Assembly (NCBI RefSeq): GCF_007489285.1
Contig: NZ_VLIY01000011.1
Span: forward strand, 1-64,000
Direction of reading: 5' to 3'
DNA: 64,000 bases
DNA from: Skermania sp. ID1734
GTDB taxonomy: Bacteria > Actinomycetota > Actinomycetes > Mycobacteriales > Mycobacteriaceae
The position numbers were made by a program, and so were the translations under genes. A model generated the notes under the pieces. That model ran no database searches. It was not told the origin of the DNA and worked only from the letters and a program-made list of their open reading frames with translations. Below are positions 1 through 64,000 of the stretch, one piece after another. Each line of letters starts with the position of its first letter. Positions within the stretch are counted from its first letter, which is position 1.

Positions 1-299
1 ACCCCACCGAGCGGCTCAACCGAGAGATCCGCCGCCGCACCGACGTCGTGGGCATCTTCCCCAACCGAGATGCCATCGTCCGCCTCATCGGCGCCGTCCT
101 TGCCGAGCAGACCGACGAATGGGCCGAAGGACGCCGATACCTCGGACTCGAAGTCCTGGGCCGCTGCCGACTCACCCTGACCACCGACACCGACACCAGC
201 TCGCAGACGGAGGTGACCACTGATGCACTGATGCAACTACCCGCCTGATCACCAACGAAGGATCACAATTCAGTTACACCACTTCTAGGGGCTTGACCG
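1..299 (+). mobile_element. IS256-family insertion sequence, right end only
   Basis: The window opens inside an IS256-like (mutator-type) element. The transposase C-terminus ends at 248, and about 50 bp follow that resemble the usual non-coding right end of such elements in mycobacteria, closing near the motif ggggcttgacc at 288-298. The left end lies outside the window, so the terminal inverted repeat cannot be checked and the exact boundary (about 298-300) is inferred. The element abuts a Fic-domain gene whose open frame runs back into the IS end, which suggests insertion into that gene. Confidence 0.6.
3..248 (+). CDS. IS256-family transposase, C-terminal fragment (cut by window edge)
   Basis: The frame is open from the first bases of the window. 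It begins [20 protein letters not shown], the conserved C-terminal block of IS256/mutator-type transposases, where the glutamate of the DDE triad lies just upstream. The product cuts and pastes its own element. Only about 80 residues are visible. The tail is Thr/Asp-rich and ends MQLPA. The 5' part lies outside the window, so whether the gene is intact cannot be judged. Confidence 0.85.
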
Positions 300-304
300 A
301 GTAC

Positions 305-1066
305 ATGGAGGTCAAGGGCTACGCGAACGCGTCGGACTGGGTGTATCGCGAAGGAATTCAGCCGTCCAGCTTCGATCCGAATCGTTTCATCACCCTTCAC
401 GATGTTCGGCAGATCCATCACCAGGTGATGACGCTCGTATGGGAAGTCGAGCCGCACCCCGAGGCGACCGCCGAGGAAGGCCCCGGATCCTTTCGGCAAC
501 ACGAGATCGCACAGTTTTCAGGAGGGATGAAGCCCATCTCTTGGCCGCTTGTCCCGGCAGAGATGGAGGCTTGGGTGGCTCAGGTCAATACTCTGAAGCC
601 TCGGTCGCCGCTGTTCCCGGAAGAGATCGCGAAGATTCATCGAGACTTCGAGTACATCCATCCATTCTTGGACGGCAACGGACGAACCGGCAGGCTCCTC
701 CTCAACCTAATCCTCGTTCGTTTGGGATATCCGCCGGCGATCATCTTCAAGAACGAGCGATCGAAGTATCTTCGAGCATTGCAGCGCGCCGACGTTGGCG
801 ACTACGGCTCGCTTGGGGAATTCATCGCGCGGGCGATCCTCGACAACCTTTATCGATTCATTGTTCCGGCCGTCGCGGGTCCAGCTCGCCTCGTCCCGCT
901 CGCCGCGCTCGCGACACCGGAACTCACTTCAGTTAGTCTCCGCACCGCCGCAAACCGCGGAGCGTTGCAGGCAATCAAGGGCTCTGATGGCCAATGGCGA
1001 TCCAGCAAGAAATGGGTCGACCAATATCGTGACAGCCGTTACAAGCGGCGACAGAGCAGCAGCTAA
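305..1066 (+). CDS. Fic-domain protein (putative AMP/NMP-transferase), probably 5'-truncated by IS
   Basis: Fic proteins transfer AMP or another nucleotide moiety to hydroxyl groups of target proteins. The motif HPFLDGNGRTGR is at residues 119-130 counted from the ATG at 305, with the catalytic His and both Arg present. The C-terminus (about 210-253) looks like a small basic helix-turn-helix tail. Fic proteins of this type usually have 80-100 more N-terminal residues, often with an inhibitory helix (S/T)xxxE(G/N). Here the protein starts abruptly at a stretch that looks internal, MEVKGYANAS, and the frame stays open back into the IS end. I infer the 5' part was lost when the IS inserted. A TTG at 293 is another possible start but lies inside the IS. 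The region is less GC-rich than the core genes. The fragment may be a pseudogene or may be expressed from an IS-borne promoter. Confidence 0.75.
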   Translation: MEVKGYANASDWVYREGIQPSSFDPNRFITLHDVRQIHHQVMTLVWEVEPHPEATAEEGPGSFRQHEIAQFSGGMKPISWPLVPAEMEAWVAQVNTLKPRSPLFPEEIAKIHRDFEYIHPFLDGNGRTGRLLLNLILVRLGYPPAIIFKNERSKYLRALQRADVGDYGSLGEFIARAILDNLYRFIVPAVAGPARLVPLAALATPELTSVSLRTAANRGALQAIKGSDGQWRSSKKWVDQYRDSRYKRRQSSS

Positions 1067-1098
1067 ATAGCTTGCCTAATCGATGACTCTCCAGATAT

Positions 1099-1434
1099 TC
1101 ACCCGCACGTTGGCGGCATCCGAATGTCACTCACGGAAAGAAATTCGCGTACAGTAGCTTCCGCTTCGGAGAAGTCGACGCATTGCGTCACGCCAACACC
1201 GTCAACGTGAAGCTCGAACCCACCGCTGCAACGAACAGCCCGAACGTGATAGCCCGTACGCCAAGTCCGGCCACCTTCTCCATGAACGTCCGGACAGTCC
1301 GCAAGACAGCAGCCGCAAATCGCGATCCCGTCGCTCGTCAGCAAATCGGCCTCTTCGGCACACTCGCAGTCCGGACAGGCAGACGGCTGCGATTCATCCA
1401 AGAACTTGACCACGAACCGCAGAGTAGAACCCAT
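1099..1434 (-). CDS. Small Cys-rich hypothetical protein
   Basis: The predicted 111-residue protein carries a Cys-rich segment, CPDCECAEE (about 20-28) then CGCCLADC (about 40-47), that could bind a metal. Its C-terminal half (YHVRAVRCSGGFELHVDGVG...) resembles in outline the beta-alpha fold of HicB-like antitoxins, with alternating hydrophobics and an acidic AEATVREFL helix. This is only a loose resemblance. No clear ribosome-binding site precedes the ATG. The gene stands alone, convergent with the Fic gene, in the accessory segment left of the tRNA-Ala repeats. Function unknown. Confidence 0.4.
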   Translation of the reverse strand: MGSTLRFVVKFLDESQPSACPDCECAEEADLLTSDGIAICGCCLADCPDVHGEGGRTWRTGYHVRAVRCSGGFELHVDGVGVTQCVDFSEAEATVREFLSVSDIRMPPTCG

Positions 1435-1467
1435 CTACGACACGGAGCGACCGAGTTTCTCGAGGCC

Positions 1468-1491
1468 TGTCGTCACAACTGTCGTCAACCC
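1468..1491 (+). repeat. Two tandem 12-bp repeats (TGTCGTCA...), putative integrase arm sites, left group
   Basis: TGTCGTCACAAC is followed directly by TGTCGTCAACCC: two 12-bp units sharing TGTCGTCA. Three more units of the same motif lie at 1686-1721. Short directly repeated motifs on both sides of a tRNA-derived core are typical of arm-type binding sites of tyrosine recombinases. The interpretation is inferred; the repeats are plain in the sequence. Confidence 0.6.
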
Positions 1492-1510
1492 AGACATTTA
1501 AGACAAAGGA

Positions 1511-1612
1511 AGATCTTCCCGAAACCACGAAAACCGCCGAATCTCATTGAGACCCAACGGTTTTCGCAAGTGGAGCTAAGGGGACTCGAACCCCTGACCC
1601 CCACACTGCCAG
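1511..1612 (-). repeat. tRNA-Ala 3'-half plus terminator, displaced copy (att-like direct repeat 1)
   Basis: This ~101 bp stretch repeats 2609-2709 with only a few mismatches and one indel. It contains the last 42 nt of tRNA-Ala (1571-1612, identical to 2668-2709, ending exactly in the anticodon loop) and the downstream hairpin with AAAACCG/CGGTTTT arms. Beyond 1612 the sequence diverges and no 5' half of a tRNA follows, so this is not a working tRNA gene. A tRNA 3' half duplicated up to the anticodon loop is the usual footprint of an integrative element. The copy is flanked by 12-bp tandem repeats on both sides. Confidence 0.85.
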
Positions 1613-1685
1613 GCGCAGGCAGACCACCTGATCCTGGCGATTCCGCCGCTAATTAGAGCGTTGCCGGAGGGGTCCGGAACGGAAA

Positions 1686-1721
1686 TGTCGTCACGATTGT
1701 CGTCACAATTGTCGTCAACTT
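1686..1721 (+). repeat. Three tandem 12-bp repeats (TGTCGTCA...), putative integrase arm sites, right group
   Basis: TGTCGTCACGAT, TGTCGTCACAAT and TGTCGTCAACTT follow one another without a gap. They share the TGTCGTCA core of the two units at 1468-1491. The groups sit about 20 bp before and 75 bp after the tRNA-derived repeat at 1511-1612, giving the layout of a phage-like attP or of a junction between two tandem elements. Functional assignment is inferred. Confidence 0.6.
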
Positions 1722-1820
1722 TCAAGTGCACAGACGGCCGACGAGCAGCCCTGCAGTGACACTCGACGGGTAACCTTCGATCTAGTTCACGACAACGTTC
1801 TAGAGCGGCAGGAGGTAGGG

Positions 1821-2129
1821 ATGCACCCGCTCGTTGAGTCGCGTCTCCCCGAGGTCGCCGAGCTTTGTCGCCGATTCGGTGTTCGCCGGCTGGCTCTGTT
1901 TGGATCAGCGGTCGGTGAGAGCTTCGACGAAACTCGCAGCGACATTGATGTCCTGGTCGAATTCGAGACTGGCGCGTCATTCGACCATTACGGGAACTAC
2001 TTCGGACTGAAGGAAGGCCTCGAAGAGCTCTTCGGCCGACCAACCGACGTGGTTACGTTGTCGAGCATCAAGAACCCCTACTTCCGAGCCCAGGCAGTCC
2101 GCAACAGTCAAGAGCTGTATGCAGCCTGA
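1821..2129 (+). CDS. mntA: MntA-type minimal nucleotidyltransferase antitoxin
   Basis: The 102-residue protein is a minimal nucleotidyltransferase. GS at 28-29 is followed by DID at 41-43 (GSX11DXD, one residue longer than the textbook GSX10DXD), and a third acidic residue sits in TDVVTL (D76). In MntA/HepT systems this enzyme neutralises the HEPN toxin by adenylylating its active-site tyrosine. A strong Shine-Dalgarno (AGGAGG, 5 nt before the ATG) supports the start. The gene overlaps the following HEPN gene by 11 bp, as expected for a coupled toxin-antitoxin operon. The pair is the only recognisable cargo between the two tRNA-Ala repeats. Confidence 0.85.
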   Translation: MHPLVESRLPEVAELCRRFGVRRLALFGSAVGESFDETRSDIDVLVEFETGASFDHYGNYFGLKEGLEELFGRPTDVVTLSSIKNPYFRAQAVRNSQELYAA

Positions 2130-2442
2130 CGCACGAACGTACCTCTGGGACGCGGTCGAAGCGACTCACCGGATTGAGCGCTTCAGCTTCGAACGGACCT
2201 ACGAGGACTACGAAACTGACGAACTCCTGCGCTCGGCTGTCGAGCGACAATTCGAAGTCGTCGGCGAGGCACTCAACCAGCTCTCTAAACGGTTCCCGGA
2301 GATCGCCAGCCGAGTCCCTGATCTGGCTCGGATCATCGCCTTCCGCAACCTTCTAATCCACGGCTACGCCGCAGTTGACGACGCTGTGGTGTGCCAGATC
2401 CGGACCGAGCGGCTACCGGAGCTTGCGCGAGTCCTAGAGTAA
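2119..2442 (+). CDS. hepT: HepT-type HEPN toxin (DUF86)
   Basis: The 107-residue, mostly helical protein has the HEPN RNase motif RX4HXY as RNLLIHGY (R76, H81, Y83). It belongs to the DUF86/HepT family, whose members act as ribonuclease toxins, dimerise through this motif, and are silenced by MntA modification of the tyrosine. All three key residues are present, so the toxin looks intact. It starts inside the end of mntA, which implies translational coupling. The order antitoxin then toxin is the usual one. No other gene lies between hepT and the tRNA-Ala terminator. Confidence 0.87.
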   Translation: MQPDARTYLWDAVEATHRIERFSFERTYEDYETDELLRSAVERQFEVVGEALNQLSKRFPEIASRVPDLARIIAFRNLLIHGYAAVDDAVVCQIRTERLPELARVLE

Positions 2443-2608
2443 TTGCTCGCCGAGCTGGACAAGTGAGCCCACCCCGCCGATTCACCGCGCGCCAACACTC
2501 CCTGGTCACCTCGCGCGGCGAACCGCAGTATCAGCCGCCCGGGCAGATGAAGACAAAGACCCCAACTAGGCTGGGTGTCGTCGGCCCAGGCAGTCCCTGG
2601 ACAACGAG

Positions 2609-2709
2609 AGATCTTGCAGAACCACCAAAACCGCCGAATCTCGTTGAGACCCAACGGTTTTCGAAAGTGGAGCTAAGGGGACTCGAACCCCTGACCCCCA
2701 CACTGCCAG
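2609..2709 (-). repeat. tRNA-Ala 3'-half plus terminator, resident copy (att-like direct repeat 2)
   Basis: This is the partner of 1511-1612. It is the 3' 42 nt of the intact tRNA-Ala gene plus its downstream hairpin. Between the two copies lie about 1 kb and only the MntA-HepT pair. Sequence identity extends past the tRNA 3' end through the terminator, so the duplicated unit is longer than the minimal recombination core. Confidence 0.85.
2627..2661 (-). terminator. tRNA-Ala terminator hairpin
   Basis: Seven-base arms AAAACCG and CGGTTTT enclose a smaller TCTC/GAGA stem. The hairpin starts 6 bp downstream of the tRNA-Ala 3' end and, read on the minus strand, finishes in CGGTTTT, fitting intrinsic termination. 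The same hairpin is copied next to the displaced tRNA fragment near 1530-1565. Confidence 0.6.
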
Positions 2710-2740
2710 TGTGGTGCGCTACCAGCTGCGCCATAGCCCC
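2668..2740 (-). tRNA. tRNA-Ala (GGC)
   Basis: A 73-nt cloverleaf can be folded. The acceptor stem is GGGGCTA/TAGCTCC (one G-T pair) with discriminator A. The anticodon stem CACAC/GTGTG encloses the loop CTGGCAG, giving anticodon GGC. The T-arm GGGGTTCGAGTCCCC is canonical. CCA is not encoded. The gene is intact because the duplicated copy re-created or preserved its 3' half. Confidence 0.95.
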
Positions 2741-2821
2741 AGGTGCGGCGCGGATCGCTCCGCGTGCTCGATCGAAACTACACCATCCGCAACGCGCGGA
2801 ACAAATCCCGCGACGCCTCCC

Positions 2822-2893
2822 GCTGCCGCGCGCGAACTTGCGGTGAAACACCTCGAAGGTGGGGTGTTACAGGGCAAACTCGCGCGCGGCAGC
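2822..2893 (-). terminator. Long GC palindrome downstream of the DsbA-like gene
   Basis: Perfect 14-bp arms (GCTGCCGCGCGCGA at 2822-2835 and its complement at 2880-2893) enclose about 44 nt with a smaller AACACC-type hairpin inside. It begins 17 bp after the stop of the DsbA-like gene (minus strand), where a terminator is expected, although there is no T-run. A related palindrome lies at 32184-32249, so it may also be a member of an interspersed repeat family. Confidence 0.5.
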
Positions 2894-2910
2894 GGCAGCG
2901 GGCGGACCGG

Positions 2911-3642
2911 CTAAAGCTGAGACAACCAATCCGGATCGGAGATGTTGACGGCAGTCTGCCCGTTGTACACCGATGGCGTGCCCTTGCCACCGCGCGCGGC
3001 GAGCTCCTGGAGCGCGGTCTGGGCGTCAGCGGCAGCTGCGGACACCTTCGATCCGCTCGAAATGCACTGCTGCACCTGATCGGACGCTCCAGCGTCCTTC
3101 GCCAGATCGGCTAGCTGCTGATTGCTCAGATCGCTGGACCCGCGCTCGGCCGGTTGGTTCTCGAAAAGCTTCGTGTGAAAACTGCTGTACAGGACACCAT
3201 TGCCGTCTGCGGCGACGCATTGCAGGGCGGCATCCGCGCGGGTGGAGTAGTCGCCACTGTGCGAACCCGCGTTAAGGAAGTTGACCATGTGATATTGGAC
3301 CGCGACTTTGCCGTCGTCGATCGCCTTGGCGATCGATTGCCCGTACTGTTTCTCGAACTGGCCGCAGATCGGGCACAGCGGATCTTCCCACACATCGATC
3401 GTCTTGGCCGCGTTCGGCAAGCCGAGCCGCATGACCCCGTTGGCCTGCAACTGCACCTTAACGTCGGAGTTTTGAACAGTGCCGTAACCGGAATCGGGGG
3501 TTTTTGTCCGGTTGTTCTGCCAAATCACCCCGCCGATGACGATCGCAGCAATGATCGCGATGGCAATTCCGCCGAGGATGTAGGTCATCCTGGAAGAGTT
3601 CGGCTCCGGCAGGGCGGGTTTGGACTTCGCGTTCACAGGCAA
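2911..3642 (-). CDS. Membrane-anchored DsbA-like thiol:disulfide oxidoreductase
   Basis: The 243-residue protein has one N-terminal transmembrane anchor (about 20-41) and an extracytoplasmic thioredoxin-fold domain. The active site CPIC is at 90-93 (WEDPLCPICGQFE) and a cis-proline is at TP 222-223. Two further cysteines (142 and 193) could form a second disulfide, as in actinobacterial DsbA proteins. It probably oxidises cysteines of exported proteins. The neighbour 33 bp upstream encodes a MauE/DoxX-like membrane protein with a CGCFG motif, a likely redox partner. It resembles M. tuberculosis Rv2969c in architecture, but the VKOR gene next to that homologue is absent here. Confidence 0.85.
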   Translation of the reverse strand: MPVNAKSKPALPEPNSSRMTYILGGIAIAIIAAIVIGGVIWQNNRTKTPDSGYGTVQNSDVKVQLQANGVMRLGLPNAAKTIDVWEDPLCPICGQFEKQYGQSIAKAIDDGKVAVQYHMVNFLNAGSHSGDYSTRADAALQCVAADGNGVLYSSFHTKLFENQPAERGSSDLSNQQLADLAKDAGASDQVQQCISSGSKVSAAAADAQTALQELAARGGKGTPSVYNGQTAVNISDPDWLSQL

Positions 3643-3675
3643 CCTCGCAGTTCAGGTTTCGTTAGATGGTTGTCG

Positions 3676-4176
3676 TTAGCTTGCCAGGTGATCGGGAGAT
3701 GGGTGTTGTTCGCGGCGTCCGAACGGCCCACGCGAACGCGGGCCCAGCGCGAACGCCGAGCGCGGGAAAGCAATCAGCCAACCGGCCAGTATCAGGAAAC
3801 CTATGTCGCGCAAGATTTCCCGCGCATAGTCCCACGCCCCCACGTCAGCCGCCCCGCCACCGCCGAAACATCCGCAATCGATGGACAGTCCGCGCGCCCA
3901 CGACGAGGCGATCGCCGCAATCAACACCAACAGCAGCAGCGCGGACACTAGCGCGGTCACCCGCACCCCCAACCCGATGACCAGCAACAACCCGAGCGCG
4001 ATCTCGAGCGCCGGCAGTCCGGTGGCCACCGGCCGCACCAGCGACTCGGGCAGGATGTCGTAGGCGCGCACCGCGACGATCGTCTGCGTGGGATCGGAGC
4101 CCTTGATCCAGCCGGATGCCAACCACACGGCGGCGAGCCCGAACCTCGCCAACAGACTCAATATCCGCACCCACAC
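3676..4176 (-). CDS. MauE/DoxX-family membrane protein with CGCFG motif
   Basis: The 166-residue protein has about four transmembrane helices. It matches the MauE/DoxX superfamily by its N-terminal helix (LARFGLAAVWLASGWIKG), a central ALEIALGLLLV helix, and the motif CGCFG at 101-105. In MauE-type proteins such cysteines are thought to carry electrons or disulfides across the membrane. Its position directly upstream of the DsbA-like gene on the same strand suggests they form an oxidative-folding pair, with this protein re-oxidising the thioredoxin partner. That role is inferred. Confidence 0.75.
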   Translation of the reverse strand: MWVRILSLLARFGLAAVWLASGWIKGSDPTQTIVAVRAYDILPESLVRPVATGLPALEIALGLLLVIGLGVRVTALVSALLLLVLIAAIASSWARGLSIDCGCFGGGGAADVGAWDYAREILRDIGFLILAGWLIAFPRSAFALGPRSRGPFGRREQHPSPDHLAS

Positions 4177-4215
4177 AAGGTTCGAGGGTAGGCGATCTTG
4201 GCGACGGATCGATCC

Positions 4216-5394
4216 TTACTTCCCGCCCACGCCGGCCCCGCCAAGCGTCTCGCCGACGACCGACCATCCCACAGTCGCCACCAGCAGTACCGCACCGGCC
4301 ACGCCGAACGCGACGCCGTAGGAAAAGTGTTGCGCCAGCGCGCCGGCCACGGTCGGCCCGACTACCGTGCCGACGTCGGCGGACATCTGGAATGCCGCTA
4401 GCACCGGGCCGCCGCGCGCCCGCGAGCCGATGATGTCGGCGACGGCGGCCTGCTGCGCCGGGTTGATCATGCCGGATCCGAGACCGGCGACCGCCACGGC
4501 GACAAAAAACAGCGGCAGGCTGCTCGTCAGGCCCATCGCGATCGTCGCAACGCCGCACACCGCGGTGCCGACGATGAGGAACGGCTTGCGTCCCATCCGA
4601 TCCGACAGCCGCCCGGCCGCCGACAACACCAGGGCATTGCCCACCGCGAACACAGTGAGCGCGATGCCCGCAGTCGCGGAGTCGTGATGCAGCACCTCCA
4701 CCACGAACAGCGGCACCAACGCCATTCGCACCCCGAAGACGGCCCACCCGTCAGCGAAGTTCGACAGCATCGCAGCCCGGTACGCCGGGAATCCGAACCC
4801 CTCGCGAAACGTCATCGCCGCTGCTTGCCGACCAGATTCCGGCGTCGCAAGCACCGAGTTGCGCAGCCGGAAGTAGACGACGGCGGCAGCGATGACCAAC
4901 GCCACCGCGTAGATAGCGAAAGGCACCCGCAACCCGAACCCCACCAGCGCCGCACCGACGAGCGGTCCGCTCACCGAACCCAACAGGAAACTGGTCGCAT
5001 AGATCCCTGAAATCCGGCCGCGGCTCCCGGGCGGCGATATCCGGATAATCAGTCCCAGCGCGGACACGATGAACATCGCCGAGCCCACACCACCCAGCGA
5101 GCGAAACAGCAGAAGTTGCCAGAAGGTTTGCGCGAGCGCGCACGCGCCGGTGGACACCGCCACGACCGCGAGTCCGGTCAAATACACCGGGCGCTCCCCC
5201 AGGCGTTGCACCATGCGCCCGCTCATCGGCGCCGAAAGCAGGCGCAGCAGCGCGAACGCGCTGATCACCGCGCTGGCGGCGGTGGCTCCCACCCCGAAGC
5301 TCACCGCATACTGCGGCAGCGCCGGCGACACCAACCCGAAGCCCAACGCGATGACAAAGCCGGCCGCCACCAGCACCCATATTTCGGCTGGCAC
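4216..5394 (-). CDS. MFS transporter (multidrug-efflux type)
   Basis: About 392 residues with roughly 12 membrane helices. The motif-A-like loops GRMVQRLGERPVY (after TM2) and GRLSDRMGRKPF (after TM8) mark the major facilitator superfamily, drug:H+ antiporter type. The GTG at 5394 is preferred because GGAAAAGGA lies 4 nt upstream; a second GTG at 5415 is possible. The much longer open frame to 5754 is an overlap with the pgm gene and not plausible as protein. Substrate unknown. It follows pgm by about 50 bp on the same strand. Confidence 0.85.
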   Translation of the reverse strand: MPAEIWVLVAAGFVIALGFGLVSPALPQYAVSFGVGATAASAVISAFALLRLLSAPMSGRMVQRLGERPVYLTGLAVVAVSTGACALAQTFWQLLLFRSLGGVGSAMFIVSALGLIIRISPPGSRGRISGIYATSFLLGSVSGPLVGAALVGFGLRVPFAIYAVALVIAAAVVYFRLRNSVLATPESGRQAAAMTFREGFGFPAYRAAMLSNFADGWAVFGVRMALVPLFVVEVLHHDSATAGIALTVFAVGNALVLSAAGRLSDRMGRKPFLIVGTAVCGVATIAMGLTSSLPLFFVAVAVAGLGSGMINPAQQAAVADIIGSRARGGPVLAAFQMSADVGTVVGPTVAGALAQHFSYGVAFGVAGAVLLVATVGWSVVGETLGGAGVGGK

Positions 5395-5443
5395 GCCGTC
5401 CTTTTCCGACGGCACTCGGCGGGTATCGCTGCGACGAACGGGG

Positions 5444-7084
5444 TTACGCACGGGCGCGTAGCGCCTGGCCCACCAACTCTTCGGCAGCGTGCTGCACCTG
5501 TCGAAGATGCTCGGGACCGCGGAAGGACTCCGCGTAGATCTTGTACTTGTCCTCGGTGCCGGACGGCCGGGCGGCGAACCAGGCGTTCTGGGTGCACACC
5601 TTGATTCCGCCGATGGCCGCACCGTTACCCGGTGCATGGCTGAGAATCGATGTGATCGGTTCGCCGGCAAGGTCTTTGGCATGCACCTGGTCGGGGCTGA
5701 GCCCGCCCAGTGTGGCCTTTTGCTCACGGGTGGCGGCCGCGTCGATCCGCGCATACGCCGGGTTGCCGTGCCGTCGGGCCAGCACGTTGTATCGCTGCGT
5801 CGGGGTCCGCCCGGTCACCGCCGTTATTTCGCTGGCCAGCAACGCGAGGACGATGCCGTCCTTGTCAGTCGACCAGACGTCACCGTCCATCCGCAGCAGC
5901 GACGCGCCCGCACTCTCCTCACCGCCGAAGGCGAGGCTGCCGTTGAACAGACCCGGAACGAACCACTTGAAACCGACCGGCACCTCGTAGATGTCGCGGC
6001 CCAGCACCGACACCACGCGGTCGATCAGCGACGAGGTGACCACCGTCTTGCCGATCTTGCTGCGCGAATCCCAACCGAGCCGGTTGCCGATCAGGTACTC
6101 GATCACCACGGCCAGGTAGTGGTTCGGGTTCATCAACCCGCCATCGGGGGTGACGATGCCGTGCCGGTCGGCGTCCGCGTCGTTTCCGGTGCAGATGTCG
6201 AAGCGGTCCTTGACGCCGATCAGCGATGCCATCGCGGCCCGCGACGAGCAGTCCATTCGGATCTGTCCGTCGGTGTCCAGGGTCATGAACCGGAAGGTGG
6301 CGTCGACCAACGGGTTGACGACGGTCAGGTCCAATCCGTACCGCTGCCCGATCTCACCCCAATAGTCGACGCTGGCGCCGCCGAGCGGGTCTGCACCGAT
6401 CCGGATACCCGCACGGCGGATCGCATCGAGGTTGACCACGTTGGGCAGATCTTCGACGTAGATGTCGAGGAAGTCGTAGCGCTCGGCGGTCGCGAGTGCC
6501 TGGCGCAACGTCACGCGCTTGACGCCCTCGAGTCCGTTGAACAGCAGCTCGTTGGCGCGCTTGGCGATCGCGGCGGTCACCTTGCTATCGGCGGGGCCAC
6601 CGTCGGGGGTGTTGTATTTGAACCCGCCGTCGCGCGGCGGATTGTGTGAGGGCGTGACGACGATGCCGTCAGCCTGGGCCATCGCACCCGAGCCGTTGAA
6701 ACGCAGGATCGCGTGACTCACGGCTGGCGTCGGCGTGTACCGATCCGCCGAATCAATCGCGGGCACAACGCCGTTTGCCACCAGTACCTCGAGCGCGGTC
6801 GCCCATGCCGGCTCGGAGAGCGCATGGGTGTCGCGGCCCAGAAACAGCGGACCGTCGATGTGCTGGGAGCGGCGGTAATCGCAGATCGCCTGGGTGATTG
6901 CCAGGATGTGGGCCTCGTTGAACGCCAGATCCAGACTGGAGCCGCGATGCCCCGAAGTGCCGAAGGAAACCTGCTGCGCGGGGTCGTTCGGGTCGGGGAT
7001 GCCGCTGTAGAAGGCCGTCACCAGATGCGACAGATCTTCCAGATCCGACGGCTCCGCCAGCATGCCGGCTCGCTCGTTGGCCAT
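5444..7084 (-). CDS. pgm: Phosphoglucomutase (alpha-D-glucose phosphate-specific)
   Basis: The enzyme interconverts glucose-1-phosphate and glucose-6-phosphate, feeding glycogen, trehalose and cell-wall glucan synthesis. The 546-residue length is typical of bacterial Pgm. The phosphoserine motif TPSHNPP is at about 144-150, preceded by the substrate-loop signature FGTSGHRG (41-48). The metal-binding loop DADADRHG and the sugar-binding GGEESAG follow, and the phosphate-binding RPSGTEDKYK closes the C-terminus. All four functional loops are present. It resembles M. tuberculosis PgmA. Confidence 0.96.
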   Translation of the reverse strand: MANERAGMLAEPSDLEDLSHLVTAFYSGIPDPNDPAQQVSFGTSGHRGSSLDLAFNEAHILAITQAICDYRRSQHIDGPLFLGRDTHALSEPAWATALEVLVANGVVPAIDSADRYTPTPAVSHAILRFNGSGAMAQADGIVVTPSHNPPRDGGFKYNTPDGGPADSKVTAAIAKRANELLFNGLEGVKRVTLRQALATAERYDFLDIYVEDLPNVVNLDAIRRAGIRIGADPLGGASVDYWGEIGQRYGLDLTVVNPLVDATFRFMTLDTDGQIRMDCSSRAAMASLIGVKDRFDICTGNDADADRHGIVTPDGGLMNPNHYLAVVIEYLIGNRLGWDSRSKIGKTVVTSSLIDRVVSVLGRDIYEVPVGFKWFVPGLFNGSLAFGGEESAGASLLRMDGDVWSTDKDGIVLALLASEITAVTGRTPTQRYNVLARRHGNPAYARIDAAATREQKATLGGLSPDQVHAKDLAGEPITSILSHAPGNGAAIGGIKVCTQNAWFAARPSGTEDKYKIYAESFRGPEHLRQVQHAAEELVGQALRARA

Positions 7085-7117
7085 TACCGCGGCCTCGGCT
7101 CGGAGGGTGTCACCGTG

Positions 7118-7744
7118 TCACAGTAACCGAAAGCGTAACGCCGCTATAACGTCGTCCAGCGCTGCGGCCAAAACCAGCAGTTGCGCCTCCGGATCGGCGG
7201 CCGCGAGAACCGCCTGTCGATCGGCATCGGACAGCGGCAGCTGGGATGCCAGCGAATACGCGATGCGGCCGTCCTTTTGAGGTCGCGGCCGGGAGTAGCG
7301 CGGGATCTGCTGGCCCGCGCGCTTTGCCAACTGGCTGTGCAGCGCCGCGATCTCCTCGGCTCGATCGAGGACCTCGGCGACGGCAGCGTCGCTCGGGACC
7401 GCCGTACCCGCCGGCCAGCGCTGTACTTCGGCGCGCGGATACGGATCATCGGGCAGCCACTGCTGCACCCGGATCCGGTCCGTGCCAGTGCAGCGCAGGA
7501 TGTACCTGCTGTCCGAATAGGACACGCAGTCGTCGATGCGAGCGATTGTGCCCAGGTCCGTGCGCTGCTCTCCCCCGCCCACTTCATGACCACGCGCGAT
7601 CAGCACGACGCCGAATTCCGGTCCGGTCGGCGCAGCCAGACATGCCTGCACCAACGCGACGTAGCGGGGTTCGAAGATCTGCAGCGGGAGCCGCTCACCG
7701 GGGAGCAGCACGGTACCGAGCGGAAACATCGGCATCTGATCCAT
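7118..7744 (-). CDS. LON substrate-binding-domain protein (stand-alone)
   Basis: The 208-residue protein begins MDQMPMFPLGTVLLPGERLP and continues LQIFEPRY. This is the hallmark of the N-terminal substrate-binding domain of Lon protease (PF02190). There is no AAA+ or protease part, so it is a stand-alone LON-domain protein of the kind common in actinobacteria; its role is unknown. The ATG at 7744 is used; the open frame extends far upstream but only this part looks like protein. Its start lies 10 bp from the divergent lipase start, so the two share a promoter region. Confidence 0.85.
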   Translation of the reverse strand: MDQMPMFPLGTVLLPGERLPLQIFEPRYVALVQACLAAPTGPEFGVVLIARGHEVGGGEQRTDLGTIARIDDCVSYSDSRYILRCTGTDRIRVQQWLPDDPYPRAEVQRWPAGTAVPSDAAVAEVLDRAEEIAALHSQLAKRAGQQIPRYSRPRPQKDGRIAYSLASQLPLSDADRQAVLAAADPEAQLLVLAAALDDVIAALRFRLL

Positions 7745-7753
7745 CCGATCAGC

Positions 7754-8974
7754 ATGCCGTGCCGAACGACTCACGTGCGCGCACTGTCGACCGTTCTCAC
7801 CGCTGTCCTGGCCACCGGTATCGTGGCCGCCGCCCCTGCACTGACGGATCCGCCGCCCGCCGCGGCCGCGCCCATCTATCCCGCGCCCGATCCCGATGGC
7901 TTCTACGCGCCGACGCCGGACCTCGCCGGGCACGCCAACGGCGACGTACTGCGCTCGCGCACGTTCGGGTCCGCGATGTTCCCGGGCGCGACGATCTGGC
8001 AGCTCGCCTATCGGTCGACGAACTCCAGCGGGGCGCCGATCGTCGGCGTCACCACCGTGCTGCTCCCGATCGGTGGCGGCGCGAACCGGCCGCTCGTCTC
8101 CTATCAGCCCTACATCAATTCCCTTGGGCTGCAGTGCGCGCCGTCGCACACCCTTTTCAATGGCGGGCTGCCCGAGGCGCCCGCGATCAATGCGTTGCTC
8201 GCCCGCGGCTGGGCCGTCGCCGTGCCGGATCACCTCGGACCGACGAGTGCCTATGGCGCCGCCCGACTCGGTGGGCAACTGGTTCTCGACGGCATCCGGG
8301 CCGTCAAGCGGTTCGGACCTGCCGACCTGGGCGGGAGTCCGGTGGCCATGACCGGTTACTCCGGTGGCGGAATGGCCACCGGTTGGGCCGCCGCCCTCGC
8401 TCCGACGTACGCGCCGGAGTTGCCGCTGGTCGGAGCGGCGATGGGCGGCGTGCCCGTGAACATCGGTCAACTCGCGGTGGACCTTGGTGGTTCACCAAAT
8501 CCGTTGTTCGGCCTCGGTTTCGCCGCGGCGCTGGGCCTCGAGCGGGAGTATCCGGGCCAGATGGACATCAGCGACCGGCTCACGCCGCGGGGAATCGACC
8601 TGCGCAACCGCATCGCCAATGCCTGCGCGGACACGATCATTTCCGACGGCGCCAACTTGAGCTATCCGCAGGTGGCCACATCAACGCCGCGGTCGGACGC
8701 GGCCGCCAACGCGGTACTCAACGCCAACAGTCTGCAGCTCTACCCGGGCGTGCCACGGATTCCGATCTACGAATGGCACGGCAGTGCCGATCAAGTGCCG
8801 ATGGCGCTGGCACAAAACATGGCCGGGCGATACTGCGCGGCGGGTGTGCCTGTGCTGTTCGACGTCATACCCGGCGCCGATCACGGGGCCGCCACCGCAC
8901 CGGGCGCGATGCGGGCGTTCGGCTGGATCGGCGACCGATTCGCTGGAATGCCGGCCCCCAGCAACTGTGCGTGA
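7754..8974 (+). CDS. Secreted lipase (LIP family, PF03583-like)
   Basis: About 406 residues with a signal peptide (VRALSTVLTAVLATGIVAAA, cleavage likely in the following PPPAAAAP region). The alpha/beta-hydrolase fold has the nucleophile elbow GYSGGG, an acid in GSADQVP and a histidine in GADHG. The architecture matches secretory lipases of actinobacteria and Candida that hydrolyse triacylglycerols. A GTG 21 bp downstream is an alternative start and would free the overlap with the divergent LON-domain gene. A perfect bidirectional hairpin (8966-9007) ends the gene. Confidence 0.85.
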   Translation: MPCRTTHVRALSTVLTAVLATGIVAAAPALTDPPPAAAAPIYPAPDPDGFYAPTPDLAGHANGDVLRSRTFGSAMFPGATIWQLAYRSTNSSGAPIVGVTTVLLPIGGGANRPLVSYQPYINSLGLQCAPSHTLFNGGLPEAPAINALLARGWAVAVPDHLGPTSAYGAARLGGQLVLDGIRAVKRFGPADLGGSPVAMTGYSGGGMATGWAAALAPTYAPELPLVGAAMGGVPVNIGQLAVDLGGSPNPLFGLGFAAALGLEREYPGQMDISDRLTPRGIDLRNRIANACADTIISDGANLSYPQVATSTPRSDAAANAVLNANSLQLYPGVPRIPIYEWHGSADQVPMALAQNMAGRYCAAGVPVLFDVIPGADHGAATAPGAMRAFGWIGDRFAGMPAPSNCA

Positions 8975-9007
8975 TTTTCCACCGCGGGCGGTGGAAAATC
9001 ACGCACA
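8966..9007. terminator. Perfect 20-bp inverted repeat, bidirectional terminator
   Basis: Two perfectly complementary 20-nt arms (8966-8985 and 8988-9007) are separated by only 2 nt. The arms contain GATTTTCC/GGAAAATC, which gives T-runs on both strands. It lies between the convergent lipase and MFS exporter genes and covers the lipase stop codon, so it probably stops transcription from both sides. Confidence 0.8.
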
Positions 9008-9012
9008 GGCCA

Positions 9013-10494
9013 TCAGAGAACGACCGGTTCACCCTCGGTGGCCGGCAACTCGTTGCGCAACACCAACGCGGCAACAACAGCGCCCACCAGGAAGAACCCA
9101 CTTGCCCACCAGAAGGTGGCCGTGTAGCTGTGCACCGCGGCCTGGGCCATGACGAGCTGGTTGGGCATCTTGCCGGTCATGAAGTTGGTGGCCGCCGTGG
9201 CCGCGATCGTGCTCAGCAGAGCGGTGCCGATCGAGCCGCCGACCTGCTGCATCGTGTTGATCGTCGCCGAGGCCACACCGGCGTCCTCATGCTCGACACC
9301 CGCGGTCGCGCCCTGGAACGCGGTGGCCATCGCGGCACCAAGGCCCAGACCCATCGCGACGATGCCCGGCAGCACGTGGCTGGCATAGGACGTTTCCACA
9401 CCGATCGAGGTGAGCAGCGCCATGCCGAGGGCGGCCACCGCGAGCCCGGACGACATCACGATTCGCGGGCCGACACGCGGCAGCATCTGCGGCGCGATCA
9501 CCGTCGAGGACACGATCATCGCGGCCACCATGGGCAGGAAGGCGATACCGGTGACGATCGGCGTGAAGCCGCGGATCAACTGCAGGTAGTAGGTGAGGAA
9601 CAAGAACACCGCGAACATGCCTGCACCGGTGACGAACACGGCGAAGTAGGCGCCCGCACGCGTCCGGTCGAGCAGGATCCGCATCGGCAGCAGCGGGTGC
9701 GCAACGCGGGTTTCCAGGTAGACGAAGACCGCCAGCAACACCGCACCCGCGGCCAGCCAGCCGATCGTCGAGCCGGATGACCAGCCGTCGGTCTCGGCCT
9801 GCGAGAAGCCGTAGACGATGCTGAACAGCGCCGCACTCACGGTGAGCGTTCCCGGCAGATCCAGCTTCGGCCGCTCGGTGGCGACGTGCTTGGCCAACAA
9901 CGCCACTGCGCCGACCAGCGCAACGGCCGCAAAAACCAGGTTCACATACAGCGACCAGCGCCACGACGCCCATTCGGTGAGCGCACCGCCCAGCAGCAGA
10001 CCGATCGCGCCGCCGGCACCGGCGACCGCGCCGAACACGCCAAAGGCCTTGGCGCGCTCGGACGAATCGGTGAAGGTCACCGTGAGCAGCGACAGCGCGG
10101 CGGGCGCCAGCAGGGCACCGAACACGCCCTGACCAGCCCGGGCGATCACGAGCATTTCGAAGCTGGTCGCGGCGCCGCCGACCGCCGAAGCGACTGCGAA
10201 GCCGATCAGCCCGATGATGAAGGTGGTGCGCCGGCCGAACAGGTCGCTGAGGCGTCCACCGAGCAGCAGCAGGCTGCCGAACGCCAGCGCGTAGGCGGTG
10301 ACAACCCACTGCCGGTCGGCGTCGGAGAAGCCGAGCGAGTGCTGCGCCGCCGGCAGCGCGATATTCACGACGGTCGCGTCGAGCACGACCATCAACTGCG
10401 CGATGCCGAGGACACCGAGGATCCACCAACGCGCATTCGATTTTTCCGCGACGCCGGGCGTGGCCGACGTCGTCGTTTCCAGAGTGGTCGTCAT
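9013..10494 (-). CDS. MFS drug exporter, EmrB/QacA (DHA2, 14-TM) family
   Basis: About 493 residues with 14 predicted membrane helices. The N-terminal segment LMVVLDATVVNIALP is the DHA2-family motif D1, and GGRLSDLFGRRTTF is motif A. Such proteins use the proton gradient to expel drugs, dyes or antiseptics. The ATG at 10494 is preceded by GAGGG. The gene is divergent from a TetR regulator, and two inverted copies of a 19-bp operator-like sequence lie in the shared promoter, so TetR repression is very likely. Confidence 0.93.
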   Translation of the reverse strand: MTTTLETTTSATPGVAEKSNARWWILGVLGIAQLMVVLDATVVNIALPAAQHSLGFSDADRQWVVTAYALAFGSLLLLGGRLSDLFGRRTTFIIGLIGFAVASAVGGAATSFEMLVIARAGQGVFGALLAPAALSLLTVTFTDSSERAKAFGVFGAVAGAGGAIGLLLGGALTEWASWRWSLYVNLVFAAVALVGAVALLAKHVATERPKLDLPGTLTVSAALFSIVYGFSQAETDGWSSGSTIGWLAAGAVLLAVFVYLETRVAHPLLPMRILLDRTRAGAYFAVFVTGAGMFAVFLFLTYYLQLIRGFTPIVTGIAFLPMVAAMIVSSTVIAPQMLPRVGPRIVMSSGLAVAALGMALLTSIGVETSYASHVLPGIVAMGLGLGAAMATAFQGATAGVEHEDAGVASATINTMQQVGGSIGTALLSTIAATAATNFMTGKMPNQLVMAQAAVHSYTATFWWASGFFLVGAVVAALVLRNELPATEGEPVVL

Positions 10495-10514
10495 CAATCC
10501 CTCACGTAATCTAG

Positions 10515-10576
10515 GTGGAGGCATCTCCTCCGCTTATGCGGACAACCGTAGCACCATGCGGAGGACTTGTCTCCAC
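10515..10576. promoter_or_regulatory. Paired operator-like sites between TetR and exporter genes
   Basis: A 19-bp sequence, GTGGAGGCATCTCCTCCGC (10515-10533), recurs in opposite orientation at 10558-10576 as GTGGAGACAAGTCCTCCGC, 14 of 19 bases identical. Each copy is itself an imperfect palindrome built on GGAG/CTCC. Two operator copies in a divergent TetR/efflux promoter fit autoregulation and repression of the exporter. Immediately right, TAAGAT at 10594-10599 fits a -10 box 7 nt before the GTG of tetR, suggesting a leaderless transcript. Confidence 0.65.
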
Positions 10577-10606
10577 TTAATCGTGAAGCTTGCTAAGATG
10601 GGTTAC

Positions 10607-11290
10607 GTGAGTCCCGTCACCGTCGATGGCTCCAAGAGCCGTGATTCGCGCAAGCTGCGCGCCGATGCGCTGCGCAACCAGCAGCGCATCCTCGCGGCCG
10701 CGCGCGAACTGTTCGCATCACGCGGCCTGGACATCACCCTCGACGACGTCGCCGAACAGGCCGGCGTCGGGGTGGGCACCGTCTACCGCCGATTCGCCAA
10801 CAAGCAAGAGCTCATCGACTGGGTTTTCGAGCAACACATCGAGGGCATGGCCGAGCAGGCCGAACGAGCGCTGGCCAATCCCGACCCGTGGGCCGGACTG
10901 GTCGGGTTCTTCGAGTCGGCGTGCGCGAACATGGCACTCAACCGCGGTCTCGGAGAGGTTCTCAAGAGCCTCGACGACGGTCGCGAACGGGTCGCGTGCG
11001 TCAAGGAACGGATGGAACCGGCCATCACAGCGGTGATCGCGCGCGCCCGCGAGGCCGGGGAGCTTCGGCCGGACGCGGAGCCTGGCGACTTCTTCGCACT
11101 GATCCACATGGTCGACGCCATTGCCGATTTCGCTCGCCCGATCGACCCGAACGTGTGGCGCCGCTACCTGGCGCTGGTTCTCGACGGTCTGCGCGCCGAC
11201 TGCAAACCGCGCGCGCCCCTGCCGGTCGCGCCGCTGACCGACGAGCAGATTCACGCAGCCAAGGAAGCGTGCATGCGGCGCCGCCGATAG
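10607..11290 (+). CDS. TetR-family transcriptional regulator
   Basis: About 227 residues. The N-terminal helix-turn-helix reads QQRILAAARELFASRG, then TLDDVAEQAGVGVGTVYRRF, a standard TetR DNA-binding domain. The C-terminal domain (WAGLVGFFESACANMALNRG...) resembles the SbtR-like ligand-binding type. I prefer the GTG at 10607, because the ATG at 10598 overlaps the -10-like TAAGAT. It should repress the divergent DHA2 exporter through the paired sites at 10515-10576; the inducer is unknown. Confidence 0.9.
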   Translation: MSPVTVDGSKSRDSRKLRADALRNQQRILAAARELFASRGLDITLDDVAEQAGVGVGTVYRRFANKQELIDWVFEQHIEGMAEQAERALANPDPWAGLVGFFESACANMALNRGLGEVLKSLDDGRERVACVKERMEPAITAVIARAREAGELRPDAEPGDFFALIHMVDAIADFARPIDPNVWRRYLALVLDGLRADCKPRAPLPVAPLTDEQIHAAKEACMRRRR

Positions 11291-11306
11291 CCCTACAGTT
11301 GGACGT

Positions 11307-12608
11307 GTGACCAATTCATGGACGAACTGGGCCGGCGATCAGTCCTGCCGCCCCGCCGCCCTTGCCGTGCCGCGCAGCCGAAGCGAAGTAGCCGACCTCG
11401 TCGCCAACGCTTCTGCGATCGGTCAGCGGGTTCGGGTGGCCGGCGCTGGGCACTCGTTTACCGATGCGGTGCTGACCGACGGGTTGCTGCTGCGGCTTGA
11501 TCAGCTGGACCGCGTCTTGGACGTGGATCAGGCTTCCGGACTGGTCCGGGTCGAGGGGGGCATCACGCTGCACCGGCTGAACTCCGTTCTGCATGAATAC
11601 GGTCTGGCCATGCCGAATCTCGGCGACATCGATGTACAGACCGTCGCCGGGGCGACCGCGACGGCCACCCATGGCACGGGCGCGCGGCTACCGAACCTGT
11701 CGGCTGCGCTGCATTCGATCGAACTGACCCTTGCCGACGGGCGAGTGATCGAAGTCGACGAGAACTCCGACCCCGAAGCTTGGCGCGCGGCGCGGGTAAG
11801 CCTGGGCGCGCTCGGTGTTGTCACCGCGGTGACGCTGCAGACGGTTCCGGCCTTCGTCCTCGAGGCAGTCGAGCGGCCGCTGGCGATCGATGATGTGCTG
11901 GCAGACCTCGATGCGTACGTCGACGGCAACGACCACTTCGAATTCTTCGCCTTCGGCCACAGCCCGATCGCATTGACCAAGCGCAACAACCGGACGTCGC
12001 AGCCCGAAAAGCCGCGTTCGGCAGCGATGCGCTGGCTCGATGAAACGTTCGTGCAGAACACCGTTTTCGGCGCGGTCGTCGCGCTGGGCCGGCGACGGCC
12101 GTCCCTGATTCCGGTGCTGAACCGGACCGCGGCGCGGGTGGCCGGGCACGCGCACTCGATCGACCGGTCATACCGGGTCTTCGTCACTCCGCGCATGGTG
12201 AAGATGACCGAGATGGAATACGCCCTTCCGCGCGAGCATTCGGTGGACGCGATCCGGCAGATCAAGAAGCTGACCGATCGGGCCGGTCTGGACACTCCAT
12301 TCCCGATGGAGGTCCGCTGGGTCGCCGGCGACGACGCGTATCTCTCACCTGCATACGCGCGCGACACCTGCTACATCGCGGTGCACATGGCTCGGGGCAT
12401 GGCGTGGGAACCCTACTTCCGCGCCGCCGAGGAGATCTTTGATTCCTTCGGCGGACGCCCGCATTGGGGCAAGCGGCATTTCCAGACGGCCGCGACCTTG
12501 CGTTCGCGGTACCCGGAATGGGAACGGTTCGCGGATGTGCGCCGTCGTTTGGACCCGACCGGCACCTTCGGCAACGCCTATGTCGACCGGGTGTTGGGCA
12601 CCGCCTAG
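11307..12608 (+). CDS. FAD-linked L-gulono-1,4-lactone / D-arabinono-lactone dehydrogenase
   Basis: The 433-residue protein has the FAD-binding (VAO/PCMH) domain at the N-terminus (PRSRSEVADLV, then VAGAGHSFTD at about 44-53 and GATATATHGTG) and a C-terminal ALO domain. It resembles M. tuberculosis Rv1771, an L-gulono-1,4-lactone dehydrogenase, in length and motifs. The reaction oxidises an aldonolactone to an ascorbate-like product. The GTG start lies 17 bp after the TetR stop, so read-through from tetR is possible. Confidence 0.88.
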   Translation: MTNSWTNWAGDQSCRPAALAVPRSRSEVADLVANASAIGQRVRVAGAGHSFTDAVLTDGLLLRLDQLDRVLDVDQASGLVRVEGGITLHRLNSVLHEYGLAMPNLGDIDVQTVAGATATATHGTGARLPNLSAALHSIELTLADGRVIEVDENSDPEAWRAARVSLGALGVVTAVTLQTVPAFVLEAVERPLAIDDVLADLDAYVDGNDHFEFFAFGHSPIALTKRNNRTSQPEKPRSAAMRWLDETFVQNTVFGAVVALGRRRPSLIPVLNRTAARVAGHAHSIDRSYRVFVTPRMVKMTEMEYALPREHSVDAIRQIKKLTDRAGLDTPFPMEVRWVAGDDAYLSPAYARDTCYIAVHMARGMAWEPYFRAAEEIFDSFGGRPHWGKRHFQTAATLRSRYPEWERFADVRRRLDPTGTFGNAYVDRVLGTA

Positions 12609-12642
12609 GTCACATGAGACGGTCATAACGGACGAAACGTAA

Positions 12643-14010
<1,368 letters not shown>

Positions 14011-14025
14011 AGTCGACCGGAGAGA

Positions 14026-15471
14026 TCAGGTGCGTGAAACGGCCGTCGATTCCAGGTCGGATAGCAACTCCCTCGCCTCTGCCGCCGAAGCGGCAGCGGG
14101 TGCAGATCCCCACATCCGCCGACCGTTGGGCTCCTGCAGGAACATCAGCGACACCGCGCCGATCACTCCGGCGATGATCAGGTAGTAACCGGGCCAGTTC
14201 AGATCGCCGGTCACGCTGACCAGGGCGCCCACCACCACCGATGTCGTGCCCGCGAACAACGACACGGAGATATTGAAGGAGATCGACAGCCCGCCGGCGC
14301 GGACGTTGGTCGGAAACAGCGACGGCAGCGTCGACGGCATGGTGGCACTGAAACAGATCAGCAGCAGTCCCATCGTCAGCAGTCCGAGGAAGATCGTCAC
14401 CCCGGTTTCCGCGCGGATCAGCAACACCATCGGCATCGCCAGGACGATCAGCCCGACCGAACCCACCCACGCAATCGGTTTGCGGCCGATCCGATCCGAC
14501 AACAACCCCAGCAGCGGAATGAGCACCACGGCCACTGCCATCACCACGATCTGCAGCACCTGCGAGACGGTCGAGGAAACTCCTTCGCCGCCTTGCTTGT
14601 TCGGCATCGTGTCGGTGACGTAGGTGGGCATGTAGGAGGTGAGCATGTAGTTGGTGACGTTCCACGCTAGTACCAAACCCATGCAGACCAGCAGGTACGG
14701 CCACAAGCGCAGGATGTCACGCAACTCTTGCCCGGCTCGTTGCTCCTTCTCGCGCTTCTCCGCCTCTTTCTCCAGTTCCAGGAACGCGGGTGTGTCGGCT
14801 AGCCGCATCCGGAGGTAAACGCCGACCGCACCCAGCGGCAACGCCACGAAGAACGGAATCCGCCAACCCCACGACAGCAACTGCTCGTGGCTCAGCGCGG
14901 CGTCGGCCACCGTCACGACGATGGCGCCCAACAGGTAACCGGTGAACGTGCCGAATTCGAGCCAGCTGCCCAGAAAGCCACGGCGCCGGTCGGGCGCGTA
15001 CTCAGCGATGAAGGTCATGGCGTTGCCGTATTCGCCGCCAGTGGAAAAGCCCTGCACTAGCCGGGCGACGAGGAGCAGCATCGGCGCGGCGATCCCGATC
15101 TTGCTTTCGGCCGGAATGCACCCGATGGCGAAGGTGCCCAACGCCATCAGGATCATCGTCGTTGCCAGGACCTTGTTGCGGCCGATCCGGTCGGCGAGCG
15201 GGCCGAAGAACAGCCCGCCGAAAGGCCGCACCAGGAACGCCACCGCAAACAATCCGAAGGTCGCGATGGTCCCGGCCGTGTCGCTCAGGTCGCGGAAGAA
15301 GACGTCGCGGATCGTGGGTTCGAAGTACGCGTAGACGCCGAAGTCGTACCACTCGGTGATGTTGCCGACGGCCGCGGCGCCGATCGCCCGTCGAATGACC
15401 GGTGGGTCCGTGACGACGATGTCGTCCAGCGACCACTTCCGCGAGCGCTCGCGCGGAGCCAGGATCGCCAT
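14026..15471 (-). CDS. MFS metabolite:H+ symporter (MHS family, ProP/KgtP-like)
   Basis: 481 residues, 12 predicted helices. The segments AAAVGNITEWYDFGVYAYF and LVRPFGGLFFGPLADRIGRN are typical of the MHS family, which imports proline/betaine, oxoglutarate, citrate or shikimate with protons. A strong GAGGAGG precedes the ATG. The gene is convergent with gdhA (15 bp apart). The substrate cannot be told from sequence; a cytosolic basic/acidic loop (about 245-265) precedes TM7. Confidence 0.88.
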   Translation of the reverse strand: MAILAPRERSRKWSLDDIVVTDPPVIRRAIGAAAVGNITEWYDFGVYAYFEPTIRDVFFRDLSDTAGTIATFGLFAVAFLVRPFGGLFFGPLADRIGRNKVLATTMILMALGTFAIGCIPAESKIGIAAPMLLLVARLVQGFSTGGEYGNAMTFIAEYAPDRRRGFLGSWLEFGTFTGYLLGAIVVTVADAALSHEQLLSWGWRIPFFVALPLGAVGVYLRMRLADTPAFLELEKEAEKREKEQRAGQELRDILRLWPYLLVCMGLVLAWNVTNYMLTSYMPTYVTDTMPNKQGGEGVSSTVSQVLQIVVMAVAVVLIPLLGLLSDRIGRKPIAWVGSVGLIVLAMPMVLLIRAETGVTIFLGLLTMGLLLICFSATMPSTLPSLFPTNVRAGGLSISFNISVSLFAGTTSVVVGALVSVTGDLNWPGYYLIIAGVIGAVSLMFLQEPNGRRMWGSAPAAASAAEARELLSDLESTAVSRT

Positions 15472-15612
15472 TGAACCTCCTCAACCGCCCCGCCCGATCT
15501 CATGATCACCCGCCGGTGCGCGCTGCGGAGGTGATTTGTGCCGTGTGTCGGTGTCGCCAAAAGCACAGTACTCGCGGAGCCAGCCGCCATATTCAACAGT
15601 GGACTCGGCGGG

Positions 15613-16557
15613 TCAGGAGTCTTCGTTGCCGTCTGCGGCGCCGTACGCGATGGCATCGACCCCGGAGGTCGCCCCGGCCGACAAGTGTGGAGCTGTCGCC
15701 ACCCAGCTCGCGAGCATGCGCAGTTTCTCGTCGGCGGGTGATCCCGCGGGCGCGGTGTATCCGGTGAGCACCAACACATCGTCGCCGGTGGAGCGCACAT
15801 CGAGAGAGTCGTAGGACAGCTCGATCGCGCCGACGACGGGGTGGTGAAAGTGCTTGCGACCGGTGTTGTGATTACGCACATTGTGCGCGCCCCACCGGCT
15901 GCGGAAATCTTCACTGCGAGTAGCGAGTTCACCGACGAGGTCGCTGAGGTCTTTGTTGTACGGGTCGCGGCCCGCTTCGGTGCGTAACAGCGCGACGGTG
16001 GTATCCATCGACCCCGGGTAGTCGGGAAAGAAGTCGGCGGCGCGTTCGTCGAGGAAGTTGAACCGTGCGATGTTGTTCTTCCATGCGGGCTGGTCGAGGA
16101 CCGGTGCGTACAGCGCCCGACCGAGGGCATTGGTGGCGATGACGTCGAGTCGACCGTTGCGGATGAACGCGGCCGCCCCGGTCATCGCATCGAGCAACTG
16201 CTGAAGGCTCTCGGGCAGCTTGGCGGGCGTTCGGCGGCGTTGGGTGCGTGTGGGTTTGGCGGCGCGGGCCAGATGGAACAGGTGGGCGGTCTCGGCGTCG
16301 TCGAGCAACAGAGCACGGGCGACGGCGGCGAGCACCTCGTCGGAGACGCCGCGGATGTGGCCTTTTTCCAGACGGGTGTACCAGTCGGTGCTCACCCCGG
16401 CGAGCACGGCGACTTCTTCTCGGCGCAGTCCGGGAACGCGGCGTTGAGTTCCGCCGGCCGGGAGCCCGACCTGTTCGGGGGTGATCCGGGCCCGGCGGGT
16501 GGCGAGAAAGTCCCGGATGTCGGCCCGGTCTGGTGCACCGCCGATATTGGTGTTCAC
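15613..16557 (-). CDS. XRE-family regulator with MmyB-like ligand domain
   Basis: 314 residues from a GTG at 16557. The helix-turn-helix RVPGLRREEVAVLAGVSTDWYTRLEKG is characteristic of the XRE/MmyB-type regulators abundant in actinobacteria, and the C-terminal domain (about 115-300) is the PAS-like MmyB ligand-binding domain. It is divergent from an MFS gene with a gap of about 100 bp, so it probably regulates the operon 16660-19751. The open frame extends to 17658 but that part is antisense to the transporter and not protein-like. Confidence 0.88.
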   Translation of the reverse strand: MNTNIGGAPDRADIRDFLATRRARITPEQVGLPAGGTQRRVPGLRREEVAVLAGVSTDWYTRLEKGHIRGVSDEVLAAVARALLLDDAETAHLFHLARAAKPTRTQRRRTPAKLPESLQQLLDAMTGAAAFIRNGRLDVIATNALGRALYAPVLDQPAWKNNIARFNFLDERAADFFPDYPGSMDTTVALLRTEAGRDPYNKDLSDLVGELATRSEDFRSRWGAHNVRNHNTGRKHFHHPVVGAIELSYDSLDVRSTGDDVLVLTGYTAPAGSPADEKLRMLASWVATAPHLSAGATSGVDAIAYGAADGNEDS

Positions 16558-16659
16558 ACCAACGACGGTACGACGAGCCGTCCCAGCTGTGGGGGGTTGT
16601 GTTTGTCCCCCCTCTGGCTCGACCTGCCGCGGGCAGGCGGGACGGGTTCTCTGGTTGAG

Positions 16660-18054
16660 GTGATAACCCAGCTGTCCACTCGCAGTGGCGATACCGATAA
16701 GCAGAATCGGCACGCGAACTCCACCCTGATCGCGGCGTTGCTCGGTTTCTTCACCATCACGTTGGACGCGGTTGTGGTGAACGTGACCCTGCCGACCATT
16801 CGCCACGATCTCGGCGGTGGGGTGGCCGGCCTGCAGTGGGTGGTCGACGGGTACACCCTGATGTTCGCCGCCCTGCTGCTGACCGCCGGTTCGCTGTCGG
16901 ACCGGGTCGGCGCCAAGCGGGCTTTCGGCGGCGGCATGGTGTTGTTCGTGTTCGCTTCCGTGGCATGCGGTTTGGCCCCGACACTGGGCCTTCTGGTGGC
17001 GGCCCGGTTCGTGCAGGGCATGGCGGCGGCCGCCATGATGCCGGCATCGATGGCACTGATCCGGCAGGCCTACGACGATCCGCGGGCGCGTGCTCGCGCC
17101 GTCGGCATCTGGGCAATGGGCGGTGCCGTGGCGTCGTCTTCCGGTCCGGTCCTGGGCGGGGTGCTCACCCTGATCGACTGGCGACTGATCTTCTTCATCA
17201 ACGTCCCCGTCGGCGTGCTCGCTTGTGTGCTGCTGACCCGCACCGATGCCTCGGCTACCCTGCGTGTCCCGTTCGATCCGATCGGTCAGCTCACCGGCGT
17301 GCTGGCGATGGGCGGATTGACCTACGGTGCCATCGAGGCTGGCTCCCGCGGGTTCACCGATTCGGCGGTGATCGCCGCTTTCGTCGTGGCCGTGGTGTCG
17401 ATGATCGCGTTCATCCGCTCCCAGCACCTGGTGGCGCATCCGATGCTGCCGTTGGAGATGTTCCGCTCTCGAACCGTCACGATCGTCACCGCGACCGGTT
17501 TCGCGTTCATGGTGGGCTACTTCGGTCTGCCGTTCGTGGTGAGCCTGTTCCTGCAGCAACACCGCGGGCTGGACGCCCTGCACACCGGCGTCGTGTTCCT
17601 GCCGATGATGCTTGTCGGCCTGCTGCTCACACCGTTCTCCGCCCGGATCTCCGAGCACTTCGGTCGCCGCACCGTGATAGCGACTGGCCTGACCCTGATG
17701 ACCGCAGGGCTGGCCGCGGTGGGACTGCTGCCCGCGACCGCACCCCTGTGGCTGGTTTCCGCCCTCATGGTGCTAGTCGGGCTGGGCGGCCCGACGGTCT
17801 CTCCGCCGGCCACCGCGGTGCTGCTCGACACTGTCCCGCACCACCAGGCCGGTGTCGCATCGGGTGTGTTCAACACCAGTCGTCAGATTGGCGGAGCACT
17901 TGCGATCGCGGTGTTCGGCGGTCTGCTCACCAACCCCGACACGTTCGTCCGCGGAGTACACGCGAGCCTGCTGATCGCCGCCGCCGTCACCGCCCTGACC
18001 GCATCGCTCACCCTGTCGCTGCCCCGCACCACCCAACAGCATGAGGAGCCCTAA
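16660..18054 (+). CDS. MFS transporter, EmrB/QacA (DHA2) family
   Basis: About 464 residues, 14 predicted helices. TLDAVVVNVTLPTIRHDL matches DHA2 motif D1 and GSLSDRVGAKRAF is motif A. Probable proton-driven export of a small molecule. The GTG at 16660 is the first start that gives a sensible cytosolic N-terminus; the open frame upstream overlaps the divergent regulator and is not counted. It heads a run of genes (CMD-like, cupin, aldo-keto reductase) likely transcribed together, so a small organic electrophile or phenol could be the common substrate. Confidence 0.85.
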   Translation: MITQLSTRSGDTDKQNRHANSTLIAALLGFFTITLDAVVVNVTLPTIRHDLGGGVAGLQWVVDGYTLMFAALLLTAGSLSDRVGAKRAFGGGMVLFVFASVACGLAPTLGLLVAARFVQGMAAAAMMPASMALIRQAYDDPRARARAVGIWAMGGAVASSSGPVLGGVLTLIDWRLIFFINVPVGVLACVLLTRTDASATLRVPFDPIGQLTGVLAMGGLTYGAIEAGSRGFTDSAVIAAFVVAVVSMIAFIRSQHLVAHPMLPLEMFRSRTVTIVTATGFAFMVGYFGLPFVVSLFLQQHRGLDALHTGVVFLPMMLVGLLLTPFSARISEHFGRRTVIATGLTLMTAGLAAVGLLPATAPLWLVSALMVLVGLGGPTVSPPATAVLLDTVPHHQAGVASGVFNTSRQIGGALAIAVFGGLLTNPDTFVRGVHASLLIAAAVTALTASLTLSLPRTTQQHEEP

Positions 18055-18087
18055 ATGGCCGACCCGACCCCGAAGAGAGGAAATTAA
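18055..18087 (+). other. 10-codon mini-ORF coupled to the MFS stop
   Basis: ATG at 18055 directly follows the MFS stop (TAA then ATG). It is preceded by GAGGAG at a good distance and ends in TAA 2 bp before the next gene's ATG. It would encode MADPTPKRGN. It may be a translational relay between the two genes, or the stub of a gene lost by deletion. The Shine-Dalgarno of the next gene (GAGAGGAA) lies inside it. Confidence 0.4.
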
Positions 18088-18089
18088 CG

Positions 18090-18422
18090 ATGACCGACGA
18101 GCAGAACACCGGTTGGACCGGCGGCCAGCGCGCCTTCGGCGACTTCGCACCGGGCATGGTGCACTACACCGACCGCGTGCTCTTCGACGAGGTGTGGCAA
18201 CGGCCCGACCTGTCCAAACGGGACCGCAGCCTGATCACCGTCGCAGCGCTGACCGCGATGGGCAAGATGGACCAGCTGCAATTTCATCTCGGTTTCGCCC
18301 GGCAGAACGGGGTCACCGACGACGAGCTGAAGGAATCACTCCTGCACCTCGCCTTCTATTCCGGCTGGCCCAACGGCATGGGCGCCACCGCGGTGCTCGA
18401 GAACGTCATCGAGGAGGACTGA
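18090..18422 (+). CDS. Carboxymuconolactone decarboxylase (CMD)-like protein
   Basis: 110 residues matching the CMD/AhpD-like fold: LSKRDRSLITVAALTAMGKMDQLQFHLGFARQNGVTDDEL then LLHLAFYSGWPNGM. The AhpD-type CxxC is absent, so this is the CMD-type branch rather than a peroxidase helper. In many actinobacteria such genes sit with cupins and aldo-keto reductases, as here. Its substrate is unknown. GAGAGGAA 6-7 nt before the ATG supports the start. Confidence 0.85.
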   Translation: MTDEQNTGWTGGQRAFGDFAPGMVHYTDRVLFDEVWQRPDLSKRDRSLITVAALTAMGKMDQLQFHLGFARQNGVTDDELKESLLHLAFYSGWPNGMGATAVLENVIEED

Positions 18423-18424
18423 GC

Positions 18425-18466
18425 ATGCACACCAGAACACTCGGCCAGGGCTGGAGGTTTCCGTGA
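18425..18466 (+). pseudogene. Stub of an aldo-keto reductase gene (13 codons)
   Basis: ATG CAC ACC AGA ACA CTC GGC CAG GGC ... encodes MHTRTLGQGWRFP and stops in TGA, overlapping the cupin GTG start as GTGA. MHTRTLGQGL-like sequence is the usual beginning of one class of aldo/keto reductases, and CMD - aldo-keto reductase - cupin is a common gene order. GAGGA lies 6 nt upstream. I infer that most of an aldo-keto reductase gene was deleted, leaving its first codons fused to the cupin leader. It could also now act as a coupling leader for the cupin. Confidence 0.45.
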
Positions 18467-18897
18467 CAGACAACGATTTCGACCAGATCTTCCCGCTCGG
18501 GGAGCCCAACGACGCATACGCGCAGTACTTCATCGGGCGCAGCTACCTCGCTCCGCTCGCGTCCGGGAGCGTCCCGGTCAGCAATGTGTCCTTCGAGCCT
18601 GGCTGCCGCAACAACTGGCACATCCATCACGGCTCCGGCGGCGGCGGCGACCAGATCCTGCTGTGCACCGCAGGATCCGGCTGGTACCAGGCCGAGGGCG
18701 AGGAACCGGTCAGCATGAAGCCGGGAACGGTGATTCGCGTTCCGGCCGGAACGAAGCACTGGCACGGGGCAAAAGCCGACTCGTGGTTCTCCCACGTCGC
18801 CTTCATCACTCCGGGCGAAGACGTCCGCAACGAATGGCTCGAGCCCGTCACCGACGACGTGTACGGCCAGCTACCGAAGAACGGAGAGAACCTATGA
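18463..18897 (+). CDS. Cupin-domain protein
   Basis: 144 residues forming one cupin barrel. Motif 1 has HIHHGSGGGGDQILLCTAGSG with the two metal-binding His and a downstream Gln/Glu; motif 2 has KPGTVIRVPAGTKHWHGA with the last His. Such small cupins bind a metal and may be dioxygenases, isomerases or carboxymuconolactone-type helper proteins. A GTG start is supported by GGAGG 6 nt upstream. Its stop overlaps the next gene's ATG by 4 bp (ATGA). Confidence 0.88.
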   Translation: MTDNDFDQIFPLGEPNDAYAQYFIGRSYLAPLASGSVPVSNVSFEPGCRNNWHIHHGSGGGGDQILLCTAGSGWYQAEGEEPVSMKPGTVIRVPAGTKHWHGAKADSWFSHVAFITPGEDVRNEWLEPVTDDVYGQLPKNGENL

Positions 18898-19751
18898 CGA
18901 TCCTGATCGAGACCTACACCCTGGCCAATGGTGTCGAGATCCCCAAGCTGGGGCTCGGCACCTGGTTCATCGATGATGACAACGCCGCGCAGGCAGTCCG
19001 TGACGCCGTGGAGATTGGCTACCGCAACATCGACACCGCCCAGGCCTACGGCAACGAACGCAGCGTCGGCGAGGGCGTGCGCACCGCGGCCGTGCCTCGC
19101 GACGAGCTGTTCGTCTCCACGAAGCTTGCCGCCGAAATCAAGGACTACGACAGCGCTGTCGCCGCGATCGACGGGTCACTGCAAAAGCTCGGGCTCGATT
19201 ACGTCGACCTGATGCTCATCCACAGTCCACAGCCTTGGAACGACTTCCGCGGCGGCGACTACGCCGACGGCAACCGGCAGGCCTGGCGCGCCCTCGAGGA
19301 CGCCTACAACGCCGGCAAGCTGCGGTCGATCGGGGTATCGAACTTCGAAGAAGCGGACCTGGAGAACATCCTGTCGAGTGGCACCGTAGCGCCCCACGTG
19401 AACCAATTGCTCGTGCATGCGGGAAATACCCCGGCTGACCTGTTGGCCTACTGCGAGGGCAGGAACATTCTCGTCGAGGCGTATTCGCCGATCGCGCACG
19501 GGGAGATCCTCGAGAATGCAGACGTCGTGGCGATGTCCAAGAAGTACGGCGTGAGCGTGCCGCAGTTATGCATCCGCTACACGCTGCAGCTGGGCACCGT
19601 GTCCTTGCCCAAGACCGCCAACCCCGAGCACATGCGTTCCAACGCCGAGGTCGACTTCGTCATCTCGGATGCGGATATGGACGCACTGCGGAACCTGCAT
19701 GCCCGGGACTATGGCGACTCCAGCGTGTTCCCTGTCTACAGCGGCAAGTAG
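18894..19751 (+). CDS. Aldo-keto reductase
   Basis: 285 residues. The catalytic tetrad of the family is complete: D and Y in IDTAQAYGNE, K in VSTKLA, H in LIHSP. SVPQLCIRYTLQLG and LPKTANPEHM form the NADPH-binding end. It reduces carbonyl compounds with NADPH. It is translationally coupled to the cupin gene (ATGA), so it belongs to the operon starting at 16660. The operon ends here, 32 bp before a sequence related to the ssrA 3' flank. Confidence 0.9.
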   Translation: MTILIETYTLANGVEIPKLGLGTWFIDDDNAAQAVRDAVEIGYRNIDTAQAYGNERSVGEGVRTAAVPRDELFVSTKLAAEIKDYDSAVAAIDGSLQKLGLDYVDLMLIHSPQPWNDFRGGDYADGNRQAWRALEDAYNAGKLRSIGVSNFEEADLENILSSGTVAPHVNQLLVHAGNTPADLLAYCEGRNILVEAYSPIAHGEILENADVVAMSKKYGVSVPQLCIRYTLQLGTVSLPKTANPEHMRSNAEVDFVISDADMDALRNLHARDYGDSSVFPVYSGK

Positions 19752-19783
19752 CAACCCGCTCTGGACCGCAACTGTCCACATAC

Positions 19784-19892
19784 CAGAAACCTCCTTGCCG
19801 ACTTATCCGCGAGTGCCACGCCACCGGTGACACTTTCGCGCATCGAAAAGGGGTCTCAGATATGAGGTTATTTGAATCTCGGCAGTGGAGCT
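19784..19892 (-). repeat. Degenerate copy of the ssrA 3' flank (left boundary of island)
   Basis: Two blocks match 22556-22665 with nearly equal spacing: cagaaacctccttgccgac (19784-19802), and ggggtctcagatatgagg followed by agtggagct (about 19850-19892). The last block corresponds to the 3' terminal bases of tmRNA. The middle has diverged. I read this as a decayed att copy left by integration at ssrA. The stretch between the upstream aldo-keto reductase gene and tcmP (19752-20062, 311 bp) contains nothing else that I recognise. Confidence 0.6.
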
Positions 19893-20062
19893 AACTGTCG
19901 TATTCACGACCGTCTCTAAACCTACCGGGCACCCTGAATGAACTGCGCCCCGCTAGCCGGTGGGAATTGACGGCCGCGGCGGCGCGCCTACGCACGGCGG
20001 GCAGCAAACCGTGCCTACGCTTCGGACAAGGCCCACAAGGCGCGGGATCGGGAGGCGAAGCG

Positions 20063-21052
20063 GTGAGTGGTCGGGGGTGGGGACCTTGGTCCCGAATCAA
20101 GCTGGAAGCGCTGTCGGACTATCTGAACGCGTTCACGCGGGCATCGAAGACGGCGAGATACACGCTCTACCTCGACCTGTTCGCCGGCGCCCCCGACAAC
20201 TTCGAGCGCGGCACCGGCAACGTCATCCTCGGCTCCGGCCACCGGGCACTATCGACTGATCCTCCTTTCGATCGAGTCGTGCTTTGCGAACTCCAGCAGC
20301 GCACCGCAGACACCTTGCGCAAGAAGCTGGAGGCCGCGCACCCAAATCGGTATCTCGTGGTCCTGCCCGGCGACTGCAACGTCGAGATCCCGAAGTACCT
20401 CAACGCCTACGACCTCAGCTGGCGACGCGGTGCGGCTGTGTTTGCGATGGTCGATCAGTACAGCGCCGAAATCACCTGGGACACACTCAGTTACCTCGCA
20501 AGTTGGCGGCAGAACCGGCGCGGATTCAAGGTGGAGCTGTGGCTCTACTTCGGCCACGCGCTACTGCCCCGGGGTCTCCAGTTCACCGGCGACGAACCCG
20601 ATCCTAGGTACGCGCAGCGCGTGGACCGGATGTTCGGCACGCCCCAGTGGCGTGAGCTGTGGCGGGCACGCCGGGATCGCTTGCTCAACGCCGAACAGTT
20701 CCGCAACGAACTGGTAAACCTCATGCGGTGGCGGCTAGAGAAGGAGCTGGGCTACGCGACCACGATCCCGCTCGAGTTCACGAACACGAACGGCCACCCG
20801 ATTTACACGGTGATCTTCGCATCGGCGAACGCGACCGGTAACAAGATCATGGAGTCAGTGTTCGCCAAGCACGGCGTAGCACTTGAGAAGATGCGCACTA
20901 CCAGGAAAGTCGAACGACGGGTCGCGAAAGATAGGGACGAGGGCCTGTTCGGTACAGAAGAGCTCGTCGAGCTGGCGACCAAGGCACCCGTCCGCGAACC
21001 GCTGGCACCACCGGTCGAACCGATGCGGTACGAGCCGGACGATCATGCCTAG
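20063..21052 (+). CDS. tcmP: Three-Cys-motif partner protein (TcmP family)
   Basis: 329 residues. The N-terminal YTLYLDLFAGAPDNFERGTGNVILGSG, with an acidic/glycine-rich loop reminiscent of SAM-dependent methyltransferases, and the later LWLYFGHALLPRG match the TcmP family. The family is named after its frequent neighbours, the three-cysteine DUF5131/Gp37-Gp68 proteins; its biochemical role is not established. The GTG at 20063 has GGAGG 8 nt upstream; earlier ATGs in frame lack a Shine-Dalgarno. It converges on, and overlaps by 4 bp, exactly such a partner gene. Both lie in the ssrA-linked island. Confidence 0.85.
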   Translation: MSGRGWGPWSRIKLEALSDYLNAFTRASKTARYTLYLDLFAGAPDNFERGTGNVILGSGHRALSTDPPFDRVVLCELQQRTADTLRKKLEAAHPNRYLVVLPGDCNVEIPKYLNAYDLSWRRGAAVFAMVDQYSAEITWDTLSYLASWRQNRRGFKVELWLYFGHALLPRGLQFTGDEPDPRYAQRVDRMFGTPQWRELWRARRDRLLNAEQFRNELVNLMRWRLEKELGYATTIPLEFTNTNGHPIYTVIFASANATGNKIMESVFAKHGVALEKMRTTRKVERRVAKDRDEGLFGTEELVELATKAPVREPLAPPVEPMRYEPDDHA

Positions 21053-21795
21053 CCGGTTGCGGCTGTGGGCATCTCGTTCCAGAGCTGACCGTCGAGTTCT
21101 CGACCGAGCGCCTTCGGGGTACGGCCACCCCACTGCTTGAAGAAGAACGGCACACCTTCTTTACGGCAGGCGTCGCGAATCCCGCGCGCCCAGGACAGCT
21201 CCATCGGCCGGTACCGGGGACCGGACTCACCGCCGGCGATTACCCAGCCGATGCCCGAGAGGTCGATCCCGTCCAACGGACCCAGTAGCGGCTCGCAGGA
21301 CAAGAATCGGACCGCGGCGGGCACCTCCCGAATGTGGTCAACGCGGCTCAGGACGTCGGAGCTCTCCACCGAGACACCCATCCACACGTTCGGCGGCCAG
21401 TCGAGTTTCTCCGCGACGCGGCGCAACCTCAAACTGCGCTTGGTTAACACCTGATACGTGTGCTGCGGGGTGTCGCGGCAGACGTCAAACACGTCGCGGA
21501 TGAAGTTGAGCGGCACACGGGCGTGGAAGAGGTCGCTCATCGAGTTCACGAACACCACCCGGGAATTCTTCCAGCGCAGGGGTTCGCCGAGCGCCAGCGG
21601 GTGCACAGTCACACCGAACCCCGGTCCGGAGGTACGAGGGTCTCCGTCGATCTGGTACTTCACCGAGCCCATTGCCTTGAGCCGCTTGGCCAGCGTCATC
21701 GCGTAGCAGTGATCGCAGCCGGCGGAGACTCGATCGCAGCCTGTCACAGGGTTCCAGGTCGCCTCTGTCCACTCGATAGCCGATCTGTCCGCCAT
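21049..21795 (-). CDS. Phage Gp37/Gp68-family (DUF5131) three-cysteine protein, radical-SAM-like
   Basis: 248 residues opening MADRSAIEWTEATWNPVTGC. Cysteines at 20, 27 and 30 (CDRVSAGCDHCYA) form the three-Cys motif that gives the family its link to radical-SAM-like iron-sulfur enzymes. KSRVVFVNSMSDLFH and VWMGVSVES are also typical of the family. GEESGP-like GGESGPRYRPM lies near the C-terminus. It is common on phages and islands; its substrate is unknown. GAGGAGAG precedes the ATG. The gene is convergent with tcmP; a tail-to-tail rather than operonic arrangement is notable. Confidence 0.85.
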   Translation of the reverse strand: MADRSAIEWTEATWNPVTGCDRVSAGCDHCYAMTLAKRLKAMGSVKYQIDGDPRTSGPGFGVTVHPLALGEPLRWKNSRVVFVNSMSDLFHARVPLNFIRDVFDVCRDTPQHTYQVLTKRSLRLRRVAEKLDWPPNVWMGVSVESSDVLSRVDHIREVPAAVRFLSCEPLLGPLDGIDLSGIGWVIAGGESGPRYRPMELSWARGIRDACRKEGVPFFFKQWGGRTPKALGRELDGQLWNEMPTAATG

Positions 21796-22192
21796 CGGGC
21801 TCTCCTCACCTGCGGGTTTCCTACTGTCGCAGTCACTCTATGGTTACCCACCGACATGCTCTCTGATGCAGTTGAGACCGGTGTGTCGAAAGTGACCAAT
21901 GCGCCGGACCTCCACCAGGTGGCGGGTTCTCCTGCCTGAACCGCTGGAATTGAACTGCATCACATTGTCGAAATGGTCTTGGTCTGCCTGCGAACGGCGC
22001 AACCTGCGCTCACCGGATTCCCTCTCACGGACTCGGTGCACATAGCCTCCCCGAGCCTCTTCAATATGGCTGGGCCGGAAGCCGCGAGACCGATAGCGCC
22101 GGACAATGCCGAACATTGTTCACAGCTCCGCCGCAGACATTAGCGTCGTCCTTCATCTCGCGAGGTCACTCCTCTCGCCGTCCCCGCCGGAT
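21796..22192 (-). other. Intergenic segment of the ssrA island, no supported gene
   Basis: About 400 bp between the DUF5131 gene and the integrase fossil. Short open frames exist on both strands (for example 21844-22116 minus), but they are Arg-rich and show no recognisable motif or convincing ribosome-binding site. The 5' side should hold the DUF5131 promoter. The rest is probably decayed island DNA. Confidence 0.5.
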
Positions 22193-22555
22193 TCACGTGA
22201 CGAGTTCGATTTCGGGCCCGTCCGATGCAATTCCGACCGTTGCCGCGGTGAGATCCAATTCCCCGCCGCGGCGCTAGCGTACGAACCGCAGCAGTCGGGT
22301 GAGGTAGCAGGTGTGGAAGTTCCGCAGGCTGTCGAGGTCGTAGGCGCGTTGACGCCACGCGGCCAGCAGGTAGGAGTTGAGTCAGTCGCAACCGTTCAGC
22401 GAGCCATCGTCGTCGACGATGAACGGCAGTCCGTCGGGGACATCGTGTCGGTTGAGCATTTCCACAACCGATGACCACGGGAGCGATGCCGCGCCGTCAG
22501 GAGCGCGCAGTATTTCGCCCGCACGGGCGCTTCTATGGACGACGACTATCCGCAT
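22193..22555 (-). pseudogene. Tyrosine-recombinase (integrase) N-terminal fossil
   Basis: Read from ATG 22555 on the minus strand, the frame gives a short N-terminal region ending GLPFIVDDDGSLNGCD. A TGA follows (22382-22384), then LNSYLLAAWRQRAYDLDSLR, NFHTCYLTRLLRFVR, a TAG (22274-22276), then RRGGELDLTAATVG. The segment LNSYLLAAWRQRAY...LTRLLRFV is the N-terminal SAM-like, core-binding domain typical of actinobacterial phage-type integrases. No catalytic domain (R...HxxR...Y) follows. Two in-frame stops and the missing C-terminus show that it is dead. Its position next to the ssrA att-like copy fits the integrase that once inserted the island. Confidence 0.7.
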
Positions 22556-22665
22556 ACAGAAACCTCCTCGCCGACTGTGCATCCAGTGGTATTCCACGGG
22601 TACAACACTTCTTGCTGTCGGCAAGGAGGTCTCAGATATGAAGTTGTGCGTTCAAAAGTGGAGCT
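22556..22665 (-). repeat. ssrA 3' flank, resident copy (right boundary of island)
   Basis: This is the counterpart of 19784-19892. It starts cagaaacctcctcgccgac and contains ggaggtctcagatatgaag, then aaaagtggagct, the tmRNA 3' end. Within it, cctcctcgccgac and gtcggcaaggagg (22563-22575 and 22617-22629) are nearly perfect inverted repeats about 40 nt apart. That makes a hairpin downstream of ssrA that could serve as its terminator. Confidence 0.6.
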
Positions 22666-23025
22666 GCCGGGAATCGAACCCGGGTCCTCCGCCGCGTCTC
22701 CAGGGCTTCTCCGTGTGCAGTTCGCTGTGTCTCTACTTGGATCTCCCGGTCTCGCGAACTAGCCGAGATGACGATCCCAGTCGCTGTTTGATGTTCCGCC
22801 CGCCTCCGCGACCGAGACGAACGGTGAGCCCTCTAGCTGATGCCAGTACCCGGACCGAGGGCGAACCCGGACTGACAGACACGCTCTACTGCTTAGGCAG
22901 CGAGAGCGTAGTCGCGCTGATTGGAATCGGCGCTTAATTGGTTGCAACGACGCTTACGGTGGTCTCTTGCCTGCACCGACACGCTTCCCCTAGATCAACG
23001 TACGCAGTCGAAACCGTTCAGCCCC
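22659..23025 (-). ncRNA. ssrA: tmRNA (transfer-messenger RNA)
   Basis: The 5' end GGGGCTGAACGGTTTCGACT and the 3' end GGTTCGATTCCCGGCAGCTCCA pair as the tRNA-like acceptor (GGGGCTG/CAGCTCC) with a canonical T-arm and discriminator A; CCA is not encoded. The resume codon and tag read ADSNQRDYALAA followed by TAA, preceded by alanine charged on the RNA. I recall this tag, or a one-residue variant, from mycobacteria. It frees stalled ribosomes together with SmpB, whose gene lies 2.7 kb to the right. The 3' end is the anchor of the 19.8-22.7 kb island. Confidence 0.97.
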
Positions 23026-23167
23026 GTACGCTCCGGCACCCTGCCGGACTGCTCAGTTTAACGTCGCAGCGCAGAAGTTTCATCCCGGTTTCCACCGAGT
23101 CGGCATACCGGGGATGAGGCGCGGGTACGCCTGCGAACGTAGTGGAACCGGCGGCAGGAGATGCCCG

Positions 23168-24865
23168 ATGTCCCGGTCAGCCGGCACAACGTTTGCCGAA
23201 CAGCGGGCTGCCGAGCCCGCACCCCGCCGCCGCAACGTGCGAGCGTTGGTGCTGTTGTTCGCGTTGTGCACGATCCCGGTGGCCATCGAGGAGGCGATCC
23301 TGGTGGCCACCGGCTTTCGGTCGGCCCGGCCACTGGCGCCCCAGGTGACGGCTCCGCAGGCGCTGGGGATCTTTCACGACCTTCGCTGGATGCTGGTTTA
23401 CCACGATTCCTGGCCGATGTTCCTCGGCGAATTCGTCCTCGCCCTGCTGCTGCGCTCGGCATTGATCGCGGCGATCGCGCAGGTCTGCTGGCCTGCCGAG
23501 GCCCAACGGCCGTCGTTTCGCGAATCGCTTCGCCGCAGCGCCGGATTCACCGCGATTTGCATGATCTGCCTGTCGCCGTGGGCGATCGTGGCGATGGCGG
23601 CGTCGGAAACCTCGTTGTCCTGGTTCACTTTCGGTGAACTGCTGCCGGTGATCTTCCTGACCGTGATGGTGGCCAGCGGCGGAATCCGGCGCCGCTGGTG
23701 GTGCGGACTTCCACCGCTGACGGTGGTCGGCTGGACGCTGTTGAGTCTGCTGGTCAGCAGTCTGGGTGGCGCGGCGATTTCGAGCGTCTCCGGCTGGTGG
23801 ACGGTTGCGGTGGCCGCCTGCTTCGGCGCTTTCAACGCGCTGTTGTGGCGGGCAATCGTGCGTTCGATAGTCATCCGGCGATCGCTGTGGCCGAGGGCAT
23901 GGGTGGTGCCCAGCGCGTTTGTCGTGACGCTGGCGGCGTTGCTGGTGCTGAGCGTTTTTTCCTCGCTCGGTGCCGGCCCCGCGGGCGCGAACCGCTGGGT
24001 CCCGGCGCTGGTGGCGGCTCAACGGCAAATCCCGGACCACACCATCCTGTTCGTCGCCGGCTACAACTCCTCCTACGGCGGCAACCGGGACGTCACGAGC
24101 GTGCCGGTGCACTTTTCCTACCGCGGGCTGGGCGCCGACGGCAGCCCGCTCGCCTACCACGCCAAAGACACCCATCAGTCGCTGTTTGCCAGCGCCGCAT
24201 TGCTGGCCGAGCAGGTGCAGGCCGTGGCGAATCGCGACCACCATCCCGTCACGATCGTCGCGCAGAGCGAAGGCACGCTCGTGACGCGCGCATATCTGGG
24301 CGCCTTCGCGCACCGCGAGGTCGATACGGTGGTCTTCACCAGCCCGTTGGTGCGGCCCGGGCGGGCCTACTTTCCACCACCGTCGGAGTCGTCGGGCTGG
24401 GGCTATGTCGCCGGCTGGGAACTGCGCGGGATGCTGCACGTCATGCGGCTGATCGGCCCGTACGACGAGCACGCCGACGAACCGTTCGTCCGCTCGATCG
24501 TCGAGCATGCCCCATTCTTCCGGGACTCGATGCTGTGCGCCGTGCCCGGCGTTCGGATGATCGCGTTCGTGCCTACCGCGGCGGCCGCAGTGGTGCCGCC
24601 CAATCTCGATTCGCAGATACCGCTCGTCGAACTGCCCGGCGTGCACGGCACGCTGCTGCAGCGACCGGGGTTCGATCGGCTGTTGGTCGCGTTCATCCGA
24701 GGCGAACTCACCGATGGCGATCGCAGCGCCCTGTTCAGTCTGCTGCAACGCGTCGCCGCCGGCTGGCAGGCGCCCGCGCTGGCGCTATCGGTTAATCCGG
24801 TCTGGCATGCGGCCGGCATTCCCGATGCCGCCTTCGACCTGCACGTGTGCGGCCCCGCGAGCTAG
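23168..24865 (+). CDS. Membrane protein with C-terminal alpha/beta-hydrolase-like domain
   Basis: 565 residues. The N-terminal half has about six hydrophobic helices (from about 22 to 275, ending FVVTLAALLVLSVFSSL). The C-terminal half begins HTILFVAGYNSSYGGN and has a nucleophile-elbow-like VAQSEGT. A possible catalytic His lies in LPGVHGTLLQ near the end. AGGAG 8 nt before the ATG at 23168 supports the start. I know no characterised homologue. It could process a membrane or envelope ester. It is divergent from ssrA and convergent with the DMT transporter gene (4-bp overlap). Confidence 0.75.
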   Translation: MSRSAGTTFAEQRAAEPAPRRRNVRALVLLFALCTIPVAIEEAILVATGFRSARPLAPQVTAPQALGIFHDLRWMLVYHDSWPMFLGEFVLALLLRSALIAAIAQVCWPAEAQRPSFRESLRRSAGFTAICMICLSPWAIVAMAASETSLSWFTFGELLPVIFLTVMVASGGIRRRWWCGLPPLTVVGWTLLSLLVSSLGGAAISSVSGWWTVAVAACFGAFNALLWRAIVRSIVIRRSLWPRAWVVPSAFVVTLAALLVLSVFSSLGAGPAGANRWVPALVAAQRQIPDHTILFVAGYNSSYGGNRDVTSVPVHFSYRGLGADGSPLAYHAKDTHQSLFASAALLAEQVQAVANRDHHPVTIVAQSEGTLVTRAYLGAFAHREVDTVVFTSPLVRPGRAYFPPPSESSGWGYVAGWELRGMLHVMRLIGPYDEHADEPFVRSIVEHAPFFRDSMLCAVPGVRMIAFVPTAAAAVVPPNLDSQIPLVELPGVHGTLLQRPGFDRLLVAFIRGELTDGDRSALFSLLQRVAAGWQAPALALSVNPVWHAAGIPDAAFDLHVCGPAS

Positions 24866-25695
24866 CCGGCACCCGCAATCAGGCCGACCGCGCTCAGTGC
24901 CAACACCATCCCGGCCTGCTGCACTCGGGATACCCGTTCGCCCAGCAGCATCATGGCCAGCAGCACCGTCGCCGCGGGATACAGCGATCCGATGACGCTG
25001 ACCAACGACAAATAGCCACCATGAAATGCATAGAGCATCGCGGCATTGGCCACGACGTCGAGAAAACTGACATAGACGGCGAGGCGCAACGGCTCACCGC
25101 GCGGGGCCCGAAACTGTCCGGTGCCCAGCGCCACTGCCCAGACCACCACCGTCGCCGTGATTCGTGAAGCCAGCAGCGGCCACATCCCCGAGCCCGCGTC
25201 GATCTTGTGCAGGCAGATAAAGGCGAACGCGAATGCCAGCCCCGAACCCACCGTCAGCCAGGCGACCGTCGGCGTGAACCGCAGTTCGGCACCCGGATGC
25301 GATTCCTTACTGACCAGCGCGACGGCAAGCAGCGCCAGCACGATACCCGCGAAGGCCAGCGCGCTCGGCCGCTCCCCCACGGCGACGCCGACGAACACCG
25401 GGATCCCGGCCACCAGCACGGCGGTCAGCGGTGATACCACCGCCATCGGTCCCGACGCCAGCGCCAGGTAGAACCACCACACGGCCAGGCCCGACGCCAC
25501 CCCGGACGCTGCACCCCAGAGCAACGCTGCACCACTTACAGTCCCGCCGAACAGCGGCGCGATCATGGCCACGATCAGCACCGACAGCGGATAGGAAACG
25601 ATGACCACCCGCAGCGCCTGCACCCGGCGCGCGGCAACGCCACCGACGAAATCGCTCACCCCGTAGCCCACGGCCGCCGCGAGGGCGAGCGCCAT
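24862..25695 (-). CDS. DMT-superfamily transporter (EamA type)
   Basis: 277 residues with ten hydrophobic helices in two homologous halves, as in EamA/DMT permeases. The first half opens GYGVSDFVGGVAARRV; the second ends with the family-like SLVSVIGSLYPAATVLLAMMLLGERVSRVQQAG. Likely exports a metabolite or amino acid; substrate unknown. It lies 5 bp downstream of smpB on the same strand, so it is probably co-transcribed with ribosome-rescue and division genes. Confidence 0.85.
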   Translation of the reverse strand: MALALAAAVGYGVSDFVGGVAARRVQALRVVIVSYPLSVLIVAMIAPLFGGTVSGAALLWGAASGVASGLAVWWFYLALASGPMAVVSPLTAVLVAGIPVFVGVAVGERPSALAFAGIVLALLAVALVSKESHPGAELRFTPTVAWLTVGSGLAFAFAFICLHKIDAGSGMWPLLASRITATVVVWAVALGTGQFRAPRGEPLRLAVYVSFLDVVANAAMLYAFHGGYLSLVSVIGSLYPAATVLLAMMLLGERVSRVQQAGMVLALSAVGLIAGAG

Positions 25696-25700
25696 CGAGA

Positions 25701-26174
25701 TCAGCGCATTCCTTTCACGCGTCGACCGATTTCGCGCGTCACCTCGCGCTCGGCAGTGCGGCGGGCGAGATCCTGGCGCTTGTCGTAGTCCTGCTTACCC
25801 CGGGCCAGTGCGAGTTCGACCTTGACCTTGCCGTCGGAGAAGTACATCGACAGCGGCACCAGCGTTTGATTGCCTTCTCGGCTCTTGCCCACCAACCGCT
25901 CGATCTCGCGGCGGTGCAGCAGCAGTTTGCGCACCCGGCGCGGCGAGTGGTTGGTCCAGGTGCCGTGGCCGTATTCCGGAATGTGGAGCCCGCGCAGCCA
26001 GACTTCGCCGTCGTCTACCGTGGCGAACGCGTCGACCAGGGACGCCTTACCTTCGCGCAGGCTTTTCACTTCGGTGCCGACCAGCGCGATGCCTGCCTCG
26101 TAGGTGTCCAGGATGGTGTAGTTGTGCCGAGCCCGGCGATTGGTCGCGATCACCTTGCGACCCTTCTCCTTCAT
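25701..26174 (-). CDS. smpB: SsrA-binding protein SmpB
   Basis: 157 residues. The conserved blocks [38 protein letters not shown] and the C-terminal [20 protein letters not shown] are all present. SmpB binds tmRNA and places it in the empty A site of stalled ribosomes. The C-terminal basic tail needed in the mRNA channel is intact. ssrA lies further down on the same strand, separated by two genes, an arrangement like that in other mycobacteria. Confidence 0.97.
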
Positions 26175-26239
26175 CGTGCCCGGCCTCTCGAATTCGTCCC
26201 ATCACTTACCACCAGAAGACTACGCAGCCGCGCAAGCGG

Positions 26240-27145
26240 TTATTCCCGCACGTACAGCCGCAGCGTCACATAGGCGGTGATGGCCGCAAAGCCTATTCCC
26301 ACCACGGCGAGGATCGGCGAGATCAGCAAAATGTCGCTTCCGGTGATCTTGGCGAAGACATTCGATGAATACAGATCGCCCAGCATGCCGTCCACCACCA
26401 GCGGTTTTGCGGCAAACATGCCCGCCACGGCCAAGATGGTGCCGATCACCGACGCGACCACCGCTTCGAGCAGGAACGGCAGCTGGGTGTACCACCTGGT
26501 GGCGCCGACCAGGCGCATGATGCCCACCTCGGTCCGGCGGGTGTACGCGGCGATCTGCACCATGTTCGCGATCAGCAGCAAGGCTGCAAAGGCCTGTACC
26601 AGCGCGAGCCCGAACGCGGCGTTGCGCAGGCCGTTGAAGACGCTCACCAGCCGGTCGACGAGTTCCTTCTGGTTGAGAATGCTGGCCACCCCGGGCCGGT
26701 GACTGAACGAGTCGAAGATCACCCCGTACCGTTCCGGGTCGCTCATTTTCACCTTGAACGAAGCGGGCAGCGCGTTGGCGCTGATCAGATCGGCAAACTC
26801 GGGCTGGTTCTTGAACGTGCGGTCACGCGCGTCCTGCAGCGCGTCGGCCTTGCTGAGGTACTGCACGGCCACCACGCCCGGGGTTTTCTCCAAGTCCGTG
26901 CGCAAGGCCTTGCAGGTGTCTTGCTGGCAGTTCGGATCGGCATCGGACAGGTCCTTGGTGAGGTACAGCTGCACTTCCACGCGGTCCAGGAAGAACTGCT
27001 GAGTCTTGTTGGCCATTTGCACGGCCAGCAGACCGCCGCCGAACATCGCCAGCGAGATGGCGGTGGTCAGCACCATCGCGACCGTCATGGTGACGTTGCG
27101 GCGCAGCCCACGGAGGACTTCGTTGGTAATGAAGCTGGCACGCAT
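26240..27145 (-). CDS. ftsX: Cell-division ABC transporter permease FtsX
   Basis: 301 residues: one N-terminal helix (about 20-45), an extracytoplasmic domain with a cysteine pair (CQQDTC) as in mycobacterial FtsX, and three C-terminal helices (from about 175). With FtsE it controls peptidoglycan hydrolases of the RipC/NlpC-P60 type at the septum. It follows ftsE by 36 bp. Confidence 0.96.
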   Translation of the reverse strand: MRASFITNEVLRGLRRNVTMTVAMVLTTAISLAMFGGGLLAVQMANKTQQFFLDRVEVQLYLTKDLSDADPNCQQDTCKALRTDLEKTPGVVAVQYLSKADALQDARDRTFKNQPEFADLISANALPASFKVKMSDPERYGVIFDSFSHRPGVASILNQKELVDRLVSVFNGLRNAAFGLALVQAFAALLLIANMVQIAAYTRRTEVGIMRLVGATRWYTQLPFLLEAVVASVIGTILAVAGMFAAKPLVVDGMLGDLYSSNVFAKITGSDILLISPILAVVGIGFAAITAYVTLRLYVRE

Positions 27146-27181
27146 AAAGGGCTCGCAGTTCCTTCTTCTGTGGTGCGGTGA

Positions 27182-27871
27182 TTAACGTCCGACGCCGTAC
27201 ACGCCGTGCTTTTCGTCGCGCACAACTTTGCCCATGTCGAGCTCGACGACGCGGCGGCGCATGGCGTCGACGATGTGGTTGTCGTGGGTCGCCATGAGGA
27301 CGGTCGTACCAGTTCGGTTGATGCGTTCGAGCAGCATCATGATGTCGGTACTGGTGTCCGGGTCGAGGTTGCCGGTGGGCTCGTCGGCCAGCAGCAGCAG
27401 CGGCCGGTTGACGAAGGCCCGCGCTATCGCCACCCGCTGCTGTTCACCGCCGGACAGCTCGTGCGGCAGCCGGTCGGCCTTACCCGAGAGTCCGACCATC
27501 TCGAGAGTCTCGGGCACCGTCCGCTTGATCACCGATCGCGGCTTGCCGATTACTTCAAGCGCGAACGCCACGTTCTGCTCGACGGTTTTCTGCTGGAGCA
27601 ACCGGAAGTCCTGAAACACGCAGCCGACCCGCTGGCGCAGCTTCGGAACCTTGCGCGCGGAGAGCTTGTTGACGTGAAAATCGGCGACCTTGATATCGCC
27701 TGCCGTTGGGGACTCTTCCTTCAGGAGCAGCCGAATGAATGTCGACTTGCCCGACCCGGAAGCGCCGATGAGAAAGACGAACTCGCCCTTGTCGATCTCC
27801 ACGCTCACTTTGTCCAGCGCCGGTCGGGTGGAGGTCTTGTAGGACTTGGACACCTTCGAAACGCTGATCAC
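27182..27871 (-). CDS. ftsE: Cell-division ATP-binding protein FtsE
   Basis: 229 residues. Walker [10 protein letters not shown] at 36-44, Q-loop FQDFRLL, signature LSGGEQQR at 139-146, Walker B LLLLADEP at 158-165, and H-loop ATHD are all present. ATP hydrolysis by FtsE drives FtsX to activate septal cell-wall hydrolases. It lies in the conserved cluster prfB - MscS - Pro-rich protein - ftsE - ftsX - smpB. Confidence 0.97.
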
Positions 27872-27908
27872 GAGCAGCCAGTGTAACCGGGGAAACGCCC
27901 GGACCCGC

Positions 27909-28262
27909 TCAGCCGGCGGGCGGCGCGGACACGGTGGGCAGTGGCAACTGGAAGGTTGGCAGCCCTGGCAGCGAAGGCCTGGAAGACGTGGCGGTCGAGC
28001 TACCCTCGGGCGAACTTGCGGTGGAGCTGGGCGAGCTCTCGGTGCTCGACGGCGTCTCCGTCGGCGTCGTCGTGGTCGTCGGCACGGTCCGCGTCCGCTG
28101 CGGAGCGACTTCGGCTGGAACCGTCGGCGCGGCCGGCGCCGCCGGAGCAGGTGGGGCTGGGACCGGCCGGACCAGGATGTACAGCGCCATCAGCCCGATC
28201 CAGATCACCCCCAGGATGATCGTGGACCGACGGATGCCCAACGACTTGATCTTGTCTCTCAC
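27909..28262 (-). CDS. Single-pass Pro/Ser/Thr-rich membrane protein
   Basis: 117 residues: a short basic N-terminus, one transmembrane helix (about 14-31, [17 protein letters not shown]), then an extracytoplasmic tail rich in Pro, Ser and Thr ([20 protein letters not shown]). It corresponds in place and type to the proline-rich membrane protein next to ftsE in M. tuberculosis (Rv3103c). It overlaps the upstream MscS gene by 4 bp. Function unknown; the tail could span the cell wall or be glycosylated. Confidence 0.8.
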
Positions 28263-29173
28263 TGCGGGGCACCAGCCTCGAGCGTCGCGGTCGACGTCTT
28301 GGCCGCGGCCATGCCAAGGCCTTCTCGACGCAGCGCGGCGGCCACCCGCACCCGCAGGTCGCGGCCGACCTGGAACTGTTTGCCGGGAAGTGTTCGCGCC
28401 ACCATCCGGATGTTGACCTGGTCCACTTCGAGGCTTTCGACGCCCATCACCGAGGGCTCGTCGAGCAGCAGCGGCTTCAGCCGACGATCCTGGAATGCCT
28501 TGGCACCGACGTCGCGCAGGATCTCGTTGACATGGTTGATGTCCGCAGTGGCCGGAACCGGGACGTCCACGACGGCGCGTGCCCAGTCCTTGGACAGGTT
28601 GGTTACCTTGATGATCTGCCCGTTGGGAACGGTGATCACCTCACCGTTGACGGAGCGCACCTTGGTGACGCGCAGCGTGACGTCCTCGACCGCGCCCTCG
28701 GCTTCCACGCTGGACCCGGTGACGGCGATCCGCACCACGTCACCGAACCCGTACTGCCGCTCGGTGATGATGAAAAAGCCTGCGAGGATGTCCTGGACGA
28801 TGCGCTGCGCGCCGAAACCCAGCGCCGCGCCGAGTACCGCCGCCGGCGCGACCAGTCCGGCGATCGCGAAGCCCAGCCGCTGCAGCACCGAGATGGCGAT
28901 CAGGATGTACACCAGGGCCTGCACCACCCAGGTGATCACCTGGGCGAGCGCGTGCCGGTGTTTGGCCGCCTCGCTGCGCACCAGCGCGTCGCTGTGCTGG
29001 AAGCCTCGGTCGATCTGTTGCGTGATCCGGTTGCCGAACCAGGCGATGAACCGGCCCAGCAGCACGGCACCGAGGATCAGCAGCACAATCTCGAGCCCGT
29101 TGGACCGCAGCCAGTTGCTTAGATCCGACGTCGGGGCAATCGAGAGCGTCGTTTGGGTGGCGAGAACTGTCAT
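28259..29173 (-). CDS. MscS-family mechanosensitive ion channel
   Basis: 304 residues. Three hydrophobic helices (about 25-160) end in the pore-lining segment [30 protein letters not shown], the MscS TM3 signature with alternating Ala/Gly. Then come the beta domain ([31 protein letters not shown]) and the cytosolic alpha/beta part. It should open under membrane tension to release osmolytes. Start and stop overlap its neighbours prfB and the Pro-rich gene by 4 bp each. Confidence 0.9.
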
Positions 29174-30291
29174 TCCCGCCCGGTGCTTTCCCGCATCCGC
29201 CAGCGAATGCCTGACTCGATGAACGCGTCGATGTCGCCGTCGAGCACGGCCGCCGGGTTGTTGACTTCGTATTCGGTGCGCAGATCCTTGACCATCTGGT
29301 ATGGATGCAGCACGTAGGAGCGCATCTGGTTACCCCACGACGCGTTGCCGCCCGCGCCGAGTTCGTCCATCGCGGCCTTTTCTTCCTGCCGCTTGCGCTC
29401 GAGCAGCTTGGCCTGCAGCACCTTCATGGCAGCCACCTTGTTCTGCAGCTGCGATTTCTCGTTCTGGCAGGTGACGACTATGCCGGTCGGGATGTGGGTA
29501 ATGCGCACGGCCGAGTCGGTCGTGTTCACGCTTTGGCCACCCGGGCCGGACGAGCGGTACACGTCGACGCGGATGTCGGTTTCCGGGACGTCGATGTGGT
29601 CGGTGGTTTCCACGACTGGCAGCACCTCGACTTCGGCGAAAGATGTCTGCCGTCGACCCTGATTGTCGAACGGGCTGATCCGCACCAACCGGTGCGTGCC
29701 CTGCTCGATGGACAGCGTGCCGTAGGAATAAGGCGCTTTCACCGCGAACGTCGTGCTCTTGATGCCGGCTTCCTCCGCATAGGACGTGTCGTAGACCTCG
29801 ACCCCGTAGCCGTGCTTTTCCGCCCAGCGGATGTACATGCGCATGAGCATCTCGGCCCAGTCGGCGGCGTCGACGCCACCGGCTCCGGAGCGGATGTTGA
29901 CCAGCGCGTCACGTTTGTCGAACTCGCCGGAGAGCAGCGTGCGCACTTCCAGTGCCTCGACGTCACCGTGCAGGGCGGCGCGTTCGGCGTCGGCCTCGAC
30001 AAGCGCAGACTCGCGCGCCGAACCTTCCTCTTCCTCGGCCAACTCGTAGAGAACCGGCAGGTCGTCGAGGCGCTGGCGCAGCTCTTCGACCCGGCGCAGC
30101 TCGCCCTGGGCGTGGGAGAGCTGGCTGGTCACCTGCTGCGCGTGTTCCTGGTTGTTCCAGAGTTCGGGGTCGGCGGCCTGGTGTTCGAGTTCGTCGATTC
30201 GCCGCCGCAGTTCCTCGACATCGAGCACCGACTCGACCGTTTTGAGGGTGGTGTCGAGTTCGGCGAGATCAGCAGCGACGTCAGGATGCAC
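29170..30291 (-). CDS. prfB: Peptide chain release factor 2
   Basis: 373 residues from a GTG at 30291, which aligns the N-terminus [15 protein letters not shown] with M. tuberculosis RF2. RF2 terminates translation at UGA and UAA. The codon-recognition motif is RISPFD, and the catalytic GGQ lies in [17 protein letters not shown]. There is no in-frame UGA near the start, so no autoregulatory frameshift, as is normal in actinobacteria. Upstream TTG codons at 30300 and 30318 are less likely starts. Confidence 0.95.
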
Positions 30292-30333
30292 GAGGCTCAA
30301 GGTTACCGGTCCGGGCAATCGGATTTCGAACCC

Positions 30334-30813
30334 TCAGGCAGGCTTCCGGATCAGCGCGGCGATCGGCAATGCGCGGGTGGTGAGCTGGGCGTAGGTGGCG
30401 AAATCGGGGTAGGCCCGCACCAGCCGGTCCCACGCGTCGGCGCGTTCGGCGGGGTCTGTGATGACGTGCACATCGACGGGCCAACTCTGCGTTCCGACCT
30501 GCACTTCGGCCTCGCCCGCGGCCACCAGGTTCTTCCACCAGTTCGGGTGATCAGGGGTTCCGCCTTGCGAGCCGCAGACCAACAGATCGTCGCCGCGACG
30601 AACCAGCATCAGCATGACCGGCCGCAGTTGACCGGTCTTTCGCCCCTTGACATTCAGCCGAAAGATCGGGCTGCCCAGCAGGCTCGAGCCGAAACGTCCG
30701 CCGGTGCGGTCGTAGACCGCCATCTGCACTCGGGTCGCGGTGCGGCCGAGGATGGGTGCGCGGCGCATGGCCAGGTTCGCCAGCCGTCCGGTGACGGTCA
30801 TTTTTTCGCTCAT
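30334..30813 (-). CDS. Deazaflavin (F420)-dependent nitroreductase-family protein
   Basis: 159 residues of the DUF385/Ddn-like family: RTGGRFGSSLLGSPIFRLNVKGRKTGQLRPVMLMLVRRGDDLLVCGSQGGTPDHPNWWKNL contains the GRKTG and GG...P.HP.WW.NL motifs that bind F420 or another flavin-like cofactor. Members reduce nitroimidazoles, quinones or other compounds, and there are many paralogues in mycobacteria. The physiological substrate cannot be told. The ATG at 30813 was chosen; 30822 is close. Confidence 0.85.
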   Translation of the reverse strand: MSEKMTVTGRLANLAMRRAPILGRTATRVQMAVYDRTGGRFGSSLLGSPIFRLNVKGRKTGQLRPVMLMLVRRGDDLLVCGSQGGTPDHPNWWKNLVAAGEAEVQVGTQSWPVDVHVITDPAERADAWDRLVRAYPDFATYAQLTTRALPIAALIRKPA

Positions 30814-30854
30814 CAATCTCATCTTGACATGACAGTGATGAGACAGTGGCGTAC

Positions 30855-32174
30855 ATGATCTTCGGGCGAAGCCTCGCACTGGGCGTCCTACGAATCACCG
30901 CCGCCGTCGGCATGTGTGTGGTCGCTGCGGCGCCCGCCGTGGCCGACCCCGCGCTGCCCGCCACGCCCGCGGGCGAGCGCGCCGCTCGGGTCCTGCAGAT
31001 CATCGATTCCGATCAGCCGCCGTCGGTCCCGGAGACGGTCGCCATGTCGGATCCGCGACTGACTGCTGCGCTGTGGCCTCAGACGCTGGCGGGCGCCCTG
31101 ACACTGTGGCAGCTCAGCGGGCCGTTCTCGACGGTGTCGAGCGAGTCGGGGCCCGACCAGGAAACGGTTCGCCTTCGCACCAACCGCGGGCTGCCGGCCG
31201 ATCTGACGGTGCATGTCGATCCGGTCGGACTGATCGACGGAATCACCATGCGGCCGGCGGCGCCCCCGGTGCACAACTGGGGCGATGTCGAGACCGCATT
31301 GTCCGCAATCGGTGCTCGGCACTCGCTATTGGTGGCCGACGGGTCATGCGCAGCAACGGTTTCCGACAACGCGCAGACCGTTCTGCCACTCGGGTCGACC
31401 TTCAAACTCTACGTGCTCGGCGCGCTTGCCGACGCGATCAAGGCCGGCGACGTGCGCTGGGATGAATTGCTCACCATCACGCCGCAGGTCAAGTCGCTGC
31501 CCTCCGGCGAGCTGCAGGACCGCCCCGACGGGAGCACGGTCACCGTTCGCGAGGCCGCCGAGAAGATGATTTCGATCAGCGACAACACGGCGGCCGACCT
31601 CCTGATTCACCGGTTGGGCCGGGCCCGGGTGGAGGCGCAAGTGGCGAGAATGGGTAATCACGACCCGGCACAATTGATTCCGTTCGCCACCACCCGCGAG
31701 TTTTTCGTCATCGGCTGGGGCCAGCCGGGCCTGCGGGAGCAGTGGCGCACCGCCGACGAGGCCGGTCGGCGCCGGATTCTGGCGGAAGCCGATGCCGCGC
31801 CGCTCAATGTCGATCCGGTCGCCCTCATGCGTACCCCGGTGGCTGCCGATCACGTCGGATGGTTCGCCTCGGCCGCTGATCTGTGTCGCGCACACGCGTA
31901 TCTGCAGCACGCGGCCACCGGAGCGGCCGCACCGGTGCGCGACATCCTTGCCATCAACCCCGGTGTGCACGTTGACAAGGCACAGTTCCCGTACGCCGCC
32001 TTCAAGGGCGGCAGCTCGCCCGGCAACCTTGTCGGCTCCTGGTATCTCACCGACCGCGCCGGGCGCAGCCACGTGGTCGTCTTCCAGATCGCCGACAATC
32101 GACCAATCGGAATCGTCGACGAAAACTATGTTTTCGAGATGATCCAGGAGGCGTTCGGCCTATTGAGCCACTGA
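30855..32174 (+). CDS. Secreted class-A beta-lactamase-like serine hydrolase
   Basis: 439 residues with a signal peptide (IFGRSLALGVLRITAAVGMCVVAAAPAVA). A separate N-terminal domain (about 30-140) precedes a penicillin-recognising fold. That fold has STFK as the SxxK motif in LPLGSTFKLYVLGAL, SDN in ISDNTAAD, and KGG in FKGGSSPGN instead of KTG. It may be a cell-wall hydrolase or peptidase rather than a true beta-lactamase; no typical ExxLN omega loop is evident. Divergent from the deazaflavin-family gene. Confidence 0.8.
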   Translation: MIFGRSLALGVLRITAAVGMCVVAAAPAVADPALPATPAGERAARVLQIIDSDQPPSVPETVAMSDPRLTAALWPQTLAGALTLWQLSGPFSTVSSESGPDQETVRLRTNRGLPADLTVHVDPVGLIDGITMRPAAPPVHNWGDVETALSAIGARHSLLVADGSCAATVSDNAQTVLPLGSTFKLYVLGALADAIKAGDVRWDELLTITPQVKSLPSGELQDRPDGSTVTVREAAEKMISISDNTAADLLIHRLGRARVEAQVARMGNHDPAQLIPFATTREFFVIGWGQPGLREQWRTADEAGRRRILAEADAAPLNVDPVALMRTPVAADHVGWFASAADLCRAHAYLQHAATGAAAPVRDILAINPGVHVDKAQFPYAAFKGGSSPGNLVGSWYLTDRAGRSHVVVFQIADNRPIGIVDENYVFEMIQEAFGLLSH

Positions 32175-32183
32175 GTGCCTGCT

Positions 32184-32249
32184 GCCGCGCGCGCTTTTGC
32201 GGTGTTGCCGCACGATTTTCGCGTGCAGGGCAGCAAGAACGCGCGCGGC
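32184..32249. terminator. Long GC palindrome between convergent genes
   Basis: Arms GCCGCGCGCG (32184-32193) and CGCGCGCGGC (32240-32249) enclose a smaller GCACG/CGTGC hairpin. It lies between the beta-lactamase-like gene and the convergent glycosyltransferase gene. It shares its outer arms and the TTGCGGTG and CAGGGCA elements with 2822-2893. Confidence 0.55.
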
Positions 32250-32259
32250 GCAACGGACT

Positions 32260-34113
32260 TCAGCTACTCAGTTCGTACACCGTAGTGCCACCAATCGTTT
32301 TCGCCGTGAAGTTGGCTTTCACCCACGCCGAGATCTGGCTGGCCGCGCCGTCGCCGTCACCGCGTCCACCCGGACCGCCCTGGTCCGCAATGAAGTAGCC
32401 GACCTCGTGATCGGTCACATACTGCTTGAACTGCGCCAGCGTTGGCGAATTGTCCGAACCGGTGAAGCCGCCGATCGCCATCACCGAAGCGCCGGTGCTC
32501 AATTCGAGACTCGCCGCGCCATGCGAGCCGACGGTCGCGGCGGCCCAGCGGGTGTCGGTGTTCTTGATCAGCGCCTCGACGGCAGAATTTTCCGAGCTGC
32601 CGGGCGTGCCGTGCCCGCCCGGACCGCCGCCGAATCCGCCGGTGCTCGGACCTGACGTGGGTATCGAACCGCCGTGGGCCTGCGCCGCGGTATCGATCGC
32701 ATAAGCCGCGGTGCCGCCGAGACCGAACAACAACCCGGTGATCGCCAGGATCGCGGTGAGCCGCTTGACCTCGTGGCCGCCGGCGACGAGCACCGACGCC
32801 ACGACGATAGAGCCGACCAGCAGCACCCAGCGCAGTGCCGGCAACCACTCGGGTGTGCGGTCCAGCAGGATGAAGTTCCACACCCCGGTCACCGCGAGCA
32901 TCGCGCCCAGGGCCGCCCGGACCGGCAGATAGTCGCGGCCACGCCACAACTCGACCGTCGAAATGCCAATCAATGCAGCGATTCCCGGTGCCAGCGCAAC
33001 GGTGTAGTACGGGTGCACGGTGCCGGCCATGAAGCTGAACACCAGCCCAGTCACCAGTACCCACCCGCCCCACAACACCAGGCTCGCCCGGGTCCGATCG
33101 GTCCGCGGAGTCCTGCGGGTAAACCACAGCCCCGCAACCAAACCGATGAGCGCGGCGGGCAACAACCACGAGATCTCGGTGCCCATCGACATCCCGAACA
33201 ACCGGGTGATGCCGGTGCTGCCGCCGAACGCCGTGTTGCCGCCGCCACCGCCCGGTCCCCCGTTGCCCTCGCCGCCGAGGACACGGCCCAGCCCGTTGTA
33301 GCCGAGCGCCAATTCCAGCAAACTGTTATCGGTCGAACCACCGATGTAGGGGCGAGAACCGCTCGGCCACACCGCAACCAGCGCCACGAGCCACCCGCCG
33401 GATACCACCATCACAACGGCCGCTATCGCCAGCTTGCCAAGTCGGCGCCACACGCTCACCGGCGCCGCGATCAAGAACGCGGCACCGAAGGCGGGCAAGA
33501 CCAGAAACGCCTGCATCATCTTGGTCAGGAATGCGAACCCCACCGCGGCACCGGCCAGCGCGATCCAGCGCGTACTCGCTGACTCGACCGCCCGGACCAT
33601 GCAGTACCCGCCGGTGACGAGCAGCAGCACCAGCAACGCGTCGGGGTTGTTGAAGCGAAACATCAGTGCGGCAACGGGAGTGAGCGCCAGCACGGCACCG
33701 GCCAGCAGTCCGGGTACGGGACCGCTCACCCGCCGCACCGCCGCGTACACCAGGGCCACGGACGCGACGCCCATCAACGCCTGCGGCACCAGCATCGACC
33801 ACGAGCTGAAGCCGAACAGCCGCCCGGACAACGCCATCACCCACATGGCTGCGGGCGGCTTGTCCACTGTGATCGCGTTGCCGGGATCCAGCGAACCGAA
33901 CAGCAGCGCCTTCCAGTTCTGCGTCCCGGCCTGCACGGCCGCTGCATAGAAGTCATTGGCCCATCCGGATGCGCTCAGGTTCCACACATACAACACGGCC
34001 GTAGCAAGAAGCAGCGCCGCGAATGCGGGCCGAACCCAGTGCGGTCTCTCCTCGATGGGCACGGCCTGCCGAAGGTGAGATGTTGGCCGCGTGGCCATTT
34101 CGATAGTCGTCAT
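32260..34113 (-). CDS. ArnT/PMT-like glycosyltransferase (GT39 family) membrane protein
   Basis: 617 residues with about 11-13 membrane helices. The first external loop contains WANDFYAAAVQAG and NAITVDKPP, the acidic and DKPP signatures of GT39-type lipid-phosphate-sugar transferases. A Gly-rich insert (GGEGNGGPGGGGGN) lies mid-protein. The C-terminus (from about 500) is a soluble extracytoplasmic domain with Gly/Ser-rich linker (GGSIPTSGPSTGGFGGGPGG). It probably adds a sugar from a polyprenyl phosphate to a lipid or protein outside the membrane. The ATG at 34113 is in frame. Confidence 0.88.
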   Translation of the reverse strand: MTTIEMATRPTSHLRQAVPIEERPHWVRPAFAALLLATAVLYVWNLSASGWANDFYAAAVQAGTQNWKALLFGSLDPGNAITVDKPPAAMWVMALSGRLFGFSSWSMLVPQALMGVASVALVYAAVRRVSGPVPGLLAGAVLALTPVAALMFRFNNPDALLVLLLVTGGYCMVRAVESASTRWIALAGAAVGFAFLTKMMQAFLVLPAFGAAFLIAAPVSVWRRLGKLAIAAVVMVVSGGWLVALVAVWPSGSRPYIGGSTDNSLLELALGYNGLGRVLGGEGNGGPGGGGGNTAFGGSTGITRLFGMSMGTEISWLLPAALIGLVAGLWFTRRTPRTDRTRASLVLWGGWVLVTGLVFSFMAGTVHPYYTVALAPGIAALIGISTVELWRGRDYLPVRAALGAMLAVTGVWNFILLDRTPEWLPALRWVLLVGSIVVASVLVAGGHEVKRLTAILAITGLLFGLGGTAAYAIDTAAQAHGGSIPTSGPSTGGFGGGPGGHGTPGSSENSAVEALIKNTDTRWAAATVGSHGAASLELSTGASVMAIGGFTGSDNSPTLAQFKQYVTDHEVGYFIADQGGPGGRGDGDGAASQISAWVKANFTAKTIGGTTVYELSS

Positions 34114-34169
34114 AAGGTCTATCTTCTGTGGGCGACGTGGGCGCGTCGTTGGTCGTCGCTGTGAGAAGC

Positions 34170-35651
34170 CTATGAAGCAACGGCGTGCGGAAGCCGCACG
34201 GTGAACGCGGTGCGACCCGGCGCGCTGCACACGGAAATCGAACCGCGATGCGCCTTGACCACCGCGGCCACGATTGCCAGTCCCAGGCCGGTGCTTCCAG
34301 CTCGTCGAGAGCGGGAGCTGTCACCTCGCGCAAACCGCTCGAATATCTCCGGCTGCAAGGATTCCGGGACACCTGGGCCATCGTCGGCGACGGTCAGCAC
34401 AACGCCGTCGCGCTGTTGCTCCAACGACACGGTCACCCGAGTTCCCGACGGCGTGTGAATGCGCGCATTGGCGAGGAGATTCGCCAGGACCTGATGCAGT
34501 CTGGCCGCGTCCCCGGTCACTACTACCGGATGGTCCGGCAATTCCAGATTCCAGCAATGCTGCGGTCCGGCCACGTGTGCATCGCTGACGGCGTCGGCGG
34601 CCAGCAGCGACATGTCTACAGGTTCCTGTTCTAGCGGACGACCAGAGTCCAACCGCGCCAGCAGCAAGAGGTCATCGACGAGATGCGTCATCCGACTCGC
34701 CTCGGACTCGACGCGTCCCATGGCGTGGGCCACCTCGACCGGCAGTTCGTCTCGCTTTCGTTGCGCGAGTTCGGTATAGCCGCGGATGGCGGTCAGCGGC
34801 GTACGTAACTCATGGCTCGCGTCGGCGACGAACTGACGCACGCGGGTTTCACTCGCCTGTCTGGACGACAACGCGGCGGCAATGTGTTCGAGCATTCGAT
34901 TCAGCGCCAGTCCGAGCCGCCCAACTTCGGTGCGCGGATCGGCATCCGATTCGGGTACCCGAACGGGCAGCGCCACCTCGCCGCGGTCGAGTTGCAGATC
35001 GGCGACGCGCGACGCGGTCTGCGCCACCCGATTCAGCGGAGCCAGCGCGCGCCGAATCACCCATACGCCCACCGTCGTCGCCAAGAAAAGTGCTGCCACA
35101 GTGACGAATACAAAGATGAGCAGAACGCGCATGAGGGTCGCGTCGACGTCGGACAAGCTGAGGCCGGTGATGATCACATTCCCCGCACGATCCTGCGTGG
35201 CGATGAGCCGGTAACGCCCAATTCCATTCAGGTCAAGGGTGATCGGCTCGCCATTCGCCGGCATCGCCGCCAGCTCGGACTGCGCGGTTGCGCTTATCGC
35301 CACCCGGGTTCCGGCCGTGGTGAGCATGCCGGCATCCACGACGGTCCCGCCGCTGACCACGGCACCGACCGTGCCGGCAGGCTGCCCGGGCGCATCGAGA
35401 AAGTCCGGCCCGGGACCTGGCGATCGCACGGGCTCGGTGCCACCCGGCAGCGGTGGTGGGGGCCGGCCGAACATCGACGCCGATCGGTGCCCGGCATCGA
35501 TCAACTGCTCATCGAGTTGGTGAACCAGGAACTGCTGCAAGGCAAATTCGGTCGCCGCGGCGATACCGACACACACGGCGGCGAGCAGAAGAATCTGCCC
35601 GAACAACAATCGCGCACGCAGTGACCACGTTCTCGGCGACCGGGACGCCAT
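34170..35651 (-). CDS. tcrY: Two-component sensor histidine kinase (TcrY-like)
   Basis: 493 residues: TM1 (about 10-35), an extracytoplasmic sensor (about 36-165) with a Pro-rich loop (RPPPPLPGG), TM2 (about 170-192), a HAMP linker, HisKA with the phospho-acceptor in DASHELRTPLTAIRGY, and HATPase with N-box NLLANARIHTP and GLGLAIV. It phosphorylates the regulator encoded just upstream. The stop of tcrX and the start of tcrY overlap in TGATG. The symbol is by resemblance to M. tuberculosis TcrY; the stimulus is not known. Confidence 0.85.
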   Translation of the reverse strand: MASRSPRTWSLRARLLFGQILLLAAVCVGIAAATEFALQQFLVHQLDEQLIDAGHRSASMFGRPPPPLPGGTEPVRSPGPGPDFLDAPGQPAGTVGAVVSGGTVVDAGMLTTAGTRVAISATAQSELAAMPANGEPITLDLNGIGRYRLIATQDRAGNVIITGLSLSDVDATLMRVLLIFVFVTVAALFLATTVGVWVIRRALAPLNRVAQTASRVADLQLDRGEVALPVRVPESDADPRTEVGRLGLALNRMLEHIAAALSSRQASETRVRQFVADASHELRTPLTAIRGYTELAQRKRDELPVEVAHAMGRVESEASRMTHLVDDLLLLARLDSGRPLEQEPVDMSLLAADAVSDAHVAGPQHCWNLELPDHPVVVTGDAARLHQVLANLLANARIHTPSGTRVTVSLEQQRDGVVLTVADDGPGVPESLQPEIFERFARGDSSRSRRAGSTGLGLAIVAAVVKAHRGSISVCSAPGRTAFTVRLPHAVAS

Positions 35652-36391
35652 CACGTCGCCGGCTTGAGAACGTAACCGGCGCCGCGCAACGTGTGGATCA
35701 TGGGGTCGCGGCCGTTGTCGATCTTCTTGCGCAAGTAGGAGACATACAGTTCGACGATGTTGGATCGGCCACCGAAGTCGTAGCTCCACACTCTGTCGAG
35801 GATCTGCGCCTTGCTCAGCACTCGTTTGGGATTACGCATCATGAATCGCAGCAGCTCGAACTCGGTAGAGGTCAACGAGATCGGCTCTCCGGCGCGGGAA
35901 ACTTCGTGGCTGTCCTCGTCGAGGACCAAATCGCCCACCACTATTTGTGCGCCCGATGTCTCGGTGGTCACGCCGGTGCGTCGCAGCAATGCCCGCAGTC
36001 GCAACACCACTTCCTCGATGCTGAAGGGCTTGGTCACATAGTCGTCGCCACCGGCGGTCAACCCGGCGATCCGATCCTCGACGCCGTCCTTGGCGGTCAA
36101 GAGCAGGACCGGAAGATGCGGAATCTGCTCGCGCAGCCTGCGCAGCACGTCCAGACCGCTCATGTCGGGGAGCATGACGTCCAAGACGACGACGTCCGGG
36201 CGGTGGTCGCGGGCGCTGGCCAACGCACCGGCGCCGTCGCTGGCAGTGGTGATGTCCCAGCCCTCGTAACGCAGCGCCATCGACACCAACTCCGCCAGCA
36301 CGGCCTCGTCGTCGACGACGAGCACCCGGATCGGCGCGCCGTCGGCCCGGCGCATGACGATGCGTTCCCCGGAATACTTGGAATCGGACAT
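35651..36391 (-). CDS. tcrX: Response regulator, OmpR/PhoB family (TcrX-like)
   Basis: 246 residues. Receiver domain: acidic pair DD at 27-28, phospho-acceptor D71 in VVLDVMLP, T99 and K121 (TKPF). Winged-helix DNA-binding domain: LTSTEFELLRFMMRNPKRVLSKAQILDRVW and LRGAGYVLK. It resembles TcrX, or a closely related PhoP-type regulator, of M. tuberculosis. It is divergent from an exported protein gene (36674), an obvious candidate target. The ATG at 36391 is used; 36400 is possible. Confidence 0.88.
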   Translation of the reverse strand: MSDSKYSGERIVMRRADGAPIRVLVVDDEAVLAELVSMALRYEGWDITTASDGAGALASARDHRPDVVVLDVMLPDMSGLDVLRRLREQIPHLPVLLLTAKDGVEDRIAGLTAGGDDYVTKPFSIEEVVLRLRALLRRTGVTTETSGAQIVVGDLVLDEDSHEVSRAGEPISLTSTEFELLRFMMRNPKRVLSKAQILDRVWSYDFGGRSNIVELYVSYLRKKIDNGRDPMIHTLRGAGYVLKPAT

Positions 36392-36673
36392 GGGCACCAT
36401 TATGTGGACTGGGAATGGGTCGAACCTTTGTGGTTTCTGTGTGTGCGCTGTGAGTGGGTTCGCCAGACGCGTGTCGACCTGCTCCCGCGAGCGCATCGAC
36501 TCCGGAGACCCGACGGACACACCCGATCCTGATCCTGCGCACAGCGCGCACCCATTTTGAACCAGCACGGTTGGTGGTCGAAGTCCCACGATCCCAGGAG
36601 GTGACGATGAGCGAGGATTGTCGGCTCGTCGCGCCGACCGGGTGCGGGTGTCCGCAGGAACATAGGAGCAACC
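36392..36673. promoter_or_regulatory. Shared promoter region between tcrX and the exported-protein gene
   Basis: 282 bp with no gene that I can support. It should hold both divergent promoters and any TcrX sites. It contains one oddity: AGGAGGTGACG followed by ATG at 36607, a perfect ribosome-binding site facing an out-of-frame, Arg-rich reading frame that overlaps the real gene. The real gene has its own AGGAG before ATG 36674. Confidence 0.5.
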
Positions 36674-37267
36674 ATGACGATTCACCACCCCGAGAACCAG
36701 GCATCGACCGCCGAACCGGCACCGGTGTGGGGCGCACCGCAAGCCAAACCTGCCAACGGCTGGTCGCGCCGCAAGACCGCGGCAGCGATCGGGATCGCGG
36801 CCGTCGTCGCGGCTGGGGGCGGTGCGGCCATTTACGCCGCGACCAGCAACGGTACGAACACCGCGGGACCCGCCGGCTTCGGGACGCAAGGACCCGGCGG
36901 GATGCAAGGACCCGGCAGTGCCCAAGGCCCCGGCGCAGGCACGGCACCCGGCCCAGGCGGCATGGGCGGCCCCGGCGGTGCACCGCTGCACGGCGAATTC
37001 GTCGTCTCGGACGGCAATGGCAACTACACCACCGAATTGACCCAAATCGGAACGGTCAGCGCGGTGTCCGCCACCTCGATCACCGCCAAGAGCTCCGACG
37101 GATACACCCACACCTACGTCATCGACTCGAACACGGTCATGCGCGGCGCCGGCCAGTCCGGAACCGAAACGGCCAAGGTCGGCGACACCGCGAACATCCG
37201 CGCCACCGAGTCCAACGGCACCGCTACGGCCACGATGATCTCGTCGGGAACGGAGGGCACTAGGTAG
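36674..37267 (+). CDS. Exported membrane-anchored Gly/Pro-rich protein with C-terminal beta domain
   Basis: 197 residues: a cytosolic N-terminus (1-33), one transmembrane helix (about 36-56, AAAIGIAAVVAAGGGAAIYA), a Gly/Pro/Gln linker with GPGGM-like repeats (about 63-104), and a C-terminal beta-rich domain (GTVSAVSATSITAKSSDGYTHTYVID...) resembling DUF5666 OB-like domains. It is divergent from tcrXY, so it may be their regulatory target or a sensor accessory. Function unknown. Confidence 0.8.
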   Translation: MTIHHPENQASTAEPAPVWGAPQAKPANGWSRRKTAAAIGIAAVVAAGGGAAIYAATSNGTNTAGPAGFGTQGPGGMQGPGSAQGPGAGTAPGPGGMGGPGGAPLHGEFVVSDGNGNYTTELTQIGTVSAVSATSITAKSSDGYTHTYVIDSNTVMRGAGQSGTETAKVGDTANIRATESNGTATATMISSGTEGTR

Positions 37268-37276
37268 TGTTGGCGC

Positions 37277-38071
37277 GTGCCCGAATCCCTTGAAGCCGAC
37301 CTCGAACTCGCGCTCCGGCTAGCCGACGCGGCCGACGAAATCACCGTCGACCGGTTCGGCGCGCTGGATTTGCGCGTCGACGACAAGCCGGACCTTTCGC
37401 CGGTGTCGGATGCGGATCTCGCGGTTGAACGGCGTCTGCGCGCGATGCTGGCGGAGGCGCGCCCCGATGATGCAGTTCTCGGGGAGGAATTCGGCGGCAC
37501 CGCAACCTTTTCCGGTCGGCAATGGGTGATCGATCCGATCGACGGCACGAAGAACTTTGTTCGGGGCGTGCCGGTGTGGGCGAGCCTGATCTCGTTACTC
37601 GTCGACGGTGTTCCGACGGTGGGCGTGATCAGCGCGCCGGCGCTGTCCCGGCGGTGGTGGGCAGCAGCCGGTTCCGGAGCGTGGCGGCAATTCGCGGGCA
37701 CTGCAGCACAACGGATTTCGGTGTCCGAGGTGTCCGCCCTGGAATCGGCGAGCCTCAGTTTCTCCAGCCTGTCAGGCTGGCAGGTGCTCGGCCTGCGCGA
37801 GAATTTCATAGCGCTCACCGATGAGGTCTGGCGGGTGCGCGGTTACGGTGACTTCTTCTCCTATTGCCTGCTCGCCGAAGGCACCCTCGAGATCGCCGCG
37901 GAGCCGGAAGTGTCGCTGTGGGATCTGGCGGCGCTCGATGTGCTGGTCCGCGAGGCGGGCGGCACCTTCACCAATCTCGCTGGGAAGCCCGGTCCACACG
38001 GCGGCAGCGCAGTGGCGAGCAACGGCCGCCTGCACGATGAGGTCCTGCATCGGCTGACGTTAACCAGCTAG
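37277..38071 (+). CDS. hisN: Histidinol-phosphatase, inositol-monophosphatase family
   Basis: 264 residues. It dephosphorylates L-histidinol phosphate in histidine synthesis (mycobacterial HisN type). Metal-binding motifs are [15 protein letters not shown] and the C-terminal WDLAAL, all intact. GTG start, 9 bp after the previous stop. It corresponds to M. tuberculosis Rv3137; fadE24-fadE23 follow after one convergent gene, as in that species apart from pflA. Closely related IMPases act on other sugar phosphates. Confidence 0.9.
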
Positions 38072-38905
38072 CCGCGCCTTGGCGACCCGGCGGTACCCGC
38101 CCCAGCCGACAGCACCGACCACGATCAGCGCAATACCCAACCACACCGCCACCGCATCGGTGACCAGACCGATAATGCCGACGACGAGCAAAAACGTTGG
38201 CAGCCAACCGAACAGCTCGATCACCGGCCTCGGCGGATCAGCCTGTTCGCCCGCGGCGAGAGCCGCCTTGTTCGGCGCGTAGTCGGGATACCACTCGGTG
38301 AACGACACCGCGAAAACCAACGCCCCGATTTGCAGTACCCAACCGGTCCAGAAGTTGTTCGCCGTGCCCAGAACCGCATCCCCGTAGAAGCCGACTACCG
38401 CGCAAAATGCGAACGCCAGCGCCCACGCCCCAGTGATCATGTAATTGACGCGCAAAAACAGCGGGGAATCCCAGACTTCCTGCGGCGCCTGCTCTTTGGC
38501 GTACTGCAGGGTAAACGGCACCCGAACCAGCATGGAGCCGAACGCGAAGACGGCCAGCGCGATATTGGTCAACTCCCCGGCCCATAGTTCGAGCCACCGC
38601 GTCGCGCCCGCGCTGACGACTGCACCGACGATCGCCAACCCCGCAAAGAAGACCAGGTCGAAGATTTCGAGCAGTTTGATGCTGTCGCCCTCGCGTCGGG
38701 CCAGGAGGAAGAAAGCGACGGACAACCCCAGCGCAGCCAGCACCGCCGGCTCGGATCGTCCCGGGCCGGACACCAGCGACATCACCACCCACGGGGCAAT
38801 GCCGGCCAATGGTGAATGCAGGAAGGCGCGTGCCACCGCGCTTGGTTGCAATTCCCTGATCCGATTGCGCTTCGACGCTTCCTGCTGGCCACTACTCGCT
38901 GCCAT
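38060..38905 (-). CDS. Conserved multi-pass membrane protein
   Basis: 281 residues, about seven to eight hydrophobic helices (first at about 35-48, last at about 245-265), and a basic C-terminus ([11 protein letters not shown]). [33 protein letters not shown] is a distinctive N-terminus seen in actinobacterial proteins of unknown function. It overlaps the hisN 3' end by 12 bp. The ATG at 38905 follows GGGAGG; a GTG at 38908 is equally close. No role can be assigned. Confidence 0.75.
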
Positions 38906-38981
38906 CACGCCTCCCCTCGACTGCCAGACAGGCTAGGCGAGCCAGGTGACGACCGTCACGTCAGCCACAAGCTCGACGCCG

Positions 38982-39003
38982 TACCTTACTCTGGAGTAAG
39001 GTA
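38982..39003. promoter_or_regulatory. Near-perfect palindrome upstream of fadE24, operator-like
   Basis: Ten-base arms TACCTTACTC and GAGTAAGGTA are separated by 2 nt and end 10 bp before the fadE24 ATG. The TTACTC..GAGTAA core is of the kind bound by TetR-family regulators of fatty-acid genes. The regulator itself is not in this window. Confidence 0.65.
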
Positions 39004-39013
39004 GCTACCGACC

Positions 39014-40432
39014 ATGGACGAACGAACAGATTCGGTGATCATGAGCAAGCAAAACAACGCAACGAAGCGTAGGAAACCGCGCGAATCGGGAGTTGGCCTC
39101 AGCCATCCCAAGCGGGACTGGATGGGCGCCGCCATGCGCGTCATGACCTCGCTGGCAGGTTCCGACCTCGCCGAAAAATACAAACTCCGCGAGCCGATCA
39201 ACCGGGTCACCTATCAGGGCACCAAGACCGGCTTCCGCACGCTCGGCGCAACCACGCGGGCGTTCAACAAGGTCAGCGGCGGCAGCAAGCCCAAGCGCCT
39301 GCCCGACAACGCGGCCAAGAGCAAGGGCTACTTCGACCTGACTCCGGACGACGACCAGAAGATGATCGTCGAAACCGTCAAGGAGTTTGCCGCCGAGATC
39401 CTGCGCCCGGCAGCTCACGACGCAGACGCGGCCGCGGAGGCGCCGAAGGATCTGCTGGCTCGTGCGGCCGAACTCGGCATCACCCTCATCAACGTGCCCG
39501 AGGAACTCGAGGGCGCGGCGACCGAACGCGGCGCCGTCACCAATGCCCTCGTGGCCGAAGCGCTCGCGCACGGCGACATGGGTCTTGCGCTGCCGATCCT
39601 GGCGCCCAGCGGTGTCGCCGTAGCGCTGACCCAGTGGGGTACCGACGCCCAGCAGCAGACCTACCTGCCGGCATTCACCGGCGAAAACGTCCCCGCCGCA
39701 GCGGTTGTCGTTTCCGAGCCGCGCGCGCTGTTCAACCCGTTCGAGCTCGACACCCGCGCCGTCCGCTCGCCGAGCGGCTACAAGCTCAACGGCGTCAAGG
39801 CCATGGTGCCCGCGCCCGGCGACGCCGAACTGTTCATCGTCGCCGCCGAACTCGACGGCAAGCCGGCGTTTTTCATCGTCGAATCCGACGCCAAGGGGCT
39901 CTCGGTGGAGGCCGACCCCAGCATGGGCCTGCGCGCCGCCGGCCTGGGCCGCCTGGTCCTCGACGACGTATCGGTCACCGAGGCCGCGATTCTCGGTGAG
40001 GGTGACGCGACGCAGCGTGCGGAGGAATACGCCGACGCCGTGCGGTTGGCACGGCTGGGCTGGGCGTCGCTGGCGGTCGGGACCGGCCAAGCCGTCCTCG
40101 ACTACGTCATCCCCTACGTCAACGAGCGCGAGGCGTTCGGCGAGCCGATCAGCCACCGCCAGGCAGTGGCGTTCATGGTGGCCAACATCGCCATCGAGCT
40201 CGACGGTATGCGACTCGTGACGCTGCGCGGCGCATCGCGTGCCGAGCAGGGCCTGCCGTTCGGCCGGGAGGCGGCGCTGGCCCGCAAGCTCGCCACCGAC
40301 AAGGGCATGCAGATCGGCCTGGACGGCGTGCAGTTGCTGGGCGGCCACGGCTACACCAAGGAGCACCCGGTCGAGCGCTGGTACCGCGACCTACGAGCCA
40401 TCGGCGTCGCCGAAGGCGTCGTGCTGATCTGA
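39014..40432 (+). CDS. fadE24: Acyl-CoA dehydrogenase FadE24
   Basis: 472 residues (463 if the ATG at 39041 is used). A poorly conserved basic N-terminal extension precedes the dehydrogenase fold from about residue 115. YVIPYVNEREAFGEPISHRQAVAFMVANIA and the C-terminal QLLGGHGYTKEHPVERWYRDLRAI are the usual end signatures, with Glu/Gly-Tyr substrate-cleft residues. It oxidises acyl-CoA (FAD) in beta-oxidation; the mycobacterial pair FadE24-FadE23 probably works as a heteromer. The gene stands directly behind a palindromic operator. Confidence 0.92.
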   Translation: MDERTDSVIMSKQNNATKRRKPRESGVGLSHPKRDWMGAAMRVMTSLAGSDLAEKYKLREPINRVTYQGTKTGFRTLGATTRAFNKVSGGSKPKRLPDNAAKSKGYFDLTPDDDQKMIVETVKEFAAEILRPAAHDADAAAEAPKDLLARAAELGITLINVPEELEGAATERGAVTNALVAEALAHGDMGLALPILAPSGVAVALTQWGTDAQQQTYLPAFTGENVPAAAVVVSEPRALFNPFELDTRAVRSPSGYKLNGVKAMVPAPGDAELFIVAAELDGKPAFFIVESDAKGLSVEADPSMGLRAAGLGRLVLDDVSVTEAAILGEGDATQRAEEYADAVRLARLGWASLAVGTGQAVLDYVIPYVNEREAFGEPISHRQAVAFMVANIAIELDGMRLVTLRGASRAEQGLPFGREAALARKLATDKGMQIGLDGVQLLGGHGYTKEHPVERWYRDLRAIGVAEGVVLI

Positions 40433-40464
40433 CCACCGACGCCGAATTACGAAAGAGCGCAAAG

Positions 40465-41697
40465 ATGATCAACCTCGAACTTCCCAAGAAGCTGCAGTTC
40501 AGCGCCAATCAGGCGCACCAGGTGGCCACCGAGATCTTCCGCCCGATCTCGCGCAAGTACGACCTGGCCGAGCACGAATACCCCGTCGAGCTCGACACCA
40601 TGGCCGCCATGGTGGAGGGCCTGGCCGACTCGGGCACCCAGGACATCGGCGGTGCCGCCGGCGGGCGGTCCGAGCAGAGCGCGGAAGACAAGAAGCACGC
40701 CACCGAGTTGCTCGGCAACAGCAATGGCGGCAACATGTCCGCACTGCTCAATGCCCTCGAAACCTCCTGGGGCGACGTCGGTTTGATGCTGTCCATCCCC
40801 TACCAGGGCTTGGGCAACGCGGCCATCGCGGCGGTCGCCACCGACGAACAACTCGAGCGGTTCGGCAAGGTGTGGGCCTCGATGGCCATCACCGAGCCGA
40901 GCTTCGGCTCCGACTCTGCGGCAGTCACCACGACGGCGGTGCTCGACGGGGACGAGTGGGTGCTCAACGGCGAGAAGATTTTCGTCACCGCGGGCGAGCG
41001 CTCCACCCACATCGTGGTGTGGGCGTCCGTCGACAAGTCCAAGGGCCGCGCGGCCATCAAGTCGTTCGTGGTGCCTCGTGATGCTCCCGGCCTGAGCGTG
41101 GCCCGCCTCGAGCACAAACTCGGCATCAAGGCGTCCGACACCGCGGTACTGCTGTTGCAGGACTGCCGGATTCCCAAGGACAACATCCTCGGGAGCCCGG
41201 AAGTAAACGTGGAGAAGGGTTTTGCCGGGGTCATGCAGACCTTCGACAACACCCGTCCGATGGTCGCCGCGATGGCGGTGGGGGTGGCCCGCGCCGCTCT
41301 GGAAGAGCTGCGCAAGGTCCTCACCGATGCGGGCGTCGAGATCTCCTACGACATTCCGGCGAACAACCAGTCCGCCGCCGCGGCCGAATTCCTGCGCATG
41401 GAAGCCGATTACGAGTCGGCGTACCTGCTCGCACTGCGCGCGGCGTGGATGGCCGACAACAAGCAGCCGAACTCGCTGCAGGCGTCGATGTCCAAGGCCA
41501 AGGCTGGCCGCACCGGCACCGACGTCAGTCTGAAGGCGGTGGAACTGGCTGGGGCCGTTGGCTACTCGCAGCGCACGTTGTTGGAGAAGTGGGGCCGCGA
41601 CTCGAAGATCCTCGACATCTTCGAGGGCACCCAGCAGATTCAGCAGCTCATCGTGGCCCGGCGGGTGCTCGGTCTGACGAGTGCAGAGCTGAAATAG
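40465..41697 (+). CDS. fadE23: Acyl-CoA dehydrogenase FadE23
   Basis: 410 residues. MAITEPSFGSDSAAVTTTAVLDGDEWVLNGEKIFVTAGE is the FAD/substrate-binding motif of acyl-CoA dehydrogenases, and WGRDSKILDIFEGTQQIQQLIVAR the conserved C-terminus. It follows fadE24 by 32 bp and is likely its partner subunit, as adjacent FadE genes in mycobacteria often form alpha2beta2 enzymes. A perfect terminator hairpin follows. Confidence 0.93.
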   Translation: MINLELPKKLQFSANQAHQVATEIFRPISRKYDLAEHEYPVELDTMAAMVEGLADSGTQDIGGAAGGRSEQSAEDKKHATELLGNSNGGNMSALLNALETSWGDVGLMLSIPYQGLGNAAIAAVATDEQLERFGKVWASMAITEPSFGSDSAAVTTTAVLDGDEWVLNGEKIFVTAGERSTHIVVWASVDKSKGRAAIKSFVVPRDAPGLSVARLEHKLGIKASDTAVLLLQDCRIPKDNILGSPEVNVEKGFAGVMQTFDNTRPMVAAMAVGVARAALEELRKVLTDAGVEISYDIPANNQSAAAAEFLRMEADYESAYLLALRAAWMADNKQPNSLQASMSKAKAGRTGTDVSLKAVELAGAVGYSQRTLLEKWGRDSKILDIFEGTQQIQQLIVARRVLGLTSAELK

Positions 41698-41706
41698 TTC
41701 CATCCC

Positions 41707-41747
41707 CATTCGAGCCCCAGTCGTCGCGCACGGCTGGGGCTCGAATG
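41707..41747 (+). terminator. fadE24-fadE23 terminator
   Basis: Perfect 14-bp arms (CATTCGAGCCCCAG at 41707-41720 and its complement at 41734-41747) with a 13-nt loop, starting 10 bp after the fadE23 stop. No T-run follows, as is common in mycobacteria. Confidence 0.75.
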
Positions 41748-41818
41748 CATCTAGCCGGTCCTGTCTCGCGGGCGCTAATGTGCACCTGAGCCACCGCCGA
41801 GGAAGGGCCAACGCAACG

Positions 41819-43468
41819 ATGCTGGGGTCGATAGCGAAGCACGTCCAACTCATCTCCGAATCCGCGCGGGCAGTTGGACTACTGGTCCAACGCGGCCTCA
41901 TCGACCCACGCCGCCCGGACTTCACTCTGCAAGCGGCCCGTGACACTCCCCGCTTCGGGCCGGCCGCCGCGCTGATCAGGGTGGGCGCGCGCCGCTACGG
42001 CGACGTCCCGGTACTGGCCGACGAGCGCGGCGAACTCACCTTCACCGGGGTCGACCGCCAATCCAACGCGCTCGCCCACGGCCTGCGGGAACTGGGTCTG
42101 CGCGAGGGCTCGGTGCTCGGCGTGCTGGCCCGCGATCATCGGGGCCTGGTGCTGGCGATGGTGGCGGCCGGCAAGCTCGGCGCGCGACTGGTCATGCTCA
42201 ACACCGGGTTCGCCAAGCCACAATTCGCCGAGGTGGTAGCCCGCGAGCACGTGCAGGCGGTCATGTACGACAGCGAGTTCGAGGGCTTGCTCGACGCGCT
42301 GCCCGAATCGCTGCCCCGGGTGTTGACCTGGGTCGACGGCGACGTGCCCGACGGAGTGCACACCATCGAGTCGCTGGCTGCGGGTCAACCGACCACCGCG
42401 CTGCCCGCACCGGCCACCGCGGGCGGGTTCATCATCCTCACCAGCGGCACCACCGGCCTGCCCAAGGGCGCGCCGCGAACCTCGGTGTCGCCACTGGCCA
42501 GTGCGCAGATGGTGGACCGAATCCCGTTCCCGCGCAAGGATTCTGTGGTCATTGTGAGTCCGCTGTTCCACAGCACCGGCCTGGGGACCTGGTTTGTCAC
42601 CACGGCCCTGGGCAACAAGACGGTGTTGCGCCGACGATTCGACCCGGAGGCGACCCTGCGGATGATCGCCGAACATCGGGCGAAGATGCTGATCGCGGTG
42701 CCCACGATGGTGCACCGCATGGTCGAGCTACCGGCGGAGGTCCGAAAGCGCTATGACACGTCGTCGCTCGAGGTCATTCTCATTGCCGGCTCAGCGCTCT
42801 CACCGGAACTTACCGCGCGAACGCGCGAGGTCTTCGGTGATGTCCTCTACAACCTGTACGGGTCCACCGAGGTCGCCGTGGCGACCGTGGCCACCCCGCA
42901 GGACTTGATTTTGGCGCCCGGAACCGCGGGCCGCTCCCCCGTCACCTGCGAGGTGGCGCTGTTCGACGACGAGGGCCGCCGGATCACGGGCAACAACCGC
43001 ACCGGCCGGATTTTCGTGCGCAGCGGGGCGCCGTTCGAGGGCTACACCGACGGCCGGCACAAGCAGATCATCGACGGCTACATGTCCAGCGGCGACGTCG
43101 GCCACTTCGACTCCCACGGCTTGCTGTTCATCGACGGCCGCGACGACGACATGATCGTCTCCGGTGGCGAGAACGTCTTCCCGCTCGAGGTGGAGAACCT
43201 GCTCATCGAGCGCGACGATGTGTTCGATGCGGCCGTCATCGGTGTGGACGATCCCGAATTCGGAAAGCGGCTGCGCGCCTTCGTCGTTCGGGGAGAAGGC
43301 GCGACGTGCGACGCCGACGAGATCCGCCGGTACGTCAAGGACAACCTGGCCCGCTACAAGGTCCCCCGCGATGTCGTCTTCCTCGACGAACTGCCGCGCA
43401 ATCCAACCGGGAAACTGCTGCGGCGGGTGCTGGCCGAGATGGACGTTCCCGCCACCGAGACGCAGTAA
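41819..43468 (+). CDS. Fatty-acyl-CoA synthetase (FadD) 1 of tandem pair
   Basis: 549 residues from ATG 41819, equal in length to the next gene; a GTG at 41780 is possible. ILTSGTTGLPKGAP is the P-loop of the adenylate-forming family, then YGSTEVA, DGRDDDMIVSGGENVFP and the C-terminal LPRNPTGKLLRR with the catalytic lysine. It activates fatty acids as acyl-AMP and then acyl-CoA (or acyl-AMP only). It resembles FadD2/FadD12-type proteins. It precedes a close paralogue and a PhaC-like gene. Confidence 0.9.
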   Translation: MLGSIAKHVQLISESARAVGLLVQRGLIDPRRPDFTLQAARDTPRFGPAAALIRVGARRYGDVPVLADERGELTFTGVDRQSNALAHGLRELGLREGSVLGVLARDHRGLVLAMVAAGKLGARLVMLNTGFAKPQFAEVVAREHVQAVMYDSEFEGLLDALPESLPRVLTWVDGDVPDGVHTIESLAAGQPTTALPAPATAGGFIILTSGTTGLPKGAPRTSVSPLASAQMVDRIPFPRKDSVVIVSPLFHSTGLGTWFVTTALGNKTVLRRRFDPEATLRMIAEHRAKMLIAVPTMVHRMVELPAEVRKRYDTSSLEVILIAGSALSPELTARTREVFGDVLYNLYGSTEVAVATVATPQDLILAPGTAGRSPVTCEVALFDDEGRRITGNNRTGRIFVRSGAPFEGYTDGRHKQIIDGYMSSGDVGHFDSHGLLFIDGRDDDMIVSGGENVFPLEVENLLIERDDVFDAAVIGVDDPEFGKRLRAFVVRGEGATCDADEIRRYVKDNLARYKVPRDVVFLDELPRNPTGKLLRRVLAEMDVPATETQ

Positions 43469-43548
43469 CAATAGGGTGATCAGGGAATTTTTGACGGCCA
43501 ATTGCGCTGCTAGTCTGCCTTTACGCCCATCTGCTGGAGGTTACTGAC

Positions 43549-45204
43549 GTGATCGGATCTCTGCCCTCGCCCCAAGACTCGCTACGCAAGGTCGGCGACC
43601 TCGCCAAGGGGGCCAACGTCTTGTGGCAGCGCGGACTGTTCAATCCGCTGCGACCCGACGAGGCGCTGCGCTCGATTGTCAACGTCTCCAAGTTCGGTCC
43701 GTTCGCAGGCGTGGTCATGCACGCCGCGCATCGCGACGGTGCTGCTCCGGCGATCGAGGACGAGCGCGGCACTCTCACCTACGCGCAGATCGACGGGCAG
43801 TCCAATGCGCTGGCCCGTGGCCTCGCGGCCAACGGCGTCAAACCGGGTTCCGTCGTGGCGCTGCTCGCCCGCGACCATCGCGGCATGGTGCTGAGCCTGC
43901 TCGCCGGCGGCAAGCTCGGGGTCCGGGTGGTGTTGATGAATACGGGGTTCGCCAAGCCGCAGTTCGCCGACGTCGCCAAGCGCGAGAAAGTGGCGGCCGT
44001 GCTGCTCGACAGCGAGTTCATGGACTTGCTCGACGCCATTCCGCACGACATTCCGCGGATCCTCACCTGGGTGGACGAGAAGGACAACGTCGATCCGAAG
44101 ACGCTCACCATCGACGGCCTCATGCGCGGTCAGTCCACCGCCAGACTGGACCCGCCGGCCAAGCCCGGTGGCATGGTGATTCTCACCAGCGGCACCACCG
44201 GTACCCCGAAGGGCGCCCCGCGCGACAAGGTGTCACCGTTGGCGTCGGCGCAATTCCTGGATCGGGTGCCGCTACCCCGTGGCGAGACGATCATCATGGC
44301 CGCGCCGATTTTCCACGGGACCGGACTCTCCCAGTTCACCCTCAGCCTGGCGCTCGGCAACAAGGTGGTCTTCCAGCAGCGCAAGTTCGATCCGGAACAG
44401 ACGCTGGCGAATATCGCCAAACACCGGGCCACGGCGCTGGTCGTGGTCCCGACGATGCTGCAGCGGATGATCGACGTCGGCCCAGACGTGCTGAAAAAGT
44501 ACGACACCTCGTCGCTGAAGGTGATCTTCGCGGCCGGATCCTCGATCTCGCCCGACCTGAGCAAGCGCACCGAGGAAACGTTCGGACCGGTCCTGTACAA
44601 CCTGTACGGCTCCACCGAGGTCGCCGTCGTCACGGTGGCCACCCCGGAGGACATGCGCAAGGCACCCGGAACCGTCGGCCGTCCGCCGGTCGGTGTGCGG
44701 GTGGAGCTCTATGACGAGAACCGCAAGAAGATCACCAAGCCGGACGAGGTCGGCACCATCTTCGCCTCCAGCGGATTGAGCTTCACCGGTTACACCGACG
44801 GTCGGCACAAGGAAATCGTCGACGGCATGCTCTCCAGCGGCGACGTCGGCCACTTCGACTCCGACGGACTGCTTTTCGTCGACGGCCGCGACGACGACAT
44901 GATCGTCTCCGGCGGCGAGAACGTCTTCCCGCTCGAGGTGGAAAACCTGCTTGCCGACCGCAGCGATGTCCACGAGGCCGCAGTGATCGGCGTCGACGAC
45001 CGGGACTTCGGAAAGCGCTTGCGCGCGTTCGTGGTTCCAGGTCCGGATTCCAAGCGCGACGAGCAGGAGATCAAGGACTACGTCAAGTCGAACCTGGCCC
45101 GTTACAAGGTGCCGCGCGACGTCATCTTTGTCGATGAACTCCCGCGCAATGCGACCGAAAAGTTGTTGCGCAACAAGCTCGCCGAAATGGATATCGACAA
45201 GTGA
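43549..45204 (+). CDS. Fatty-acyl-CoA synthetase (FadD) 2 of tandem pair
   Basis: 551 residues and about the same layout as its upstream neighbour, with shared blocks (DHRGMVLSLLAGGKLG, NTGFAKPQFADV, DGRDDDMIVSGGENVFP). ILTSGTTGTPKGAP and YGSTEVA are intact. In the C-terminal A10 motif, PRNATEKLLRN replaces the usual PRNPTGKLLRR, so the Gly next to the catalytic Lys is Glu; the Lys itself is kept. A GTG start with GGAGG 7 nt upstream. It precedes, by 17 bp, the PhaC-like hydrolase gene. Confidence 0.9.
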   Translation: MIGSLPSPQDSLRKVGDLAKGANVLWQRGLFNPLRPDEALRSIVNVSKFGPFAGVVMHAAHRDGAAPAIEDERGTLTYAQIDGQSNALARGLAANGVKPGSVVALLARDHRGMVLSLLAGGKLGVRVVLMNTGFAKPQFADVAKREKVAAVLLDSEFMDLLDAIPHDIPRILTWVDEKDNVDPKTLTIDGLMRGQSTARLDPPAKPGGMVILTSGTTGTPKGAPRDKVSPLASAQFLDRVPLPRGETIIMAAPIFHGTGLSQFTLSLALGNKVVFQQRKFDPEQTLANIAKHRATALVVVPTMLQRMIDVGPDVLKKYDTSSLKVIFAAGSSISPDLSKRTEETFGPVLYNLYGSTEVAVVTVATPEDMRKAPGTVGRPPVGVRVELYDENRKKITKPDEVGTIFASSGLSFTGYTDGRHKEIVDGMLSSGDVGHFDSDGLLFVDGRDDDMIVSGGENVFPLEVENLLADRSDVHEAAVIGVDDRDFGKRLRAFVVPGPDSKRDEQEIKDYVKSNLARYKVPRDVIFVDELPRNATEKLLRNKLAEMDIDK

Positions 45205-45221
45205 TCTAGAAAGGGTCCGCC

Positions 45222-46286
45222 ATGTCTTCGGTTTTCGACCCGTCCAGAACGCTCGAGCAGCGCCGCCAGGCCGTGGCCAACCTGTTCGACTTCGTGGTCA
45301 AGGGCAATGTCGGAGACAAGACGCGGACCCCGTCGGACGTGATCGACGACGGGCCGCAACGCACCCTGCACCGCTACACGTTCACCGGCACTCCGCAGGG
45401 CGCGCCGGTGTTGCTGGTGCCGCCGCTCGGAGCACAGGCAACGTGCTTCGATCTGCACTCTGGCTGTTCAGTGGCCCAGCACCTGCTGTCCCAACAGCGG
45501 CGCACCTATCTGGTCGACTACGGCGAGATCGGCGTGGGCGAGCGCAGCCTGGGTCTCGAGCACTGGATCGACGGAGTCGTTCCGACCGCCGTGCGCAAAG
45601 TTTCCGAGGACAACGACGGCGCGGACGTCGACCTCGTCGGTTGGTGCCTGGGTGGACTGCTGGCGCTGCTGACCGTGGCCGCGGACCCGAGCCTGCCTGT
45701 GCGTTCGGTGGCCATGGTGGCCAGCCCGTTCGACAACAGCGAGAACCCCTTGGCCGACCCGGTCCGCAAGGTCGGCGCCGTGACCGGCGGACGCGTCTTC
45801 GACAGCACGGTCCGCGCGCTCGGCGGGGTGCCGGCCAAGCTGGTGGAGCAGGGTTTCAAGGCCATGTCGCTGCCGGTGTATCTGAAGAAGTCCGTCACCC
45901 TGTTCAAGCACCGCGACGACCGCGAATTCCTCGCGCACATCGAAGCGGTGGACGATTTGATGAACAGCATGCTGGCCTACCCGGGCCGGGCGACGCTGCA
46001 GGTCTACCACCAGCTGTTTCAGCGCAACGCGTTGGCGTCGGGCACGTTCAAAACGGGCGAGCGCACGATCGATCTGGCCGAGGTCCGGGTGCCCGTCATG
46101 AACGTCGCCGGCACCACCGACACCTTGGTGCCCAAAGGCGTCGCCCACCGCGTCGGCGAGTTGGTGCCGAACGCGCCGAACGTGCGTCTGGAGACGGCAC
46201 CAGGTGGCCACCTCGGCGTGCTGACCGGTCGCAGCGCCGAGACGACCACCTGGGCTTACCTGGACGACTTTCTCAGCTCAAATTGA
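45222..46286 (+). CDS. PhaC-like alpha/beta-hydrolase with Cys nucleophile
   Basis: 354 residues. The nucleophile elbow is GWCLGG, with cysteine where lipases have serine, as in polyhydroxyalkanoate synthases (GxCxG). The acid lies in GTTDTLVP and the histidine in PGGHLGVL. It therefore looks like a PhaC-type acyltransferase or thioesterase that may use acyl-CoA from the adjacent FadD. M. tuberculosis Rv1683 is, as I recall, a fusion of a PhaC-like and a FadD domain. It overlaps the convergent acyl-CoA ligase gene by 14 bp. Confidence 0.85.
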   Translation: MSSVFDPSRTLEQRRQAVANLFDFVVKGNVGDKTRTPSDVIDDGPQRTLHRYTFTGTPQGAPVLLVPPLGAQATCFDLHSGCSVAQHLLSQQRRTYLVDYGEIGVGERSLGLEHWIDGVVPTAVRKVSEDNDGADVDLVGWCLGGLLALLTVAADPSLPVRSVAMVASPFDNSENPLADPVRKVGAVTGGRVFDSTVRALGGVPAKLVEQGFKAMSLPVYLKKSVTLFKHRDDREFLAHIEAVDDLMNSMLAYPGRATLQVYHQLFQRNALASGTFKTGERTIDLAEVRVPVMNVAGTTDTLVPKGVAHRVGELVPNAPNVRLETAPGGHLGVLTGRSAETTTWAYLDDFLSSN

Positions 46287-47910
46287 TCACATTCAGCTCG
46301 CCGTCGGCGTACTGAGCGCGCAGCCGCTTCTTGTCGAACTTGCCGACGCTGGTCTTAGGCACCTCGTTGATGAAGGCCCAACGTTCGGGCAGTTGCCACT
46401 TGGCCACCTTGTCGGCAAGAAACTCGCGGAGCTTTTCGGCGTCGGCCTCGGCGCCCTCCCGCAGCACAGCCGCGACCAGCGGACGCTCGTCCCACTTTTC
46501 GTCCGGCACCCCGAAGACGGCAGCCTCCGCGATGGCCGGGTGGCCCATCACCGCATTCTCGAGGTCCACCGAGGAAATCCACTCACCACCGGACTTGATC
46601 ACGTCCTTGGACCGGTCCACCAGTGTCAGATAACCGTTGGGGCTGATCGTGCCGACGTCGCCGGTACGCAACCAGCCGTTATCGAACTTGTCCGGATCGA
46701 TCTTGGCACCGTCCGGCGAGTAGTAGGACCCGGTGATCCACGGCCCCCGGACCTCCAACTCCCCCAATGCCTTTCCGTCGTTGGGCAGCACCGAACCGTC
46801 ATCACCGACCAGCCGCGCCTGCACGCTCGCCGGGAACCGGCCCTGGGTGATCCGGTACGCGAAGGCTTCGTCTCCGGAGGTGCCGGCCGGCGGGCGGGCC
46901 ACGCTGCCCAGCGGCGAGGTTTCGGTCATCCCCCACGCGTGCAGAATGCGCACGTTGTACTCGTCGTCGAAGGTGCGCATCATCGACGGCGGCACCGCCG
47001 CGCCGCCGACCACGACGTCGCGCAGATGCGAAATATCTTGTGGCGCAACGGCCAAACGGGCCAATACACCTTGCCAGATGGTGGGCACGGCTGCGGCGAA
47101 GGTCGGCTTCTCGGCCGCCATGATGGCCAGCAGCGGCTCGGGCTGCAGGAAGCGATCGGGCATGATGATCGAGGCGCCGGCCATCAGCGACGCGTGCGGC
47201 AGACCCCACGACATGGCGTGGAACATCGGCACGATGGCCAGGGTGGTGTCGGCGTCGGAGAGCGCCATGCCGTTGCTGGCGCAGACCTGCATGGAGTGCA
47301 GCCACATCGAGCGGTGCGAGTACGCGACTCCCTTGGGATCTCCGGTGGTTCCGGAGGTGTAACACATTGCCGCAGCGGATCGTTCGTCGATGTCCGGCCA
47401 GTCGAAGGTATCCGGTTGGCTGGCGAGCAGATCAGTGTAGGAGTGCACCTCGACGCCCGACGGTGCCTCCAGAGACGCCGCATCACCGTTGGCGACAATG
47501 ACGTGTCGCACGGTCTTCAGCGACGGTAGGTACTTGGCGAACATCGGCACCAGCGAGCCGTCGACAATCACCACCTTGTCCTCGGCGTGGTTGGCGATGA
47601 AGATGAGCTGCTCGGGGAACAGCCGGATATTGAGCGTGTGCAGGATCGAGCCCATCGCCGGAATGGCAGTGTAGGCGGCCATGTGTTCGTTGTTGTTCCA
47701 CATGAACGTGCCGACGCGGTCGTCCTTGCCCACTCCGAGGCTTCGTAACGCATTGGCCAGTCGAGCCGACTCCTGCCCGAGTTCACCGAACGTCATCGTG
47801 CGCAGCCCATCGCCGGTCCAGGTGGAGACCGTGGCGGCGGACTGGAAGGTGGCGCCGTACTCGAGGAGGATTGCCAGCGAGAGCGGACCATCCTGCATTG
47901 TGCTCAACAT
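46273..47910 (-). CDS. Medium/long-chain acyl-CoA ligase (FadD14-like)
   Basis: 545 residues. YTSGTTGDPKGV (P-loop), HAWGMTETSP and WLRTGDVG (A8), DRSKDVIKSGGEWISSVDLE and the C-terminal PKTSVGKFDKKRLR (catalytic Lys) are complete. It activates medium- or long-chain fatty acids to CoA esters. It resembles FadD14 in length and motifs; the exact member is uncertain. AAGGAG lies 10 nt before the ATG. Confidence 0.9.
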   Translation of the reverse strand: MLSTMQDGPLSLAILLEYGATFQSAATVSTWTGDGLRTMTFGELGQESARLANALRSLGVGKDDRVGTFMWNNNEHMAAYTAIPAMGSILHTLNIRLFPEQLIFIANHAEDKVVIVDGSLVPMFAKYLPSLKTVRHVIVANGDAASLEAPSGVEVHSYTDLLASQPDTFDWPDIDERSAAAMCYTSGTTGDPKGVAYSHRSMWLHSMQVCASNGMALSDADTTLAIVPMFHAMSWGLPHASLMAGASIIMPDRFLQPEPLLAIMAAEKPTFAAAVPTIWQGVLARLAVAPQDISHLRDVVVGGAAVPPSMMRTFDDEYNVRILHAWGMTETSPLGSVARPPAGTSGDEAFAYRITQGRFPASVQARLVGDDGSVLPNDGKALGELEVRGPWITGSYYSPDGAKIDPDKFDNGWLRTGDVGTISPNGYLTLVDRSKDVIKSGGEWISSVDLENAVMGHPAIAEAAVFGVPDEKWDERPLVAAVLREGAEADAEKLREFLADKVAKWQLPERWAFINEVPKTSVGKFDKKRLRAQYADGELNVINLS

Positions 47911-47980
47911 GTACCGTTAGCTCCTTTGCACCGAAAAAGTGACCGCGATCACTCGCCCACCATACTTTGACGTCTGTCGG

Positions 47981-49108
47981 TCAGCACTCCCGGCGGGCAC
48001 CATCGCCGGCCGTCACGGTGAAGATGTTGGGGGCGCGCAGTTTTGCGGCGGCGAACCGCGCCGCCACACTTTCCGCTACCGCGGCAGCGCTGTCGGCGTT
48101 CACCAGCGCGAGCACGCTGCCGCCAAATCCCCCGCCGACGAGGCGGGCACCGTGGGCACCGCCGTCCAGCGCTGCCGCCACGGCGGCGTCGAGTACCGGG
48201 GTGGAGACCTCGAAGTCGTCGCGTAACGACTCGTGGCTGGCGGTCAGCAACGGGCCGATAGCGCGCGGATCCTCACCCGAACGCAGTGCCGCCACGACAG
48301 CGAGCACCCGAATGTTCTCGCTGGTGACGTGCCTAGCTCGGCTGCGCAACACCGGATCGGTGATGGGGGTCAGGTCGCCGGCATCGCGCAGCGAGGCGGC
48401 GCCGAGGGCTGCGGCCGCCGCCGTGCACTGCTCTCGCCGCCGGGCATATTCACCACTTACCAGCTCGTGTGCGGTATTGGTGTCGATCACCAGCAACTCG
48501 AGGCCGAAGGGTTCGAGCGCTAACGGAATGTGCTGCCATGTTCCGTCACCGAAGTCGAGCAGCAGTGCGTGCCCGCCCGTGCACAGCATCGCGGCGAACT
48601 GATCCAAGGTGCCGGTCGGTGCGCCGACGTAATCGTTCTCGGCGGTGCTGGTGATGTCGACGACCTCGGCGGCGGTCACCTCGATGCCATACAGATCGCG
48701 AACAGCGACCGCCACAGCGCATTCCAGTGCCGCCGACGACGACAGGCCCGCACCCATCGGGACGGCGCCGTCGATGTAGAGGTCCAGGCCGCCCGGCACG
48801 TCGAATCTCCGGTGAAACTCGTAGAGCACCCCCAAGGGGTAGCGCGACCAACCGGGCTCAGGGTTGTCGCCCAATGCCTCCAGCTCGACAGTGACCAGGT
48901 CGGGGGACCGCTGACGTGAAGCGACGCGCACCACCGGGTCGGCGCGGCGCGCCGCAGCACAGCGGGTGACCTGCGGGGTCGCGATGGGCAACGCGTAACC
49001 GAAGTTGTAGTCCGTGTGTTCACCGATGATGTTCACCCGGCCGGGAGCGGCCCAGACACCCGCCGGGTCCACCTCAAACCGCCGCCGAAACGCCGCCCCG
49101 ACGTTCAC
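47981..49108 (-). CDS. galK: Galactokinase
   Basis: 375 residues. GHMP-kinase motifs: APGRVNIIGEHTDYNFG (substrate loop), PMGAGLSSSAALE (ATP loop) and RLVGGGFGGSVLAL (C-terminal motif 3). It phosphorylates galactose to galactose-1-phosphate. A GTG start overlaps the galT stop by 4 bp (GTGA), so galT-galK form a coupled operon of the Leloir pathway; galE is not in the window. Confidence 0.94.
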   Translation of the reverse strand: MNVGAAFRRRFEVDPAGVWAAPGRVNIIGEHTDYNFGYALPIATPQVTRCAAARRADPVVRVASRQRSPDLVTVELEALGDNPEPGWSRYPLGVLYEFHRRFDVPGGLDLYIDGAVPMGAGLSSSAALECAVAVAVRDLYGIEVTAAEVVDITSTAENDYVGAPTGTLDQFAAMLCTGGHALLLDFGDGTWQHIPLALEPFGLELLVIDTNTAHELVSGEYARRREQCTAAAAALGAASLRDAGDLTPITDPVLRSRARHVTSENIRVLAVVAALRSGEDPRAIGPLLTASHESLRDDFEVSTPVLDAAVAAALDGGAHGARLVGGGFGGSVLALVNADSAAAVAESVAARFAAAKLRAPNIFTVTAGDGARREC

Positions 49109-50100
49109 CACGTCACCGCACGCAATTCGGCCGCGACGGCTTCCGGGATCGTGTCGTTGATGAACACACCCATGGCAGATTCCGACGCAGCCAGGTACTT
49201 CAGCTTGTCGGCGGCACGACGGATGGAGAAGACCTGCAGATGCAACCACCACCGCGAGCGGTGCGCGACCGGTGCCTGATGCCACGCGGCGACGTAGGGC
49301 ATCGGCTCGGCGAAGCGGTGCGCGAAGCGATTGAGCACATCGAGGTAGCACCGGACAAACGAATCGCGTTCGGCATCAACTAGTTCCGGAATATTGGCCA
49401 CCCGGCGACGCGGGAACATCAGCACCTCGTACGGCCACCGCGCGGCTTTCGGCACGAATGCGACCCAGTGCTCGTCGGCCACAACCACCCGCTCGTCGGT
49501 CGCCGTTTCCAACGCGAGGTAATCGGCGAAGAGGCTGCCGCCCAGCGGATTCAGCTCGAGCACTCCCCGCGTGCGCGGCGTGATGAACGGATAGGCATAG
49601 ATCTGACCGTGCGGGTGGCTGAGCGTCACGCCGATCTCGCTGCCGTAGTTCTCGAAGCAAAACACCTGGGCTACACCAGGCCTCGCGCCGAGCTCGGCAC
49701 TCCGGTCGGCCCAGACGTCGACCACCAACCGTGCTCGCTCGAAGGAGAGCGAGGCAAACGTTGCGTGGTGATCGCTGGTGAAGCACACCACCTCGCACCG
49801 CTCGAGCGCCGGAAAGCGGTTCTCCAGACTCACCACGGCGTAGTCGTGTTCGGGTATTTCGGTGGCGCGCTCCATGGTGGACGGACACAGCGGGCACCGG
49901 TCTGTCGGCGGCAGGAACGTGCGTGATTGCCGGTGTGCGGCAATCACCACAGGCTCACCAAGCAATGAGTCGAATCGCACGTCGGAAGCGAGCGGGACAC
50001 CCTGGATCTCCCGCCGATCCACCGCCGTGCGTGGTGTGGGAACAGGGTCGAAATAGATGATCTCCCGGTCGTCGACCAAGCGGCGGCGGGTGGCGATCAC
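49105..50100 (-). CDS. galT: Galactose-1-phosphate uridylyltransferase
   Basis: 331 residues. The HPH active site lies in TLSHPHGQIYAYPF, and a zinc-binding CPLC is in TDRCPLCPSTM. It transfers UMP from UDP-glucose to galactose-1-phosphate. GTG start. It precedes galK with a 4-bp overlap. The downstream part WHQAPVAHRSRWWLHLQ is the C-terminal substrate-binding region. Confidence 0.94.
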   Translation of the reverse strand: MIATRRRLVDDREIIYFDPVPTPRTAVDRREIQGVPLASDVRFDSLLGEPVVIAAHRQSRTFLPPTDRCPLCPSTMERATEIPEHDYAVVSLENRFPALERCEVVCFTSDHHATFASLSFERARLVVDVWADRSAELGARPGVAQVFCFENYGSEIGVTLSHPHGQIYAYPFITPRTRGVLELNPLGGSLFADYLALETATDERVVVADEHWVAFVPKAARWPYEVLMFPRRRVANIPELVDAERDSFVRCYLDVLNRFAHRFAEPMPYVAAWHQAPVAHRSRWWLHLQVFSIRRAADKLKYLAASESAMGVFINDTIPEAVAAELRAVTW

Positions 50101-50118
50101 CTCTGCGATTGTGCCAGC

Positions 50119-50322
50119 TCAGTCCGGCGCGTCGTCACCGCTGTCGACCGGCGTGGCCTCCTCGCGCTCCGCCGCGTTGCCGGGAACTCCACTGGCCTTG
50201 CGCTCCTCGATGACCTTGTCCTCCATGCCATCGACGACGTCGCGCAAGTGCTCGTTGGGCTCGGACTGCTCGGCCGACCAAGCGGTGCCGCCGCTGTCCG
50301 AAGGCTGTTCAGAACCGGTCAT
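50119..50322 (-). CDS. Small acidic hypothetical protein
   Basis: 67 residues, rich in Glu, Asp, Ser and Pro (MTGSEQPSDSGGTAWSAEQS...), without hydrophobic segments; probably disordered. AAGGAG 8 nt before the ATG supports expression. It follows the acyltransferase gene on the same strand by 11 bp and is probably co-transcribed. No function can be assigned. Confidence 0.65.
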   Translation of the reverse strand: MTGSEQPSDSGGTAWSAEQSEPNEHLRDVVDGMEDKVIEERKASGVPGNAAEREEATPVDSGDDAPD

Positions 50323-50333
50323 GTGCTGTCTCC

Positions 50334-51260
50334 TTAGCCGAATAGCGGCAGTGTCCGCTTGCGCGCCAGCGCATCCATCCCGGACTGGATACTCGCCTCG
50401 ACCTCTCGGTAAACACTGCGCACGTAGTCCTCGTCGTCGGCGCGCTCGGGATGGGGGTCCACCTCGATCGCCGGCATCAGCCTGGTGCGAATCTTCGCCG
50501 GCAACGGAAACTGCGGCAGTGCCGCCGGTGCGATCCCCCACGGCAACGACACCGCAAGTGGAAAGACCTTGAGCCGCAATATCTTGTCCAGCCGCAGCGT
50601 CCGCGAGAGTCGGTCGCCGCGAATCAGCACCGGCATGGCGTCACCGCCGCCGACTGTGGCGATAGGCACGATCGGCACGCCCGCACGAATTGCCATGCGG
50701 ACGAATCCCGTACGCCCGGCCAGGTTCGCTTTGTCACGTTCATGCCAGGGCCGCAGCGAATCCACCTCACCGCCGGGCCACAGCGCGACGTCGCGACCGT
50801 GGGCCAGGGCGGTGGCGATCGCATCCGGAGCGGCCGGCAGGACGCCCATGGACCGGAAGTAGCGTCCGATGAGTGGGATCGCCATCAACAGGTCATGGGC
50901 GGTGCCGTGCAACGGGCGATCCGGCCCGAAGTGCCGCCACCATTGAACGCCGACGGTCCACGCGTCCCACACGAACGGCGCGCCGGAATGGATGCCGATG
51001 AGCAACACCGGCGCGTCCGGCACGTTCTCCCAGCCGTCCATCTCCATCCGGAACCAATGGTCGATCAGCGGGTTCCAGAAGAACTTCTGCCGGTGCATCA
51101 GTTCCTCGTCCGGCTCCTTCAGCTCCCAGTCGGCGGCCCGATCGGCAACCCAGCCGCGAATGCCGGAGGCATCGGATCGCTTGTCCGCCATCGCACGGCT
51201 GACCTGCTCGGCGTGCTCGCGTGCCTGCTCTTGCACATGTGTCGGCCGTTGGTCAGTCAT
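50334..51260 (-). CDS. Lysophospholipid/PlsC-like acyltransferase
   Basis: 308 residues. A soluble N-terminus (1-60) leads to a membrane-associated acyltransferase core. IGIHSGAPFVWDAW resembles the HX4D-type motif but with a longer spacing (H...D, seven residues apart), and ALWPGGEVDSLRP is the substrate-binding motif; RAGVPIVPIATVGGGD follows. This pattern matches the mycobacterial DAGAT/PlsC-like acyltransferases. It probably acylates glycerolipids. The spaced motif makes the exact subfamily uncertain. Confidence 0.8.
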   Translation of the reverse strand: MTDQRPTHVQEQAREHAEQVSRAMADKRSDASGIRGWVADRAADWELKEPDEELMHRQKFFWNPLIDHWFRMEMDGWENVPDAPVLLIGIHSGAPFVWDAWTVGVQWWRHFGPDRPLHGTAHDLLMAIPLIGRYFRSMGVLPAAPDAIATALAHGRDVALWPGGEVDSLRPWHERDKANLAGRTGFVRMAIRAGVPIVPIATVGGGDAMPVLIRGDRLSRTLRLDKILRLKVFPLAVSLPWGIAPAALPQFPLPAKIRTRLMPAIEVDPHPERADDEDYVRSVYREVEASIQSGMDALARKRTLPLFG

Positions 51261-51313
51261 GAAAGCCCGGTTACCCAGATGCCGTGACGACTATTCGTGC
51301 GGCGGGCCGGCAA

Positions 51314-52078
51314 CTACCGCGCCGCCAGCGTCCGGCCGAAGAGATCGAACAGGTTTTCCCAGTGTCGCGCCAGCGCATCGGCGTCGAAGACGGGAGTGTC
51401 GGCCATGGTGAAGCCGTGCTGGGTGCCGGGATATACCTCGCTGCGGTAGGGCACACCCGCCTCGGTGAGCGCCTGCTCGAGCCGCGCGATGGCCGCACCG
51501 TTCATGGACTGGTCGTTTTCGGCGTGCGCGAAGTAGAGCTCGGCACGAATGTCGCTGGCCAGGCGGTGTGGGCTGTCGTCGGAGTCGGTGGCCAGGCGCC
51601 CGCCGTGGAAGCTGGCGGCCGCGACAATGCGGTCCGGGTAGGCGGCCGCTGTGCGCATGGCCAGCACGCCGCCCATGCAATATCCCGTGGCGCCGAACCG
51701 GTCACCAGCCACCGATTCGTTGTTCGCCAGGAAGTCGAGGTAAGCGCCCGCATCCCGAACCGCCCGCTCGGGCGTGATTCGGCGCATCATCGGCATGACT
51801 GCGGCGAAGAATTTCTGCCGCGCGCCCTCGACCGACATGTCGGGCATGTCGATCACCGGTGCCGGGCCGTTGCGGTAGAAGACATTCGGCGCCAGCACGC
51901 AGTAACCGTTGCCGGCCAGATGGGTGACCATGTCGGCGATGGTCGGTCGTAGCCCGAAGGCATCCATGTAGAACAAGATTGCGGGATAACGGCCATCGGC
52001 TTCCGGTCGGGCGAAGTACGCGTCGCACGTTCCGTCGGGCGTTTGGATGTTGACGGTCGATAATTGCGCTCGGCTCAC
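51314..52078 (-). CDS. Dienelactone-hydrolase-family protein
   Basis: 254 residues from a GTG. Cysteine nucleophile in GYCMGG, acid in AENDQSM, histidine in GTQHGF: the DLH triad. DLH proteins open dienelactones in aromatic breakdown, but many are broad esterases. The gene stands alone and diverges from the beta-lactamase-fold esterase gene; both probably use the 85 bp between them as promoter. Confidence 0.88.
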   Translation of the reverse strand: MSRAQLSTVNIQTPDGTCDAYFARPEADGRYPAILFYMDAFGLRPTIADMVTHLAGNGYCVLAPNVFYRNGPAPVIDMPDMSVEGARQKFFAAVMPMMRRITPERAVRDAGAYLDFLANNESVAGDRFGATGYCMGGVLAMRTAAAYPDRIVAAASFHGGRLATDSDDSPHRLASDIRAELYFAHAENDQSMNGAAIARLEQALTEAGVPYRSEVYPGTQHGFTMADTPVFDADALARHWENLFDLFGRTLAAR

Positions 52079-52162
52079 GTGTCGATTGTGCGCTGTTGTG
52101 TCAAACTGACGGCAGCGGAGTCTGTGACGACGCGTCAGCGATGACACTTCGAGGCGGTGTGC

Positions 52163-53419
52163 ATGGGGCAGGAAACGGCAGTCGCCGACGGCACACTCGC
52201 GCTTCCGCCCGGCGTGCACGGCGCCGCGCAACCGCAATTCAGCGCCGCTGTCAACGGATTTCGTCGCCTCTTTGCGCGCAAGCGCGGCGGTGGCGCATTG
52301 GCCGTCTACCACCACGGACGGCTGGTCGTCGACATCTGGGCGGGCAGCAGCGACCGCGCCGGCCGGGTCCCGTGGGCATACAACACGGCGACGGTTCCCT
52401 ATTCGACCACCAAAGGCATTGCCACAACGGTCATTCACCGCCTGGCCGATCGCGGCCTGCTCGATTACGACGCTCCGGTGGCCGAATACTGGCCGGAGTT
52501 CGGCTCGAACGGCAAGGCACGCATCACCGTTCGCGAGGTGCTCAGTCATCGGGCCGGCCTGTCCGGATTGCCCGGGATCGCCCGAACGCTCGACGACATC
52601 CTCGATTTCAGGTTGATGGAACAACGCCTTGCCGCGGCAAAGCCCGATCGGTATCTCGGTGTGCCGGCATATCACTCCTTGACCTACGGCTGGCTACTTT
52701 CCGGAATCGCACGAGCCATAACCGGTTTCGGGATGGCAGAGCTCTTCCGCCGCGAGATCGCCGAGCCGATCGGGACGGACGAGATTTGGCTCGGCGCGCC
52801 GCCGGCCTCGGCGAAGGTGGTGGCGTCGGAGTTTTCCGGCTCGCCAGCGGTGCTCGGCAGCCGAATCGCCCAGCGCGTCATACCCGTTGCGCGACGCGTT
52901 CCCGGGCCGTCCCGGGCACTGGTGCGCACCATCCTGGTGCCGGGCATCGAAGACCTTTTCGCTGGCGATGACCCACCCATCCTGCACACCGAAATGCCGG
53001 CGGCCAACGCTGTAGCCACCGCGCGTGGCCTGGCAGCGATGTACAACGCGATCTTGAGCAGCGATGACGGTGCCGGCCGCTTTCTGTCGGCCGAGACGGT
53101 GCGCCAACTCGGCCGGATTCAAACCCGCCAACTCGACCGCACGCTGTTTTTCCCGATGCGCTGGCGGCTGGGGTATCACTCGTTCCCGTTCCCGGGGGCG
53201 GCGGGGGCGTTCGGCCACCTCGGCCTGGCCGGCTCCGGCGCCTGGCTCGACCAGCGCAGCGGCATTGCTGTCGGATTCGTGCACAACCGGCTGCCGGAGC
53301 CGCGGTTCATGCTCATCGACCAAACCATTCTCGGCTGGCTGTCGCCGCTGATCATGCGGGGAGTCGCGCCGCCGCGGCAGCGCGGTTCCCGGATGCGGCG
53401 CGCGCGCCGACCGGGCTGA
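52163..53419 (+). CDS. Beta-lactamase-fold serine esterase (class C type)
   Basis: 418 residues. SxxK as STTK in PYSTTKGIATTVIHRLADRG, YxL-type motif in PAYHSLTYGW, and a C-terminal HLGLAGSG region in place of KTG mark the class-C/EstB-like esterase family (LipE/LipL relatives in mycobacteria). It probably hydrolyses short-chain esters. GAGG lies 8 nt before the ATG at 52163. The stop overlaps the next gene's ATG (TGATG). Confidence 0.87.
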   Translation: MGQETAVADGTLALPPGVHGAAQPQFSAAVNGFRRLFARKRGGGALAVYHHGRLVVDIWAGSSDRAGRVPWAYNTATVPYSTTKGIATTVIHRLADRGLLDYDAPVAEYWPEFGSNGKARITVREVLSHRAGLSGLPGIARTLDDILDFRLMEQRLAAAKPDRYLGVPAYHSLTYGWLLSGIARAITGFGMAELFRREIAEPIGTDEIWLGAPPASAKVVASEFSGSPAVLGSRIAQRVIPVARRVPGPSRALVRTILVPGIEDLFAGDDPPILHTEMPAANAVATARGLAAMYNAILSSDDGAGRFLSAETVRQLGRIQTRQLDRTLFFPMRWRLGYHSFPFPGAAGAFGHLGLAGSGAWLDQRSGIAVGFVHNRLPEPRFMLIDQTILGWLSPLIMRGVAPPRQRGSRMRRARRPG

Positions 53420-54444
53420 TGTCCCGGTTCAGCGAGCGACTCGACTGCCTCCAGCAACGCCACCGCTGGCTCGGCTTCCCGATCGCCGTGATCTACAAGT
53501 TCGTCGACGACCAAGGCGGATACCTGGCGGCGCTGATCACCTATTACGCGTTTGTCTCGCTGTTTCCGCTGCTACTCATCCTCACCACGATTCTCAGCTA
53601 CGTGCTGCGGAACTACCCCGATCTGCAGAAGCGCATCGTGGACTCGGCGCTGAGCCAGTTCCCGGTGATCGGCGACCAGTTACAGACCCCGGAACACCTC
53701 AGCGGCGGACCCGCCGGCTTGATCGTCGGCGTGGCCGTGGCGCTCTACGGTGGTCTCGGAGTCGCGGTAGCGTTTCAGAACGCCATGAATGTCGCATGGT
53801 CCGTCCCGCGCAACCAGCGGCCCGACCCCATCGTCGCCCGCGTCCGCGGCTTGGTGCTGCTCGCGACGGTCGGTGTTGCGGTTATCGGGCTGACCGTGCT
53901 CTCCCGGCTCAGCGCGGCAATAGACTTCGGCGGCATCTGGTCACGGCTGTCGATGATCGGGTCCGTCGCACTCAATACCGCCGTGTTCGTCGCGGCTTTC
54001 AAGATCGGCGCAGCGCGGACGTTAGGCATCAGACAAGTGTTGCCGGGCGCATTGTCCGCGGCCGTGCTGTGGCAACTGCTGCAGACGTTCGGATCGATCT
54101 ATGTCGGCAACGTCATCGCCCACTCGACGGCCACCAACGGCGTGTTCGCCTTGGTCCTCGGTCTGCTCGCGTTTCTGTACCTCGCGGCGGCGATGATCGT
54201 CATCTGCGCAGAGATCGACGTGGTGCGCGTGAACAAACTGTTCCCACGTGCGCTGCTCACGCCGTTCACCGAGAAGGTCACGCTCACCCCGGGTGACCGC
54301 CGCACCTATACCGGTCAGGCGCTGGCCCAGCGCAACAAGGACTTTCAGCAAATCGATGTCAGCTTCGATCAGCCCGAGCAGAAAGATTCGAGCGAGGTGG
54401 CACCGACCTGCGACCCGGAATCGCAGGCTGACGATCAGCGGTAG
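53419..54444 (+). CDS. YihY/BrkB-family membrane protein
   Basis: 341 residues with six predicted membrane helices. GGYLAALITYYAFVSLFPLLLIL and the later TNGVFALVLGLLAFLYLAAAMIVICAEID are the family signatures. The C-terminal 70 residues are soluble and polar. Members were once called ribonuclease BN; that activity is not supported, and the function is unknown. Coupled to the upstream esterase gene (TGATG). Confidence 0.88.
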   Translation: MSRFSERLDCLQQRHRWLGFPIAVIYKFVDDQGGYLAALITYYAFVSLFPLLLILTTILSYVLRNYPDLQKRIVDSALSQFPVIGDQLQTPEHLSGGPAGLIVGVAVALYGGLGVAVAFQNAMNVAWSVPRNQRPDPIVARVRGLVLLATVGVAVIGLTVLSRLSAAIDFGGIWSRLSMIGSVALNTAVFVAAFKIGAARTLGIRQVLPGALSAAVLWQLLQTFGSIYVGNVIAHSTATNGVFALVLGLLAFLYLAAAMIVICAEIDVVRVNKLFPRALLTPFTEKVTLTPGDRRTYTGQALAQRNKDFQQIDVSFDQPEQKDSSEVAPTCDPESQADDQR

Positions 54445-54944
54445 CTGGCGTCCGGCAACATCGGCGGACAGGTACCCCCGGGTGTCGTCTCCAGTTCGAA
54501 GTGCCACCACTCGTTTTCGAAGCTGCGGCACAGGCCCCAGCGGTTCCCGTTGGCCTGCAACCATTGCGCGCCGGCCTGCGGGCCGACGTCGATCGCTTCA
54601 CCGCGCGGGTGCGTCGACTCTTCCGGCGGCAATACCCAGTGCCGGGCGGCGTCCGGACTGCCGTAGGTATGGATGCCATCGACCCACAGTTGCTGCTGCT
54701 CGGCATAGGTGCGATAGCCGGAGGTGATCGACAGCGGCACGCCGTCGGCGTCGGCGGCGTTTTTCGCGAGCGTGTACGCGGTTGCCAACGCCGGCGTCAA
54801 GCCCTCGGTGCCCGCGGCCGAACCCGTGGGCACCGGCGCCGCATACGCCTGCGGAGCCAACCACCCGGACGTAATGGCGACCGCGAAACCTGCGGCAACG
54901 ATGCTCACCCATCGCAGGGTTGCGCTGGTCGTGTTGGAATGCAC
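54435..54944 (-). CDS. Secreted VanY-type D-Ala-D-Ala carboxypeptidase
   Basis: 169 residues from GTG 54944: a signal peptide (about 1-35, cleavage after ...QAYA), then a zinc peptidase domain with SITSGYRTYAEQQQLW, the metal motif STHPRGEAID (SxHxxGxAxD) and EWWHFE. It cleaves the terminal D-Ala from peptidoglycan stems outside the membrane. The catalytic residues are all present. It overlaps the convergent YihY gene by 10 bp. Confidence 0.88.
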   Translation of the reverse strand: MHSNTTSATLRWVSIVAAGFAVAITSGWLAPQAYAAPVPTGSAAGTEGLTPALATAYTLAKNAADADGVPLSITSGYRTYAEQQQLWVDGIHTYGSPDAARHWVLPPEESTHPRGEAIDVGPQAGAQWLQANGNRWGLCRSFENEWWHFELETTPGGTCPPMLPDASYR

Positions 54945-55076
54945 CGTCGCGAGTGTAGTTCGGTATGGAAAAGGAACCGCAAACCCCGTCGTTACCGGAG
55001 ACATAGCCGATAGCGTTGCGGGTACAAAACCTGAACATCCAGCGTGAACAGCCGGACCGGAGCAAGGAGGGTCGCC

Positions 55077-56792
55077 GTGACAGCCACCTCACCCGCTAGC
55101 AATGCGGTCGTCGATGCCGCGTTGGCCGACCTCGCCGGCGGCGAGGCGCGATGGGCTGCCACCCCGCTGCGCCGGCGCCGCGAGTTGCTCGACGAAGTCC
55201 ACGCGCTCACCGCAAAACATGCCCACGAATGGGTCGAGGCGGCCATCGCGATCAAGGGCCTGGACCCGTCCTCGCCGCTGGTCGGTGAGGAATGGATGTC
55301 CGGGCCCTACCCGGTGCTCACCAACACCGCATCGCTGGCCGAATCGCTACGCGCGATCGAAGCGGGCAAGAGCCCGCTGCACGACGCGACCTTCCATTCG
55401 GCGCCCGGCGGCCGGATTGCCGTGCAGGCGCTGCCGAAGTCGGTGTTCGACATGTTGTTGCTCAATGGCTTTCGCGCCGACGTGTGGCTGCAGCCCGGAA
55501 TCGACCGGGAAACGGCTAAACGCACCGCCGGCCTGGGTCAGTTGCATCCGGAGCAGACCCACGGCATCGGCGCGGTGCTCGGCGCCGGCAACATTCTGTC
55601 GATCGCCCCGCTCGATGTCCTCTACGAGATCTATGCCCACAACCGGGTCGCCGCGCTGAAGCTCAACCCGGTGACCGACCAGATTCTGCCGGTGCTGCAA
55701 AAGATCTTCGCCCCGCTGATCGATCTCGACGTGGTGCGCATCTTCACCGGTGGCGCCGACGTCGGCGGGTACCTGGTGAACCACGACCTGGTCAAGCACG
55801 TGCACATCACCGGTAGCGCCGCCAGCCACGACGCGATCGTCTTCGGTGCCGGCGCGGCGGGTAAGAAGCGCAAGGCGGCCAACAAGCCCGCCCTCGGCAA
55901 GCCGATCAGCAGCGAGTTGGGCGGCGTATCGCCGACCATCGTCTTTCCCGGCAACTGGTCGAGTGCGGACCTGCGTTTCCAGGCCGAGCACGTGGCCACC
56001 CAACGGCTGCACAACGGCGGCTACAACTGCATTGCCGCGCAAGCGATCCTACTCAGCGAGAGCTGGCCGCAGAAGGATGAGTTCCTTGCCGAACTTCGTT
56101 CCGCGTTCGAGCGGGCGCCGTCGAGGCCTGCGTACTATCCCGGCAGCGACGAGCGGGTGCAGCTCGCCCTGGACACCTTCCCGCAGGCCGAACGGTTGGG
56201 GCGCAACTCCGAACGCGTGCTCGTCACCGGGCTCGATCCGGAGCAGGATGATCCGCTGCTGCGCACCGAATATTTCGCGCCGGTGCTCGGCGTGGTCGAA
56301 TTGCCCGGTGCCGGGAAGGAATTCATGTCGCAGGCGGTCGAATTCGCCAACGACCAATGTGTCGGCACGCTCGGTGTCAACCTGATTGCGCATCCGAACA
56401 CCATCAAATCGCTCGGTCCAGCGTTCGAGGAAGCCATCGCCGACCTGCGTTACGGCACCATCGCGGTCAACACCTGGACGGGCGTCGGTTACCTGTCCTC
56501 TCGCGCGACCTGGGGCGCGTTCCCCGGGCACACGCTCAATGACGTGCAGAGCGGAATCGGTGTGGTGCACAACGGTTATCTGCTGGAGAAGCCGGAGCGC
56601 ACTGTGGTCCGCGGGCCGTTCCGCCCGTCGCCGCGAGCGCTGTGGGCCGGCGAGTTGACTCTCTCGCCCAAACCGCCGTGGTTCGTCACCAACCGCACCG
56701 CCGCGACCACGGGTGAACGGTTGACGAAGTTTGCCGGAAACCCGAATTGGCTACTGATTCCTGGCCTGTTCGCCTCCGCGCTGCGTGGGTGA
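55077..56792 (+). CDS. Aldehyde-dehydrogenase-family protein
   Basis: 571 residues from GTG 55077, which has AAGGAGG 6 nt upstream; the in-frame codons before it lack one. The family's catalytic Cys lies in GGYNCIAAQ and a general-base Glu in SSELGGVSP. The cofactor segment LGAGNILSIAPLDVLYEIYAHN is unlike the usual FTGS/Rossmann pattern, so this is a divergent branch, longer than typical ALDHs. The substrate is unknown. Confidence 0.85.
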   Translation: MTATSPASNAVVDAALADLAGGEARWAATPLRRRRELLDEVHALTAKHAHEWVEAAIAIKGLDPSSPLVGEEWMSGPYPVLTNTASLAESLRAIEAGKSPLHDATFHSAPGGRIAVQALPKSVFDMLLLNGFRADVWLQPGIDRETAKRTAGLGQLHPEQTHGIGAVLGAGNILSIAPLDVLYEIYAHNRVAALKLNPVTDQILPVLQKIFAPLIDLDVVRIFTGGADVGGYLVNHDLVKHVHITGSAASHDAIVFGAGAAGKKRKAANKPALGKPISSELGGVSPTIVFPGNWSSADLRFQAEHVATQRLHNGGYNCIAAQAILLSESWPQKDEFLAELRSAFERAPSRPAYYPGSDERVQLALDTFPQAERLGRNSERVLVTGLDPEQDDPLLRTEYFAPVLGVVELPGAGKEFMSQAVEFANDQCVGTLGVNLIAHPNTIKSLGPAFEEAIADLRYGTIAVNTWTGVGYLSSRATWGAFPGHTLNDVQSGIGVVHNGYLLEKPERTVVRGPFRPSPRALWAGELTLSPKPPWFVTNRTAATTGERLTKFAGNPNWLLIPGLFASALRG

Positions 56793-56852
56793 TTCCTACT
56801 TGGGCCGATTGCGGTGAACCCGGACACCTTGGCGGGACCGCACCCTTGCCGT

Positions 56853-57539
56853 CTAACCGGCCGGCTGGCCTCGACCGTGCCGGCTTCCGCTGTAGGCCAG
56901 CTCCCGAATCCGGCTGATCGCTTCAGGAAGCAGCGCGACGTCGTCCGGGTGGTTGCGCACCGGGTCGAAGAATCCCGGATGGGTGTGTTCGACCTGCTCT
57001 GTGGCGGCCAGAGCAAAGCCGGCCAACACGATCGGCTCCCCGCCGAAACCGCGCGCGGTCAAGGTGAATTCGAGCTGGTGGTCGTGTGCCAGGTTGCGCA
57101 GCTCGCCCAGTCCGGCGGCGGATGGCAAACCGGCATCCGGTTGGGCGAAAAGCCATTTCGGCGCAGGATCCTCGCCCAGCCGATAGGGCATCAAGCTGCC
57201 GAACGTCGCGCTGGACCAGTCGTTCGACGGGATGAGCACGAATCGACCCAACCGGGAAGTGCCGGTGGTGACGAAGGTGAAGTCCCAGGGTTGATCGTTG
57301 CGGTCCAAAACCCGAAGCGCCAGGCCGAGAAAGTCTGGCAGCGCACCGGGAGTGCTGGTGGCCTTGGACAGCCGGGCCACCAGCGGTCGATCGCCGGAAC
57401 CGACAAGTTGCTCGAACTCACCGGTGGCTCGCAAGCGACCCGCGAGCGCGACGCCGTGCGGGTGGAAAACCCGCGCGTGCCGCAGTCGTGCGACGGCATT
57501 GAACGTTCCGGCGAACGCTCGTGCTGGTAGGTCGATCAT
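56853..57539 (-). CDS. Conserved hypothetical protein (actinobacterial, phosphodiesterase-annotated type)
   Basis: 228 residues. FHPHGVALAGRL...VARLSKATSTPGALPDFLGLALRV and WDFTFVTTGTSRLGRFVLIPS match a family common in actinobacteria, often labelled phosphodiesterase or catalase-like. The function is not established, and I see no convincing catalytic motif. GAGGAG precedes the ATG at 57539. It is convergent with the aldehyde dehydrogenase gene and divergent from the class-3 lipase gene. Confidence 0.75.
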   Translation of the reverse strand: MIDLPARAFAGTFNAVARLRHARVFHPHGVALAGRLRATGEFEQLVGSGDRPLVARLSKATSTPGALPDFLGLALRVLDRNDQPWDFTFVTTGTSRLGRFVLIPSNDWSSATFGSLMPYRLGEDPAPKWLFAQPDAGLPSAAGLGELRNLAHDHQLEFTLTARGFGGEPIVLAGFALAATEQVEHTHPGFFDPVRNHPDDVALLPEAISRIRELAYSGSRHGRGQPAG

Positions 57540-57641
57540 TGGTGCTCCTCGAGATGTCGTCATAGCGGCTCTGGGTCGACAACTTCGGTCGGGACTACCC
57601 CGCCACGTCCTCAACGAACCGTGCTGGCCGTAAAATTGACT

Positions 57642-58400
57642 ATGGCGTTCGATGCACTGTTTGCCCGTGACGTCGCGTTGCCGCTGGCGAAGGCCGCCTA
57701 TGACGCGATGACTAACGCCACGCCCGGGTTGCCCGCCGGATATGAGCAGACCGGGCTGATCGAGACCGGTGACGTCCCGGCGACCATGCATCCCGTCGCC
57801 GCAACCATGGCCGCGGAATCGCAGACGTTCGGCCTGCTGGGTGCAAACAGGGCAACCGCGACAGCATTCTTGGCATTTCGCGGCAGCAGAAATCTCGAAG
57901 ACTGGCTACGCGACCTCGATGCGGTCCCAGACCTCTACCGCCCTGTGCACGACTTCGGTCAGGTCCATCTCGGTTTTCAAAGCGCCTACCTACTCGTTCG
58001 AGCCAGCATCATCGCGGGTCTGCCGCGGGCGTGCGAGGGCTGCAATCGGTTGATCCTGACCGGGCACAGTCTCGGTGCGGCCCTCGCGGTCCTGTGTGCA
58101 CCGGACATCGTCCGCAACATGCCGCCGAATACCCTCGAGCCTCGGCTCATCACCTTCGCCGGACCACGGGTCGGATTGAGTGACTTCGCATTACAGTTCA
58201 ACGCGATGATCGAAAGCTGTTTCCGGGTGGTGAACTTCCTCGACATCGTGCCCTATCTGCCCCCGGAGCCGTTCGTGCATGTGGGTGCGGCCATCGATGT
58301 CGACAGCGGTGGGTCGGTCCTGCCGAGCTGGCGCCACAATCTCGCGGCTTACGCTGTGGGGCTGACGAATTGGATATCCGCGCACCCGAACGGGCCGTAG
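57642..58400 (+). CDS. Class-3 (fungal/plant-type) lipase
   Basis: 252 residues. GHSLGAALA is the nucleophile elbow of PF01764 lipases, TAFLAFRGSRNLEDWLRDLDA the oxyanion-hole strand, DIVPYLPP carries the Asp, and SWRHNLAAY the His. There is no signal peptide, so it is probably intracellular or non-classically exported. This family is more typical of fungi and plants but occurs in actinobacteria. ATG 57642 was chosen; a GTG at 57621 is possible. Confidence 0.83.
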   Translation: MAFDALFARDVALPLAKAAYDAMTNATPGLPAGYEQTGLIETGDVPATMHPVAATMAAESQTFGLLGANRATATAFLAFRGSRNLEDWLRDLDAVPDLYRPVHDFGQVHLGFQSAYLLVRASIIAGLPRACEGCNRLILTGHSLGAALAVLCAPDIVRNMPPNTLEPRLITFAGPRVGLSDFALQFNAMIESCFRVVNFLDIVPYLPPEPFVHVGAAIDVDSGGSVLPSWRHNLAAYAVGLTNWISAHPNGP

Positions 58401-58490
58401 GCGTGTGCACCGCAACCGAATTCGGATGGCACGTCAGGTGGAGCCTTCAATAGACGACGCCGATTCCTGCACGTGCACTATTGTCTTGCC

Positions 58491-58877
58491 ATGTTGATCG
58501 CCACCGCGGTATTCGCCGTCGCCGCTGCCGCGCTGCACGTATTTATCTGGTACTTGGAGTCGTTCGCGTGGACGACCGCGCGGGCGCGAGCGGTGTTCGG
58601 TACCTCGGCAAGCGAAGCGGAGGCCACGCGCGAACTCGCCTACAACCAAGGCTTTTACAACTTGTTCCTGGCGATGATCGCGGTCGCGGGCGTGGTGGCT
58701 GCGGGGTTGAGCCACCACGGAGTTGGGCTCGCGCTGATTCTTGCGGGAACCGGGGCGATGCTCGCGGCCGCACTCGTCCTCGCGGCCACGTCGCCGGACA
58801 AGCTCAGTGCGGCCGCCAAGCAGGGCGCGGCACCGCTAGTCGCGGTTGTGTTGGCCATCGTCGCCGTCCTCACGTAG
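58491..58877 (+). CDS. DUF1304-family small membrane protein
   Basis: 128 residues with four hydrophobic helices. LHVFIWYLESFAWTTARARAVFGTS and ELAYNQGFYNLFLAMIAV are the family's hallmark. Function unknown. The ATG at 58491 follows no obvious Shine-Dalgarno; a GTG at 58473 is the alternative. It stands between a lipase and an aldo-keto reductase on the same strand. Confidence 0.85.
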   Translation: MLIATAVFAVAAAALHVFIWYLESFAWTTARARAVFGTSASEAEATRELAYNQGFYNLFLAMIAVAGVVAAGLSHHGVGLALILAGTGAMLAAALVLAATSPDKLSAAAKQGAAPLVAVVLAIVAVLT

Positions 58878-58961
58878 CCGGCATCAGCTGCGCTAAGCCT
58901 CTTCGGTGGCGGATGATGAGCAAGTGGCGCTGACCGGTGCCCTGGCGTGGAAAGGCAGACC

Positions 58962-59810
58962 ATGCAGACAGTGACCCTCAACAACGGCGTCGAAATGCCG
59001 GTCCTGGGTTTCGGCGTCTACCAGATCCCTCCCGACGACACCGAACAAGCGGTGAGCGACGCGCTGGCTGCCGGATACCGATTGCTCGACACGGCCGCCG
59101 CCTACCGAAACGAGCAGGCCGTCGGCCGCGCGATCGCCAGCAGCGGGATCGGGCGCGAGGACCTGTTCGTCACCACCAAACTCTGGATTTCCGACACCGG
59201 CGAAGAGCAGACCAAGCGGGCTTTTCATCGCTCCTTGGAGCGGCTCGGTCTTGACTATCTGGACCTGTACCTGATCCATCAGCCGTTTGGCGATGTCCAC
59301 GGATCCTGGCGTGCGATGCAGAACCTGAATCGGGAAGGACTCGCTCGGGCAATCGGCGTGTCGAACTTCTATCCGGATCGCCTTGTCGACCTCATCGTCC
59401 ACAACGAGATCACGCCCGCGGTCAACCAGGTCGAGACGCACCCGTTCTTTCAGCGCACCGCCGACCAGGAGTTGATGGTTGAAAATGGCGTGCAGATCGA
59501 GTCCTGGGGCCCGTTCGCCGAAGGCCGTAACAACTTGTTCTCGGATCCGGTGCTGACCAAAATCGGTGCAGCCCATGACAAGTCGGTTGCTCAGGTGGTA
59601 CTTCGCTGGTTGATCCAGCGCGGCGTCGTCGTCATCCCGAAGTCGGTCCGCGCCGACCGCATGGCCGAAAACTTCAACGTCTTCGACTTCGAGCTCAGCA
59701 CAGACGAAATGTCGCAGATTGCGGCCATGGACACCGGCGCCACCGTCTTCTTCGACCATCACGATCCGGCGATGGTTCGCCGGTTGGGCACCGCGCGGCT
59801 CGAGGACTGA
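58962..59810 (+). CDS. Aldo-keto reductase
   Basis: 282 residues. Catalytic tetrad D and Y in [12 protein letters not shown] in TTKLW, H in [19 protein letters not shown] is the NADPH-binding loop. It reduces aldehydes or ketones. AAAGG lies 6 nt upstream of ATG 58962. It is a paralogue of the enzyme at 18894, with a more ordinary MTVTLNNG-like start. Confidence 0.92.
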
Positions 59811-60205
59811 TTCTGATCCGCCCCGGCCTGACGCCGTGAAGACGATATGCAGGTATTTTGCTTGCCGCAGTCGGCGTACGAGGGCTAGCGTCAACTCTTA
59901 CGACGAGATTGCCGTTAAGGATCTAGCCCATGGCCGCGATCGCGTTGGACAGAACTCCCGCCGGTTCGGTGGCCGCACCGCAGGTACGGGCCGCTACCGG
60001 CATATTCGCGCGGCTGCGCCGTGGCAGCCGCGATGGATTCGCCATTGACGTCCAGTATGCGAACCGCAATCCAATGATCTGTTGGGCCGTCGGTCGCCGT
60101 GACGTCGACCATCACCGCTATTCCTGACGCTCAGGGAACCCCTCACCGGCATTTCGTCGCCATCACGCCTCGTCGTGCGCTCAACTGGAGAAAGGGGCTA
60201 TCAAG
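59811..60205 (+). other. Intergenic stretch with one doubtful small ORF
   Basis: 395 bp without a convincing gene. A 65-codon frame at 59930-60127 (plus) has AAGGA 7 nt before its ATG. A 66-codon frame overlaps it on the minus strand (59915-60115). Both have similar third-position GC and neither shows a known motif, so I do not call either. The right end holds the promoter and GGAGAAAGG upstream of the secreted-protein gene. Confidence 0.4.
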
Positions 60206-60949
60206 ATGGACACTCGAGCAGGCGCTGTCGCCGTTGCGGCAGCCGCCATTGTGGGATTCGCAGGAGCAACCGCTTCCGCAGAACCCCTGCCGCCGCCGGC
60301 GGCACCGATCCTCCTGCCGCCGCCGGCGGCACCGATTTCCGTGCCAACCAAGATCAGCGTCGACGTTCTCCCCGGAGTGCATTACACCTCCGACACCGCC
60401 GATGGATCGACGATGATCACCACCGGAATGGGCTCGTTGACGACCCGTGGCGGTCAGTTCCAGGTCCTCGACAACCAGGCGCACCTGCTGGCCGGAACAC
60501 CACTGACCTTGCAACCCGACACACGTACCTGGCCGCAAGCCGCCCAACCGTCTGCCGCTTCGGTACCCCCGGCAGCGCCGGTCTCCCTCGCTGCTCCGGT
60601 GGCGGCCGTGGTACCGGCACCGGTTCATCCGGCCGACGCTCAGTCGGACTTCAACAGCGCCCTGTCGGTGGCCGCCACCCAATTCGGTCTGGCGGTGACC
60701 ATCGGGACGCTCGCCGGCGGCACGATCGGCATTCTGCTCGGCTGCCCGCTCGGCGCGGTCACTTTCGGGCTCACCGGCATTGTCACCGGTCCCGTGGATC
60801 CCCTCGTCGCCGGGCTCGGCTGCCTCGTTGGGGCTGGAACCGGCGCCGGTATCGGTGGAATCCTCGGTGGCCTCATCTTGGGCGTGCCGGTAGGCATCGC
60901 CAGCGCCGTTCAGATGTACAACACACTGCACGCACAAGGCGATATCTGA
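60206..60949 (+). CDS. Secreted Pro-rich protein with hydrophobic Gly-rich C-terminus
   Basis: 247 residues. Signal peptide (AGAVAVAAAAIVGFAGATASA), then Pro-rich direct repeats (PLPPPAAPI and LLPPPAAPI, encoded by 24-nt identical units at 60286 and 60313), a small beta domain (about 47-105), a Pro/Ala linker, and a C-terminal Gly/Ala/Val-rich region (about 155-240) with paired hydrophobic stretches and cysteines (LGCPLG, LGCLVG). Such proteins are typical of mycolata cell envelopes; function unknown. Confidence 0.75.
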   Translation: MDTRAGAVAVAAAAIVGFAGATASAEPLPPPAAPILLPPPAAPISVPTKISVDVLPGVHYTSDTADGSTMITTGMGSLTTRGGQFQVLDNQAHLLAGTPLTLQPDTRTWPQAAQPSAASVPPAAPVSLAAPVAAVVPAPVHPADAQSDFNSALSVAATQFGLAVTIGTLAGGTIGILLGCPLGAVTFGLTGIVTGPVDPLVAGLGCLVGAGTGAGIGGILGGLILGVPVGIASAVQMYNTLHAQGDI

Positions 60950-60994
60950 AAAATGTTCGACCAAGTAGCTGGTCCGGTTTCGCGGCTCAGGTCA

Positions 60995-61044
60995 GCACTT
61001 CGCGTCTCGTACAGGGAACGCGAAGTGCCTAGCCGAGACGCGAA
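60995..61044. terminator. Two overlapping, mutually exclusive hairpins
   Basis: GCACTTCGCGT (60995-61005) pairs with 61018-61028 (11 bp). A shifted copy, TTCGCGTCTCG (60999-61009), pairs instead with CGAGACGCGAA (61034-61044). The two stems share the same left arm, so only one can form at a time. It lies between the convergent secreted-protein and symporter genes and covers the symporter stop codon; probably a bidirectional terminator. Confidence 0.65.
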
Positions 61045-62726
61045 CTGACCCGGTTGGCATGCCTGCCTGATTCCGCTCCTTCGATGACCTCGGCAATCGG
61101 TTGGACCCGCGGATCGTTCTCGTCCGCGCCGTAGTCGGCGGGGACGGTGCGGTCGCGACCCTCGGGCACCCGCAACGCCCGCATTACCAGCGTCAACACA
61201 ACTGCCACAATCACATTGGCGACGAAGGCCGTCACCGCGATGTAGGCGTTGAAGTGCGTGAACGGTATCGGCGCGACCGAACCGCCGAAGTGCTTGCCGG
61301 TCGCGGGGTTCACCACGTCGTACGCGCGGATAGTGCCGTAAATGATTCCGACCGCCCACCCGGCGAGCAGCGCCCACCGGTGCAGCCACCGGGTGTAAAG
61401 CCCCACCACGATCGCGGGGAAGGTCTGCAGGATCCAGATGCCGCCCAGGAGTTGCATGTTGATGGCGGCCGACGCGTCCATCGCGAGCACGAACACGAGC
61501 GCACCGATCTTGACCACCAGCGACACCAGCTTGGACACGGCCGCCTCCTGCGCGGCGGTGGCCCGCGGCTTGAACAGGTCCCGGTAGATGTTGCGCGTGA
61601 ACAGGTTTGCCGCGGCAATGGACATGATGGCGGCCGGCACGAGCGCACCGATGATGATCGCCGCGAACGCCAGCCCCGCGAACCACGACGGGAATTGATC
61701 GGCAAACAGCTGCGGAATCACTAATTGCGGGTTCACCTTGCCGTCCAGGTCGATCGGCTTGGTGCCCGCCTTGATAGCCGCCCAGCCGAGCAGCGCGAGG
61801 AAGCCGAGCATGACCGAATACAGCGGGAGGATCGACGCGTTCCGACGAATGGTGTTGCGGCTCTTGGTTGCCAGCACGCCCGTCAACGAGTGCGGGTACA
61901 TGAACAATGCCAACGCGGAACCGAGTGCGAGTGTCCAATAGGGCGTGTAGGCACCCTCGCCCGGAATGAACACCCCGGACGGTTTACCGGTCGCCGGGTT
62001 CGGCGTGGCCATCTTCGCTTTTGCCGCACCGAAGATCGACTCCCAGCCGCCGAGGTGGGCAGGAAGATAAATCACTGCGACGAAGACGGCGAGGTAGATC
62101 AACACGTCCTTGACCACCGCGATGAGCGCAGGCGCCCGCAGCCCGGATGAATAGGTGTAGGCCGCCAGCACCACGAAGGCCACGATCAGCGGTAGATCAC
62201 GCATCAGCGCGTTGGCGCCGCCACCGATACCCATCACGTCGAGGACGCCCCTGATACCCACCAGCTGCAGGGCTATGTAAGGCATCGTGGCCACGATGCC
62301 GGTGACCGCGACCGCCACCGACAGTGTCCTGCTGCCGTAGCGCTCCGCGACGAAATCGGCCGGGGTGACGTAGCCGTGGCGGTGGCTGACCGACCAGAAC
62401 CGCGCCATGAACACGAACATGATCGGATACAGCACGATCGAATACGGGATGGCAAAGAACCCGGTCACCGCGCCGACGCTGTACATCGCCGCGGGAACCG
62501 CGACGAATGTGTATGCGGTGTAGAGGTCGCCGCCCAGCAGGAACCAGGTGACCGCGGTCCCGAAACCGCGGCCGCCTAGCCCCCACTCGTCGAGGTTGTC
62601 GAGGGCGCCCTGCCGTCGCCACCGTGCGGCGACGAAGCCCAGCCCGGCGACCAGAACGAACAGCACCAACACGACCGCGAGCGACACCGTGTCGACGGGA
62701 TGGCCGGGCGCGGCAAGGGTGTTCAT
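61029..62726 (-). CDS. Sodium:solute symporter (SSS family, monocarboxylate type)
   Basis: 565 residues with 13 predicted helices. WGLGGRGFGTAVTWFLLGGDLYTAYTFVAVPAAMYSVGA is the first-helices block of MctP/ActP-like permeases; SLTGVLATKSRNTIRRNASILPLYSVMLGFLALLG and ALVPAAIMSIAAANLFTRNIYRDL are core motifs. It probably imports a monocarboxylate (acetate, pyruvate, lactate) with sodium or protons. Its ATG overlaps the DUF3311 gene stop by 4 bp. Confidence 0.92.
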   Translation of the reverse strand: MNTLAAPGHPVDTVSLAVVLVLFVLVAGLGFVAARWRRQGALDNLDEWGLGGRGFGTAVTWFLLGGDLYTAYTFVAVPAAMYSVGAVTGFFAIPYSIVLYPIMFVFMARFWSVSHRHGYVTPADFVAERYGSRTLSVAVAVTGIVATMPYIALQLVGIRGVLDVMGIGGGANALMRDLPLIVAFVVLAAYTYSSGLRAPALIAVVKDVLIYLAVFVAVIYLPAHLGGWESIFGAAKAKMATPNPATGKPSGVFIPGEGAYTPYWTLALGSALALFMYPHSLTGVLATKSRNTIRRNASILPLYSVMLGFLALLGWAAIKAGTKPIDLDGKVNPQLVIPQLFADQFPSWFAGLAFAAIIIGALVPAAIMSIAAANLFTRNIYRDLFKPRATAAQEAAVSKLVSLVVKIGALVFVLAMDASAAINMQLLGGIWILQTFPAIVVGLYTRWLHRWALLAGWAVGIIYGTIRAYDVVNPATGKHFGGSVAPIPFTHFNAYIAVTAFVANVIVAVVLTLVMRALRVPEGRDRTVPADYGADENDPRVQPIAEVIEGAESGRHANRVSSRLG

Positions 62727-63016
62727 TCCGCGCCCCGATCGACCGTGGCCGAACCTCGTGCCCGGCGGCGTCGATCCTCCAAGCGCACGATCCAATAGGC
62801 GCTGCCCACCAACGCCGCGGAGACGAACATCCACAGGATCTGGTACCAGAAGAAGAACGGGAACCCGAGCAGGCGGGGTTCGACCCGCGCATAGGTCGGC
62901 ACCAACAGCGGGATCACGATCGCAGCCGCGAGCAGCACCCCGGCGGCCAGATACGAGCGGACACGCGCCGGCGCTCGGGTGGCCACCTCGGTCGGTTCGT
63001 CGTCAACGCCCTGCAT
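62723..63016 (-). CDS. DUF3311 small membrane protein, symporter partner
   Basis: 97 residues with two helices (about 22-42 and 55-80, GFPFFFWYQILWMFVSAAL). DUF3311 proteins almost always precede SSS symporters, as YhjA/YwcA-type small subunits; here the coupling is by ATGA overlap. GAGGG precedes the ATG. Likely an assembly or regulatory partner. Confidence 0.88.
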   Translation of the reverse strand: MQGVDDEPTEVATRAPARVRSYLAAGVLLAAAIVIPLLVPTYARVEPRLLGFPFFFWYQILWMFVSAALVGSAYWIVRLEDRRRRARGSATVDRGAE

Positions 63017-63125
63017 TACGACCCTCTTTCGCGAACAAAACGATGCCGAGCGAACAGTAATCCGTCGAGCTCCGGCCCGCACGTCAACCCGGACGAATCG
63101 ACGCAGTTGCGAATGTCGTCTCCGG

Positions 63126-64000
63126 TCAGCGGCGCCGCAATGCCGCCAACCCGGCGGCGATAAATTCCGGTGTTGCCTCGGCGGCGCGATCAGCGCCGTT
63201 CCCGGCGTCGGAGCCTTGCCGTGCACGGTGGGTGATGCCTTCGGCGATGACACCGAGCTTGAAGTTGGCCAGCGCGAGATAGAAACCCCAGCTCCCCAGG
63301 TCACGGCCGGACACGAGGGCGTACTGCTGGGCCAGTGCATCGGGCGTCGGAAGTCTCGGACTGGTCCACGCCGCCGTCATGCCGAGGACGTCATCGAAGA
63401 ACGGCGACCGGTAGACGCACATCAGGGCGACGTCGGTGAGCGGATCACCGAGGGTGGAAAGTTCCCAATCGACGACCGCTCGAACAATTTCGGGCCGTTG
63501 CGCGTCCAGGATGGTGTTGTCGATCCGGAAATCTCCGTGCACGATCGAGGCGGCCGACGAGTCTGGCACCGACTCGGCGAGTTCCGCGGCCAGGGTCGTC
63601 ACATCCGTAAGCTCACGGGTCTTGACGCGTTCCCACTGCCGGGCCCACAGGTCGACTTGGCGCTGAACGAATCCGGCAGGGCGGCCGAATGATTCCAGGC
63701 CGTCCGCCCGATAGTCGATGGCGTGTAGCTCGGCCAGCACACCCACCAGCGCGGCGACGCTCGCGCTGACCTGCTCGTCGGTGAGCGCCGACAGATCCTG
63801 CTGGTCACGGACCACCGTGCCCTCGACGAACTCGACAACGGTCATCGGAGCGCCGAGCGCCGATCCATCGGCGTCGAACGCCACCGCCCTGGCCACCGGT
63901 ACCGCAGTGTTCTGCAGCGCGCTGGTGATGGTGAATTCGCGGGCCATGTCGTGCGCAGACGGGGTCAACCCGGCGGTGGGCGGTCGTCGCACCACCCACT
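63126..64000 (-). CDS. Phosphotransferase-family protein (APH/ACAD10-like), cut by window end
   Basis: About 290 C-terminal residues are visible. VHGDFRIDNTILD is the catalytic loop of aminoglycoside-phosphotransferase-like kinases (HGDxxxxN), and VVDWELSTLGDPLTD the metal-binding DWE loop; the first lobe begins before VRRPPTAGLTPSAHDMAREF. In mycobacteria, proteins of this type lie with acyl-CoA dehydrogenases and are thought to act on hydroxy-acyl-CoA or related metabolites (ACAD10/11-like), not on antibiotics. The start lies beyond 64000. Confidence 0.85.
   Translation of the reverse strand, partial: WVVRRPPTAGLTPSAHDMAREFTITSALQNTAVPVARAVAFDADGSALGAPMTVVEFVEGTVVRDQQDLSALTDEQVSASVAALVGVLAELHAIDYRADGLESFGRPAGFVQRQVDLWARQWERVKTRELTDVTTLAAELAESVPDSSAASIVHGDFRIDNTILDAQRPEIVRAVVDWELSTLGDPLTDVALMCVYRSPFFDDVLGMTAAWTSPRLPTPDALAQQYALVSGRDLGSWGFYLALANFKLGVIAEGITHRARQGSDAGNGADRAAEATPEFIAAGLAALRRR

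Follow-up and report, generated by a model that had tools for sequence, protein, structure and literature searches.

Arm-type repeats around a displaced tRNA-Ala half in Skermania: a probable tandem att junction of small, integrase-less cassettes

The window is the whole stretch of DNA that was analysed, the first 64 kb of contig C3 of Skermania sp. ID1734 (assembly of 5.12 Mb in 56 contigs). The contig begins inside an insertion sequence of the IS256/Mutator family, whose 3' end occupies 1-292 on the plus strand (PF00872 Transposase_mut, E 1.4e-13). On the same strand a Fic-domain gene follows at 293-1066 (PF02661, E 1.7e-17). The motif HPFLDGNGRTGR can be read from its sequence, and its 5' end has apparently been cut by the insertion sequence. 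An ORF of 111 aa with CxxC motifs and no Pfam match lies at 1099-1434 on the minus strand and also belongs to the left cassette. Two overlapping plus-strand genes come after an intergenic region. The one at 1821-2129 encodes an MntA-like nucleotidyltransferase antitoxin with the motif GSX10DXD (PF01909, E 5.6e-13), and the one at 2119-2442 a HepT-like HEPN ribonuclease toxin in which RX4HXY reads RNLLIHGY (PF01934, E 4.5e-20). Adjacent genes with these two motifs make an MntA-HepT (MNT-HEPN) toxin-antitoxin (TA) pair. ARAGORN places an intact tRNA-Ala(GGC) at 2667-2740 on the minus strand. Farther along, at 22658-23025, the window also holds a tmRNA gene with the tag ADSNQRDYALAA.

The intergenic region contains two groups of short repeats around part of a second tRNA-Ala. 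TGTCGTCA starts at 1468 and 1480 in one group and at 1686, 1698 and 1710 in the other, with a spacing of 12 bp in both. The coordinates in the preliminary description, two copies at 1468-1491 and three at 1686-1721 flanking a displaced tRNA-Ala 3' half, are exact. All of these features are on the minus strand, where the repeat reads TGACGACA. The displaced half, which is the core, lies at 1571-1612 with a 7-nt anticodon loop, CTGGCAG, at 1606-1612, and an att-site profile matches 1567-1719 with 123.5 bits. Starting with the first anticodon-loop base and continuing through the 3' end, it has the sequence of the intact tRNA-Ala(GGC). The similarity runs on through a terminator-like inverted repeat at 1502-1570, giving 102/111 identities to 2600-2709. 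The corresponding terminator-like segment after the intact tRNA is at 2600-2666 on the minus strand and is supplied by the right cassette; the intact tRNA itself is restored by integration and marks attL. A spacer at 1613-1685, equal in length in most homologous units, separates the core from the triplet of arms (3 x 12 bp). The triplet is the upstream (P-type) set of the right, MntA-HepT cassette. Its repeats stand at -110, -98 and -86 from GTGTGG, as they do in mycobacterial, Nocardia and Nocardiaceae units. The pair (2 x 12 bp) is the downstream (P'-type) set of the left cassette, and its counterpart is the two-arm set at attL of integrase-bearing elements.

A further arm was absent from the preliminary description. 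At 2576-2583 on the minus strand, 79 nt past the end of the intact tRNA, lies a degenerate arm, TGTCGTCG (CGACGACA in the sense of the tRNA). This place is homologous to that of the junction arms, and the sequence is the counterpart of the junction arm at +78. It is the downstream arm that the right cassette has at attL. Since it is degenerate, the right cassette is possibly immobile. Read in the sense of the tRNA, the order is tRNA-Ala (2740-2667), MntA-HepT, arms (1721-1686), spacer, tRNA half (1612-1571), terminator-like segment, arms (1491-1468), small ORF, Fic gene and the end of the IS256-type transposase.

The 8-mer alone is unremarkable in the window, with 6 copies found against 2.65 expected. 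The 12-bp-spaced pair TGTCGTCANNNNTGTCGTCA occurs three times in the whole 5.12-Mb genome, and all three are at the junction at 1468-1721. The reversed control of this pair has no match in the same 5.12 Mb, and 20 Mb of order-3 Markov sequence contained no spaced pairs and no triplets. The preliminary description had named many tandem TGTCGTCA arrays elsewhere in the genome as grounds against an att site; they were searched for and not found.

No integrase is present inside the locus by ORF and Pfam reading. Integrase, replicase and translocase genes are all lacking from 1-2740, so the locus is not an AICE. The right cassette (1613-2702, 1.1 kb) carries MntA-HepT only, without integrase or transfer genes. 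It was originally proposed that two elements stand in tandem here. The junction holds up, but since the right segment is a 1.1-kb integrase-less cassette these are not two full-size elements. The left one was said to carry the Fic gene and the IS; what we see is a Fic cassette that has been cut by the IS256-type element. Its far end is outside the assembly. The IS256-type element has 7 identical copies in the genome, several of them at contig ends. It breaks the assembly, as several contigs start in it, and with 7 copies of the IS tail the neighbour beyond the left contig end cannot be named. The preliminary description had suggested looking to the left for a third tRNA-Ala 3' half and an integrase. 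The contig ends in the IS, the assembly has no third half, and the best integrase match elsewhere in this genome is a 282-aa frame with 34% identity over 236 aa, which is not close. The unit nearest to that of the window is in the Nocardiaceae MAG G031 (contig JAJFUQ010000054.1), where two units lie 1.58 kb apart. An integrase of the arm-associated lineage was not found in G031 either. With no close integrase in either genome, the array in the window may be a relic.

The architecture is not confined to Skermania. Our search pattern was two repeats at 12-bp spacing plus the tRNA core at the right distance, and nothing else. It matches 46 stretches in 84,980 species genomes, where by a rough estimate random sequence would give about 0.2. 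Almost all of them are in Mycobacterium, Mycolicibacterium and Nocardia, at the same tRNA. Aligned, these units have three TGACGACA repeats at -110/-98/-86 from GTGTGG, a near-constant spacer, the tRNA 3' half with its anticodon-loop core, and two downstream arms. When the window's own DNA was used as the query it found 2 of 401, the mycobacterial units being too diverged, and a sequence model built from 43 units recovered them. At a unit threshold of E<=1e-14, at least one unit is present in 69 of the 396 sampled Mycobacterium species. Most of the listed model matches are tRNA-only at about 49 bits, and these were left out of the unit counts. Downstream arms are present beside 15 of 29 intact tRNA-Ala copies that adjoin elements, versus 0 of 17 empty copies in relatives. 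A few units (L153-L157) have three arms and the core, but their sequence departs from the tRNA soon after the anticodon loop. They are possibly integrations at secondary sites, or decayed units.

Phages and plasmids were considered as carriers and rejected. The viral contig collection has no match to the same functional pattern, and earlier, shorter patterns gave only chance matches in coding sequence there. Phage records have nothing but the 36-nt tRNA core in common with the locus. The mycobacterial prophage prophiGD05-1 and TPA4 of Tsukamurella use the same tRNA-Ala and have this core, but the att stretches read contain no GACGACA arm arrays and the integrases are only about 22-23% identical. 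Plasmid matches are to the intact tRNA only.

The division of the arms can be read from complete elements. A complete 23-kb element in Mycobacterium sp. shizuoka-1 (G425) is bounded by an intact tRNA-Ala on one side and a displaced half on the other. At its attL there are exactly two repeats after the intact tRNA, without the upstream set. At its attR three repeats precede the displaced half and none follow it. The Nocardia pneumoniae element L103 divides its arms in the same way, which agrees with the original premise that the ends of a single insertion have arms on one side only. Since complete single elements have the two-arm set at attL only and the three-arm set at attR only, three plus two arms at one site make an attP-type junction. 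A circle joining both ends of a G425-type element would have three arms, the core and two arms, and this is the arrangement in the window. Wherever there is enough sequence to tell, a site with both sets lies inside a tandem array, at a junction between units. In Mycobacterium gastri (L096) and in L097, for example, small cassettes stand in tandem, each with its own recombination site. These comparisons support 1468-1721 as a tandem junction between elements. Next to the attR end of the integrase-bearing L103 element, at 14374-15284 of the oriented minus strand, is a pair that looks YefM/YoeB-like in sequence. Mycolicibacterium litorale F4 has a 10-kb att-bounded segment at the same tRNA-Ala (L094, 1879-12115, minus strand) with arsenic-resistance-like genes and no recognisable integrase.

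The 23-kb G425 element encodes a tyrosine integrase (PF14659 + PF00589), an HTH_17 Xis-like protein, RepSA (E 4.6e-133) and an FtsK-like translocase. An integrase, a RepSA-type replicase, an FtsK/TraB-like translocase and tRNA att sites are what defines an AICE, so by its predicted gene set this is a pSAM2-like AICE. It runs from L092 1222 to L093 4704 (G425:C33:110222-133704) and, from the look of the sequence, also has genes of the MMPL transporter, MCE-like, P450 and TetR kinds. Ten sampled Mycobacterium species share its integrase at 100% identity, which suggests that the AICE has spread very recently. Where the terminal DNA was compared, five genomes agree at 99.96% or more over 2.5-5.7 kb and a sixth at 99.86% over 0.7 kb, and the homology stops at the 3' end of the tRNA. 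Further species have integrases with 59-95% identity.

A search for the same arm motif at related integrases had been suggested, and it succeeded. The arms stand beside one integrase lineage, at 11 loci with 59-100% identity. At 9 of the 11 the integrase is 110-2918 bp from an intact, arm-bearing tRNA-Ala. The other two have doublet arms near the integrase, and the stretch examined does not include the tRNA. Integrases of this lineage are found in 20 of 50 unit-bearing genomes and in none of the 30 genomes without units (Fisher p 2.3e-5), but the test overstates independence since ten of the 20 carry one recently spread element. Two genomes (G556 and G697) have the AICE and then a further unit about 10 kb on. 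It must be noted that 30 of the 50 unit-bearing genomes have no close integrase, so the distribution fits decayed remnants too.

Most units, including that of the window, bound segments of about 0.8-3 kb from core to core without a functional integrase, and arrays reach four units in a row. TA or TA-like families occur in most of the 28 small cassettes, usually as one module each. A Pfam census of their 59 ORFs gave 8 AAA_14-DUF4143 ATPases, 3 BrnT, 3 Fic/Doc, 2 MazF-like with MazE, 2 AbiEii, and one each of MNT-HepT, DUF5615 PIN-like, ParE, PIN and Phage_integrase. The one Phage_integrase match is an apparent fragment, in L126. No TA families were found in 55 control ORFs from the flanks. The AAA_14-DUF4143 ATPases are the commonest cargo, in 8 of 28 cassettes (L096, L097, L099, L105, L106 and L129). 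Counting them as TA-like is our own reading, and their frequency hints at a role comparable to that of addiction modules. In many cassettes the last stop codon is 6-55 nt before the first arm. The dN/dS of cassette genes is mostly 0.06-0.2, which indicates purifying selection.

The same cassettes recur in different positions. BrnTA is second in L097 and L110 and first in L107 and L125, with different neighbours. MazEF is third in M. gastri and first in L149, and DUF4143 type 1 is first in M. gastri and third in L097. BrnTA alignments start at -46 from the tRNA 3' end, in the anticodon loop, and finish at most 3 nt from the next tRNA end regardless of what surrounds them. L126 and L141 have 767 bp in common at 92.6% identity, against 79.3% for their flanks. 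L098 and L105 show the opposite, with flanks 92.9% identical and different cassettes. Such contrasts and shifting positions are to be expected if cassettes are transferred at a fixed site. As far as sequence comparison can show, the units of transfer are small cassettes bounded by arm/core sites and lacking a functional integrase.

One can imagine a scenario in which nothing but decay is at work. Successive AICEs would have entered the tRNA and then been stripped of integrase and transfer genes by deletions. The inert remainder would have kept its TA genes because deleting them is harmful. Decay to a CIME followed by accretion is a described route to tandem ICE/IME structures (PMC5704250). It would account for the many unit-bearing genomes without a close integrase, for degenerate units and attL arms such as the fourth unit of L096 and 2576 in the window, and for the integrase fragment in L126. 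Against it, the cassettes are compact, with stop codons often near to the first arm and genes under purifying selection. They also recur across species and positions with exact core-to-core boundaries, and the excess identity of the L126/L141 segment over its flanks points to transfer of the cassette. We regard passive accretion as a serious possibility, if somewhat short of a probable one. Homologous recombination between repeated tRNA/att segments after DNA transfer, without any site-specific step, could use the segments of about 150 bp that array units share at 80-95% similarity, and the frequent absence of an integrase would pose no difficulty. But then the limits of homology should be scattered along the repeat, and they fall at the anticodon loop. 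The attR-like units in which unrelated sequence follows the core (L153-L157) also suggest site-specific secondary targets. We find this explanation unlikely.

The preliminary description itself raised another scenario, that the attP of an element, or a single circular element, was captured whole and the left side is ordinary chromosome. In its favour, the left far end is not visible and the assembly has no third tRNA half. Against it, other sites with both sets lead into further cassettes where the sequence suffices, and the Fic gene on the left belongs to a frequent cargo family of such cassettes. An attP captured beside a restored tRNA is in any case equivalent to a tandem junction. We consider this scenario quite improbable. 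The repeats might also be operators of the TA genes or the tRNA with no role in recombination, being short direct repeats in intergenic DNA with MntA-HepT starting 100 bp away. This hardly seems credible, since the distance from repeat to core is fixed whatever genes adjoin, and the repeats are missing at empty tRNA-Ala copies and accompany integrase-bearing ends.

We argue that 1468-1721 is probably a tandem att junction at tRNA-Ala(GGC) of integrase-less, mostly TA-bearing cassettes that share their att sites with AICEs. The comparisons establish the arm anatomy and its conservation, the partition of arms between attL and attR, their joining in tandem junctions, and the company of one integrase/excisionase lineage. 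In the sense of the tRNA the locus would consist of attL (the intact tRNA and a degenerate two-arm set), the MntA-HepT cassette, the junction of three arms, core and two arms, and the IS-cut Fic cassette. The GACGACA 12-bp repeats are putative arm-type sites of the tyrosine integrase of this lineage. Strand exchange would take place in the 7-nt anticodon loop of the tRNA core, where we place it because the homology limits fall there. The helper is probably a pSAM2-like AICE, whose integrase with Xis would insert and excise the cassettes either in trans or, along with the AICE itself, in cis. Secondary targets that match the core would sometimes be used, and units of the L153-L157 type are then expected. 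The TA module would guard an excisable cassette against loss. The array in the window would have been built by an integrase that is now missing from the assembly. Taken as a whole, this would be a non-integron cassette system of actinomycetes, in which minimal cassettes of a TA module and an attP form arrays at tRNA-Ala, are moved in trans by the integrase/Xis of AICEs sharing the arm code, and are each retained by their TA module. We propose the whole of it tentatively, as something quite possible rather than expected.

It is worth comparing the locus with known systems. CIMEs related to ICESt1 of Streptococcus thermophilus also lack integration and transfer genes, are bounded by att sites and are stacked with integrase-bearing relatives at one target. 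The right cassette has no integrase or transfer genes and retains attL, with its degenerate arm, as well as attR, the complete junction. Cassettes of the kind in the window differ from CIMEs in that they are very small (0.8-3 kb) and usually have one TA-like module, with up to four in a row. The same cassette is also found in many species and positions, and junctions have the full 3+2 arm sets. The 23-kb element at the tRNA gene, with its integrase, Xis-like protein, RepSA and FtsK-like translocase, resembles AICEs of the pSAM2 family. The cassettes share att sites with AICEs, and the integrase fragment in L126 is the sole intermediate seen of a gradual AICE deletion. AICEs in tandem have been described in Frankia and Streptomyces avermitilis, and the Mycobacterium AICEs of a 2011 survey had serine recombinases with one exception (PMC3218068). 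In contrast, the integrase of the present lineage at tRNA-Ala is of the tyrosine type, and trains of cassettes lacking an integrase follow it. Arrays in (sedentary) integrons are also rows of small cassettes with their own sites, often with TA modules, that depend on one integrase encoded elsewhere. However, the sites here are double-stranded, of the attP/attB type, and combine arm repeats with a tRNA core in place of a folded attC. The integrase is of the phage/AICE type (PF14659 + PF00589), and no attI platform or shared promoter was seen. The locus in the window is not an integron, since its sites consist of a tRNA core and 12-bp direct repeats instead of attC. It would work like an integron-style cassette array, and in formal terms it would be accretion of the CIME type at the att site of an AICE.

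In the open-access literature we found CIME accretion and AICEs but nothing on arrays of TA cassettes at tRNA-Ala; subscription papers were outside the search, so an earlier description is possible. A recurring, TA-dominated array of integrase-less cassettes at tRNA-Ala with a conserved arm code thus appears to be undescribed in the open-access literature. Its signature of three 12-bp arms, a fixed spacer, the tRNA-Ala core and two arms finds cassette arrays in about one sixth of the sampled Mycobacterium species. The idea of the integron, cassettes sharing one integrase, is hereby extended to att sites of the phage/AICE type. The finding also suggests one possible route by which chromosomal TA modules spread and build up in mycobacteria: tiny site-specific cassettes that borrow the integrase of a conjugative element would carry them as cargo and might be anchored by them.

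Follow-up and report, generated by a model that had tools for sequence, protein, structure and literature searches.

The question raised by this locus is what two facing genes, one for a TcmP protein and one for a DUF5131 (Gp37/Gp68) three-Cys protein, do together. They lie in the window, that is, the whole stretch of 64,000 nucleotides analyzed here from Skermania sp. ID1734, where tcmP occupies 20063..21052 on the forward strand (329 aa, GTG start) and the DUF5131 gene 21049..21795 on the reverse strand (248 aa). The preliminary description had named both families and regarded them as known to co-occur, and the profile searches agree on both counts. TcmP matched TIGR04474 at 157.5 bits against a curated cut-off of 53, and the DUF5131 protein matched PF07505 at 336.3 bits against a gathering cut-off of 28.9, over positions 2-243 of 243. 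At E≤1 no Pfam or PHROG family matched TcmP, and DUF5131 and GP88 were the only families listed for the other protein in the Pfam search. The PADLOC models designated TcmP as PDC-M41A (93.6 bits, E 4.9e-27) and the DUF5131 protein as PDC-M41B (355 bits, E 3.7e-107). The pairing is already known, since PADLOC lists it as the candidate phage defence system PDC-M41, whose two components are both matched here and adjacent. Anti-phage activity of PDC-M41 has candidate status only, and its models do not cover the damage promoter and the partner exchange described below. The window's pair is a typical representative of a combination that is known but uncharacterised, and the window's own genome contains a single copy of each gene according to the genome search.

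In the open PMC literature we found no paper on DUF5131 or PDC-M41, and none that joins radical SAM, phage defense, methyltransferase and DNA damage-inducible. The passages and abstracts examined held passing mentions only of the term “three-Cys-motif partner protein” and nothing on function under PF07505, TIGR04474 or Gp37Gp68; we know of no activity for TcmP or DUF5131. The answer that we favor, at somewhat less than an even chance, is a mobile, DNA-damage-induced two-enzyme module of the PDC-M41 type that modifies nucleic acid, most likely against phages or other mobile DNA. We infer this function, and the predicted folds, the operators and the partner exchange are its computed support.

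The two genes are convergent and overlap by 4 nt at their 3' ends (gap -4), as first described, with both TAG stop codons contained in one unstranded CTAG at 21049..21052. For comparison we took as relatives the 80 highest-scoring DUF5131 loci from a single genome scan; L001 and L002, which are copies of the window, were excluded from the counts on pair arrangement, and L018 and L080, where no TcmP was found, from all TcmP counts. TcmP was present in 78 of the 80 loci and within 306 nt in 77, and these 77 adjacent pairs comprise 65 convergent ones and 12 in tandem, DUF5131 before TcmP. Among the convergent pairs, 23 of 65 have the same 4-nt overlap. Moreover, the reading frames are intact, as had been noted, and dN/dS was 0.04-0.12 for DUF5131 (7 comparisons) and 0.06-0.15 for TcmP (5 comparisons, within the clades defined below). 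Both genes are therefore under purifying selection and not decaying.

Among 201 genomes of the family, DUF5131 was found in 15 and TcmP in nine, all nine within the fifteen, and a draw of 401 family genomes gave DUF5131 in 35. At the level of the phylum (296 genomes, counted by hand), DUF5131 occurred in 36 and TcmP in 37; 25 genomes had both, compared with 4.5 expected if the two were independent, 11 had DUF5131 only and 12 had TcmP only. Scores against a profile of the paired type separate the family's DUF5131 proteins: six with an adjacent TcmP reached at least 512 bits and eight without any TcmP had 156-275 bits. One protein with TcmP 1.4 kb away (L097) scored 532 bits, and two with TcmP about 4 kb away (L102 and L104) scored about 412 bits. 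Because the scores split with the presence of TcmP, a second, solo type of DUF5131 is indicated by these sequences.

The arrangement itself could suggest a toxin-antitoxin-like or lysogeny-maintenance pair: TcmP would modify host RNA, its toxicity held off by the action of DUF5131, and the 3' overlap of the convergent genes would couple their expression. The tight convergence with a shared stop in many relatives is in line with this, as are the absence of any terminator pattern between or around the two genes and the position of TcmP directly downstream of the repressor gene in the Gordonia phage Easley. (The pattern search of 19700-22700 returned neither a terminator nor a sigma-70 pattern.) We nevertheless hold such a pair to be very improbable, given the tandem order in 12 of the 80 relatives and on proteobacterial plasmids, the genomes with a single partner counted above, and three cases with two TcmPs per DUF5131, namely the Rhodococcus plasmid pUSK13_1, the family genome G177 and S. 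meliloti pSymA.

We further focused on the region upstream of DUF5131. At 21835..21857 on the reverse strand, 39 nt before the start codon, lies a predicted promoter motif of the RecA-NDp/PafBC type, ATGTCGGTGGGTAACCATAGAGT. It reads ATGTCGGTG-N8-TAGAGT and has one mismatch to the RecA-NDp consensus tTGTCRgtg-8 nt-TannnT (PMC5656591), through which PafBC acts (PMC6789036, PMC8223512). The window's own genome contains 70 sites with at most one mismatch, compared with 10 for the reversed pattern. Thirteen sites are perfect, and five of these precede genes that we recognised by eye as the repair genes recA, uvrA, uvrB, sbcD and recC; the genes behind the other eight are unlike classical repair genes or were not recognised. 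Two of the perfect motifs (L114 and L116, on contigs C20 and C30) stand before small genes unlike classical repair genes, which are possible candidates for further damage-induced accessory genes. The distance from motif to start codon is 39 nt for DUF5131 and 42 nt for recA. The DUF5131 gene thus carries a predicted DNA-damage (PafBC) promoter motif, sharing the motif and a recA-like spacing with the PafBC regulon of mycobacteria, and induction in the window is a prediction from this motif.

The motif core preceded DUF5131 in 21 of 79 loci, compared with 33 of 3950 random windows. The window was assigned to Mycobacteriaceae on the basis of its tmRNA, gene order and relatives. Taking as control the regions upstream of the loci's other genes, a PafBC site with at most two mismatches preceded 13 of the 27 DUF5131 genes of Mycobacteriaceae (control 7/276), a LexA box 7 (16/276), and one or the other 20 (23/276). 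The corresponding figures in other actinobacterial families were 4/52 for PafBC (control 10/485), 18/52 for LexA (10/485) and 21/52 for either (20/485); in all these comparisons some rows are related, such as the near-copies L006-L009, which makes p-values optimistic. Matches to the consensus LexA box were exact before DUF5131 in L014, L023, L024, L025, L065 and plasmid pUSK13_1. Fifteen further family regions, some from genomes already counted, included seven with a PafBC or LexA site at no more than two mismatches. Upstream of TcmP the PafBC motif was rarer (2/27), and LexA boxes numbered 4/27. Two different operators at different positions indicate repeated recruitment. Neither site was found before DUF5131 in 10 of the 12 phage and plasmid loci checked, including three Gordonia phages, and generic gamma- and alphaproteobacterial LexA patterns gave no match in the plasmid cases tried.

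The two genes of the pair differ greatly in how they vary among relatives. The window's DUF5131 protein is 92% identical to that of L003 and 90% to that of L005, while its TcmP is 18% and 34% identical, respectively, and shows no significant BLAST similarity to the TcmP of L003 (E 3.4). Clustering of the 79 TcmPs at E 1e-30 gave three groups, T1 with 32, T2 with 32 and T3 with 15 members including the window's. These merge into one at E 1e-10, so the TcmPs of T1-T3 are distant homologues. When L003 was compared with the window by blastn, the single match listed covered 21053..21858 at 82.8% identity over 810 columns, ending at the stop codon. This match delimits a conserved block on the reverse strand, 21053..21858, that contains the promoter motif and DUF5131. 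A similar site lies at -58 to -63 with TcmPs of T3 (window, L005, L010) and of T2 (L003, L006-L009, L011), so the promoter site goes with DUF5131 and not with the TcmP clade.

Mapped onto the 79-row tree of DUF5131 proteins, the TcmP clades require 22 changes, the minimum possible being 2. Shuffled clades gave a mean of 34.7 changes and none of 200 shuffles was as low as 22, so some association between DUF5131 and TcmP clade remains. For the 27 DUF5131 genes of Mycobacteriaceae there were 10 changes, compared with 12.2 in shuffles, 16 of 200 being as low. Trees of these genes that held each TcmP clade together were rejected (p-AU 6.6e-87 for T1, 3.3e-48 for T2 and 1.0e-49 for T3). DUF5131 tracks host family better, with 8 host-family changes compared with 17 for TcmP over 76 rows, from which L017, L025 and L077 with short TcmPs were left out. 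Promoter and DUF5131 form a conserved block, and the TcmP on its far side, from one of three deep clades, has been replaced time and again along the DUF5131 tree. We considered whether TcmP is simply hypervariable and rejected this, as dN/dS within clades is low and the divergence lies between clades.

To characterize the two proteins we turned to predicted structures. The DUF5131 model (pLDDT 81, pTM 0.81, with low confidence in the Cys region) shows the partial TIM-barrel fold of radical SAM enzymes. Its nearest structure in VIA-align was spore photoproduct lyase (Z 12.3 over 196 residues, 12% identity), and viperin-like enzymes (Z 10.8) and RlmN (Z 10.3) came next. The 32 best rows, with Z from 12.3 to 8.8, are all radical-SAM enzymes if we take their names at face value. 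Foldseek on its own was weak (best E 1.5e-3), and its first row was also spore photoproduct lyase. The preliminary description had likened C20, C27 and C30 to the cysteines of radical-SAM-like enzymes. This holds for their conservation, invariant in 49 of 49 aligned rows, and for the predicted fold, but not for the spacing, which is CX6CX2C where the canonical motif is CX3CX2C; non-canonical spacings exist within the radical SAM superfamily. Judging from the model, DUF5131 is probably a radical-SAM enzyme.

The TcmP model (pLDDT 90.5, pTM 0.89) lies nearest to two RNA base methyltransferases, RlmJ (Z 15.1) and then Trm1 (Z 14.4), and RlmJ was also first in Foldseek (E 1.6e-4). A methyltransferase-like N-terminal loop had been proposed for this protein, and it is borne out by the class I methyltransferase fold predicted for TcmP together with what we take to be a class I-like motif I. 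Motif IV differs from that of its structural neighbors, among which RlmJ-type N6-adenine methyltransferases have a DPP[YF]-type motif, and TcmP itself is without a Pfam match. The motif begins with DP in all 28 rows of T1, with DP in 11, DS in 11 and DG in 2 of the 24 rows of T2, and with DQ in all 13 rows of T3, window included, where Q replaces P and the DPP[YF] form is absent. Methylation by the window's TcmP is doubtful because its clade has DQ and not DP at this position; it may bind rather than methylate, or use other chemistry. In this respect the window differs from the TIGR04474/PF07505 three-Cys-motif pair, although it exceeds both cut-offs.

The fold and the promoter together give the main rival reading its strength, namely an accessory of DNA-lesion repair. 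DUF5131 would act as spore photoproduct lyase does, using radical chemistry to reverse a base lesion, TcmP would recognise or process that lesion, both would be made under damage, and mobility would reflect the spread of a stress-survival cassette. Spore photoproduct lyase is the nearest DUF5131 fold and shares the damage context; it differs in the 12% identity and the Cys spacing, and the pair adds a separate methyltransferase-like partner. The PafBC and LexA operators also fit repair, and the same motif precedes recA, uvrA and uvrB, as recognised by eye, in the same genome. A link to Mycobacterium tuberculosis would add to this if Rv2734 and Rv2735c were this pair. According to published work, Rv2734 and Rv2735c share a single mitomycin C cluster with recX and recA (PMC5057432), Rv2735c, 330 aa long (PMC9846648), is co-transcribed in part with recA-recX (PMC3062782), and BCG_2748c has a TcmP domain (PMC7387457). 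Six codons read from the published Rv2735c primer (PMC3062782) give KGTNAE, which is compatible with RGFKVE of the window's TcmP and far too short for identification. In none of the 80 relatives, nor in the 15 family regions retrieved, did recA adjoin the pair. For a repair enzyme, repeated swaps between deep TcmP clades would be odd, as would carriage beside phage immunity genes, and the pair is missing from most family genomes. We consider a repair accessory possible, and distinctly less probable than the nucleic-acid-modification module.

The chromosomal setting in the window bears on mobility. An ssrA (tmRNA) gene, the probable insertion target, lies at 22658..23025 on the reverse strand (ARAGORN; Rfam RF00023, 143 bits), and tmRNA is the only RNA family found in 19700-23100. 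A flank of about 88 nt adjoining the 3' end of ssrA is duplicated, with an ssrA-proximal copy at 22557..22645 and a distal copy at 19784..19869 (both unstranded, by sequence comparison) that are 73% and 87% identical in two ungapped pieces; a second search recovered the duplication at E 7.8e-6. The segment had been described as bounded by a duplicated ssrA 3' flank. The duplication stands, but the distal copy is without the ssrA 3' end, so the repeat consists of flank only, and the two ends of the element are not marked by att-type repeats of the ssrA 3' end. Of the 59 other family genomes with a match, 58 matched only as far as the end of ssrA (query base 373 or 374) and the remaining one (G026) only to base 341; the downstream flank is therefore peculiar to the window's genome in that set. 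A 22-nt anchor matched 21 of 24 ssrA loci of other genomes, where the sequence after ssrA differs from the window and is mostly a terminator-like hairpin by eye. The window has the inserted flank directly after ssrA at 22557-22645 in place of that usual hairpin. Because of the duplicated flank and the other sequence and hairpin in relatives, DNA has probably been inserted directly at ssrA, with the tcmP/DUF5131 pair as essentially its remaining cargo.

A broken reading frame at 22277..22555 on the reverse strand, putative and interrupted by in-frame stops, had been read as a dead integrase. This candidate lies where such a relic would be expected, but the searches did not confirm it: its two open pieces, short at 57 and 35 aa, matched no Pfam family at E≤1, the 57-aa piece had no relative among 100 other family genomes, and nothing convincing was seen in the other loci compared. 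Of the earlier claim that the pair is retained while the integrase decays, the purifying selection on both genes remains and the integrase is not confirmed. Two side observations concern mobile DNA. Family genome G038, unlike the window, does hold a second ssrA 3' end, a copy of 62 nt some 40 kb away from ssrA (contig C1, 404132-404193), as a large element integrated at that gene would leave, and the first gene of the window (3-245, forward strand) matches phage-type transposase families.

Mobility is also seen in near-identical segments and in phage and plasmid carriage. The four genome records L006-L009, under different species names, are 99.9-100% identical over 5.5-13 kb around the pair, which suggests very recent transfer. 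Relatives of DUF5131 were found in 161 of 50,697 phage records and 407 of 72,556 plasmid records, and relatives of the window's TcmP in only 5 phage records. Three Gordonia phages, Jablanski, Easley and BaxterFox, carry the pair with the integrase on one side and the immunity repressor on the other; in the latter two TcmP comes immediately after the repressor gene, on its strand. In BaxterFox (L085) a full DUF5131 frame (8722-9750, forward strand, 542 bits) is unannotated, two hypothetical genes being annotated on the opposite strand. Among neighborhoods selected as examples from the match lists, plasmids carried the pair next to Wadjet-type genes, McrC and N-6 methylase genes or Abi genes, or with an integrase directly before it; other plasmids had no such neighbors. 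The pair is in tandem, DUF5131 before TcmP, on proteobacterial plasmids, and on pSymA, whose record carries no annotation, one TcmP follows an 852-codon frame, which we take to be hna, with a second TcmP and DUF5131 adjoining. SMa2245 Hna and SMa2243 TcmP appear together in a published expression table (PMC12445080).

Carriage of this kind could also mean self-modification or counter-defence of phages and plasmids, the pair modifying the nucleic acid of its carrier element and the chromosomal copies being remnants. The phage and plasmid records are in its favor, and so is the Nocardia farcinica plasmid pNF2 (L169, 4385-6849), where a DNA cytosine methyltransferase gene runs straight into DUF5131 with an overlap of a few bases, no TcmP being nearby; that methyltransferase is perhaps a second kind of DUF5131 partner. 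We regard self-modification as unlikely, as in the three Gordonia phages the pair sits with integrase and repressor and not in a lytic block, the chromosomal copies are under purifying selection with host damage operators, and the window's TcmP has so few phage relatives.

A role of the pair in defence had been proposed earlier. The PDC-M41 listing and single neighborhoods speak for it, but an enrichment of defence genes around the pair was not seen. At 1e-10, 47 PADLOC families (families, not proteins with a match) were found in 150 flanking genes and likewise 47 in 150 control genes. The flanking set holds 150 of 156 nearest neighbors, six from the near-copies L007-L009 being omitted, and the control consists of genes of the window's own genome, 95 of them from loci picked by the damage motif, so that it leans to DNA repair; the equal counts thus leave an enrichment undemonstrated rather than refuted. 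Mobile-element families among the 150 neighbors were integrase models (5), DNA invertase (2) and terminase (2), with Pfam integrase at 5; no integrase or terminase was among the 25 of 82 families listed for the control genes.

Returning to the nucleic-acid-modification module, a damage signal, such as single-stranded DNA in phage replication, would raise DUF5131, with PafBC as mediator here and LexA in many relatives. TcmP would choose the target by binding or methylating a base, DUF5131 would perform radical chemistry on that base or nucleic acid, and the modification would block the invader or protect host nucleic acid. We counted in its favor the adjacency in 77 of 80 loci, the patchy distribution, the phage and plasmid carriage, the PDC-M41 listing and the near-identical segments, together with the promoter motif and its enrichment, the partner exchange, the folds and the purifying selection. 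Counted against it were the PADLOC counts equal to the control, the Q in motif IV of T3, the CX6CX2C spacing, the low-confidence Cys region, the weak Foldseek result and the missing operator sites in 10 of 12 phage and plasmid loci; damage induction fits repair equally. Defence is favored because of mobility and partner exchange, and repair because of promoter and fold; the two are not mutually exclusive. A bolder version, which we hold as a conjecture slightly less probable than the repair accessory, is an immune module triggered by damage, whose constant radical-SAM enzyme, closest to a lyase that reverses DNA lesions, is re-aimed when whole methyltransferase-fold partners are swapped at the 3' end of its gene, under PafBC or LexA depending on the host.

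New here, on comparative grounds, is an apparent combination: a radical-SAM-like gene that stays constant and responds to damage, joined to a methyltransferase-like partner that is exchanged. The pair recurs on chromosomes, plasmids and phages and has no assigned function that we could find in the open PMC literature. The promoter, the constant gene and the exchanged partner make three points testable: the regulator, the nucleic acid that is changed, and TcmP as the setter of specificity. If the immune version is true, it would represent a new type of chemistry in defence, in which the nucleic acid of the invader undergoes radical modification or mis-repair and the subunit that sets specificity can be exchanged. 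Phage defence and DNA repair would be linked by a mobile, damage-induced module whose enzyme folds like a radical-SAM lyase.
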